Positions 1-40,487 of a stretch of 40,487 nt of DNA are shown piece after piece. A program made the position numbers and the translations under genes. Positions within the stretch are counted from its first letter, which is position 1; every line of letters starts with the position of its first letter. The notes under the pieces were generated by a model. It worked only from the letters and a program-made list of their open reading frames with translations, was not told where the DNA came from and made no database searches. This DNA is from Firmicutes bacterium ZOR0006 (lineage in GTDB: Bacteria > Bacillota_I > Bacilli_A > Culicoidibacterales > ZOR0006): NCBI GenBank assembly GCA_000798955.1, contig JTLC01000013.1, forward strand, positions 1-40,487, given 5' to 3'.

Positions 1-58
1 AAGACAGTTACTCATTGCGAATTAGCTTTATCTGTAACTGTAAGAATTTTTAATTTTT

Positions 59-289
59 TTGGTCCAATTTCTTGACATCGTACCAAAGTACGCATGCTAT
101 TGTAGCAAAGTTACAGAGGATCAGGTTATTGATGCAGTATTAAAACATGGAGCGAAAAGTGTAAAAGAAGTGAATGCCATAACTGGTGCTATGAAAAATT
201 CCAACTGCAAGGAAAAAAACCCTCTAGGGACTTGTTGCCATAAAATTATTCAGGAGGCAATCGATAAAGGCTTGGCATTAAATGATTGA
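59..289 (+). CDS. BFD-like [2Fe-2S]-binding domain protein (start uncertain)
   Basis: A small protein of about 76 residues built as a single BFD-like (bacterioferritin-associated ferredoxin type) fold. The visible signature is a CYC pair near residues 13-15, followed by a VTEDQV helix start. A second cysteine group follows, one Cys near residue 50 and a CC pair after the NPLGT turn, together giving the cysteines expected to hold a [2Fe-2S] cluster. Relatives deliver or sense iron-sulfur clusters or donate electrons; a specific partner cannot be named. The only in-frame start is TTG at 59, with no clear ribosome binding site, and the frame is closed just upstream. Another frame is open from base 1 to a stop at 73-75, so the window edge may cut an overlapping upstream gene, or the real N terminus may lie across a frameshift. 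Confidence 0.65.
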   Translation: MVQFLDIVPKYACYCSKVTEDQVIDAVLKHGAKSVKEVNAITGAMKNSNCKEKNPLGTCCHKIIQEAIDKGLALND

Positions 290-461
290 TAAGTTCCCGT
301 AAACAAGAGCCAATATTGGATATGTTTCCATGTACGAGCGTGGATATGTTCCCGATAACAACAGGGGTTAAAAACGCAGTTTTGATAGCTATTCCCACCT
401 CTCAAAACACGTCGAGAGTGTAGCCTTATTAACGAAAGTGAAGTAATTAAAAAATGAAAAT
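290..461. other. Non-coding stretch, function unknown
   Basis: No convincing open frame lies between the BFD-like gene and the terminator at 462-515. It contains a near-direct repeat, GGATATGTTTCC (about 319-330) and GGATATGTTCCC (about 343-354). It also has a 7-bp inverted repeat GTTTTGA/TCAAAAC at 379-385 and 402-408. This looks more like a structured RNA or a decayed element than a coding remnant, but I do not recognise a known RNA family. Confidence 0.35.
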
Positions 462-515
462 ATGACGTACCAAACTCATACTCCACGTATAGTGAAATGT
501 AGTTTGGTACGTCAT
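462..515. terminator. Strong inverted repeat, probable bidirectional terminator
   Basis: A perfect 15-bp inverted repeat, ATGACGTACCAAACT at 462-476 and its complement at 501-515, with a 24-nt loop. The stem is flanked by A-rich sequence on the left and TTTTAT on the right. It closes the BFD-like region before the promoter of the PRD regulator. Confidence 0.75.
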
Positions 516-543
516 TTTATATTAGGCAGAAAAAGAAGGAATA

Positions 544-595
544 AAGTAGTTAGCGAAAATGCTTTGTTAACTACTTAATATTTTCATGTTATAAT
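544..595 (+). promoter_or_regulatory. Promoter with overlapping palindromic operator for the PRD regulator gene
   Basis: An extended -10 element, TG-T-TATAAT, lies at 587-595. A weak -35 (TTAACT, 567-572) sits 17 bp upstream. A 9-bp perfect inverted repeat, AAGTAGTTA at 544-552 and TAACTACTT at 568-576, overlaps the -35, as expected for a repressor or autoregulatory site. The palindrome is not seen again before the PTS gene, so it probably acts only here. Confidence 0.6.
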
Positions 596-622
596 AATAA
601 AAAATTAAAAAGGAAGAATCAT

Positions 623-2302
623 ATGGATCGAAAACAACAAATTGTGGAACTTTTACGAGTCAAAAATGATTGGATGACAGGGGCTGAAATTGCACAATTA
701 ACACAGGTTACATCACGGACAATTAGACAAGATATGAAGCAACTGCGTGAAAAGTACGGCACGCAGTTTTTACTTGTCAGTAAGAAGAAAGGCTATCGCT
801 TGCTAGATGACGAATGCGAACTTCCGTCTGTTATAGAGCAGCAGTATACTCGGAAACTACGATTACTTTCACTGTGGAAGCAACTTTTTTTTGAAGATAA
901 AGTTGCTATTTATGAAATAGCTGATCAATTTTTTGTTTCTGAATCTACGATTTTGAATGATATAACATACATCCGTGCACAATTAGATAGTTTTCAGCAA
1001 CATAGCTATAGTATTCAGCGAAATGGCGAATATTGTGAATTAAAGCTTGCTAATTCTGAAGCGAAGTCACCACGTACTTTTTATGACTTTGCCTTGAAAC
1101 GATTACAAATTGAACGACTCGATGAATTTGCTAGTGTCTTTGACGAATTTTGTTTGAACAGCCTATACCGTTGTTGCGTTGAAGTCTTATATAGGTTTGA
1201 GATGAGCTATCAATATATTTCTTTTATTGCACTAGCCGTCGAGTTCGCGACCTTAATTACTCAGAGTGAAAGCGAAATTGATGAGGAGCACGAAATGCAC
1301 GGTGTTTGTCTGGAAAGTATCGGAGCATTGCAAGTACAAGTTAAACAAGAAATGCAGATTGAATTGACACAAAACCAATGTCGAAAAATGTATGAGACTT
1401 TGTTAAATACCCAAGCAATGGCAGAATATGAAAGTGAGCTGCGATTAAGCGGAGCAATTCCTCCCCAGTTTGCAGAGAAAATTTTATTTGTTTTCATGCA
1501 ATATCATGTCCCACTGCTCATCTATGCGCAAGATCAAACAGAGATACTCCAGCAATTTTTGTGCCATTTACAACTTGCACGTGAAAAACAGCGACGAGGG
1601 TTCTATACTGTCAATCCATTGTTAAATCAATTACAGCAAGAGCATGTGATGTTATTTGAAATTGCTAGGCGTGCATTGAGAAGTATTGGACTTGAATTTG
1701 ATGAGAATGAGTGCTCATATGTCGTGATTTATTTACAACTATTATTTGATGGTTATGTGCAGCGCCAAGCGACAAAACTTGATGTGAAACTCATTGTACC
1801 AAATAGTTATAGTAATGGACTTTATGTCCAAAAACTTGTGCAACAACATATGCAATCAGGTGATACATGCAGTGTGATTCGCGATGTAGGCAAGCAAAAA
1901 CCAAGTGGCGATATCATTTTTTCAACGAATAATTTAGCACGTCAATATGAACAGACGGTTATGTTAAGCAAACAACTGAATCCAGCTCAAGATTTGAAAA
2001 TTCAGGTGACGCTCGCACAACACCGTCAGATGAAGTGCCAGGCATATTTTCAAGAGCGACAACAAAACTGGGAAAAAATTGCGCATTTAATAGCAGAACA
2101 GAGCCAACAAAAACTGACTAAATGCATTGAACAAGACAGAGAATTGATGTTTCAACAAGCAGTTCTGTTTCAATACTGTCTAGAAGCACTTGAAGCGAAG
2201 GGTGTACTTGTGAAAGCACAACAAGATATGAAACAGATAGAAATGATGTGTGAGGCATATATACGCATGACGAAACAAGGTGTGTTCCTAACTCATGAAT
2301 AA
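623..2302 (+). CDS. BglG/MtlR-type PRD-containing transcriptional regulator
   Basis: A 559-residue DNA-binding regulator of a sugar PTS locus. Residues 1-60 form an HTH_11-like winged helix (AEIAQLTQVTSRTIRQDMKQ). A second helix-turn-helix lies around residues 95-120. Helical PRD-like segments follow at roughly 150-220 and 335-390. Near residues 395-460 is a domain resembling PTS IIB (VKLIVPNSYSNGLYVQ) but without the usual phosphorylatable cysteine. Such proteins are activated or inhibited by PTS phosphorylation of PRD histidines; typical histidines are sparse here, so control may be altered. No C-terminal IIA domain is obvious. The ATG has an AAGGAAG site six bases upstream. Position immediately before the IIC-mupG-GH1 operon suggests it activates that operon. 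Confidence 0.8.
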   Translation: MDRKQQIVELLRVKNDWMTGAEIAQLTQVTSRTIRQDMKQLREKYGTQFLLVSKKKGYRLLDDECELPSVIEQQYTRKLRLLSLWKQLFFEDKVAIYEIADQFFVSESTILNDITYIRAQLDSFQQHSYSIQRNGEYCELKLANSEAKSPRTFYDFALKRLQIERLDEFASVFDEFCLNSLYRCCVEVLYRFEMSYQYISFIALAVEFATLITQSESEIDEEHEMHGVCLESIGALQVQVKQEMQIELTQNQCRKMYETLLNTQAMAEYESELRLSGAIPPQFAEKILFVFMQYHVPLLIYAQDQTEILQQFLCHLQLAREKQRRGFYTVNPLLNQLQQEHVMLFEIARRALRSIGLEFDENECSYVVIYLQLLFDGYVQRQATKLDVKLIVPNSYSNGLYVQKLVQQHMQSGDTCSVIRDVGKQKPSGDIIFSTNNLARQYEQTVMLSKQLNPAQDLKIQVTLAQHRQMKCQAYFQERQQNWEKIAHLIAEQSQQKLTKCIEQDRELMFQQAVLFQYCLEALEAKGVLVKAQQDMKQIEMMCEAYIRMTKQGVFLTHE

Positions 2303-2334
2303 TTTATTTCCTAACTGAAAGGGAAATCCAAAGT

Positions 2335-2363
2335 TTGATAGCGTTTTCTCTCTGGGTTAAGAT
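2335..2363 (+). promoter_or_regulatory. PTS operon promoter with cre-like CcpA site
   Basis: A -35 TTGATA (2335-2340) and -10 TAAGAT (2358-2363) are separated by 17 bp. TGATAGCGTTTTCT at 2336-2349 fits the cre consensus TGWNANCGNTNWCA at all but the last position, and it covers the -35 and spacer. Binding of CcpA with Ser-phosphorylated HPr there would block the promoter, giving catabolite repression of the downstream sugar genes. Confidence 0.7.
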
Positions 2364-2393
2364 AAGGGTGTAAGAACGAAAGGGGAAATAGCA

Positions 2394-3722
2394 ATGGAAA
2401 AATTTATTCAGTTTATGGATACACGTGTTGGTCCTGTAGCGATGAAAATCGGAAATTTAAAGTATATTAAAGCCATCTCAATGGGGATGATGAGTTTAAT
2501 CGGAATTATTATTATTGCATCACTCGCAAATTTAGTGCAGAGTTTACAAATTGATGCATATCAGAATTTTTTAATGACAACACCTGCTGGACAAGCAATT
2601 TGGAATGTCTGTCAAAATATTACGTGGGGAACACTGAACATGTATGGCTTACTTGTGTGCTTGTCAGTAGGTCAATCACTCTGGCGTGAATATGGGAATA
2701 AGGGACATGAAGGAGCAGCGGTAGCTGTGGCAGCTTATTTAATTACTGTTCCGTGGATGCCTGTGATCACATTAGGTGAAGTAAGTGAAGCCGCCTATGG
2801 TTGGATAAATTATTCAAGTTTTAGTGCAACGTCATTATTCACTTGTATGATTGTCGCATTATTATCAATTGAATTACTCAATCGCTTAAATAAAGTGGAG
2901 CGGTTAAAAGTGAAAATGCCAAGTTCAGTACCACCAGCGGTAAGTGCATCATTTTCAACATTGTTTCCAATCGCCTTAACAATTATCTGTTTTGGAATTA
3001 TCACTTTTGCAATTACCTCATTCACAGGTGGTCAATCATTAAATGATTTAATTAATACAGTGATTGCAGCACCATTAAAAGGGTTTACGAATAATATTTT
3101 TGCAGCAATTGCCATACCAACATTAGTATCATTCTTATGGTTCTTTGGAATTCACGGCACAAATATTATTGGACCAATTGCGGGGGCGGCATTAGCACCA
3201 TATGGAATCGAAAATATTGAATTATATGCACAAGGAGTCGCAGATTGGTCACAGTATAATATTGTAACCCCAGAGTTTATTGCAGCATTTGTGTATATGG
3301 GTGGTGCAGGATGTACAATTGCCTTACTCATTGCCATGTTTCTTTCGAATCGAAAACGGCATAAAGTCTTACTATCTCTTGCGGGACCAACCGGACTCTT
3401 TAATATTAATGAACCAGTTATTTTCGGATTACCGATTGTATTAAATCCCGTTATTTTTATTCCGTTCATCTGTGTACCAGCTGTGTTAGGTGCTATTTCA
3501 TATCTCGCATTAAGTAGTGGTCTTGTTCACCCAGTTGTCGCAACTGTACCATGGACGACACCGCCAGTATTACGTGCCTTTTTTGCGACTGGGATGCACT
3601 GGAGTGGTGCAGCATTGGCAATATTCAATATTGGAGTTGCTACAATGATTTACTTCCCATTTATCAAATTAATGGAGCATCAGGAAGCGAAACTTGTACT
3701 TAGCGAAAAAGGAGATAAGTAA
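2394..3722 (+). CDS. PTS sugar transporter subunit IIC, lactose/cellobiose (CelB) family
   Basis: A 442-residue polytopic membrane protein, the sugar-translocating subunit of a phosphotransferase system. Family recognition rests on the total length, the many hydrophobic segments and the conserved block FNINEPVIFGLPIVLNP near residues 338-354. A second conserved stretch, FLWFFGIHGTN, lies near residue 243. Members take up beta-linked disaccharides or related sugars and need IIA and IIB partners; neither is encoded nearby, so they must be shared from elsewhere. It is the first gene of an operon, with mupG starting two bases after its stop. The ATG follows an AAAGGGG ribosome binding site. Substrate cannot be told from sequence; the neighbours suggest a phosphorylated beta-linked disaccharide. 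Confidence 0.9.
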   Translation: MEKFIQFMDTRVGPVAMKIGNLKYIKAISMGMMSLIGIIIIASLANLVQSLQIDAYQNFLMTTPAGQAIWNVCQNITWGTLNMYGLLVCLSVGQSLWREYGNKGHEGAAVAVAAYLITVPWMPVITLGEVSEAAYGWINYSSFSATSLFTCMIVALLSIELLNRLNKVERLKVKMPSSVPPAVSASFSTLFPIALTIICFGIITFAITSFTGGQSLNDLINTVIAAPLKGFTNNIFAAIAIPTLVSFLWFFGIHGTNIIGPIAGAALAPYGIENIELYAQGVADWSQYNIVTPEFIAAFVYMGGAGCTIALLIAMFLSNRKRHKVLLSLAGPTGLFNINEPVIFGLPIVLNPVIFIPFICVPAVLGAISYLALSSGLVHPVVATVPWTTPPVLRAFFATGMHWSGAALAIFNIGVATMIYFPFIKLMEHQEAKLVLSEKGDK

Positions 3723-3724
3723 TT

Positions 3725-6255
<2,531 letters not shown>

Positions 6256-6306
6256 AAATAGTTATAAGAACCTTTCAATACAGGAATCCAGTGTATCGAA
6301 CCCCAC

Positions 6307-6339
6307 CCATTACTTGGCTACAAGTAATGGTTTTTTTTT
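6307..6339 (+). terminator. Rho-independent terminator of the PTS operon
   Basis: A 10-bp perfect stem, CCATTACTTG at 6307-6316 and CAAGTAATGG at 6321-6330, with a 4-nt loop and nine Ts. Confidence 0.9.
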
Positions 6340-6596
6340 AGTTGAATTTTATCTGTTAGAAAATAATTCAACTGCTTTTGAATCTTAATCAGTTTGCGAA
6401 AAACTAGTAGTTGATTGTATATAACGAAAAAGTCTTTGAGCCTGTATTGCTTTCAAAGGTTTTTTGTTGATATTGGGTATTCGTTTGAGTCAGCTAAGAG
6501 AGTAAATAAAATGATTGACATTGACAATAGAAGTATACAGCCTAGACATTCAGTGTTAGAATATGAAGAAAATATAGAGTTGTGTGGGGTGATTCA
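6340..6596 (+). other. Intergenic spacer
   Basis: A spacer of about 260 bases between the PTS terminator and the NTF2-like gene. A TTG-started frame from 6415 runs through it, but it has no ribosome binding site, no family resemblance and overlaps the next gene. I see no clear promoter with both elements. Confidence 0.4.
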
Positions 6597-7040
6597 ATGG
6601 AACGATTAGAAAAATTAACAGTAGAAAAAATGCGTGAGCAGTGGTCAAAAACATATAATTCAGCTGGTAAACCAGAATGGGAACATATTTTTGGCTATTA
6701 TGATGATACCATCATTTTTCATGATTCGATTCAGCAGGTTGAAGGAAAAATTGCGTTTGAGGCGATGTGTAAGCGACTGACAAAACGCTGTAAAAGTTTA
6801 AAAATGGATATTCACGATATAGCACAACAGGATAATATTGTGATGATGGAATGGACAATGACGATGGCATTTCGTTTCTTTCCAGAAAAAGCAATTTATG
6901 GTGTATCGAAGTTCACGTTCAATGAACAAGGGCTTATCAGTCACCAACGTGATTACTATGATATTTGGGGAGATATTTATGATGGTATTCCGGGGTTTAG
7001 ACGGATATACCGATGGTTTATGCGGAAATTTTTTGGCTAA
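6597..7040 (+). CDS. NTF2/SnoaL-like fold protein
   Basis: A 147-residue protein with features of the nuclear transport factor 2-like superfamily: an N-terminal helix, the YYDDTIIFHDSIQQVEGK turn, and the C-terminal HQRDYYDIWGDIYDGIP motif common in this group. Members are small cone-shaped enzymes or ligand binders (ketosteroid isomerase-like); the substrate is unknown. ATG 6597 is preferred because GGGGTGA lies five bases before it; a GTG five codons upstream has no such site. It is followed after ten bases by an SDR oxidoreductase, a pairing seen in other bacteria, and the two probably act on the same small molecule. Confidence 0.7.
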   Translation: MERLEKLTVEKMREQWSKTYNSAGKPEWEHIFGYYDDTIIFHDSIQQVEGKIAFEAMCKRLTKRCKSLKMDIHDIAQQDNIVMMEWTMTMAFRFFPEKAIYGVSKFTFNEQGLISHQRDYYDIWGDIYDGIPGFRRIYRWFMRKFFG

Positions 7041-7050
7041 GGAGAACGTT

Positions 7051-7992
7051 ATGGGGATTAAAGTTCCAGATCAAGTGATGTTTATCAAAAATAATCAAGC
7101 TGTGCAGAAACAGAGCACGGTATTAAGTACCGGTAAAATTTGTGTGATTACCGGAGCAACTTCAGGAGTTGGGTATCAGGCAGCAGCAGCGCTAGCAGCT
7201 AAGGGAGCAACACTCGTATTGGTTGCAAGAAATGAAGCCAAGGTTCAAGCCGTGAAGCAAGAGTTTGAACAATTGTATGGCAATCCAGTTGATTATGTCC
7301 TTGCTGATTTTACTGACTTAGACCAAGTGAAAGCAGCCGGTGCAGAAATTTTGCAGAGATATCCACGGATTGATGTGTTAATCAATAGTGCGGGTATTTA
7401 TACAACGAAGAAATCGTATAATCATGAGGGAATAGAACTCGTCTTTTGTGTCAATCATATGGCAGCCTTCGTCTTAACACAGTTATTAAAGGAACGCCTC
7501 ATTGCATCGGCACCAGCACGAATTATTCAAATCAACTCGGAAGGTCACCGGTTTAATGGTTTGAATACTAATGATTTGAATTGGCATAAACGCATCTATA
7601 CGGGGTTAAGAGGGTATGGTGCAGCAAAAACAGCGCAATTACTGACAGTCTGGCAATTTGCGACTGAATTGAATGGAACCGGAGTTACAATTAACGCTAT
7701 GCATCCCGGTGCCGTGAAAACAAATATTGGTGAAAATAACGGGAGACTCTATCGGTGGTTTCTACATCATGTTACTTGGAAATTTTTGCAGGATCCAAAA
7801 GTAGCTGGTGAAGCCATTTATTATTTAGCAACAGCACCAGAGTTGGCAGAAACAACAGGGAAATTCTTTAATTTAACGATTGAAGAAAAACCAGCCAAGC
7901 ATGCATATAACATAAATAAGCAACGAATAATGTGGGAGAAGAGCTTAGCAATTGGCGGATTTCAATCGGAAATCAAAACACAATTAAAATGA
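7051..7992 (+). CDS. Short-chain dehydrogenase/reductase (SDR)
   Basis: A 313-residue NAD(P)-dependent oxidoreductase. The cofactor-binding TGATSGVG is near residues 33-40, INSAG follows at about residue 111, the catalytic Ser is in INSEGHR, and the YGAAK Tyr-Lys pair is near residue 190. The overall pattern resembles retinol-dehydrogenase-like or WW-domain-oxidoreductase-like SDRs; the substrate is unknown. ATG 7051 is chosen because it follows the NTF2-like gene by ten bases with AAGGAG six bases upstream; the frame is open further upstream but overlaps that gene. Probably co-transcribed with 6597-7040. Confidence 0.88.
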   Translation: MGIKVPDQVMFIKNNQAVQKQSTVLSTGKICVITGATSGVGYQAAAALAAKGATLVLVARNEAKVQAVKQEFEQLYGNPVDYVLADFTDLDQVKAAGAEILQRYPRIDVLINSAGIYTTKKSYNHEGIELVFCVNHMAAFVLTQLLKERLIASAPARIIQINSEGHRFNGLNTNDLNWHKRIYTGLRGYGAAKTAQLLTVWQFATELNGTGVTINAMHPGAVKTNIGENNGRLYRWFLHHVTWKFLQDPKVAGEAIYYLATAPELAETTGKFFNLTIEEKPAKHAYNINKQRIMWEKSLAIGGFQSEIKTQLK

Positions 7993-8090
7993 AAAGAAAA
8001 ATAGTAGCGTTAACTTGTAAAATAATTCAAGTAGACGATTCCGACAGTGGTAGGATGCAATCATCAAAAAATGAAGAAAAATCAATAATT

Positions 8091-8119
8091 TTGACAAAAG
8101 ATCAAAAAGCAACTAGAAT
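8091..8119 (+). promoter_or_regulatory. Sigma-A-type promoter for the gene at 8169
   Basis: A consensus -35 TTGACA (8091-8096), a 17-bp spacer and -10 TAGAAT (8114-8119), placed 50 bases before the next start. It is one of the best-matching promoters in the window. Confidence 0.75.
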
Positions 8120-8168
8120 AAATACAAAATAATAACCGGTTTTTGAGAGGAAAGGAGCATGGCGAGCA

Positions 8169-8987
8169 ATGCAAGTAACATTTATGCGAGTCCCTATTGA
8201 AAAATGGCTCCGCGAGCAACATGGATGCCAATTTATCCAACGTCAGTGGCAAGGCGGGAAAATGCTAACGAAGAAAGTAATAGTCCTGCAAAAAACCAAT
8301 GAAACATTGCGAGAAATAGCAAAAAGCAATAATCCACTTAAAACAAATGAATTACTTGACTTCCAAGCAGATTGGTTAGGATTATGTGTCATCGGTACGA
8401 CGCTTAAGCAAGCAATAATTGTGCAAGATTACCGAAGTGTGCTAGTGAAAAGTGAAAAAATCAGTGAGAATCAAACGATAACAGCAAGTATTTTTCGCCA
8501 AGTATTTCCGGAAGTTCCTGTCATGGTTGTGGCTATTTTACCGCAACTCGAACCAGCACGTGTGATTGGACTTGAACAGCAAATGACGCTCATACAAGAA
8601 CAGTGGCAGAATGCGGATATACATACCACATTTGATCTGGTTATCTACCAAGATGATTCAGTAGTGAAAATGCCAAAAAGAACATTACCGCACGTGCAAG
8701 CGCAACAGCAACAAAATAGTTGGGCGGTGCTGACAAACTTTATTCGGCAAGGAAAAATGACGGCTGGACTAGGTGAGTCATTACAAGATATTCGATTTTG
8801 TCGACATATGTTTGGTGTGAATTTTCCAGTTTTGATGAGTCGTAGTAATTACTTGCGCAGTCACTATGAGCGACAATTATTTTCGAAGCAAGTGGTATTG
8901 ATTCAAGGGAAGGAATATTTTGTCTTTATTCAGTGGCAATCCGGAAGCTATGAACGTTTTATTCGCTGGCTACAATCACAAAAATGA
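8169..8987 (+). CDS. Protein of unknown function
   Basis: A 272-residue, probably cytoplasmic protein that I do not recognise. It has no signal peptide, membrane segment, zinc ligands or nucleotide-binding motif that I can see. Composition is rich in Gln, including a QAQQQQ run near residue 180. The C terminus (about 235-272) is basic and aromatic, ending ERFIRWLQSQK. The start is uncertain: ATG 8169 lies 11 bases after AAAGGAG, while the better-spaced ATG at 8159 opens only a 13-codon frame; ATG 8184 is another in-frame choice. It is expressed from its own strong promoter and is followed by a terminator shared with rodA, so it is probably a single-gene unit. Confidence 0.6.
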   Translation: MQVTFMRVPIEKWLREQHGCQFIQRQWQGGKMLTKKVIVLQKTNETLREIAKSNNPLKTNELLDFQADWLGLCVIGTTLKQAIIVQDYRSVLVKSEKISENQTITASIFRQVFPEVPVMVVAILPQLEPARVIGLEQQMTLIQEQWQNADIHTTFDLVIYQDDSVVKMPKRTLPHVQAQQQQNSWAVLTNFIRQGKMTAGLGESLQDIRFCRHMFGVNFPVLMSRSNYLRSHYERQLFSKQVVLIQGKEYFVFIQWQSGSYERFIRWLQSQK

Positions 8988-8993
8988 TAAACA

Positions 8994-9055
8994 AAAAAGA
9001 ACGCTTGAATGCGGCGCATCCAATAAATGGATGCACTGCACCATGCGTTCTTTTT
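8994..9055. terminator. Bidirectional terminator between convergent genes
   Basis: An outer stem AAAAAGAACGC at 8994-9004 pairs with GCGTTCTTTTT at 9045-9055, and an inner GCATCCA/TGGATGC hairpin sits within it. A and T runs on either side serve both the + strand gene and rodA on the minus strand; the right arm overlaps the rodA stop codon. Confidence 0.88.
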
Positions 9056-10232
9056 AGATTGTATTTATCTTCGCAAAACCACTATTTTCAAGTCGTTTAT
9101 TTTCATTATGTATTGAAAGCATAATCCCAATAACAAGGAAGTACGAAAGAAGTGATGTTCCACCATAGCTGATGAATGGTAAAGTCATCCCCTTTACAGG
9201 CATTAAGCCCATTGTCATCCCAATGTTAAACATTTGCTGGAAAGCAATCATGCCAATAAATCCAGCGGCCATATAACTATGGAATTTATTTTTACTTTTT
9301 GCGAGGACAATAAAAATACGTAAAAGTAATAAAAACGAAAGAATAATAATTGCTAGACCGACAAAGAAGCCGAAATCAGCAGAGATTGTTGAAAAAATGA
9401 AATCATTTTGTCCTTCTGGAATAAAAACAGCACTACTTTGAAAGCCATGACCTTCAAGGCCACCAGAACCCATGGCAATCATGCCTTGCATCAATTGGTA
9501 ATTATCACCTGATGTTTCAACACTGCCATTAGGAATGAGCCAGTTAACAATTCGTTCAATTCGATAACCAATTTGAGGAATTGCACTGTAAAAGGCACCA
9601 TTTGTTACGACGAATAATCCAACGGCACCACCGACGGCCGCAAATGCGGCACCACCAACGGTAATGAAATAACGGAAGGGGATTCCGGCAGCTAGCATAA
9701 TTGCGAGCATACTAATGATAATAACAGTTGCTAGACCAGTATCTGGCTGTTGGAAAATCAATGCGGCTGGGATTCCGGCAACGACTAGGAGTTTGAAGAA
9801 AAGGAGTCGATAATTACCAGCAGTCATTTTCGGAAACTTTTCATGGTGATCAGCAGCTAATTTTGCCAGTAAGATAATCACGAAAATTTTAACGAACTCT
9901 GATGGTTGTAAAGTCCCAATTCCTGGAATTGCATACCAACGGGTCGCATTATTAATGTTCAAACCAAGCGGAGTATAGAGTCCAAGCAGTGAAATAATTC
10001 CAATAATATATAATGGCCAAGCTAATCGACCAAGTCGATCATTTCCCCACCATAGCATAATAAAGGAACCGACCGTCCCAACACCAAACCACATAATTTG
10101 TTTGATTTCTTGGTTGGCCCAATCGGAAGGCGGGAATAGTGCCTTAGCACTGAAAATTCCTAAAACACTAATTGTGCCAAGAGCCGCAATAATCGCGAGA
10201 ATCCACCAATCAATATATAATTTACGACGCAT
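9054..10232 (-). CDS. rodA: RodA-like SEDS-family peptidoglycan polymerase
   Basis: A 392-residue integral membrane protein of the SEDS family (FtsW/RodA/SpoVE), the glycosyltransferases that polymerise lipid II during wall elongation or division. About ten hydrophobic segments are visible. Family blocks include the loop NATRWYAIPGIG followed by LQPSEFVK, and near the C terminus FISYGGTSLL. The start has a GAGGAG site a few bases upstream. RodA rather than FtsW is favoured by general resemblance and by the lack of division genes nearby, but the two cannot be separated with certainty. It stands alone on the minus strand with its own promoter. Confidence 0.88.
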   Translation of the reverse strand: MRRKLYIDWWILAIIAALGTISVLGIFSAKALFPPSDWANQEIKQIMWFGVGTVGSFIMLWWGNDRLGRLAWPLYIIGIISLLGLYTPLGLNINNATRWYAIPGIGTLQPSEFVKIFVIILLAKLAADHHEKFPKMTAGNYRLLFFKLLVVAGIPAALIFQQPDTGLATVIIISMLAIMLAAGIPFRYFITVGGAAFAAVGGAVGLFVVTNGAFYSAIPQIGYRIERIVNWLIPNGSVETSGDNYQLMQGMIAMGSGGLEGHGFQSSAVFIPEGQNDFIFSTISADFGFFVGLAIIILSFLLLLRIFIVLAKSKNKFHSYMAAGFIGMIAFQQMFNIGMTMGLMPVKGMTLPFISYGGTSLLSYFLVIGIMLSIHNENKRLENSGFAKINTI

Positions 10233-10282
10233 AGCATCTCCTCATTTCTTTATCATACAGATTTTTTTTGCATACTTTTTTT

Positions 10283-10311
10283 ATTATAACGGATTCAAAG
10301 GATGGAAACAA
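10283..10311 (-). promoter_or_regulatory. Promoter of rodA
   Basis: On the minus strand, -35 TTGTTT (plus coordinates 10306-10311) and -10 TATAAT (10283-10288) are spaced 17 bp, about 50 bases before the rodA start. Confidence 0.65.
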
Positions 10312-10353
10312 ATGAAAGAGAATTAAAGCCAAATGTGAATTTTCGGATTTTTT

Positions 10354-10468
10354 TGACAAATTGTCAGGAAACAGCGAAAATAAAGAGAGCACTGTCTACA
10401 TAAATAAAAGTTAAAAGCTGTATTTTCAGTTCATAGAAAGAGAATTTTAAGGCTCGATATGATAGAAT
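10354..10468 (+). promoter_or_regulatory. Palindrome and extended -10 promoter upstream of the oxidoreductase operon
   Basis: An extended -10, TG-A-TAGAAT (10460-10468), lies 36 bases before the ATG at 10504; the -35 is poor, as is usual with extended -10 sites. About 100 bases upstream is a perfect palindrome TGACAA-A-TTGTCA (10354-10366), operator-like but not matching a consensus I can name. Confidence 0.45.
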
Positions 10469-10503
10469 AGGAGTGTTCAGAAAAGAAAGAAGGGGTGTTT
10501 CTC

Positions 10504-11499
10504 ATGGAATTTATACCAAATAAACATGGATTTGTTGAAATCCGCCTTGAATCTATTGGAGGTCAAGGAGCATATTCAGTAGGACAAATGCTAGCCCAAA
10601 TCGGTGTAGAAGGATCGCACTTGCATGCGATTTGTTTTGCTGATTATGGATCAGAAAAAAAAGGTGCACCAGTGAAAACGTTTGTTCGTTTTGCTAAAGA
10701 TGATGTCACAATTTTAAATTATTCACCAGTAAATGAACCACAAATTGTTGCTGTTTTTCATGAATTGTTATTCAAAACACAACCAGTAACAGATGGCTTA
10801 CATACAGATGGGATTTTGATCGTGAATACCGATCAAACACCAGAGCAATTACGTGCAATGTACAACCTCAATGTCAAAACCATTGTGACAGTTGATGCGA
10901 CAAAAATTGCATTACAATATAAAACAAAGTTAAATACAGCGATGCTTGGAGCAATTTTCAGTAGCTTGAACTTCTTAGATCCAACCTTAGCTGCTGATGC
11001 TATTGAGAAAATGTTCGGTTATAAGTATCCGCATTTAGTTGAGCCAAACGTTTCGACATTCAAGGATGGGATGGAACAAGCACAAACGCATGTCTTTACA
11101 GATGTTGAAGCTGGAATCGCTCATACCCGGAAACCAACACCTTTTGGTTATGAAACACAGAATCAAGGTGGAGAAATTGCGGGACCAAATAGCTACACAA
11201 AAAATTTAACAGCATCTCGTGAAGGGATGATGCCAGAATATTTAAATGAAAAATGTATTCATTGTTCAAATTGTGATAATGTTTGTCCTGATTTCTGTTT
11301 TGTCTGGGAAGAAGGCGTTGATGCTCGTGGGAGAGCACAAATGTTTTTACAAGGAATCGACTATAACTACTGTAAAGGTTGCTTAAAGTGTGTGGAAGTA
11401 TGTCCAACACAAGCACTTGTTTCAATGGTTGAAGAGCGTGACTATGCCGATGCACATCGAGTGCAAAAGCCATTCGACTTTTTGGGAGGAGTAAAATAA
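10504..11499 (+). CDS. 2-oxoacid:ferredoxin oxidoreductase, gamma-delta (ferredoxin) fusion subunit
   Basis: A 331-residue fusion. Residues 1-200 are the gamma domain that contacts CoA and the alpha chain, recognised by ESIGGQGAYSVGQMLAQ and the following ADYGSEKKGAP loop. Residues 245-305 form a bacterial 2[4Fe-4S] ferredoxin domain, with cysteines 251, 254, 257, 261 and 290, 293, 296, 300, which relays electrons from pyruvate or another 2-oxoacid to ferredoxin. ATG 10504 has AAGGGGTG about six bases upstream. Its stop overlaps the start of the alpha-beta gene (TAATG), so the two are translationally coupled and together supply all four classical subunits. Pyruvate is the likeliest substrate, but 2-oxoglutarate or branched 2-oxoacids cannot be excluded. 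Confidence 0.88.
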   Translation: MEFIPNKHGFVEIRLESIGGQGAYSVGQMLAQIGVEGSHLHAICFADYGSEKKGAPVKTFVRFAKDDVTILNYSPVNEPQIVAVFHELLFKTQPVTDGLHTDGILIVNTDQTPEQLRAMYNLNVKTIVTVDATKIALQYKTKLNTAMLGAIFSSLNFLDPTLAADAIEKMFGYKYPHLVEPNVSTFKDGMEQAQTHVFTDVEAGIAHTRKPTPFGYETQNQGGEIAGPNSYTKNLTASREGMMPEYLNEKCIHCSNCDNVCPDFCFVWEEGVDARGRAQMFLQGIDYNYCKGCLKCVEVCPTQALVSMVEERDYADAHRVQKPFDFLGGVK

Positions 11500-13757
11500 T
11501 GAAGCCACAAATTGATGTTTTCAAAGCTGGAAATCAAATGGCAGCACAAGCTGCCGCGGATATTAATTATCACGTTATGGGATACTTCCCAATCAGTCCA
11601 TCAACAGAAGTTGCACAATATCTTGATATGATGGGTGTAAATGGACAACACGATATTCAATTAATTGCTGCCGATGGTGAACATGGAGCAGCAGGAATTT
11701 GTTACGGAGCAGCAACTGCAGGGGCGCGGGTTTTTAATGCCACGAGTGCAAATGGATTAATGTATATGCTTGAGCAACTACCAGTTCAATCAGGAACGCG
11801 TTACCCAATGGTCTTAAATTTAGTGAATCGTGCAGTGAGTGGCCCATTAAATATTCACTGCGACCACTCAGATTTATATTTTGCTTTAAATGCTGGATGG
11901 GTGATTTTAACTGGAGCGAATCCACAACAAGTTTATGATTTAAATATTATGGCTTTAAAAATTGCCGAACACCAAGATGTACGTTTACCAGCAATTGTTT
12001 CGTACGATGGTTATATTACCTCTCACCAAAAGCATAACGTGAAAGTTTTTGAAAATGCTCAAGATGTTCGCGAATTTGTTGGTGAAATGAAACGTGAAGG
12101 CTATGACTTTGTGATTCCTGAAACAGCACCAGTTACAGTTGGCGCACACATGAAGGGCGATGACTTCATGAATAACCGTTATCAATTGGAAGTTGCTCAG
12201 ACTCATGCACTTCGTGTTTTTGAAGAAGTAGCTGCGGAATATGAAGCATTATCAGGGCGTAAATACGAACTTGTTGAAACATACCAAATGGAAGATGCTG
12301 AAATTGGTTTAGTTATTTTAAATTCTTCGGCTGATATTGCGAAAAGTGCGATTGATAAGATGCGAGCTGAAGGAAAAAAAGTTGGTTTAGTACGACCAAA
12401 TATTGTTCGTCCATTCCCTGCTGAAGCACTCACACAGGCATTGAAAGATGTGAAAGTGATTGTCATGGGAGAACGTGCGGATAGTGCAGGTGCAAAAGGC
12501 GGGAACTTAAGCCATGATCTGAAAGCAGCTTTACATGATGCGAATATGACAACACCAGTGATTACTCGTATTTATGGGCTCGGTGGAAAAGAATTCTATG
12601 CAAGTGATGCTGAAGCCGTTGTGACATTAGGATATGATTTCTTAGCAGATGAAACAGTAGAAAAATTTGGTTATTATGGAGTGAATCCAGGTGATAGTGA
12701 AAAAGGACAACTTATTCAACGTTCACTTGAACCACGACCAGTTTCAGATTACGTAACCGGGAAAATTACAACAACATTTAACGAAGAAAAAAATAAAGTA
12801 GATGTAAAAGTACCACCATTACGAATGTTAACAAGTAAACCAAAACGCCTTGTTAATGGACATGGGGCATGTCCTGGTTGTGGAATTTTCTCGGGATTAG
12901 AGTTATTCTTCAAAGGCATCGAAGGGGAAATTGTCATTGTTAACCAAACAGGATGTGCATATGTTGTTACTGCAGGGTATCCATATAGTTCATATCAGCA
13001 ACATTACGTTCATAACTTATTCCAATCAGGACCAGCAACTTTATCAGGAATTGCTGAAGCTCTATTTGAAATGCGTCACCGCGGTGAAATCACGTTTGCG
13101 GATAGCGCAACGTTTGTTATGGTCAGTGGTGATGGTGGAATGGACATCGGAATGGGAAGTGCAATCGGTACGGCATTGCGTGGACATAAATTGATTATGC
13201 TTGAGTACGATAACCAAGGTTATATGAACACTGGGGCTCAAATGTCATATTCAACACCACTTGGAAACCGGACAAGTACAACAAATGTTGGAAAAGTACG
13301 TGTTGGAAAACAATACGCACATAAAGATACTGCTCAAATTATGGCAGCATGTAATATGCCATACGTATTTACAGGATCAGAAGCATATCCATTAGACCTT
13401 GTGAAAAAAGCAGCGAAAGCACAATGGTATGCAAATAATGTTGGACCAGTATATGGGAAAATTTTAATTGCATGTCCATTAAACTGGAAATCAGCTGATC
13501 ATGATGGTACAAACGTTGTGAAAGCGGCAACTGACTGTGGCTTCTTCCCACTCTATGAAGTGGAACAAGGTTTAACAACAATTACAGTTGATCCAGAAGC
13601 AAAAAAACGAGTTCCGGTTGAAGATTGGGTTGGCTATATGGGGAAATCACGCCACTTATTAAAACCAGAAAACGAAGCAATTTTAGCGAAAACAAAAGCA
13701 GAAATTGAACGACGCTACAATCAATTAAAAGCAAAACACGATAGCGAATATCTCTAA
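11499..13757 (+). CDS. 2-oxoacid (probably pyruvate):ferredoxin oxidoreductase, alpha-beta fusion subunit
   Basis: A 752-residue fusion of the pyrimidine-binding alpha domain and the TPP-binding beta domain. The alpha part (about 1-420) begins with MGYFPISPSTEVAQYL and contains AADGEHGAAGICYGAA. The beta part starts near residue 440 with HGACPGCG (Cys458, Cys461). It continues with the TPP/Mg motif SGDGGMDIGMGSA and the YDNQGYMNTGAQMS segment. The enzyme oxidatively decarboxylates a 2-oxoacid to acyl-CoA, CO2 and reduced ferredoxin. Domain order and split differ from the single-chain PFOR of clostridia. It follows the gamma-delta gene with a one-base overlap and ends at a terminator. Confidence 0.9.
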   Translation: MKPQIDVFKAGNQMAAQAAADINYHVMGYFPISPSTEVAQYLDMMGVNGQHDIQLIAADGEHGAAGICYGAATAGARVFNATSANGLMYMLEQLPVQSGTRYPMVLNLVNRAVSGPLNIHCDHSDLYFALNAGWVILTGANPQQVYDLNIMALKIAEHQDVRLPAIVSYDGYITSHQKHNVKVFENAQDVREFVGEMKREGYDFVIPETAPVTVGAHMKGDDFMNNRYQLEVAQTHALRVFEEVAAEYEALSGRKYELVETYQMEDAEIGLVILNSSADIAKSAIDKMRAEGKKVGLVRPNIVRPFPAEALTQALKDVKVIVMGERADSAGAKGGNLSHDLKAALHDANMTTPVITRIYGLGGKEFYASDAEAVVTLGYDFLADETVEKFGYYGVNPGDSEKGQLIQRSLEPRPVSDYVTGKITTTFNEEKNKVDVKVPPLRMLTSKPKRLVNGHGACPGCGIFSGLELFFKGIEGEIVIVNQTGCAYVVTAGYPYSSYQQHYVHNLFQSGPATLSGIAEALFEMRHRGEITFADSATFVMVSGDGGMDIGMGSAIGTALRGHKLIMLEYDNQGYMNTGAQMSYSTPLGNRTSTTNVGKVRVGKQYAHKDTAQIMAACNMPYVFTGSEAYPLDLVKKAAKAQWYANNVGPVYGKILIACPLNWKSADHDGTNVVKAATDCGFFPLYEVEQGLTTITVDPEAKKRVPVEDWVGYMGKSRHLLKPENEAILAKTKAEIERRYNQLKAKHDSEYL

Positions 13758-13764
13758 TATATAC

Positions 13765-13807
13765 AAAAAGCTAGATCATGCAACAATTTGCAAATATCTA
13801 GCTTTTT
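13765..13807 (+). terminator. Terminator of the oxidoreductase operon
   Basis: AAAAAGCTAGAT (13765-13776) pairs with ATCTAGCTTTTT (13796-13807), with a loop containing a smaller GCAA/TTGC pair. It separates the operon from hprK. Confidence 0.88.
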
Positions 13808-13865
13808 TGCTTTTTTCATAAATAAAGTATGATAAGATAAAAGGAGTGAAAAAGGAGTGACTGTA

Positions 13866-14789
13866 ATGAATGTAACGGTACAAGATATTATTGAAAAATT
13901 TAAATTAACAATTTTGAATGGTAAGGAGCACGTGGAGAAAGCTGTGCTCGATGAATCATTATCACGACCAGCGTTGGAGTTAGCAGGATATTTTGAATTT
14001 TATCCTTCAGATCGTATCCAAGTTTTTGGCTTGAAAGAAATGACGTTTTTATCATCATTAGATTTAGAAACAAAAAAAGAACGTTTACGAAAATTGTTTG
14101 CAGATGTGAAAACACCGTGCTTTATCATGACGCGAGGATTAATTCCAGACGAGACGTTTTTAGAAATTGCACGTGAAATGGAAGCAACAATTTTACAATC
14201 ACAGCAAACAACAACATTTTTTATGGGGAATTTAGTAAATTATCTCAATGATTTTTTTGCACCACGAACAGATTTACATGGAGTAATGTTAGATATCAAA
14301 GGTGTTGGTGTTTTAATTGTTGGTGAAAGTAGTGTCGGGAAGAGTGAAGCCGCCCTTGAGTTAATTACACGCGGGCATCAACTCGTATCAGATGATCGGA
14401 TTATTGCCATTGAAAAAGAGCCTGGTCTCGTTGTTGGACAAGCACCAAAATTACTAGAAAATATGATCGAAATCCGTGGAGTTGGAGTTGTCAATGTGCT
14501 TTCCATGTACGGTGCCGGCGCAGTCCGCAAGCGGAAACGATTAGAATTAATTGTTGAACTTGTCGACTGGACGAAAGGACTTGAATACGATCGAATCGGA
14601 TTAAGTGAGCATAAACAAACAATTTTAAATACTGAAGTGCAAAAAATTATGTTGCCAGTCCGTCCAGGGCGAAGCGTTGCATTATTGATTGAGTCTGCAG
14701 CATTAAATCATCGTTTGCGTGGGGTAGGTATTAACTCAGCTCAAGAGTTTATTGATCGTCTAACAAATCAAATTAAGGGGAATGAATAA
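13866..14789 (+). CDS. hprK: HPr kinase/phosphorylase
   Basis: A 307-residue bifunctional enzyme that phosphorylates HPr on Ser46 when glycolytic intermediates are high and removes the phosphate when inorganic phosphate is high, setting carbon catabolite repression. The P-loop GESSVGKS is at residues 153-160 and the HPrK signature IEIRGVGVVNV starts at residue 201. Length is typical. ATG 13866 is chosen because AAAGGAG lies eight bases upstream; a GTG three codons earlier sits inside that site. A second AAAAGGAG lies a little further upstream (13839-13846). A -10-like TATGAT at 13828-13833 precedes it. It begins the hprK-lgt-ppaX operon, the arrangement known from Bacillus. Confidence 0.96.
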   Translation: MNVTVQDIIEKFKLTILNGKEHVEKAVLDESLSRPALELAGYFEFYPSDRIQVFGLKEMTFLSSLDLETKKERLRKLFADVKTPCFIMTRGLIPDETFLEIAREMEATILQSQQTTTFFMGNLVNYLNDFFAPRTDLHGVMLDIKGVGVLIVGESSVGKSEAALELITRGHQLVSDDRIIAIEKEPGLVVGQAPKLLENMIEIRGVGVVNVLSMYGAGAVRKRKRLELIVELVDWTKGLEYDRIGLSEHKQTILNTEVQKIMLPVRPGRSVALLIESAALNHRLRGVGINSAQEFIDRLTNQIKGNE

Positions 14790-14791
14790 GT

Positions 14792-15661
14792 ATGCTAGCT
14801 TTTTTAACATTAACGCCAGAACCAATTAATCCAACTGCATTTACAATTGGCCCGTTAAGTGTACAATGGTATGCTGTTTTGATTTTAACTGGTGCAATTG
14901 TTGGTCTTGTTTTGGCTATGAGAGAAGCGAAGAAATTTGGGATTGTTTCAGATACAATTATTGATTTGTTTACGTTTGGATTACCAATTGCGATTATTGG
15001 CGCACGATTATATTATGTTATTTTTGAATGGCAGTACTACATTGAAAACCCAAGCAAAATTTTTGCGATTTGGGAAGGTGGCCTCGCAATTCATGGTGGA
15101 ATTATTGCTGCTGCCATTTTTGGTTTTGTGTATTGCCGAATGAAAAAAATCAATTTTTTATTACTTTTTGATATTGCCGCACCAAGTTTTTTAATCGGAC
15201 AAGCAATTGGCCGGTGGGGTAATTTTATGAACCAAGAGGCACATGGTGGTGTCGTTCCGGGAGAGACATTGGCACAACAGCGCCAATACTTGCTCGACTT
15301 TAAACTTCCAGAATTTGTTGTGAATGGGATGTATATTGATGGTGCGTATTACCATCCAACATTTCTCTATGAATCGATTTGGAATTTTGTTGGTGTTATC
15401 ATTATGATTGTTGGTGTTCGCCGGTGGAAGCAAATTTTGATTGGTGAAGTTGCTAGCTTTTATTTAGTCTGGTACTCGGTTGGACGCTTCTTTATTGAAG
15501 GCTTACGAACAGATAGTTTGTATATTGTACCGGGCTTACGAACAGCCCAAGTTGTTTCAATTTTAACCATTATTGGTGTAATGATGTTTGTCATTATTCG
15601 TCGAAAGCGACAATGGCAAATGGAAACATATCGAGGCCTCCAAATGAAAGGAAAAAAATAA
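14792..15661 (+). CDS. lgt: Prolipoprotein diacylglyceryl transferase
   Basis: A 289-residue polytopic membrane enzyme that moves diacylglycerol from phosphatidylglycerol onto the lipobox cysteine of prolipoproteins. Conserved blocks are GARLYYVIFEW, WEGGLAIHGGIIAA and GRWGNFMNQEAHGG (from residue 140), with the essential Arg and Asn of the last one present, plus a C-terminal GRFFIEGLRTDSL. It starts two bases after the hprK stop, preceded by AAGGGG, and is co-transcribed with hprK and ppaX. Confidence 0.96.
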   Translation: MLAFLTLTPEPINPTAFTIGPLSVQWYAVLILTGAIVGLVLAMREAKKFGIVSDTIIDLFTFGLPIAIIGARLYYVIFEWQYYIENPSKIFAIWEGGLAIHGGIIAAAIFGFVYCRMKKINFLLLFDIAAPSFLIGQAIGRWGNFMNQEAHGGVVPGETLAQQRQYLLDFKLPEFVVNGMYIDGAYYHPTFLYESIWNFVGVIIMIVGVRRWKQILIGEVASFYLVWYSVGRFFIEGLRTDSLYIVPGLRTAQVVSILTIIGVMMFVIIRRKRQWQMETYRGLQMKGKK

Positions 15662-15662
15662 G

Positions 15663-16301
15663 ATGAAATATGATACGATTTTATTTGATTTAGATGGGAC
15701 ATTACTGGATACAAATACATTGATTCTTCAGTCGTTTACGTATGTGTTTGATCATTATTTACCAGATTATCAGTATACACAAGCTGACCTGTTAGCCTGT
15801 ATTGGACCAACATTAAAACAAACATTTTCTCGCTTAGCACCTGAACGCGAGGCAGAATTAACGGCTGCCTATCGTCAGTGGAATATTGCTAATCATGATC
15901 GGCTTGTACACGCCTTTCCACAAGTGCAAGAAACATTAGCACAACTCCAACAGATGGGTTGCCAACTAGCAGTTGTGACTTCTAAACGTCGTGATGTTGT
16001 GGAAATGGGATTAACGCTTTGTGATTTGAAACAATATTTTCCAGTAGTTGTTACCTATGATGATGTAGAAAATCATAAACCAGAGCCCGATGCATTACAT
16101 TTAGCATTAGCACAATTGACACCAAGTGGAAATGTCTTAATGGTTGGTGACAACTCACATGATATTCACGGAGCACAAAATGCTGGTGTTGATAGTGTTG
16201 GTGTGGCATGGAGTATTAAAGGTAAGGCATTTATGGAAGATTTACACCCAACATATTTGATTGATACAATGTCAGAGCTCCTTACGATTATCAATCACTA
16301 G
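15663..16301 (+). CDS. ppaX: Pyrophosphatase PpaX (HAD superfamily)
   Basis: A 212-residue HAD-family phosphohydrolase. Motif I is FDLDGTLLDT (residues 8-17), motif II is VTSKRR near 101, the motif III lysine is in NHKPEPDA near 139, and motif IV is MVGDNSHDI near 160. In Bacillus, PpaX hydrolyses the pyrophosphate made when HPrK dephosphorylates Ser-P-HPr, which pulls that reaction forward. It starts right after lgt in the same operon, supporting PpaX over the related phosphoglycolate phosphatase Gph. Confidence 0.88.
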   Translation: MKYDTILFDLDGTLLDTNTLILQSFTYVFDHYLPDYQYTQADLLACIGPTLKQTFSRLAPEREAELTAAYRQWNIANHDRLVHAFPQVQETLAQLQQMGCQLAVVTSKRRDVVEMGLTLCDLKQYFPVVVTYDDVENHKPEPDALHLALAQLTPSGNVLMVGDNSHDIHGAQNAGVDSVGVAWSIKGKAFMEDLHPTYLIDTMSELLTIINH

Positions 16302-16375
16302 CAAAGAAGGATGAGTAATTGCTCAAAAAATCTGAAGAAATTTCGAAAGCTTTTTTAATTATCTTTGTTGAAAAA

Positions 16376-16386
16376 TATGATATGAT
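16376..16386 (+). promoter_or_regulatory. Probable promoter of trxB
   Basis: Overlapping TATGAT hexamers at 16376-16381 and 16381-16386; the second carries an extended -10 (TG at 16378-16379). No good -35 is visible. The preceding spacer, 16302-16375, holds no gene and no convincing terminator for ppaX. Confidence 0.4.
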
Positions 16387-16436
16387 GAAGCAGTTAAATA
16401 GATAAATTTCAATGGATGAAGTGAAGGAGAAGGATA

Positions 16437-17363
16437 ATGATGGAAACAATGTATGATTTAATTATTGTCGGTTCGGGTCCTGCCGGAATGACGGCAGCAG
16501 TGTATGCTTCGCGTGCCAATATTAAAACGGTTATTTTAGAAGCAGGTGCACCTGGCGGGAAAATGTTAAAAACAATGGAAATTGAAAACTGGCCTGGTGT
16601 AACACATGGAATTTCCCCACAAATTGCGTATGAAATGCATAAACATTCAACGGCATTTGGTGCTGAGTTTAAAATGGGTGAAGTTGCGCAAGTAATCGTG
16701 AATGAAAATGACGGCAAAGAAATTCATTTGACAAATGGTGAGGTATTAACAGCCAAAGCTGTTATTATTGCAACTGGTACAAAAGAACGTCCGTTGCCAT
16801 TACCAAATGCTGAAAAATTAACAGGGCGCGGAATTTCATACTGTGCAATTTGTGACGGTGCTTTTTTCCGCAATAAACATGTTGCTGTTATTGGTGGAGG
16901 AAACTCTGCAGTTGAAGAAGCGATTCACTTAGCAAAAACATCAGCAAAAGTAACATTGATTCACCGTCGTGAAGGCTTCCGTGCAGATCATATTTTACTT
17001 GAGCGTTTAGAAGCGTTAGAAAATGTCGAAATTATGCGTAACTATGTTGTTGACGAAGTGCTAGAAGCTGAAAACAAAGTTGCAGGTATTGTTGTGAAAA
17101 ATGTCTTGACTGAAGAATTATTGACATTAGCTGATGTTGAAGGTGTCTTCGTGTATGTAGGTGTTGATCCAATTACAGCTATGGTTGCTGATTTACATAT
17201 TACCAATGAATGGGGTTACTTACTTGTGAATAGTGATATGGAAACATCTGTACCGGGAATTTATGGTGCTGGTGATGTGATTGATAAAAAAATTCGTCAA
17301 GTTGTGACCGCAGTAAATGATGGTGCAATTGCCGCTGAAAGTGTGAAACATCAACTTTCTTAA
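16437..17363 (+). CDS. trxB: Thioredoxin-disulfide reductase
   Basis: A 308-residue NADPH-dependent flavoprotein that reduces thioredoxin. The FAD-binding GSGPAGMTAAVYA is near residues 11-23, the redox-active CAIC (Cys136, Cys139) lies in the usual CxxC-DG context, the NADPH-binding GGGNSAVEEA follows near residue 155, and the C-terminal FAD motif includes GIYGAGDV. ATG 16437 is seven bases after AAGGAG; a second ATG follows directly. It is followed by its own terminator, so it is probably monocistronic although it sits in the conserved trxB-rapZ-yvcK-whiA neighbourhood. Confidence 0.95.
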   Translation: MMETMYDLIIVGSGPAGMTAAVYASRANIKTVILEAGAPGGKMLKTMEIENWPGVTHGISPQIAYEMHKHSTAFGAEFKMGEVAQVIVNENDGKEIHLTNGEVLTAKAVIIATGTKERPLPLPNAEKLTGRGISYCAICDGAFFRNKHVAVIGGGNSAVEEAIHLAKTSAKVTLIHRREGFRADHILLERLEALENVEIMRNYVVDEVLEAENKVAGIVVKNVLTEELLTLADVEGVFVYVGVDPITAMVADLHITNEWGYLLVNSDMETSVPGIYGAGDVIDKKIRQVVTAVNDGAIAAESVKHQLS

Positions 17364-17364
17364 G

Positions 17365-17385
17365 AAAAGCCGAAAGGCTTTTTTT
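17365..17385 (+). terminator. Terminator of trxB
   Basis: AAAAGCC at 17365-17371, a GAAA tetraloop, then GGCTTTT and further Ts. Confidence 0.88.
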
Positions 17386-17436
17386 CTTTGCTAGTGGACA
17401 ATTTTATGGGAAAAAGACAATAAAAATACTGAATTA

Positions 17437-17445
17437 TGGTATAAT
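17437..17445 (+). promoter_or_regulatory. Extended -10 promoter for the Nudix-rapZ-yvcK operon
   Basis: TG-G-TATAAT at 17437-17445, 30 bases before the Nudix ATG. The -35 is weak. Confidence 0.6.
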
Positions 17446-17475
17446 ATAGGTAAAAGTAAGGGGGCGACAAGACTC

Positions 17476-17979
17476 ATGATTCGAGTAGGACATTTATTTT
17501 TAATTCAAGATGAACAGGTATTTTTATTACAAAAACCACGACGGAATTGGTTCGTTGCACCTGGTGGTAAAAGCGAATTTGGTGAGTCTGTTTTGACAAC
17601 AGCAGTTCGTGAATTTTATGAAGAAACGAATTTACAAGTCTTAGATCCGAAATTGCGGGCAATTTCGACGATGCGTGTTTACAATGAAGAATTAGGGACA
17701 CAAGTAGAGTGGATGATGTATACTTTTATGGGGACACGCGCCCAAGGTGTTGCGAATGAACGTAACCATGAAGGCGAGCTCTATTGGAAGCCAGTGCAAG
17801 AAGCAGCAAAACTCCCAATGGCTGAGGGTGATCGAATGCTATTTAAAGAAATCATGAAGCACGATCGTCTCGTGATGGCGACCTTTGATTATACACAAGA
17901 TTACCAACTATTAGCCGCAAATTTAACGATTGCTGATGAAAATGGTGCGTTTACGGAGGTGATGAAGGATGAGTGTTAA
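17476..17979 (+). CDS. Nudix hydrolase, 8-oxo-dGTP diphosphatase-like (MutT family)
   Basis: A 167-residue Nudix enzyme that hydrolyses nucleoside diphosphate-linked compounds; the close analogue in many Firmicutes is called an 8-oxo-dGTP diphosphatase. The Nudix box is at about residues 31-53 (GKSEFGESVLTTAVREFYEE), with Asn in place of the usual final Gly. ATG 17476 follows an AAGGGGGCGA site. The gene overlaps rapZ by 11 bases and heads the Nudix-rapZ-yvcK operon. Real substrate is not certain. Confidence 0.85.
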   Translation: MIRVGHLFLIQDEQVFLLQKPRRNWFVAPGGKSEFGESVLTTAVREFYEETNLQVLDPKLRAISTMRVYNEELGTQVEWMMYTFMGTRAQGVANERNHEGELYWKPVQEAAKLPMAEGDRMLFKEIMKHDRLVMATFDYTQDYQLLAANLTIADENGAFTEVMKDEC

Positions 17980-18859
17980 TTTTTATTTAGTAACGGGGAT
18001 GTCAGGGGCCGGAAAAACCACAGTTGAACAGGCGTTTGAGGATTTGGGCTATTTTGTGATTGATAATTTACCACCGGCATTCATTCCTAAATTTGCTGAT
18101 GTTCTGCAACACGCAAATGAAGAGCAAAACGTAGTGTTAATGATGGACTTTAAATACAATCGGGTTAATGATTTATTAGTGGCTATTAGTGAACTAAAAG
18201 AACGTCAATGGTTGAATACCCAGATTATCTTTTTAGATGCAAGTTCTGATGTATTATTAGGACGTTATAAAGAAAGTCGCCGCCGCCATCCATTATCACG
18301 ACCAAATACCTCGCTAACGAAAACAATCCAACGAGAGCGAGAGCTCATTACGCCAATTAAACAAATCGCTGATTTTACTATTGATACTTCTTTACTGTCG
18401 GGAAAACAATTGCGGAAAAAGTTTTTAGACTTATTTGAATACGAAACGGATGTTGAACGATTTAGCGTTAATTTTATGTCGTTTGGGTTTAAACATGGGG
18501 TACCAATGGATGCTGATTTTGTTGTTGATGTACGGTTCTTACCAAATCCATTTTATGATCCTGAATTACGGACACGGACAGGAATTGAAGCACCAGTTAG
18601 CGACTATGTATTTTCCAAAGCGGAAACACATGATTTTTTTGATCGGACATATGATTATTTAGCCTATTTAATTCCGAAATATCGTGAAGAAGGACGCTCG
18701 CAAGTAACAATTGCCATTGGTTGTACTGGTGGACAGCATCGTTCAGTAGCGATTGCGGAAAAATTGTGCCAAACATTTGAAAGTCAATTTAAAACATACA
18801 GTATTCATCGTGATATGAATCGTAATCAGCATATGGTAATCAATCATCAAGTTGATTAA
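17969..18859 (+). CDS. rapZ: RNase adapter/nucleotide-binding protein RapZ (YvcJ)
   Basis: A 296-residue P-loop protein with Walker A GMSGAGKT at residues 10-17 and the family C-terminal block GCTGGQHRSVAIAEKL near 249-264. In Escherichia coli RapZ guides RNase E to a small RNA controlling glucosamine-6-phosphate synthase; in Bacillus YvcJ hydrolyses GTP and affects competence. The start overlaps the Nudix stop, showing translational coupling, and yvcK follows after 17 bases. Confidence 0.95.
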   Translation: MSVNFYLVTGMSGAGKTTVEQAFEDLGYFVIDNLPPAFIPKFADVLQHANEEQNVVLMMDFKYNRVNDLLVAISELKERQWLNTQIIFLDASSDVLLGRYKESRRRHPLSRPNTSLTKTIQRERELITPIKQIADFTIDTSLLSGKQLRKKFLDLFEYETDVERFSVNFMSFGFKHGVPMDADFVVDVRFLPNPFYDPELRTRTGIEAPVSDYVFSKAETHDFFDRTYDYLAYLIPKYREEGRSQVTIAIGCTGGQHRSVAIAEKLCQTFESQFKTYSIHRDMNRNQHMVINHQVD

Positions 18860-18876
18860 AAAAAGGAGGAAGATTT

Positions 18877-19839
18877 GTGGACTATCCAAAAATAGTGGCA
18901 ATTGGTGGAGGCACGGGACTATCAACATTATTGAGTGGGCTCAAGCATTTTCCCGTAGATATTACAGCAATTGTCACAGTAGCAGATGATGGCGGAAGCT
19001 CGGGAATTTTACGCAGTGACTTGCAAGTACCACCACCAGGTGACATTCGCAATGTGCTTGTCGCTTTAAGTGACGTTGAGCCGGTTTTAGAAGAATTGAT
19101 GCAATTCCGTTTTCAAAAAAATGATCATTATCTCTCTGGCCATTCAGTAGGGAATTTGTTATTAGCAGCAATGTATGCTATTTCCGATGAAAATTTTGTT
19201 GATGCTGTTGAAAAAATGGCACGAGTTTTAAATGTTCGGGGGCAAATTTATCCTTCGGCGGCAACAGCAATGGTGCTGCAAGCTGAACTTGAAGATGGTA
19301 CGATTATTCAGGGGGAGTCACAATTAGCTAAACATCCTTCACCAATCAAGCGAGTTTTTTTTGAACACCAACATCCAGCAGTGCCAGAGTGTTTAGAAGC
19401 GATTGTCGATGCTGATGTAATTGTGCTTGGTCCAGGAAGTTTATTTACAAGTGTTATTCCTAATATTTTATTTCCGGAAATTCAAGCAGCTATTTTAGCA
19501 TCACCAGCACAAAAGTTATATGTGTGTAATATCATGACGGAACATGGAGAGACTGATTTTTATACGGTGAGCGATCATATTCAAAAATTAAATCAACATA
19601 TGGGGAGTAGTTTTTTAGACGCCGTTATTGCCAATGATGAAGAAATTCCCAAAGAATATCTGAAACGATATGCACAGGAATCTGCTCAGCCAGTTATTCT
19701 TGACAAACCGACAATTGAGGCAATGAGTGTTGAAGTTATTCCCTCGCGAATTGCTGATTGGGATGTGAAGCGTGGTGTTCGTCATGATGCAATTAAAGTT
19801 GCTGCTGTTGTGTACTCACGTGCACTAGAATATCTCTAA
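18877..19839 (+). CDS. yvcK: YvcK/GlmR, UDP-GlcNAc-binding regulator of cell-wall precursor supply
   Basis: A 320-residue CofD-like protein. The N-terminal IGGGTGLSTLLSGLK and TVADDGGSSGILR motifs are diagnostic of YvcK, and VLGPGSLFTSVIPN follows near residue 186. In Bacillus it is needed for growth and wall synthesis on gluconeogenic carbon and controls GlmS activity in response to UDP-GlcNAc. Translation starts at GTG 18877, about eight bases after AAAAGGAGG. It is co-transcribed with the Nudix gene and rapZ. Confidence 0.95.
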   Translation: MDYPKIVAIGGGTGLSTLLSGLKHFPVDITAIVTVADDGGSSGILRSDLQVPPPGDIRNVLVALSDVEPVLEELMQFRFQKNDHYLSGHSVGNLLLAAMYAISDENFVDAVEKMARVLNVRGQIYPSAATAMVLQAELEDGTIIQGESQLAKHPSPIKRVFFEHQHPAVPECLEAIVDADVIVLGPGSLFTSVIPNILFPEIQAAILASPAQKLYVCNIMTEHGETDFYTVSDHIQKLNQHMGSSFLDAVIANDEEIPKEYLKRYAQESAQPVILDKPTIEAMSVEVIPSRIADWDVKRGVRHDAIKVAAVVYSRALEYL

Positions 19840-19847
19840 AAAATAAT

Positions 19848-19875
19848 TTCCTTTTAAACAATAACTTGATATAAT
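19848..19875 (+). promoter_or_regulatory. Promoter upstream of whiA
   Basis: Extended -10 TG-A-TATAAT (19867-19875) with TTCCTT (19848-19853) as a weak -35, 16 bp apart. A terminator hairpin lies only about 20 bases downstream, before whiA. Confidence 0.5.
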
Positions 19876-19893
19876 AACTACTAAAGTATATTT

Positions 19894-19918
19894 AGACCGC
19901 TCTTTGTCGGTCTTTTTT
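19894..19918 (+). terminator. Terminator or attenuator in the whiA leader
   Basis: AGACCG (19894-19899) pairs with CGGTCT (19908-19913), followed by Ts to 19918. It could end the yvcK transcript or attenuate transcripts starting near 19882. Confidence 0.75.
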
Positions 19919-19938
19919 CTTGAAAGGGTGAATTTTAG

Positions 19939-20877
19939 ATGGCAACTTTTGCAGCACAAATAAAAAGAGAACTAGCCGGGCTCCAAACGAATCAATGCTG
20001 TATGAAAGCTGAGCTAGCAGCACTCATTCGGATTAATGGAACACTATCGCTCACAAATCGTGGCTTTGGCTTTGAATTGCAGACTGAAAATGCCTCAACA
20101 TCGCGACGGATTTATAGCTTGATTAAAGGTTTATATGAACGAGAAATTGAGATCTTAGTTCGAAAAAAAATGAAACTTCAAAAAAACAATGTCTATATTT
20201 TACGTGTACCTGATCGTGAACGAGAAATTTTGAATGATTTACAGTTACTCACTGATGCTGGCTTTGGTGTGACACTGAATCCCGAATTAGTAGCCAAGGA
20301 TTGCTGTAAAGGTGCTTATTTACGTGGTGCCTATTTAGCGAGTGGATCGGTTAATGATCCAAAACGTTCAAATTACCACCTAGAGGTGTATGTTGCAAAT
20401 GAAGAGCATGCACAGCAATTGGCAACACTGAGTAATCATTTTCATTTAAACGCTAAGGTAACAGCTCGAAAAAAGGGATTCATCATGTACATAAAAGAAG
20501 CGGAAAAAATTGCAGATTTTATTGGTTTAATTGGAGCGACGACGTCTTTATTTGAGTTTGAAGATATTCGTATTACTCGGGACATGCGTAATTCAGTGAA
20601 TCGAGTGATGAATTGTGAATTTGCCAATGTACAAAAATCATTGAATGCTGCTGAAGAACAAATTCATAATATTCATGTTGTCTATGAGTATATAGGGCGA
20701 GAAATGATTAGTGATAAACTGCAATTAGCAGCTGATTATCGTATTCAAAATCCTGATTTAACACTCGGTGATTTAGCCGAATTGTTAGCAAGCGATGGCT
20801 ATCCTGTATCAAAATCAGGATTAAATCATCGTTTTCGTAAGTTAGCAGAACTCGCAAAACCATACATTGTTGAATAA
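19939..20877 (+). CDS. whiA: DNA-binding protein WhiA
   Basis: A 312-residue protein with an N-terminal LAGLIDADG-like fold (residues 1-215) and a C-terminal helix-turn-helix ending KSGLNHRFRKLAELA. The N terminus, FAAQIKRELAGLQTNQCC, and the CCKGAYLRGAYLASGSVNDP block are characteristic. In Bacillus it influences cell division and chromosome segregation; in Streptomyces it controls sporulation genes. It follows yvcK as in other Firmicutes, but here a promoter-like site and hairpin intervene. Confidence 0.95.
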   Translation: MATFAAQIKRELAGLQTNQCCMKAELAALIRINGTLSLTNRGFGFELQTENASTSRRIYSLIKGLYEREIEILVRKKMKLQKNNVYILRVPDREREILNDLQLLTDAGFGVTLNPELVAKDCCKGAYLRGAYLASGSVNDPKRSNYHLEVYVANEEHAQQLATLSNHFHLNAKVTARKKGFIMYIKEAEKIADFIGLIGATTSLFEFEDIRITRDMRNSVNRVMNCEFANVQKSLNAAEEQIHNIHVVYEYIGREMISDKLQLAADYRIQNPDLTLGDLAELLASDGYPVSKSGLNHRFRKLAELAKPYIVE

Positions 20878-20901
20878 TCCAAGAATTATTAAAATTTTCG
20901 A

Positions 20902-21107
20902 GTTTTTTATTGAATTTTTTGGGAATAAACGCTATATAAAAAACGAGAATTTTGGTATGATAAAAGGGTCAACAGAAAGTTATTTACTCTTTACCAAAAA
21001 TAACTGCTGGCTGCTATTTGAAACCGTATGATTGCTTTTTAGCATTTTGCTGAAAACCTTGATTACCTTGTGGAAAATCACACCTGCAAGTAAAAAGTAA
21101 AACAACT
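20902..21107 (+). ncRNA. Candidate structured leader RNA upstream of the gene at 21149
   Basis: There is no gene between whiA and 21149. Promoter-like elements are TTGAAT (20910-20915) with TATATA (20933-20938) at 17 bp, and an extended -10 TG-G-TATGAT at 20953-20961. A 9-bp inverted repeat is at 20902-20910 and 20936-20944. Downstream, TTTACTCTTTAC (20983-20994) can pair with GTAAAAAGTAAA (21090-21101) with one mismatch, extended by AGTT (20978-20981) and AACT (21104-21107). This encloses about 95 nt, the layout of a closing stem of a structured 5' leader. I do not recognise a riboswitch class. Confidence 0.4.
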
Positions 21108-21148
21108 ATGACGAGCAAATGACTTTTAAAGAAGTAAGGATAGGGCAC

Positions 21149-21850
21149 ATGAAGAACAGACACAAATTCAGTATTTTGGGTTTAGGTATTCTTCTCTTCT
21201 TTGCAGTCGCGGGCGTCGGAATCACAGTTGTTCAAAAAACGAATCAAACACTTCCTTTTTCTCAGTTTCCTGAGAAAGCACCAAACATGACATTACAAGC
21301 ACAAGTTACGCAAGATAATGGTAAACAGCAGTTGCAATTTACTGTCGAGCAAATACTTGATCATCAACGACCATTCTATGAATATAAAATGAGTAGTATG
21401 GCTGGTGATTTAGTGCAGTATCAAGCAATCCTCGGTGAGCAATTTATTTTCGGAATTGGTGAATTCCAACAAAAACAAAAAGCGACATCAGAGCAAATCA
21501 CGAGTTCGATGTTAAATTTGGATGCACAAATGGTCAATCGTCACTTTTTTGCTGAATCGGAAACAGGTGTAAAAGGAACAGATCCCTTATATGATACAGT
21601 TGAATATTTAGGGAAGGAATTGATTCTTGGTCGTGTGACATATCGCTTCCGCTGCGAGTATGAAGAGAGTCAACAAATTAGTCAAACCGCATTCGTGAAA
21701 GAATTTTGGTTAGACGAACAAACAGGGGTCACACTAAAAGCAATTGAAACAACCAATTTTGAATTGCAAGACCCTGAACAAACATTAGAAACAACATTTC
21801 AAAAAACCTTTGAGGTGAACCAATTGACAATCAATGAAGTCACAAGCTAA
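21149..21850 (+). CDS. Membrane-anchored extracytoplasmic protein of unknown function
   Basis: A 233-residue protein with a basic start (MKNRHK) and a single hydrophobic segment at about residues 8-27, without a lipobox cysteine, so it is probably an N-terminally anchored outer-surface protein. The remainder is hydrophilic and looks beta-rich. The repeated pattern around KEFWLDEQTGVTLKA is loosely like LolA/MucB-type domains found in anti-sigma and lipoprotein-carrier families, but the match is weak. ATG 21149 has AAGGA eight bases upstream; an in-frame ATG at 21119 lacks such a site. It has a long possible structured leader and its own terminator. Confidence 0.6.
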   Translation: MKNRHKFSILGLGILLFFAVAGVGITVVQKTNQTLPFSQFPEKAPNMTLQAQVTQDNGKQQLQFTVEQILDHQRPFYEYKMSSMAGDLVQYQAILGEQFIFGIGEFQQKQKATSEQITSSMLNLDAQMVNRHFFAESETGVKGTDPLYDTVEYLGKELILGRVTYRFRCEYEESQQISQTAFVKEFWLDEQTGVTLKAIETTNFELQDPEQTLETTFQKTFEVNQLTINEVTS

Positions 21851-21877
21851 ACTTTATCTTAGGATAGAGTTTTTTTT
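21849..21877 (+). terminator. Terminator after the anchored protein gene
   Basis: AAACTTTATC (21849-21858), a TTAG loop, then GATAGAGTTT with one G-U pair, and Ts to 21877. It overlaps the stop codon. Confidence 0.85.
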
Positions 21878-21918
21878 GTACTCTATTTTCAAATTTTATC
21901 TCAATATGAGGAGAAAGT

Positions 21919-22569
21919 GTGGGGAACATGAAATACGAACAGTTATTTTCAATGCTGATACAAGGAGATCAACAGCAGCTTGAACATTTATTTCCAACCT
22001 TAGCTCAGTGTCATACACCGATTTTTGATACGTTAACATGGGGAGAAATGTATCCATTATTGAGTCAGTGGTTAAAACAAGTAGTGAAGCAAGTCACTTT
22101 GACTCAGAGTGAGCAATTTACACATGTTTGGTTAGGCGAATGGTTATTTGAACTTACTAATGGGGAAGAATTACTAGTGTGTTGCATCATCGATCCGACA
22201 ACGAGTCATGGAATGGATATTCGCATCTATCACTCATTTGTACCGCTTTTCGGAAAAAATCAGAGTCGTGAGCAGATGCCATTACAAGCAGAAGTAAGTA
22301 AAGGAGTCCTACCAACATTAGTACAAGCTGAACAAATATACTACTTACCAGCTACAGGTAGAAAAAATGTAAAAGTCGATTCAGTTGAAATTGCTCAATC
22401 TTGGGAAATTTTAACCCAAGTAGTGACTGATATCCATGCACATTGGCAAAGTGAAACTAGTGAATTATTTGAATATAGTAAAGATAGTGGAGAAGGCGGA
22501 GTCGTACTTGTTATACGGAACAATGTAGGAAAAGTAATTGCCATTCGTAACTATAATGATTGGGAATAA
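21919..22569 (+). CDS. Uncharacterised protein with weak NTF2/SnoaL-like features
   Basis: A 216-residue probably cytoplasmic protein. The middle part, with GEWLFELTNGEEL followed by MDIRIYHSFVPL near residue 98, resembles NTF2-like proteins. The C-terminal third (about 140-216) has no counterpart I recognise. Translation probably begins at GTG 21919, six bases after AGGAG; ATG 21928 is the alternative but is poorly spaced from that site. It is monocistronic, convergent with clpP, with a shared terminator. Confidence 0.5.
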   Translation: MGNMKYEQLFSMLIQGDQQQLEHLFPTLAQCHTPIFDTLTWGEMYPLLSQWLKQVVKQVTLTQSEQFTHVWLGEWLFELTNGEELLVCCIIDPTTSHGMDIRIYHSFVPLFGKNQSREQMPLQAEVSKGVLPTLVQAEQIYYLPATGRKNVKVDSVEIAQSWEILTQVVTDIHAHWQSETSELFEYSKDSGEGGVVLVIRNNVGKVIAIRNYNDWE

Positions 22570-22570
22570 A

Positions 22571-22610
22571 AAAAGCTGCAAGACGACAGAAAGTCGCTCT
22601 TGCAGCTTTT
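22571..22610. terminator. Bidirectional terminator between the 21919 gene and clpP
   Basis: A 13-bp stem, AAAAGCTGCAAGA (22571-22583) with TCTTGCAGCTTTT (22598-22610), extended by CGAC/GTCG with one bulged base. T runs follow on both strands. Confidence 0.92.
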
Positions 22611-22622
22611 TAAGTTGTTAAA

Positions 22623-23198
22623 TTACATGTGAGTAATTACTTCGTCAATGAGGCCATAGGCTTTAGCTTCTGTAGCTTCAAACCAATAGTCACGATCTGT
22701 ATCGAGTGCGATTTGTTCAATGGTTTGACCAGTTGCTGTCGCTAACATTTGGTTTAATTTCGTGCGTGTTTTAATGAGGCGTTCAGCAGCAATAAAAACA
22801 TCACTCGCCTGCCCTTGTGCGCCACCTAAGGGTTGGTGAATCATAATTTCAGCATTAGGTAAAGCAAAACGCTTATCACCCATAGCGAGAAGGAAAGCCC
22901 CCATACTCGCTGCCATTCCAAGGCAAATTGTCTGTACTTCAGGTTGAATGTATTTCATTGTATCATAAATTGCTAACCCAGCAGCAATAGAACCACCAGG
23001 TGAGTTGATGTAAAGATGAATCGGCTTCTTTGGGTCTTCGGCGGCTAAAAATAATAGTTGTGCAACAATTGCATTCGCCATATTCGTTTCGACTTCACCA
23101 CTTAACATGATAATCCGATCTTTTAATAGACGTGAATAAATGTCGTATGAACGTTCGCCGCTATTTGTTTGTTCAATTACGTAAGGAATTACTGCCAT
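22623..23198 (-). CDS. clpP: ATP-dependent Clp protease proteolytic subunit
   Basis: A 191-residue serine protease that forms the tetradecameric barrel used by ClpX and ClpC. The catalytic Ser98 is in GMAASMGAF, His121 in IMIHQPLGG and Asp170 in DTDRDYW. The oxyanion-hole motif NSPGGS is at 65-70. I chose the start [10 protein letters not shown] at 23198, preceded by AGAGG; an upstream in-frame extension of about 76 codons has no family resemblance and runs through the promoter. No CtsR box is evident. Confidence 0.96.
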
Positions 23199-23233
23199 TT
23201 TGATACCTCTCAATTTTTCTGATTTATAACGAC

Positions 23234-23262
23234 AGTATAACACAAGAAAAGTTGCACGTAAA
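23234..23262 (-). promoter_or_regulatory. Promoter of clpP
   Basis: Minus strand: -35 TTTACG (plus 23257-23262), 17-bp spacer, -10 TATACT (23234-23239) with an extended TG. Confidence 0.65.
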
Positions 23263-23321
23263 TTTGAAAGCGAATTCGTGATAAAATTCACACGAAAAGA
23301 TAAAAAGCCGAATTGTTTTTC

Positions 23322-23402
23322 TTGCAGTGTTGCTGTAAAAGTGCTAAAATTATAAACGAAAACCGAGTGCAATGCACTTGGCAAAAAAACCGTTTTAAAC
23401 GG
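23322..23402 (+). promoter_or_regulatory. gap promoter and 5' leader hairpins
   Basis: -35 TTGCAG (23322-23327) and -10 TAAAAT (23345-23350) at 17 bp. Two short dyads follow in the leader: CCGAGTGCAATGCACTTGG at 23363-23381 and CCGTTTTAAACGG at 23390-23402, just before the ribosome binding site. They could stabilise the abundant gap mRNA or bind a regulator; they do not match the CggR operator as I know it. Confidence 0.6.
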
Positions 23403-23424
23403 AAAACCCAGGAGGAATCTCATC

Positions 23425-24432
23425 ATGGCAGTAAAAGTTGCTATTAATGGATTTGGACGTATCGGTCGTTTAGCTTACCGTATCATGTCTCAAGATGCAA
23501 ACTTCGAAATCGTTGCAATCAACGACTTAACAGACGCTAAAACTTTAGCTCACTTATTAAAATACGATTCAGCACAAGGACGTTTCAATGCAGAAGTAAC
23601 TGCAACTGAAAACGGAATCGTTGTTAACGGATCTGAAGTAAAAATCTACGCTGAGCGTAACCCACAAGATTTACCATGGGGTGAATTAGGTGTTGATGTA
23701 GTATTAGAATGTACTGGATTCTTCACTTCACAAGAAGCTGCTGGAAAACACATCGAAGCTGGTGCGAAGAAAGTAGTTATCTCAGCTCCTGCAACTGGAG
23801 ATGTTAAAACAGTTGTGTTCAACACAAACCACGACATCTTAGACGGAACTGAAACAGTTATCTCAGGTGCTTCATGTACAACAAACTGTTTAGCTCCAAT
23901 GGCTGATGCTTTAAACAAAAACTTCCAAATCGTTGAAGGATTCATGACTACAATTCATGCTTACACTAACGATCAAAATACATTAGATGCTCCTCACGCA
24001 AAAGGTGACTTACGTCGTGCTCGTGCAGCAGCAGCTAATATCGTTCCTAACTCAACTGGAGCTGCAAAAGCTATCGGTTTAGTAATTCCTGAATTAAAAG
24101 GAAAATTAGACGGTTCAGCACAACGTGTACCAGTAATCACTGGATCATTAACTGAATTAGTAGCTGTTGTTGGAACTGAAACAACTGTTGAAGCTGTAAA
24201 TGCTGCAATGAAAGCTGTATCTAACGAATCATTCGGTTACACTGAAGAAGAGTTAGTATCTTCTGACATCATCGGAATCACTAATGGTTCTTTATTCGAT
24301 GCAACTCAAACAAAAGTTATGAACATCGATGGAAAAACATTAGTAAAAGTAGTTTCTTGGTATGACAACGAAGCTTCTTATACTCACCAATTAATCCGTA
24401 CTGTTAACCACTTCGCATCTTTAATTAAATAA
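23425..24432 (+). CDS. gap: Glyceraldehyde-3-phosphate dehydrogenase
   Basis: A 335-residue glycolytic enzyme that converts glyceraldehyde-3-phosphate to 1,3-bisphosphoglycerate with NAD. The NAD-binding [12 protein letters not shown] opens the protein and the active-site Cys151 lies in [12 protein letters not shown] follows CCAGGAGG. Codon use is strongly biased (TTC, AAC, TTA, GGA), as expected for a very highly expressed gene and unlike the neighbours upstream. It precedes pgk, with a terminator between them that would reduce read-through. Confidence 0.98.
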
Positions 24433-24489
24433 TTTTGCGACTTCGCAATCTTATTTAAGCAATAGTGTACTTAACGTAAGGGTACGAAC

Positions 24490-24517
24490 AAAGCGGAACT
24501 TATGTTCCGCTTTTTTT
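24490..24517 (+). terminator. Terminator between gap and pgk
   Basis: AAAGCGGAAC (24490-24499), a 4-nt loop, GTTCCGC and seven Ts. Smaller dyads, including TTGCGA-CT-TCGCAA near 24435-24448, lie between it and the gap stop and may be mRNA-end structures. Confidence 0.88.
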
Positions 24518-24543
24518 AAATAAAATAACTGGAGGAATTTCTC

Positions 24544-25722
24544 ATGGCTAAGAAAGTAGTAACTGACTTAAATGTTGAAGGAAAAAAAGTATTAGTACGC
24601 GTTGACTTTAACGTACCGATGAAAGATGGAGCAATCACAAACGACAACCGTATCGTTGCCGCTTTACCAACTGTAAAACACATCGTTGAAAATGGTGGAA
24701 AAGCAATTTTATTCTCTCATCTTGGGAAAGTAAAAACTGAAGAAGACAAATTAACAAAATCATTAGCACCTGTAGCAGCTCGTTTAGGAGAGTTATTAGG
24801 GAAAGATGTAACATTTGTTCCACATACACGTGGTGCTGAATTAGAAGCAGCAATCGCAGCAATGAACGCTGGTGATGTATTAGTATTCGAAAACACACGT
24901 TTCGAAGCTGGTGAAACAAAAAATGATCCTGAATTAGGAGCTTACTGGGCATCTTTAGGTGATGTATTCGTAAACGACGCATTTGGTACGGCTCACCGTG
25001 CACATGCATCTAACGTTGGAATTGCAGCACACTTAGATACAGCAGCAGGATTCTTATTAGATAAAGAAATCAAATTCATCGGTGAAGCAGTAGATGCACC
25101 AGTTCGTCCATTAGTAGCGATCTTAGGTGGAGCAAAAGTTTCAGATAAAATCGGTGTAATTGAAAACTTAATCGCTAAAGCTGACAAAATTTTAGTTGGT
25201 GGTGGAATGATGTTCACATTCTTGAAAGCTCAAGGATTAAACATCGGAAAATCTTTAGTTGAAGAAGATAAATTAGAATTAGCAGCTATGTTATTAGAAA
25301 AAGCTGGTGACAAATTAGTTTTACCAATCGATACAGTAGCAGCGAAAGAATTCAGTAATGATGTTGAATTCCGTACAGTTTCAGTAAACGAAATCGCTGA
25401 AGATGAAATGGGATTAGATATCGGTGCCGCTTCAGTTGAATTATTCGCAGGAATTATTGCTGATGCAAAAACAGTTGTTTGGAATGGACCAATGGGTGTA
25501 TTCGAAATGTCTAACTATGCAAATGGAACAATCGGTGTATGTGAAGCAATCGCTAAATTAGAAGATGCGACAACAATCATCGGTGGTGGAGATTCTGCCG
25601 CTGCAGCAATGCAATTAGGATTCGCTGACCAATTCTCACACATCTCAACAGGTGGGGGAGCTTCTTTAGAGTACTTAGAAGGAAAAGACTTACCAGGTGT
25701 AAGCGCAGTAAGCGAAAAATAA
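24544..25722 (+). CDS. pgk: Phosphoglycerate kinase
   Basis: A 392-residue enzyme making ATP from 1,3-bisphosphoglycerate. Visible family blocks are [15 protein letters not shown] at the N terminus, the LFSHLGK loop, [26 protein letters not shown], and the C-terminal [13 protein letters not shown] and [21 protein letters not shown] follows TGGAGGA. Codon bias matches gap. The RNA repeat described below starts at its stop codon. Confidence 0.98.
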
Positions 25723-25849
25723 TCATAGTGCTTGAGATCGATATTTCCCTAATAAATTAAGGAAATATCTTCTTCGGATAAACAAGTGAACAGAATTACT
25801 TTTCGAATTATTTATCTGAAAACGTAATTCTGGGCTTGTTTTAGAAGAA

Positions 25850-25889
25850 GAAGGTCGAAACACGTTTAAGATCAGAGTGCTTGAGAGCG
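25850..25889 (+). repeat. 40-bp perfect direct repeat, copy 1
   Basis: Identical over 40 bases to 25985-26024, 135 bases downstream. It joins the 3' box of one unit of the tandem RNA (GGTCGAAACACGTTTAAG) to the 5' box of the next (AGTGCTTGAGAGCG). Confidence 0.95.
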
Positions 25890-25984
25890 GTACTATCAAA
25901 GATAGTAGCAAGGCGAAAGGTCAAATAAGCAAAGAATGGTGAATTACGAAAGTGAAGACCAACCTTTGCGATTTGCCAAGCCTT

Positions 25985-26024
25985 GAAGGTCGAAACACGT
26001 TTAAGATCAGAGTGCTTGAGAGCG
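25985..26024 (+). repeat. 40-bp perfect direct repeat, copy 2
   Basis: Second copy of the 25850-25889 block. A third, partial copy (17 of 19 bases) lies at 25722-25740, beginning in the pgk stop codon. Confidence 0.95.
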
Positions 26025-26090
26025 TTACTTAGTGGGGGAGTTCCTACTAAATAACGTAAAGCAAAATTACAAATAAAGGAGGAGTCGGAT

Positions 26091-26432
26091 ATGGTTCGTC
26101 AAATTGCTTTCGTTAAATTCAGTGTCTTTGGCGTAATGTGGATGTATTCATTATTACCGCTAGTAGCACCAGCAATCTATGTGAGCTTGGCACCATTTGC
26201 AAGTGTAGTGGTTGGACTGTACGTATTAGTCGTCATTACGAGTTTTTGGCTGTTATACCACCAACATCAGACCGATTATTCACTACTTCTTAGCGGCGGA
26301 ATATTCGCTATGGCAACGATTCTTGCTTTCATTTGGCCAACGGCTCTAGGATATGCCGGTTATTTTATCCTAACAAGTTTTGCATACTTCATTCCGGCAT
26401 TAGCTGGATTACGAACAATTGCAAAAAATTAA
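26091..26432 (+). CDS. Small polytopic membrane protein, unknown function
   Basis: A 113-residue hydrophobic protein with about four membrane segments (roughly 8-28, 33-56, 64-84 and 88-107) and short polar turns (HQHQTDYS between the second and third). I recognise no family. ATG 26091 follows an excellent AAAGGAGGAG site. It lies 18 bases before tpiA and after the tandem RNA element, so it is probably co-transcribed with tpiA. Codon use is less biased than in gap, pgk or tpiA, so it is probably made in smaller amounts. Confidence 0.65.
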   Translation: MVRQIAFVKFSVFGVMWMYSLLPLVAPAIYVSLAPFASVVVGLYVLVVITSFWLLYHQHQTDYSLLLSGGIFAMATILAFIWPTALGYAGYFILTSFAYFIPALAGLRTIAKN

Positions 26433-26450
26433 ACTATGAGGTGACGAAAC

Positions 26451-27206
26451 ATGCGTAAACCAATTATCGCAGGTAACTGGAAAATGAATAAAACAAAAGC
26501 TGAAGCGTTAGCATTCGTTGAAGCTGTAGCACAAGCAATTCCATCAACAGATGTTGTGGATGCAGCTGTCTGTGTACCAACAATTTACTTAGATGCAATG
26601 ATGACTGCAACAGCAGGAACAAACTTAAAAATTGGTGCTCAAAATATGCACCAAAAAGATGCAGGAGCTTTCACTGCTGAAACAAGTCCATTAATGTTAG
26701 TAGACTTAAAAGTACCTTACGTTGTTTTAGGACACAGTGAGCGTCGTCAATACTTCGGAGAAACTGACACAACAGTAAACGAAAAAACATTAGCAGCATT
26801 CGCACATGGATTAACACCAATCGTATGTGTTGGTGAATACCTTGAAGAGCGTGAAAACGGAACAACAAATGCTGTTGTTGAAAAACAAACATTAGCAGCG
26901 TTATTCGGTTTAACAGCTGAGCAAGTAGCACAAACTGTTATCGCTTATGAGCCAGTTTGGGCAATCGGAACTGGAAAAGTTGCGACAAACGAACAAGCAA
27001 ATGAAACTTGCGGATACATCCGTCAAGTAATCGCACGCGTATACGGAAATGAAGCTGCACAAGCAGTACGTATCCAATACGGTGGATCAGTAACACCAGA
27101 TACAATTGGAGCATTAATGTCTGAATCAGATATCGATGGTGCATTAGTAGGTGGAGCATCATTAGTAGCAGATAGCTTCTTAGCTTTATTAAACGGTGTA
27201 AACTAA
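26451..27206 (+). CDS. tpiA: Triose-phosphate isomerase
   Basis: A 251-residue glycolytic enzyme that interconverts dihydroxyacetone phosphate and glyceraldehyde-3-phosphate. GNWKMN (catalytic Lys), LGHSERR (catalytic His) and [10 protein letters not shown] (catalytic Glu) are all present, as is [10 protein letters not shown] for phosphate binding. ATG follows GAGGTGA. The strong codon bias matches gap and pgk. A terminator follows directly. Confidence 0.98.
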
Positions 27207-27211
27207 TCATG

Positions 27212-27245
27212 AAAGCTATTACCACTTCAGGTGATAGCTTTTTTT
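27212..27245 (+). terminator. Terminator of tpiA
   Basis: AAAGCTAT and ACC (27212-27223) pair with GGT and ATAGCTTT (27230-27241), with one T-G mismatch or wobble, followed by Ts. Confidence 0.88.
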
Positions 27246-27262
27246 GTTGACAAAAAAATTAT

Positions 27263-27290
27263 TGAAAAAAACCGGAATTTTTGATACAAT
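27263..27290 (+). promoter_or_regulatory. Promoter of the formate/nitrite transporter gene
   Basis: -35 TTGAAA (27263-27268), 16-bp spacer, -10 TACAAT (27285-27290) with an extended TG. A TTGACA at 27247-27252 has no matching -10. Confidence 0.65.
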
Positions 27291-27334
27291 TTTAAAATGT
27301 AATGTAGTAAATAAGATGTGGAGGAATAAGGAAA

Positions 27335-28132
27335 ATGGCCGCAGGAATTAGTTTAATGGAAAAAATTGAAGGTGCAGGTAAGAAAAAAATCGAGCTTGTC
27401 GAAAAGAGTTGGGTACGATATCTTATTCGTGCAATGTTGGCAGGGTTATTTTTAACACTAGCAACTTCAATGGCAATGATGGTTGGAGATAAATTAGATC
27501 ATATTGCTCATGGTTTAGGTAAATTTACGTATGCGCTGTTCTTCGGATGGGCATTAGTCATGATTTTATACATGAATAGTGAATTGGGAACTTCAAATAT
27601 GATGTATTTCTCAGCTAATGTAGCTATGAAGAAAGCAAAAGTTTCACAAGCAGCAAAAGTTATTGGATTATGTGTACTAGGGAATTTAATTGGAGCAATT
27701 TTATTTGCATGGATTACTGCACAAACATCAACATTCCAAAACTTACCAGCTGATCACTTTATGTTCACAGCAGTAGCAGCAAAACTTGCAAAAACACCAT
27801 GGCAAATCTTCTTCGAGGGAATTTTAGCAAATGTTGTTGTTAACACAGCAGTAATTGCAACGATTAACATGAAAGAAGATGGAGCAAAAGTTCTATCGAT
27901 GGTCTTCATTGTATTCATTTTTGCTTTCCTAGGGTATGAGCACGTTATCGCAAACTTCTCATCATTCTCATTAGCATTCTTTGCTTCAGGTGGAGCAGTT
28001 GAAGGTATGACAATGGCAGCAACATTAACAAATCTTATTGTCGCTTTCATCGGAAACTTTGTCGGTGGAGGATTTGTTATTGGCCTCACATATGTCTTCT
28101 TGAATAAAGGTGAGTATTACTACAAGGACTAA
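27335..28132 (+). CDS. Formate/nitrite transporter (FNT) family channel
   Basis: A 265-residue integral membrane protein of the FocA/NirC family, pentameric channels for formate, nitrite or related small anions. Six hydrophobic segments are visible, with conserved pieces LNSEL-like (MNSELGTSNMM), LGNLIGAILFAW, GILANVVVNTAV and the final NFVGGGFVIG. ATG follows GGAGGAATAAGG. In a fermenter, formate export is the likeliest role, but FocA and NirC cannot be separated from sequence alone. Transcribed alone from its own promoter to a terminator. Confidence 0.9.
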   Translation: MAAGISLMEKIEGAGKKKIELVEKSWVRYLIRAMLAGLFLTLATSMAMMVGDKLDHIAHGLGKFTYALFFGWALVMILYMNSELGTSNMMYFSANVAMKKAKVSQAAKVIGLCVLGNLIGAILFAWITAQTSTFQNLPADHFMFTAVAAKLAKTPWQIFFEGILANVVVNTAVIATINMKEDGAKVLSMVFIVFIFAFLGYEHVIANFSSFSLAFFASGGAVEGMTMAATLTNLIVAFIGNFVGGGFVIGLTYVFLNKGEYYYKD

Positions 28133-28137
28133 TCGTT

Positions 28138-28167
28138 AAAAAACACGCAGAATATGCGTGTTTTTTT
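28138..28167 (+). terminator. Terminator of the FNT gene
   Basis: A-run then ACACGCA (28143-28149), 5-nt loop, TGCGTGT (28155-28161) and Ts. Confidence 0.88.
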
Positions 28168-28245
28168 ATTGTTTTGTATGAATTAACAAACTCATAAAAA
28201 GAGATATGATAGAATAAAAAGAAATGACTGATAAAGGAGTAAACG

Positions 28246-28773
28246 ATGAATCAACAACGAAGACAAGAAATTCTATGCAGTTTAAGTAGTGGTGAAAAAA
28301 TAAAAGGTGATCAGTTTGCGAAAAAATATGAAGTAACGAGACAAGTAATAGTCAAAGATATTGCAATTTTACGTGCTGAAGGTCATCAAATCGTATCTAC
28401 GCCTCGAGGTTATTTTATTCATCAAGAAATAGGGCGGCATATTTTCGTTTTAAAAAATGAACATCCAGCAACATTGGAGGCAATGGCAGCCGAGCTACAC
28501 TGCATCGTCAAGCATGGTGGAGTGGTAGTTGATGTGATTATTGAGCATCAAGTTTATCATGAAATTCGGATTGTGCTTGATTTACATACGCAAAAAGATA
28601 TTGATATATTCATGATGAAATTTGCAAAAAGTGGCGATGCTCCACTGCTTGTTTTGACGAAAGGGCTACACTATCACACAATTACTGTTGATACTAAGAA
28701 ACAAGAACAAGAAATTTTGCAAGCATTGGCAAAAATGAATGATATTCAGATTGTTGAAGTACTCGACAAATAG
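28246..28773 (+). CDS. niaR: NiaR-type transcriptional repressor (HTH_11 plus 3H domain)
   Basis: A 175-residue regulator. Residues 5-60 are a winged helix (KGDQFAKKYEVTRQVIVKDI) and residues 75-170 form the 3H domain, with the histidines of EHQVYHEIRIVL and LTKGLHYHTITVD placed as in NiaR (YrxA), where they bind metal and nicotinate. NiaR represses NAD biosynthesis and niacin uptake genes. ATG follows AAAGGAG. Its neighbour 28833 has a palindrome over its start of transcription, but whether NiaR binds there is unknown. Confidence 0.85.
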   Translation: MNQQRRQEILCSLSSGEKIKGDQFAKKYEVTRQVIVKDIAILRAEGHQIVSTPRGYFIHQEIGRHIFVLKNEHPATLEAMAAELHCIVKHGGVVVDVIIEHQVYHEIRIVLDLHTQKDIDIFMMKFAKSGDAPLLVLTKGLHYHTITVDTKKQEQEILQALAKMNDIQIVEVLDK

Positions 28774-28810
28774 GCGAAATATGATATAATAAAATCTATT
28801 GTATATACAA
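28763..28810 (+). promoter_or_regulatory. Promoter and palindromic site of the IIC-like gene
   Basis: -35 TCGACA (28763-28768), 16-bp spacer, extended -10 TG-A-TATAAT (28782-28790). A perfect 12-bp palindrome TTGTATATACAA lies at 28799-28810, over the expected transcription start, ideal for a repressor. Confidence 0.6.
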
Positions 28811-28832
28811 TGGTGAAAAGGAAGGGAAAATT

Positions 28833-29831
28833 ATGAGGAAGTATATTATTACTGTTTTAGACGGGATGGCAAAAGGTTTATTTGCTTCGTTGATTATCGG
28901 TTTGATTATTAAGCAAATTGGGGTCTTATTTGATGTTCAAATTCTCATAGAAATTGGAACAATGGCTCAGTACTTAATGGGGCCGGCAATTGGTGCTGGA
29001 GTAGCATCAGCATTGGGTGCACCACCACTCGTTTTGTATGCAACAATTGTCACAGCAGCAATTGGTGCTGAAACAATTCAGATGCAAGATGCGGTACCAA
29101 TTTTAACGATTGGCGGGCCACCAGGAGCATTGATTGCCGCTATTGTTAGTACAGAAGTAGGAAAATTTATGAGTGGTAAAACAAAACTCGATATTATCGT
29201 CGTGCCACTCGGGACTATTGTTATTGGTGGGATTGTGGGCTATTTAATTGCACCGTATTTTACAACGATGATGTTCTGGCTCGGGAATATTGTCAATGAA
29301 CTCACATTACTTCATCCCTTACCAATGGGAGTGCTCGTTGGGACAGTTGTTGGTATGGTACTGACATTACCAATTTCTTCGGCGGCATTAGCAATTGCAT
29401 TAAACATGAATGGTTTAGCTGCTGGTGCTGCAGTTGCAGGCTGTAGTGCACAAATGATAGGCTTCGCAGTGAGTTCATTTCGTGAAAATGGGATGAGTGG
29501 CTTATTGACACAAGGAATAGGAACTTCAATGTTGCAAATCCCCAATATTATCAAAAATCCCTGGATTTGGATTCCACCTACAGTTGCTAGTGCAATTGTT
29601 GGGGGATTAGCTACGACAGTTTTTATGATGGAATCAACAGCTGCAGGTGCTGGAATGGGAACGAGTGGACTCGTTGGTCAAGTGGCAACGCTCAGTGTGA
29701 TGGGAAATGCGGGGCTACCAGGAATTATCATCTTGAATTTTATTTTGCCTGCAGTTATTAGTGGCGGTATCAGCTTTTATCTTCGTAAAATTGGTAAAGT
29801 GAAACAAGGGGATTATCGTTTAAATCAATAA
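28833..29831 (+). CDS. PTS IIC-like membrane protein (PF13303 type)
   Basis: A 332-residue polytopic membrane protein of the PTS_EIIC_2 group, suggested by its length, roughly ten hydrophobic segments, and the glycine-rich blocks LMGPAIGAGVASALGAPPLV, LPISSAALAIALNMNG and AAGAGMGTSGLVGQ. The transported compound of this group is not established to my knowledge, and no IIA or IIB is nearby. ATG 28833 follows AAAGGAAGGG. It has its own promoter and terminator. Proximity to niaR hints at a link with pyridine-nucleotide metabolism, but this is only inference. Confidence 0.75.
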   Translation: MRKYIITVLDGMAKGLFASLIIGLIIKQIGVLFDVQILIEIGTMAQYLMGPAIGAGVASALGAPPLVLYATIVTAAIGAETIQMQDAVPILTIGGPPGALIAAIVSTEVGKFMSGKTKLDIIVVPLGTIVIGGIVGYLIAPYFTTMMFWLGNIVNELTLLHPLPMGVLVGTVVGMVLTLPISSAALAIALNMNGLAAGAAVAGCSAQMIGFAVSSFRENGMSGLLTQGIGTSMLQIPNIIKNPWIWIPPTVASAIVGGLATTVFMMESTAAGAGMGTSGLVGQVATLSVMGNAGLPGIIILNFILPAVISGGISFYLRKIGKVKQGDYRLNQ

Positions 29832-29841
29832 TAACGGAATG

Positions 29842-29865
29842 AGCAGGTATGATACCTGCTTTTTT
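29842..29865 (+). terminator. Terminator of the IIC-like gene
   Basis: AGCAGGTA (29842-29849), TGA loop, TACCTGCT (29853-29860) and Ts. Confidence 0.9.
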
Positions 29866-29866
29866 C

Positions 29867-29896
29867 ACGACATTTTTATCTCGACTATGTTAAAAT
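29867..29896 (+). promoter_or_regulatory. Promoter of the tsaE operon
   Basis: Extended -10 TG-T-TAAAAT (29888-29896) with ACGACA (29867-29872) as a weak -35 at 18 bp. Confidence 0.45.
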
Positions 29897-29914
29897 AAAT
29901 GATAGGTGATTAGA

Positions 29915-30400
29915 ATGAAAGAACGTTTAAATATTGTGACTGTTGAAGGGATGAGATCCCTTGGCGAGGATATCGGTGCAACACTCTTACCGCAAACGAC
30001 AATTTTGCTGAAGGGTGACTTAGGTGCTGGAAAAACGACACTTTCACAAGCAATTGCAAAAGGATTAGCAATACAAGAGCGGGTCTCAAGTCCGACATTT
30101 ACAATTGTGAAAGAATATGAAAGTGGTCGCTTACCGTTATATCATATTGATGCCTATCGATTAGAAGGCGGAGATGATATTGGGATTGAAGATTATTTTA
30201 CTTTTACTGGAGTAACAATCGTTGAATGGCCATCAATGATTGCCGAGAGTTTACCACACGCATATATCAGTATCGAGATTAATTATGCTGAAAATGGTCG
30301 AGAATTATTCATTGATACAACTGATCAGCGATATAATCAACTAGTAACACAATGGTGCAAACCATATCAGGAGGGAAATAATGAAACAGCTAACTATTGA
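29915..30400 (+). CDS. tsaE: tRNA t6A biosynthesis ATPase TsaE
   Basis: A 161-residue P-loop ATPase that drives the TsaB-TsaD complex making threonylcarbamoyl-adenosine at position 37 of ANN-reading tRNAs. Walker A is GDLGAGKTT (34-42), followed by VSSPTFTIV, HIDAYRLEG and VEWPS. ATG 29915 has AGGTGA just upstream; a GTG three codons earlier overlaps that site. It overlaps tsaB by 20 bases, giving a tsaE-tsaB-rimI operon. Confidence 0.95.
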   Translation: MKERLNIVTVEGMRSLGEDIGATLLPQTTILLKGDLGAGKTTLSQAIAKGLAIQERVSSPTFTIVKEYESGRLPLYHIDAYRLEGGDDIGIEDYFTFTGVTIVEWPSMIAESLPHAYISIEINYAENGRELFIDTTDQRYNQLVTQWCKPYQEGNNETANY

Positions 30401-31079
30401 TACATCAACAAGTTTTTTTGCAGCAGCACTACTTGAAGATGATATATGCCAAGCAAAATCGAGTTTTGAAGTTCAACGCGATCACTCGAGCTTCGCAATG
30501 CCGGCAATTGTCGAGTTATTTGCACAGCGCTCATGGACGATTGATATGATTGATGAAATTATTGTGACGCAAGGACCGGGGTCATACACAGGTATTCGTA
30601 TAGGCGTAACTATAGCAAAAACATTAGCATTTACAAAGAAGATTCCATTAATCGGGGTCTCAACATTACATGTTTTAGCGACAAATTGTCTTGAACAAAA
30701 TGTATTAATTGTTCCAATTATTGATGCCAAAAGACAAGAAGTATTTACAGGATTATATCAGTATCAAAGTGGTATCTGGGCAAATAAACAAGTAGATAGC
30801 TTAAAAACAATTCAGTCACTTGTTGACGAACTATGTGCACAACCATTACCAGTTGTCTTTGTTGGAAAAGATGCCCAACTATTTACTGAATTACTCTTAC
30901 AAGTACCAAATAGTAAAATTGCATCAGAACAGGCAACTGATGGTGAACGAATTGCTAAAATTGCTTCGCAATATCCCAAGGTAACAGATTTACATGCATT
31001 TGCACCGAATTATTATAAGCTTTCACAAGCAGAAGCTGATTTAGCGAAACGAAAGGAGCAAGAAAAACATGGCATGTAA
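30381..31079 (+). CDS. tsaB: tRNA t6A biosynthesis protein TsaB
   Basis: A 232-residue ASKHA-fold protein, the non-catalytic partner of TsaD. Key blocks are the N-terminal LTIDTSTSFFAAAL and GPGSYTGIRIGVTIAKTLAF near residues 66-85. ATG follows CAGGAGGGAA. Both ends overlap their neighbours (tsaE by 20 bases and rimI by 11). Confidence 0.95.
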   Translation: MKQLTIDTSTSFFAAALLEDDICQAKSSFEVQRDHSSFAMPAIVELFAQRSWTIDMIDEIIVTQGPGSYTGIRIGVTIAKTLAFTKKIPLIGVSTLHVLATNCLEQNVLIVPIIDAKRQEVFTGLYQYQSGIWANKQVDSLKTIQSLVDELCAQPLPVVFVGKDAQLFTELLLQVPNSKIASEQATDGERIAKIASQYPKVTDLHAFAPNYYKLSQAEADLAKRKEQEKHGM

Positions 31080-31539
31080 AGTACGTTTAATGACGGCAAC
31101 TGATATAAAAATGATAACAATGATTGAAGCAGAAACATTCCCGCATCCATTTACAGAGAGTGATTTTCAATCAGCACTCGTAGATGAAAATAAACGGATT
31201 TTTGTTATTGAACTATATGAAGATATTATTGGGGCAGTGCAAAGTAACGTTATTGCCTACTGTGGAACGACACAAATTGATGAGCATCGTGTTGAAATTA
31301 CGACATTTGCTGTTGCAAAAGATTATCGTGGACAAGGGCAAGCAAAATTTTTATTGGAAATGGTATTACGCTTTTTTCAAGCATCGCATGTGCAAGAGGT
31401 AACACTTGAAGTGAGACCGTCAAATATTGCTGCGATTCAGTTATATCAAAATTTTGGTTTTGAACAAGTTGCAGTTCGAAAGAATTACTACCAAAATCCA
31501 AATGAGGATGCCTATCTACTTCAGAAAATATTTTCGTAA
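31069..31539 (+). CDS. rimI: Ribosomal-protein-alanine N-acetyltransferase RimI (GNAT family)
   Basis: A 156-residue GNAT acetyltransferase. The acetyl-CoA-binding region is DYRGQGQAKFLLEMVL (about 85-100), and the C-terminal LEVRPSNIAAIQLYQNFGFE is typical of RimI. RimI acetylates the N-terminal alanine of ribosomal protein S18 and is commonly encoded with tsaB and tsaD. It ends at a terminator, after which tsaD has a separate promoter. Confidence 0.88.
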   Translation: MACKVRLMTATDIKMITMIEAETFPHPFTESDFQSALVDENKRIFVIELYEDIIGAVQSNVIAYCGTTQIDEHRVEITTFAVAKDYRGQGQAKFLLEMVLRFFQASHVQEVTLEVRPSNIAAIQLYQNFGFEQVAVRKNYYQNPNEDAYLLQKIFS

Positions 31540-31544
31540 TCAAG

Positions 31545-31569
31545 ACCACACAGATACGTGTGGTTTTTT
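31545..31569 (+). terminator. Terminator of the tsaE-tsaB-rimI operon
   Basis: ACCACAC (31545-31551), 6-nt loop, GTGTGGT (31558-31564) and Ts. Confidence 0.88.
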
Positions 31570-31623
31570 CTTGACAAAAGGAAAGAGAAGTGGATAATTT
31601 AAAAGTGAAGTTGTGAAAAAACA

Positions 31624-31653
31624 TGTGAAAAAAATCACAATTAATGATATAAT
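31624..31653 (+). promoter_or_regulatory. tsaD promoter with CRP/FNR-like dyad
   Basis: Extended -10 TG-A-TATAAT (31645-31653), with GTGAAA as a -35-like hexamer 17 bp upstream. The -35 lies inside TGTGA-N6-TCACA (31624-31639), the spacing of CRP/FNR-family operators; it is also loosely Rex-like. Confidence 0.55.
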
Positions 31654-31679
31654 AGAAGGGATTATGAGGTGAAGTGAAG

Positions 31680-32687
31680 ATGAAGTACGAATATATTTTA
31701 GCAATTGAGACGAGTTGTGATGAAACTAGTGTAGCAGTTGTTCGAAACGGGAAAGAAGTTCTAGCAAATATTGTGTATACACAAATTGCAACTCATCAAG
31801 CATTTGGTGGTGTTGTACCGGAAGTAGCAAGTCGTCAACATGTTGAAAAGATTACAGAAGTGATTGAACAAGCATTGTATCAAGCAGAAGTGACAATGGA
31901 GCAGATTCAAGCAGTAGCAGTGACATATGCACCAGGCTTAGTTGGTGCACTGCTAGTCGGTGTTCAAGCTGCGAAGGCACTCGCTTTTGCTCACCAACTA
32001 CCAATTATTCCAGTTCACCATATAGCTGGACATATTTATGCCAACAACATCGAAAACAATCTAAAATTTCCGTTAATTGCTTTAGTTGTTTCTGGTGGAC
32101 ACACAGAAATCGTTCATATGACAAGCCATTATCAATTTGAAATTATTGGCTCAACAATGGATGATGCAGTCGGTGAGGCATATGATAAAGTCGCACGTGT
32201 ACTGCAGCTCCCATATCCGGGTGGACCGCAAATTGACCGTCTAGCACAAAATGGTCAGGCTCGCTACTCATTACCAACACCCAAGACAGAGCATGCGTAT
32301 GATTTTAGCTTCAGTGGTTTGAAATCAGCAGTGATCAATCTTGTACATAACCATAAGCAAAAAGGTGAAATGATTGAAGCAGCAGACTTAGCAGCATCAT
32401 TTCAAAAAGTAGTTGTGGAAACATTAGTGACAAAGACGATGAAAGCAGTACAAGAGTATGGAGCAAAACAATTAATTATCGCTGGTGGTGTCTCGGCAAA
32501 TAGTGGTTTGCGCCAAGGTATGGAGCGAGCAGTACAAGAAATACCCGAAATTGAGTTAGCAATTCCACCATTAAAATACTGTACAGATAATGCAGCAATG
32601 ATTGGTGCTGCCGCCTACTATGCCGCACAGGCTGGAGCCACAGCGGACTATAGTTTAAATGGAAGACCATCAATTCCTTTGAGCTAA
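31680..32687 (+). CDS. tsaD: tRNA t6A threonylcarbamoyltransferase TsaD
   Basis: A 335-residue catalytic subunit that transfers threonylcarbamoyl to A37 of tRNA. The metal-binding HxxxH pair is His114 and His118 in [12 protein letters not shown]. Other blocks are [37 protein letters not shown] and [13 protein letters not shown] 31680 is seven bases from GAGGTGA; a GTG two codons earlier is too close to it. It is transcribed with rex. Confidence 0.96.
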
Positions 32688-32704
32688 GAATGGAGAAAAA
32701 TAAA

Positions 32705-33334
32705 ATGAGTGAAACCAAATTACCAAGGGCAACAGCCAAAAGAATTCCACAATACTATCGCCAATTTCAAAAGTTACAGGCTGAAGGCGTAACGAATATT
32801 ATGTCAAAAGATTTGGCACTCATTATGAAAATAGAATCGACAACAATACGCCGTGATTTTTCATATATCGGTGAGCTTGGCAAGCAAAGAGTTGGTTATG
32901 ATGTTAATTATGTTGTTGCCAAGTTGCAAACTTTTTTAGGTTTTGATGAACCAAAAGCTGTGATTTTAATTGGAGCGGGACACTTGGCAACAGCCTTGAT
33001 TAACTATAACTATATTAAAGGGAATAATATTTTGATTTCCGCAGCTTTTGATAATTCAACGGAAAAAGTTGGGAGTGAAATTCGCGATATTCCAGTATAT
33101 CATATGAGTGAATTAGCGACATATCTCACGGCTAATCCGCAAATTACAGTTGCAATTTTATCAGCACCATCTGAAGTTGCTCAAGAGATTACAAATCAAT
33201 TGATTGCACAGGGTATCAATGGTATTTTAAATTTCTCATCAAAACGCTTAGATGTACCGAAACATGTTGTCGTTGAAAATGTAGACCTTGCATCAAAATT
33301 GCAAACACTCGTGTATTTAACAGATCAAACATAA
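32705..33334 (+). CDS. rex: Redox-sensing transcriptional repressor Rex
   Basis: A 209-residue repressor that senses the NADH/NAD ratio and controls fermentation and respiration genes. The N-terminal winged helix ends with STTIRRDFSYIGELGKQRVGYDV, here seen across residues 45-67, and the Rossmann domain begins with VILIGAGHLATAL. ATG 32705 follows TGGAG by about nine bases; an ATG five codons upstream has no such site. It lies 17 bases after tsaD. Confidence 0.93.
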   Translation: MSETKLPRATAKRIPQYYRQFQKLQAEGVTNIMSKDLALIMKIESTTIRRDFSYIGELGKQRVGYDVNYVVAKLQTFLGFDEPKAVILIGAGHLATALINYNYIKGNNILISAAFDNSTEKVGSEIRDIPVYHMSELATYLTANPQITVAILSAPSEVAQEITNQLIAQGINGILNFSSKRLDVPKHVVVENVDLASKLQTLVYLTDQT

Positions 33335-33356
33335 AACGCTTTTAAGCGTTTTTTTT
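33333..33356 (+). terminator. Terminator of the tsaD-rex operon
   Basis: AACGCTT (33335-33341) and AAGCGTT (33344-33350) with flanking As and Ts; it overlaps the rex stop codon. Confidence 0.82.
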
Positions 33357-33365
33357 GTTTGTCAG

Positions 33366-33425
33366 TTGCGACAATTCCGAAAGAATGATACAATATTTTT
33401 AGCACTCTTCAGTGATAAGTGCTAA
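33366..33425 (+). promoter_or_regulatory. groESL promoter and CIRCE operator
   Basis: -35 TTGCGA (33366-33371), 17-bp spacer, extended -10 TACAAT (33389-33394). The CIRCE element TTAGCACTC-N9-AAGTGCTAA is at 33399-33425, one base off the consensus right arm (GAGTGCTAA). HrcA would repress groESL here in the absence of stress. Confidence 0.92.
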
Positions 33426-33449
33426 AAGCGAAAAAAGTGAGGTATGGAA

Positions 33450-33731
33450 ATGAAACCATTATTTGACAAAGTGATGATTGAGTTGAAAGAGGTTGAGAAA
33501 ACAACTTTAAGTGGTTTGGTTTTACCAGATAGTGATAAGAAGAAATCAAACCAAGGAAGAATTATTGCAGTTGGCCCTGGTCGCACGCTGGATAATGGGC
33601 AAATTTTGCCGATGAGTGTAGCAGTTGGACAACTTGTTTTATTTAATAAGTTCGCCGGAACTGAAGCAACAATACACGGCGTTGAATATATAATTGTATC
33701 GGAAAAAGATATTTTAGCAATTATTGAATAA
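33450..33731 (+). CDS. groES: Co-chaperonin GroES
   Basis: A 93-residue lid for the GroEL chamber. The start MKPLFDKVMIELKE and the mobile loop VEKTTLSGLVLPDSDKKK are typical. ATG 33450 is seven bases from GTGAGG, whereas an ATG two codons upstream abuts it. It is the first gene of a CIRCE-controlled operon with groEL 42 bases downstream. Confidence 0.96.
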   Translation: MKPLFDKVMIELKEVEKTTLSGLVLPDSDKKKSNQGRIIAVGPGRTLDNGQILPMSVAVGQLVLFNKFAGTEATIHGVEYIIVSEKDILAIIE

Positions 33732-33770
33732 TTATTTCGATTTATTCAAAATGATAAAGGAGCATAATAA

Positions 33771-35384
<1,614 letters not shown>

Positions 35385-35390
35385 TAAAAT

Positions 35391-35444
35391 AAAAAAACCA
35401 AGTGATCGGTAACGAAAAATCGTTACTTCCACTTGGTTTTTTTT
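35391..35444. terminator. Bidirectional terminator between groEL and the Nudix gene
   Basis: A-run plus CCAAGTG (to 35404) pairs with CACTTGG (from 35430) and Ts, with an inner GTAACG/CGTTAC hairpin. It overlaps the stop codon of the minus-strand gene. Confidence 0.9.
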
Positions 35445-35952
35445 ATTCAGAATGAGAAGCAATAAATTGAGCAATACGATTTTTATAGATACCAAAACGC
35501 TCACGCGGAACAAGGAGACCATTTTCCCAAAGGGATACTAATTCTGCAAAAGTAACAAAGCGTGCATCAATTACCTCTTCTTTTTGCAAAATAATATCTG
35601 CTAAAGTTATCGTTTGTTTCGTAATATAGGTATCAACAAAACGCTCAATTATTTTTTGTGAGTGAAGCAAGACTAATTCATCAGACTGAATATGAATACC
35701 AGTTTCTTCAGATAGTTCCCTTAAGGCACTTGTGATACTATTCTCGCCACGTTGTGCAGCACCACCACTACACTCCCAAAGGCCACCGTGTTTTTTTGCA
35801 AAATGCCGTTTGGTAATTAAAATTTGATTCTCGTGGTTAATCGTCCAAATATCAGTAACAAGGTGGTAAGTTTGCTCGGGCAAAGGGATACCTCGAACAT
35901 GTGAAAAAGGTAGTAATTGTCGATTTTCATCATATAAATCCCAAATTTCCAT
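35443..35952 (-). CDS. Nudix hydrolase, YfcD/IDI-like
   Basis: A 169-residue Nudix protein with the EIWDLYDENR start typical of a group annotated as isopentenyl-diphosphate isomerase-like Nudix enzymes. The Nudix box spans about 64-86 (RGENSITSALRELSEETG). ATG 35952 follows GGGGGAT. The substrate is unknown. It is transcribed alone, converging on groEL. Confidence 0.8.
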   Translation of the reverse strand: MEIWDLYDENRQLLPFSHVRGIPLPEQTYHLVTDIWTINHENQILITKRHFAKKHGGLWECSGGAAQRGENSITSALRELSEETGIHIQSDELVLLHSQKIIERFVDTYITKQTITLADIILQKEEVIDARFVTFAELVSLWENGLLVPRERFGIYKNRIAQFIASHSE

Positions 35953-35985
35953 AAAATCCCCCCAAAACTCAATAGATTTGTTGAC

Positions 35986-36014
35986 ATTATCGCAAAAAAA
36001 ATTGTTTTAGACAA
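35986..36014 (-). promoter_or_regulatory. Promoter of the minus-strand Nudix gene
   Basis: Minus strand: -35 TTGTCT (plus 36009-36014), 17-bp spacer, extended -10 GATAAT (35986-35991). Confidence 0.55.
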
Positions 36015-36039
36015 TGAAAAAACTAATAATTATCACTAA

Positions 36040-36912
36040 TTACTCACTGAAATTTGTGGGGAATTGTTTTAAGAAAGTATCAAGTAAGAAGAAGTAACGT
36101 TCTGGTTCGCTATAAATTCCAGAATTATGGTAGTTTTTTGTAAAGATAAACGCTTGAGAGTTGTGGTAATATGGCAGAAAACGATAAGCGTAGTCACTTG
36201 GGGTTAATGGGTGATTTTGCGAGTGTAATAAAAGGGTAGGGACATCACAAGAAACAAGATTTGAAATACTCTCTAGAGAAATAAGAGCTCGATTATTTAA
36301 TTTAGAAAGAATAATTTTATTAATAAGATTACGCCACCAAAAGCTCGAAAGTGTTTTTGTAATTTTAGTATCTAAATACTGGGAAAAACTGACCGGTAAT
36401 TGCTCAAGAATAAGGAAATCAAATTCAAGACCATGCTTGTGGAGCTGAACAAGTGTTGTTGCTCCAAAGCCAATGCCGGCAGCGCCTAAAACTACCTGAG
36501 TTTGGTGGTGTGTTTGATACCAATTTAAGAGTGCCAAACAAGCCTTTCCTTCAGTATGGTAATGGCCAAAACGGAAAGAGCGAGGACTTTTATTAGCTGT
36601 CTGATCATATGTTAGCACATCAAATCCAAGATTGTGAAAATACTGGACAAGAGGAAATACTTGAGTAGCAGAATGGAAATGATCATGAACTAATAGGATA
36701 ACTCGATCTGTAGGACGAGTAGCTTTTTGGTAAAAGCCGTAGCCGTTATCAGTTGTAGAAATTGAAAATGTAATCCGTTCACCAAGTAAATGAATTGATT
36801 CAGGAGTGGGCTTAGCAGTATGAGTCAAATGAAAGAGTTCGCGATAAATTTGATAGCTAATAACCCAGGTCAAAAATAAAAAAATAATAAAAAGCAATAT
36901 GAAACCGTTCAT
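36040..36912 (-). CDS. Alpha/beta-hydrolase-fold membrane-anchored protein, probably inactive
   Basis: A 290-residue protein with an N-terminal membrane anchor (residues 4-22) and an alpha/beta-hydrolase fold resembling the YqkD-type lipase/peptidase group: VILLVHDHFHSATQVF, a YDQTANKSPRS loop and a second half with VPTLLLHSQNHPLTP. The nucleophile elbow, usually GxSxG, is GIGFG (146-150), so the catalytic serine is replaced by Gly148. The Asp of the HGxxD motif is replaced as well (H-S-Q-N-H, His234). The family histidine may survive as His262. It is therefore probably not a hydrolase. ATG 36912 follows GAAAGGAG; an upstream in-frame extension lacks a ribosome binding site. Confidence 0.75.
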   Translation of the reverse strand: MNGFILLFIIFLFLTWVISYQIYRELFHLTHTAKPTPESIHLLGERITFSISTTDNGYGFYQKATRPTDRVILLVHDHFHSATQVFPLVQYFHNLGFDVLTYDQTANKSPRSFRFGHYHTEGKACLALLNWYQTHHQTQVVLGAAGIGFGATTLVQLHKHGLEFDFLILEQLPVSFSQYLDTKITKTLSSFWWRNLINKIILSKLNNRALISLESISNLVSCDVPTLLLHSQNHPLTPSDYAYRFLPYYHNSQAFIFTKNYHNSGIYSEPERYFFLLDTFLKQFPTNFSE

Positions 36913-36938
36913 AAAGATGCTCCTTTCTTTATGTAAGA

Positions 36939-36966
36939 TTGACAAACGATAAAAAAAAGGTACAAT
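36939..36966 (+). promoter_or_regulatory. Promoter for the gene at 37006
   Basis: Consensus -35 TTGACA (36939-36944), 16-bp spacer, -10 TACAAT (36961-36966). The 93-base region between divergent starts must also hold the minus-strand promoter, which I cannot place well. Confidence 0.65.
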
Positions 36967-37005
36967 AATTATTAACAAATGTCAATTTAAAATGAGGAAT
37001 TTAAC

Positions 37006-37392
37006 ATGGTAAAACTATTAGGTATTTTGCTAATTATTATTTGCGTACTCATTATTCGCAAAAGATATTGTTATTGGCGGAAGGCAAAATTTATGGCGGA
37101 AATGAATACAATTCTAACAATCGATGCTTGCCGATACTTAAATAAAAATGATATGATTCATGCTTTTGAAACTACTACTGAAAAATATCAAGTAGAAAAA
37201 TATCAGATTGCATATTATCGTGAAGTTATTGAAAATTTTGCGAAAGAATATGAAAAACAAGCACGTAGCTATGATGCCGAACAAAAATATGCTGATTTAG
37301 CGAAGCTTCATGAAATTTTTCAAATAGATATTGATAACCAATATCAACAGCGGGTTTTTGCCACACTGTTTATGAAAATTCGTAATAACTAA
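37006..37392 (+). CDS. Small membrane-anchored protein, unknown function
   Basis: A 128-residue protein with one N-terminal membrane segment (about 3-17) followed by RKRYCYWRK, so the rest is likely cytoplasmic. Residues 40-128 are charged and helical, possibly coiled coil, rich in Tyr, Glu, Gln and Lys. I recognise no family. ATG 37006 follows GAGG by about nine bases. It is divergent from the inactive hydrolase gene, which also has an N-terminal anchor, and 33 bases before the LacI-type gene. Confidence 0.6.
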   Translation: MVKLLGILLIIICVLIIRKRYCYWRKAKFMAEMNTILTIDACRYLNKNDMIHAFETTTEKYQVEKYQIAYYREVIENFAKEYEKQARSYDAEQKYADLAKLHEIFQIDIDNQYQQRVFATLFMKIRNN

Positions 37393-37425
37393 TTAATTCC
37401 CAAAAAATCAGAAGGAGAAACTCGC

Positions 37426-38379
37426 ATGGCAACAATTAATGACGTCGCAAAACACGCAAAAGTATCGAAAATGACAGTTTCACGTGTAATTAACCACCCA
37501 GAACAAGTAACAGAAGATTTGCGTCAACGTGTGCATTATTCAATGAAAGAATTGAATTATAAACCAAACTATGCGGCGAGAGCAATCGCATCAAGTAAAA
37601 CTGGAATCATTCAATTTGTTGTAAAAGAAAAAATTGATACAACTGATCCATACTTTATTCAATTATTAGCTGGAATTAGTGAAGGACTCAGTGAAAAGTA
37701 TTATTCATTATTAATGCTAACACAAGATAGTAATTACCGTGGTCGTTGTGATGGGATTATTTACACGGGAATGACAGCCCAAGATTTAGAAGAACTTGAT
37801 TTAGATACACCATGCATCATTTTTGGCGAAAATGAACAGGGCTTTGACTTTGTAGATGTGAATAATGAAGCAGGTACAAAACTTTCGACACAATATTTGA
37901 TTAACCAAGGGTATGAAAATATCGCGATGTTTACAATGGACTGGGATGTACGATTTGCACAACAACGTAAAAGCGGTTATCTCCAAACAATGATTCATAA
38001 TAAATTAGAACCACAAATTTTCGGAATCGATAATGATACTGAAAAAGCAAAATTTGAAGCAATGGAATTATTAAAAGCCAATCATTTTCAAGCGATTGTT
38101 TGTGGAAGTGATGCTATTGCAGTTGGCGTAACGCGAGCAGCACGAAAGCTCGGTATAAAGATTCCAGAACAATTAGCTGTCATTGGTTTTGATGGTGTGT
38201 TCTTAGATCAAATTGCAAACCCGAAAATTACTACAATTAAACAACCAATTCATGAAATGGGTCGAACATTAGCGACAGAATTGATAGAAAAAATCGAGAA
38301 AAAGCGGACAACAGCTTTAAAACGTTATTTCGAGCCAGAACTTATACTTAGAGAAACAACTCAAAAAAAGAACCTTTAG
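37426..38379 (+). CDS. LacI-family transcriptional regulator
   Basis: A 317-residue regulator with an N-terminal LacI helix-turn-helix (TINDVAKHAKVSKMTVSRVI, residues 3-22), hinge helix (YAARAIAS) and a periplasmic-binding-protein-like effector domain ending IANPKITTIKQPI. It is closer to sugar-specific MalR/GalR-type members than to CcpA, since the CcpA core blocks are absent. ATG follows GAAGGAG. Effector and targets are unknown; a LacI/cre-like palindrome lies just downstream on the promoter of a candidate small RNA. Confidence 0.85.
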   Translation: MATINDVAKHAKVSKMTVSRVINHPEQVTEDLRQRVHYSMKELNYKPNYAARAIASSKTGIIQFVVKEKIDTTDPYFIQLLAGISEGLSEKYYSLLMLTQDSNYRGRCDGIIYTGMTAQDLEELDLDTPCIIFGENEQGFDFVDVNNEAGTKLSTQYLINQGYENIAMFTMDWDVRFAQQRKSGYLQTMIHNKLEPQIFGIDNDTEKAKFEAMELLKANHFQAIVCGSDAIAVGVTRAARKLGIKIPEQLAVIGFDGVFLDQIANPKITTIKQPIHEMGRTLATELIEKIEKKRTTALKRYFEPELILRETTQKKNL

Positions 38380-38417
38380 AAAAACTGTATTTTGTAGGAA
38401 AATAAAATAAAATTATC

Positions 38418-38455
38418 AGAAAGCGCTTGCGCCAAGTGGAGTTAAATGATATATT
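38418..38455 (+). promoter_or_regulatory. Promoter with LacI/cre-like operator for the candidate small RNA
   Basis: -35 TTGCGC (38427-38432) and extended -10 TG-A-TATATT (38447-38455) at 17 bp. AGAAAGCGCTTGCG (38418-38431) overlaps the -35. It matches the cre consensus at 11 of 14 positions and has the central CG-type symmetry of LacI-family operators. Confidence 0.6.
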
Positions 38456-38461
38456 GATAAC

Positions 38462-38564
38462 GGTATCATAAGAGCCCAAGCTTATGATATCAAGAAAATA
38501 AAAGCTCCTTTTCTTTTATTTTTCATCTTCCTCATCTTAGACCCGACAGGGTCTATTTTTTTTT
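38462..38564 (+). ncRNA. Candidate regulatory small RNA
   Basis: No open frame of note. The predicted start, seven bases after the -10, coincides with the base of hairpin 1: GGTATCATAAG/CTTATGATATC (38462-38472/38481-38491), loop AGCCCAAG. Hairpin 2 is AAAATAAAAG/CTTTTATTTT (38495-38504/38513-38522); its loop CTCCTTTT is complementary to AAAAGGAG, a Shine-Dalgarno core. A C/U-rich stretch follows, then terminator AGACCC-GACA-GGGTCT (38539-38554) with nine Ts. The whole is about 100 nt. Alternatively, hairpins 2 and 3 are merely the terminators of the LacI gene. Confidence 0.55.
38539..38564 (+). terminator. Terminator upstream of the asnS leader
   Basis: AGACCC (38539-38544), GACA loop, GGGTCT (38549-38554), then A and nine Ts. 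Confidence 0.9.
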
Positions 38565-38573
38565 GAAAAAAGA

Positions 38574-38602
38574 TTGTAATTTAGAAGCGAATAATTTAAA
38601 AT
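38574..38602 (+). promoter_or_regulatory. Promoter of the asnS T-box transcript
   Basis: -35 TTGTAA (38574-38579), 17-bp spacer, -10 TAAAAT (38597-38602). Confidence 0.6.
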
Positions 38603-38608
38603 AAAAGG

Positions 38609-38876
38609 GCAGTTCATAATTGTAAAAATAAGAATAAAAGCGTTGAAAAGAAGAGTAAGTACTTGTTAAGTTTAATGAAGCGAGCTAGGGAGGGTGAAAG
38701 CCTAGTTTAAACAGAGTATTGAAGAACAGCTTGGAGCTATCCATAGGAACAGAGTCTGTCTCTTAGTAGTATGTATCGAGTCATTCCCGTTAAAGAATGA
38801 TGAGTTGATTTTTGGTGAACAAAAATAAATAGGGTGGTACCGCGGTTTTTCGTCCCTAGCTCAAGGCTTTTTTTTT
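38609..38876 (+). promoter_or_regulatory. T-box leader, asparagine specific
   Basis: The T-box sequence AGGGTGGTACCGCGG (38831-38845) is diagnostic. Stem I carries the conserved apical loop GGGTGAAAGCC (about 38692-38702). The specifier loop contains AAC (38725-38727), the Asn codon, next to A, agreeing with asnS downstream. Uncharged tRNA-Asn would stabilise the antiterminator and allow read-through into asnS. A T tract at 38868-38876 marks the terminator. The acceptor-end binding bases are TGGT. Confidence 0.93.
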
Positions 38877-38929
38877 GGCTTTTTTTGCAAAAAAATGAAA
38901 CGGATATACCATATTAGGAGGTAAAAAGG

Positions 38930-40318
38930 ATGGAAACAGTAGCAATTCGAAAATTATATCGACAAACAGAAAGTTTTATCGGTCAGACGGTTAAAGTATC
39001 AGGTTGGATTCGCACAAATCGTGATCAAAAGGAATTCGGGTTTATCATGTTAAATGATGGAACGTTTTTCCAAGGAGTACAAGTCGTGTATACGAACGAA
39101 CTCCATAACTTTGAGAGCATTGCTAAATTTGGGGTGTCAACAGCAGTAACAGTGATTGCCGAAGTAGTCGCAACACCAAATGCCAAACAAGCGTTTGAAT
39201 TAAAAGCACAAGAAGTTAGTCTCGAAGGAGAGTGCCCGAGTGAATATCCACTGCAACCGAAGCGGCATTCAATGGAATACTTACGGACAATTGCGCATTT
39301 ACGCCCGAGAACAAATCTTTTTAGTGCGGTTTTCCGTGTACGGTCATTAACTTCATATGCAATTCACAAATTTTTCCAAGACCGCCACTTTGTGTATGCC
39401 CATACACCAATTATTACTGGAAGTGATGCTGAGGGTGCTGGGGAAATGTTTTCTGTTACAACGATTAATCCATCGATGCCACCAATGGTTGATGGACATG
39501 TTGATTATAAAGAAGACTTTTTTGGAAAACACACAAATTTGACAGTGTCAGGACAATTGGAAGCAGAAGCATTTGCTTTAGCATTTCGAGATGTGTATAC
39601 ATTTGGACCAACATTCCGTGCTGAAAACTCGAATACAACACGACATGCAGCAGAGTTTTGGATGATTGAACCGGAGATCGCATTTGCTGATTTAAATGAT
39701 GATATGGATTTAGCAGAAGCAATGGTGAAGTACGTCATTCAATATGTACTTGAACATGCACCGGAAGAAATTGAATTTTTCAATCAATTTGTTGAAAAAG
39801 GTTTGAAAACACGGCTAGAAACTTTAGTTACAGCAGATTTTCACCGCGTGTCATACACGGACGCAATTAAAATTTTAGAACAAGCAAAGAAAAAATTTGA
39901 GAATCCCGTTTCTTGGGGAATCGATTTATCAACAGAACACGAACGTTACTTAACAGATGAAGTATATAAAGCACCGGTCTTTGTTACTGATTATCCAAAA
40001 GAGATTAAATCATTTTATATGCGTTTAAATGATGATCAAAAGACGGTTGCTGCAATGGATATGTTAGTACCAGGAATTGGAGAATTAATTGGTGGAAGTC
40101 AACGTGAAGAACGTCTCGACGTGTTAGAAGCAAGAATGGACGAGATTGGTGTGCCAAAAGAGGAGTTATGGTGGTATCTAGATTTACGTCGTTTTGGTGG
40201 TGTAAAACATGCTGGGTTCGGACTTGGATTTGAACGAATGGTGATGTATTTAACTGGTGTTGAAAACATTCGCGATGTCATTCCGTTTCCACGTACGCCA
40301 AAAAATGCAGAATTTTAA
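38930..40318 (+). CDS. asnS: Asparaginyl-tRNA synthetase
   Basis: A 462-residue class IIb aminoacyl-tRNA synthetase. Residues 1-110 are the OB-fold anticodon-binding domain ([18 protein letters not shown]). Class II motif 2 is [21 protein letters not shown], around residues 226-246, and motif 3 is [13 protein letters not shown] near residue 430. The Asn rather than Asp specificity is supported by overall pattern and by the AAC specifier in its T-box. ATG follows TAGGAGG. A terminator follows. Confidence 0.97.
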
Positions 40319-40328
40319 TAACAATATG

Positions 40329-40360
40329 AAGATAGTTCTGAAAAGAACTATCTTTTTTTT
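40329..40360 (+). terminator. Terminator of asnS
   Basis: AAGATAGTTCT (40329-40339), GAAA loop, AGAACTATCTT (40344-40354) and Ts. Confidence 0.92.
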
Positions 40361-40372
40361 GAATAAAAAAGT

Positions 40373-40427
40373 AAAAAAACGCTCGGAAGACAATAATTTT
40401 ACAACACACCCGAAAGCGTTGTTTTTT
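40373..40427. terminator. Second terminator-like hairpin
   Basis: AACGCT and CGG (40378-40386) pair with CCG and AGCGTT (40410-40420), with A and T runs outside. It may insulate asnS from the promoter at the window edge, or end a gene converging from beyond the window. Confidence 0.55.
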
Positions 40428-40487
40428 GGAAAAGCAAAAAAAACAAAAAAAGCAAAAAAAGTAACGAAAAAGTGTTGACGGAAGTGG
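40428..40487 (+). promoter_or_regulatory. Phased A-tracts and -35 element, probable stable-RNA promoter (cut by window edge)
   Basis: Five A-tracts at 40430-40433, 40436-40443, 40445-40451, 40454-40460 and 40467-40471 lie roughly one helical turn apart and precede TTGACG at 40475-40480. UP-element-like A-tracts plus TTGAC are typical of rRNA and tRNA promoters in Firmicutes. The -10 would lie beyond base 40487. Confidence 0.45.

Follow-up and report, generated by a model that had tools for sequence, protein, structure and literature searches.

What lies in the intergenic stretch between the gene for a LacI-family regulator and the asnS T-box leader of Firmicutes bacterium ZOR0006, and does it have a role in sugar use? 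The window analyzed here is the whole stretch of 40,487 nucleotides from one contig, and an initial annotation had placed in this interval a candidate sugar-responsive small RNA (sRNA) whose loops would target ribosome-binding sites. The elements listed in that annotation (TTGCGC, a 17-bp spacer, TG-A-TATATT, a cre-like box, hairpins, a C/U linker, and a terminator) are all present in the sequence (Table 1), and together with the comparisons described below they indicate that 38461-38564 is a real, conserved RNA gene that, by its sequence, has a promoter and terminator of its own.

Table 1. Predicted features of the sRNA locus, with positions in the window
Feature	Position	Strand	Evidence or remark
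LacI-family regulator, likely alpha-glucan (maltodextrin) type; proposed controller of the sRNA	37426..38379	+	Pfam LacI and Peripla_BP_3; orthologues beside GH13 genes
cre-like box AGAAAGCGCTTGCG, proposed CcpA site	38418..38431	+	Overlaps -35; 2 mismatches to TGNAARCGYTTNCA; 13/14 in congener
Promoter: -35 TTGCGC (38427-38432), 17-bp spacer, extended -10 TG-A-TATATT (38447-38455)	38427..38455	+	Sequence
Palindrome TGATAACGGTATCA, proposed operator of adjacent LacI	38455..38468	+	From last -10 base over predicted start into 5' arm of hairpin 1
Candidate sRNA, about 100 nt (predicted ends)	38461..38564	+	Fold z; conservation in congener and another family
Hairpin 1, 11 pairs, loop AGCCCAAG	38462..38491	+	Fold; pairing kept in congener despite altered 3' arm
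Hairpin 2, 11 pairs, loop CUCCUUUU	38494..38523	+	Fold; 30/30 identical in congener
Pyrimidine linker, unpaired, with AUCUUCCUCAUC (38525-38536), likely seed	38524..38537	+	14/14 in congener; invariant in two intact copies of other family
Intrinsic terminator and T tract	38538..38564	+	Stem 38538-38555; stem kept in congener, loop different
asnS T-box leader	38634..38860	+	RF00230, 116.6 bits; downstream, separate, no part of sRNA

The folding energy of 38461-38565 is -30.5 kcal/mol, compared with -13.1 +/- 2.5 kcal/mol for shuffled sequences (z = -7.0), and z is still -5.2 when the terminator is removed. Homologues of the RNA give comparable values (-6.0 in a congener; -5.8 and -5.2 for two copies in another family). 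The -10 hexamer is TATATT at 38450-38455. Because the -35 element is weak, with only three of six matches to the consensus, the promoter was not listed by a scan for consensus promoters; what speaks for it is the extended -10, its conservation, and the promoters of the homologues. The sequence has its own predicted promoter, its own terminator, and no conserved open reading frame (ORF) here, in the congener, and in the intact copies from the other family.

The congener (G001, contig CAMFJD010000015.1) is represented by a metagenome-assembled genome (MAG), in which the gene order is the same: LacI, RNA, T-box, asnS. The sRNA is 90% identical between the two species, and hairpin 2 together with the linker is identical at 44 of 44 positions. 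The cre-like box differs at one of its 14 positions, and the segment from just before the -10 to the end of the operator is identical at 19 of 20. In the spacer that separates the cre-like box from the -10, identity drops to 47%; the flanking spacers have 37% (directly behind LacI) and 51% (beyond the terminator), and the values are 54% for third codon positions of LacI and 77% for the T-box. Conservation of the hairpins in related genomes, which the initial annotation had named as a way to check its proposal, was found in the congener for hairpin 2, for the pairing of hairpin 1, and for the terminator stem. In hairpin 1 the 5' arm is the same and the 3' arm has changed but still pairs (GGUA with UACC, with one bulged U), which is what would be expected if the 5' arm has a second duty.

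More distant homologues were found within the order. A first blastn search covered 40 relatives and gave mostly A/T-rich chance matches, except in the congener and in a genome from another family (G002), where a weak match led to clear homologues. They comprise a short hairpin on the 5' side (GGUAGCAGAUAUGUUACC), another hairpin that carries UCCUUU close to its tip, then the linker AUCUUCCUCAUC and a terminator. A covariance model (R1) matches four copies in G002, one copy here, and one in G001; five of these six copies had served to build the model, so the independent results are limited to the fourth copy in G002 and the absences elsewhere. Among 395 genomes of the class, R1 gave no match with E < 1e-4 outside the order, in a scan run with stricter filters, which lose weak matches. 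On inspection, the hits in G003, G005, G017, G018, G032, and G041 (E 0.003-0.1) appear to be chance matches. Of three relatives within the order, two carry the sRNA; the third, G003, is only 78% complete. A search of phages and viral contigs for the sRNA returned nothing, and a plasmid match (39% coverage) looks like an A/T-rich chance similarity. At gathering thresholds, an Rfam search matched the asnS T-box only; comparison of the sRNA with the Rfam covariance models at lax thresholds, up to E 5, yielded no relevant match, the hits being on the minus strand or unrelated noise. Judged by these searches, the sRNA is a previously undescribed RNA family.

The copies in G002 have a different setting. 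One follows folC, and three follow a repeated ORF of about 90 codons without a Pfam match; two of those three appear to lack the terminator and part of the linker, which leaves two intact copies. The copies have their own promoters, whose extended -10 is spaced from hairpin 1 as it is here, and the genes that precede these copies are unrelated. They lie away from the lacI gene and lack the operator, so that the presumed sugar control is found in this genus only. The repeated ORF itself is present in five copies in G002; three of them precede an RNA copy, and after one other there is different sequence without the RNA.

The link to sugar depends mainly on a second palindrome, TGATAACGGTATCA (38455-38468), which was absent from the initial annotation and which is more telling than the cre-like box. 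The congener carries TGATAGCGGTATCA as its operator, and the regulator's palindrome is conserved at the promoter as TGATANCGGTATCA in both species. Where translated, orthologues of the adjacent LacI have the helix KMTVSRVINHPE[QK]V in common, and TGTTANCGGTAACA-type sites occur shortly after the orthologue's stop codon in seven other genomes (V. humatus, three Marinilactibacillus, Amphibacillus, G002, and G003); V. lutrae has no TGTTANCGGTAACA-type site after its LacI orthologue. The gene that follows encodes a GH13 enzyme in three of these genomes (V. humatus, G002, and G003), so the sRNA here occupies the place of those relatives' alpha-glucan operon. The cre-like box was considered as the LacI protein's own site and rejected, because the orthologues carry TGTTANCGGTAACA instead. 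Against NCBIfam equivalogs, including CcpA, the LacI protein scored below the cut-offs, and a better CcpA candidate is found elsewhere in the genome (C33, 314 bits, itself below the cut-off).

Sites of this type extend well beyond the sRNA locus. The pattern TGWTANCGNTAWCA occurs 12 times in this genome and 11 times in G001, compared with three occurrences of the reversed control pattern in each. About 10 further operator sites are present here, mainly beside maltose/maltodextrin genes, and most of them recur in G001. They adjoin an alpha-amylase-type lipoprotein, a debranching enzyme, a GH65 gene, GH13 genes, and a GHL10 secreted protein; two lie at a solute-binding protein with a divergent neopullulanase-type gene, and another at a second solute-binding protein with permeases. 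A match at a PRD gene (C37) falls inside the coding frame and is probably due to chance. The genome-wide sites at alpha-glucan genes suggest that the adjacent LacI is of the maltodextrin type and, together with the sites after orthologous genes, that the sRNA most likely belongs to its alpha-glucan regulon, with CcpA as a second input. One unexpected member of the regulon may be an elongation-factor-G-like gene, which has the operator motif TGTTAGCGCTATCA just upstream both here (C66:6080) and in G001 (C1:6816).

About 5% of random windows match TGNAARCGYTTNCA as well as the cre-like box does. Such boxes are enriched near regulon promoters, however, being found near four of about nine independent ones in this genome, and at the GH65 promoter of both species a cre-like box stands 29-30 bp upstream of the operator. 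The proposal that the sRNA is sugar-responsive is well supported at the level of sequence, by a LacI-type operator at the start site that forms part of a genome-wide maltodextrin-type regulon and by a conserved cre-like box on the -35.

The other main claim of the initial annotation, that the RNA carries anti-Shine-Dalgarno loops, stands in part. Conservation in the sRNA centers on two stretches, the linker AUCUUCCUCAUC and the UCCUUU loop at the tip of the second hairpin; each is predicted to be single-stranded and is complementary to Shine-Dalgarno (SD) sequences, as a seed would be. The linker is the better candidate: copies that retain the terminator show no change in it across the two families. 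Predicted pairing with start regions versus random positions is -10.2 versus -7.3 kcal/mol for the linker and -8.6 versus -6.4 kcal/mol for loop 2, a preference that is partly built in because start regions were chosen partly by SD strength, and that reflects generic SD affinity rather than specificity. The C-rich loop 1, to which the same role had been given, shows no preference for start regions (-5.9 versus -6.3 kcal/mol) and is absent from the copies in the other family.

The search for individual targets covered 25 genes of the window and the regulon genes, and no gene among them has strong pairing conserved in both congeners. On its + strand, the window has five copies of the motif AAAAGGAG, against an expectation of 1.7. 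Two of them stand in tandem upstream of hprK (13839 and 13850); only the nearer is at ribosome-binding distance, and the congener keeps just the generic AAAAAGGAG there. The SD of yvcK, AAAAGGAGGAAGAU (18861-18877), overlaps the complements of loop 2 and of nine linker nucleotides, and this pairing is not conserved in the congener; hprK and yvcK are generic matches and find no support as specific features. The sequence TGAGGAAG before ATG is about as common as the control, and the one site that both species retain falls within a coding sequence; AAAAGGAGC before ATG occurs at 19 and 15 sites, as expected for SDs. The SD region of sodA (superoxide dismutase), AUGAGGAAGAU (C31:23042), is an 11-nt exact complement of the linker that the congener lacks, aspS has a shorter match that is conserved, and the neopullulanase match, 11 bp with a single G-U in this species, is weaker in the congener.

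Production of this sRNA probably goes along with that of the enzymes that digest starch and maltose, and the bacterium probably uses the RNA to pair with mRNAs. Stated in full, our preferred reading, to which we assign a probability of roughly 0.6, is that of an independent trans-acting sRNA gene in the alpha-glucan regulon of the adjacent LacI, repressed by CcpA in glucose, whose product pairs with SD regions. What the sequences show is the predicted fold with its conservation, the operator motif with its regulon, and the complementarity to SDs; transcription, binding by LacI and CcpA, the sign of the control, and base-pairing with targets are parts that we infer. The LacI regulator would bind TGATAACGGTATCA over the start site and block transcription until an inducer derived from alpha-glucan is present, and CcpA, acting at the cre-like box that overlaps the -35, would add repression in glucose. 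Once induced, the sRNA would offer two pyrimidine-rich stretches for pairing, the loop of hairpin 2 (UCCUUU) and especially the linker; these would bind the SD regions of some mRNAs and lower their translation. Repression by LacI is suggested by the position of the operator over the start site; the positive action of MdxR from E. faecium, a LacI regulator of related function (PMC3737153), counts against it.

Several other explanations share some of this evidence. The sRNA could be made and controlled by LacI as proposed and yet bind a protein or act as a sponge for another sRNA, instead of pairing with mRNA start regions. The hairpin-plus-linker shape would suit such a role equally well, the window and regulon genes offered no conserved mRNA target, and RsaI and RsaG of S. 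aureus do bind each other (PMC9266662); we nevertheless consider this unlikely, given that the two most conserved stretches are both single-stranded and SD-complementary. Alternatively, the RNA might be nothing more than the end of the LacI transcript, its 3' UTR with the terminator, lacking a separate promoter or function. It is on the same strand and directly downstream of lacI, and 38538-38555 is the sole terminator-like site detected within 37300-39100. The extended -10 and the two conserved palindromes upstream of the RNA, the G002 copies that follow unrelated genes under promoters of their own, and a degree of conservation in hairpin 2 and the linker that exceeds what a terminator needs make this improbable.

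The presence of an alpha-glucan operon at this place in relatives raises a related possibility, in which the palindrome serves LacI autoregulation or marks a vestigial operon and the RNA is the leftover leader of a lost alpha-glucosidase operon. A leftover would hardly explain a homologous RNA apart from lacI in another family, or the strong conservation of the RNA body, and we regard this account, too, as improbable. The idea that the transcript encodes a small protein draws on a frame in the congener that is open across the RNA from an AUG in hairpin 1; in this genome a stop follows five codons after the same AUG, no SD precedes it, and indels shift the copies of the other family into different frames, so that a coding role seems very remote.

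The nearest parallels to an mRNA-pairing sRNA under sugar control come from other Firmicutes. RsaI of Staphylococcus aureus is a trans-acting sRNA of ~110 nt that is repressed by CcpA in glucose and pairs with the SD sequences of target mRNAs (PMC9266662); the promoter logic (CcpA/glucose) and the type of SD pairing proposed here are the same, whereas the present RNA has no sequence or structure match in Rfam and adds a pathway-specific LacI operator. SR1 of Bacillus subtilis is also sugar-controlled, via CcpN and partly CcpA (PMC8464778), but it is 205 nt long, encodes a peptide, and answers to another control protein, and here there is no conserved ORF.

A broader picture, which we offer tentatively and at somewhat less than even odds, is that an RNA family not described before, from an order of Bacilli that has been little sampled, forms the post-transcriptional arm of an alpha-glucan regulon. 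Its 5' hairpin arm would double as an operator half-site of the local LacI, its 12-nt linker, invariant across families, would retune the translation of many mRNAs when starch sugars replace glucose, and in the sister family the RNA would have been copied with a repeated small-ORF cassette, without sugar control. To our knowledge, few descriptions exist of Firmicutes sRNAs that answer to a pathway-specific sugar regulator and not to CcpA alone, and we know of no RNA work in this lineage. If the picture is true, an RNA arm would be added to a maltodextrin regulon, and the locus would be a compact case of one DNA segment constrained both as operator and as RNA stem. The finding also defines a testable RNA family in this lineage.

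The regulon itself resembles the MalR/MdxR maltodextrin regulons of Firmicutes in having a LacI-family regulator and an even palindrome with a central CG, a likeness by regulator class and motif that leaves orthology aside. Co-control of maltose genes by CcpA and MalR/MdxR is known, for example for nplT (PMC4052901; PMC3616900), and the passages of these two sources consulted here mention no sRNA member, in which respect the present regulon would differ. A further cre-like sequence in the window, TTGATAGCGTTTTCT at 2335-2349, has one mismatch to a cre consensus and lies just before a PTS gene at 2394.
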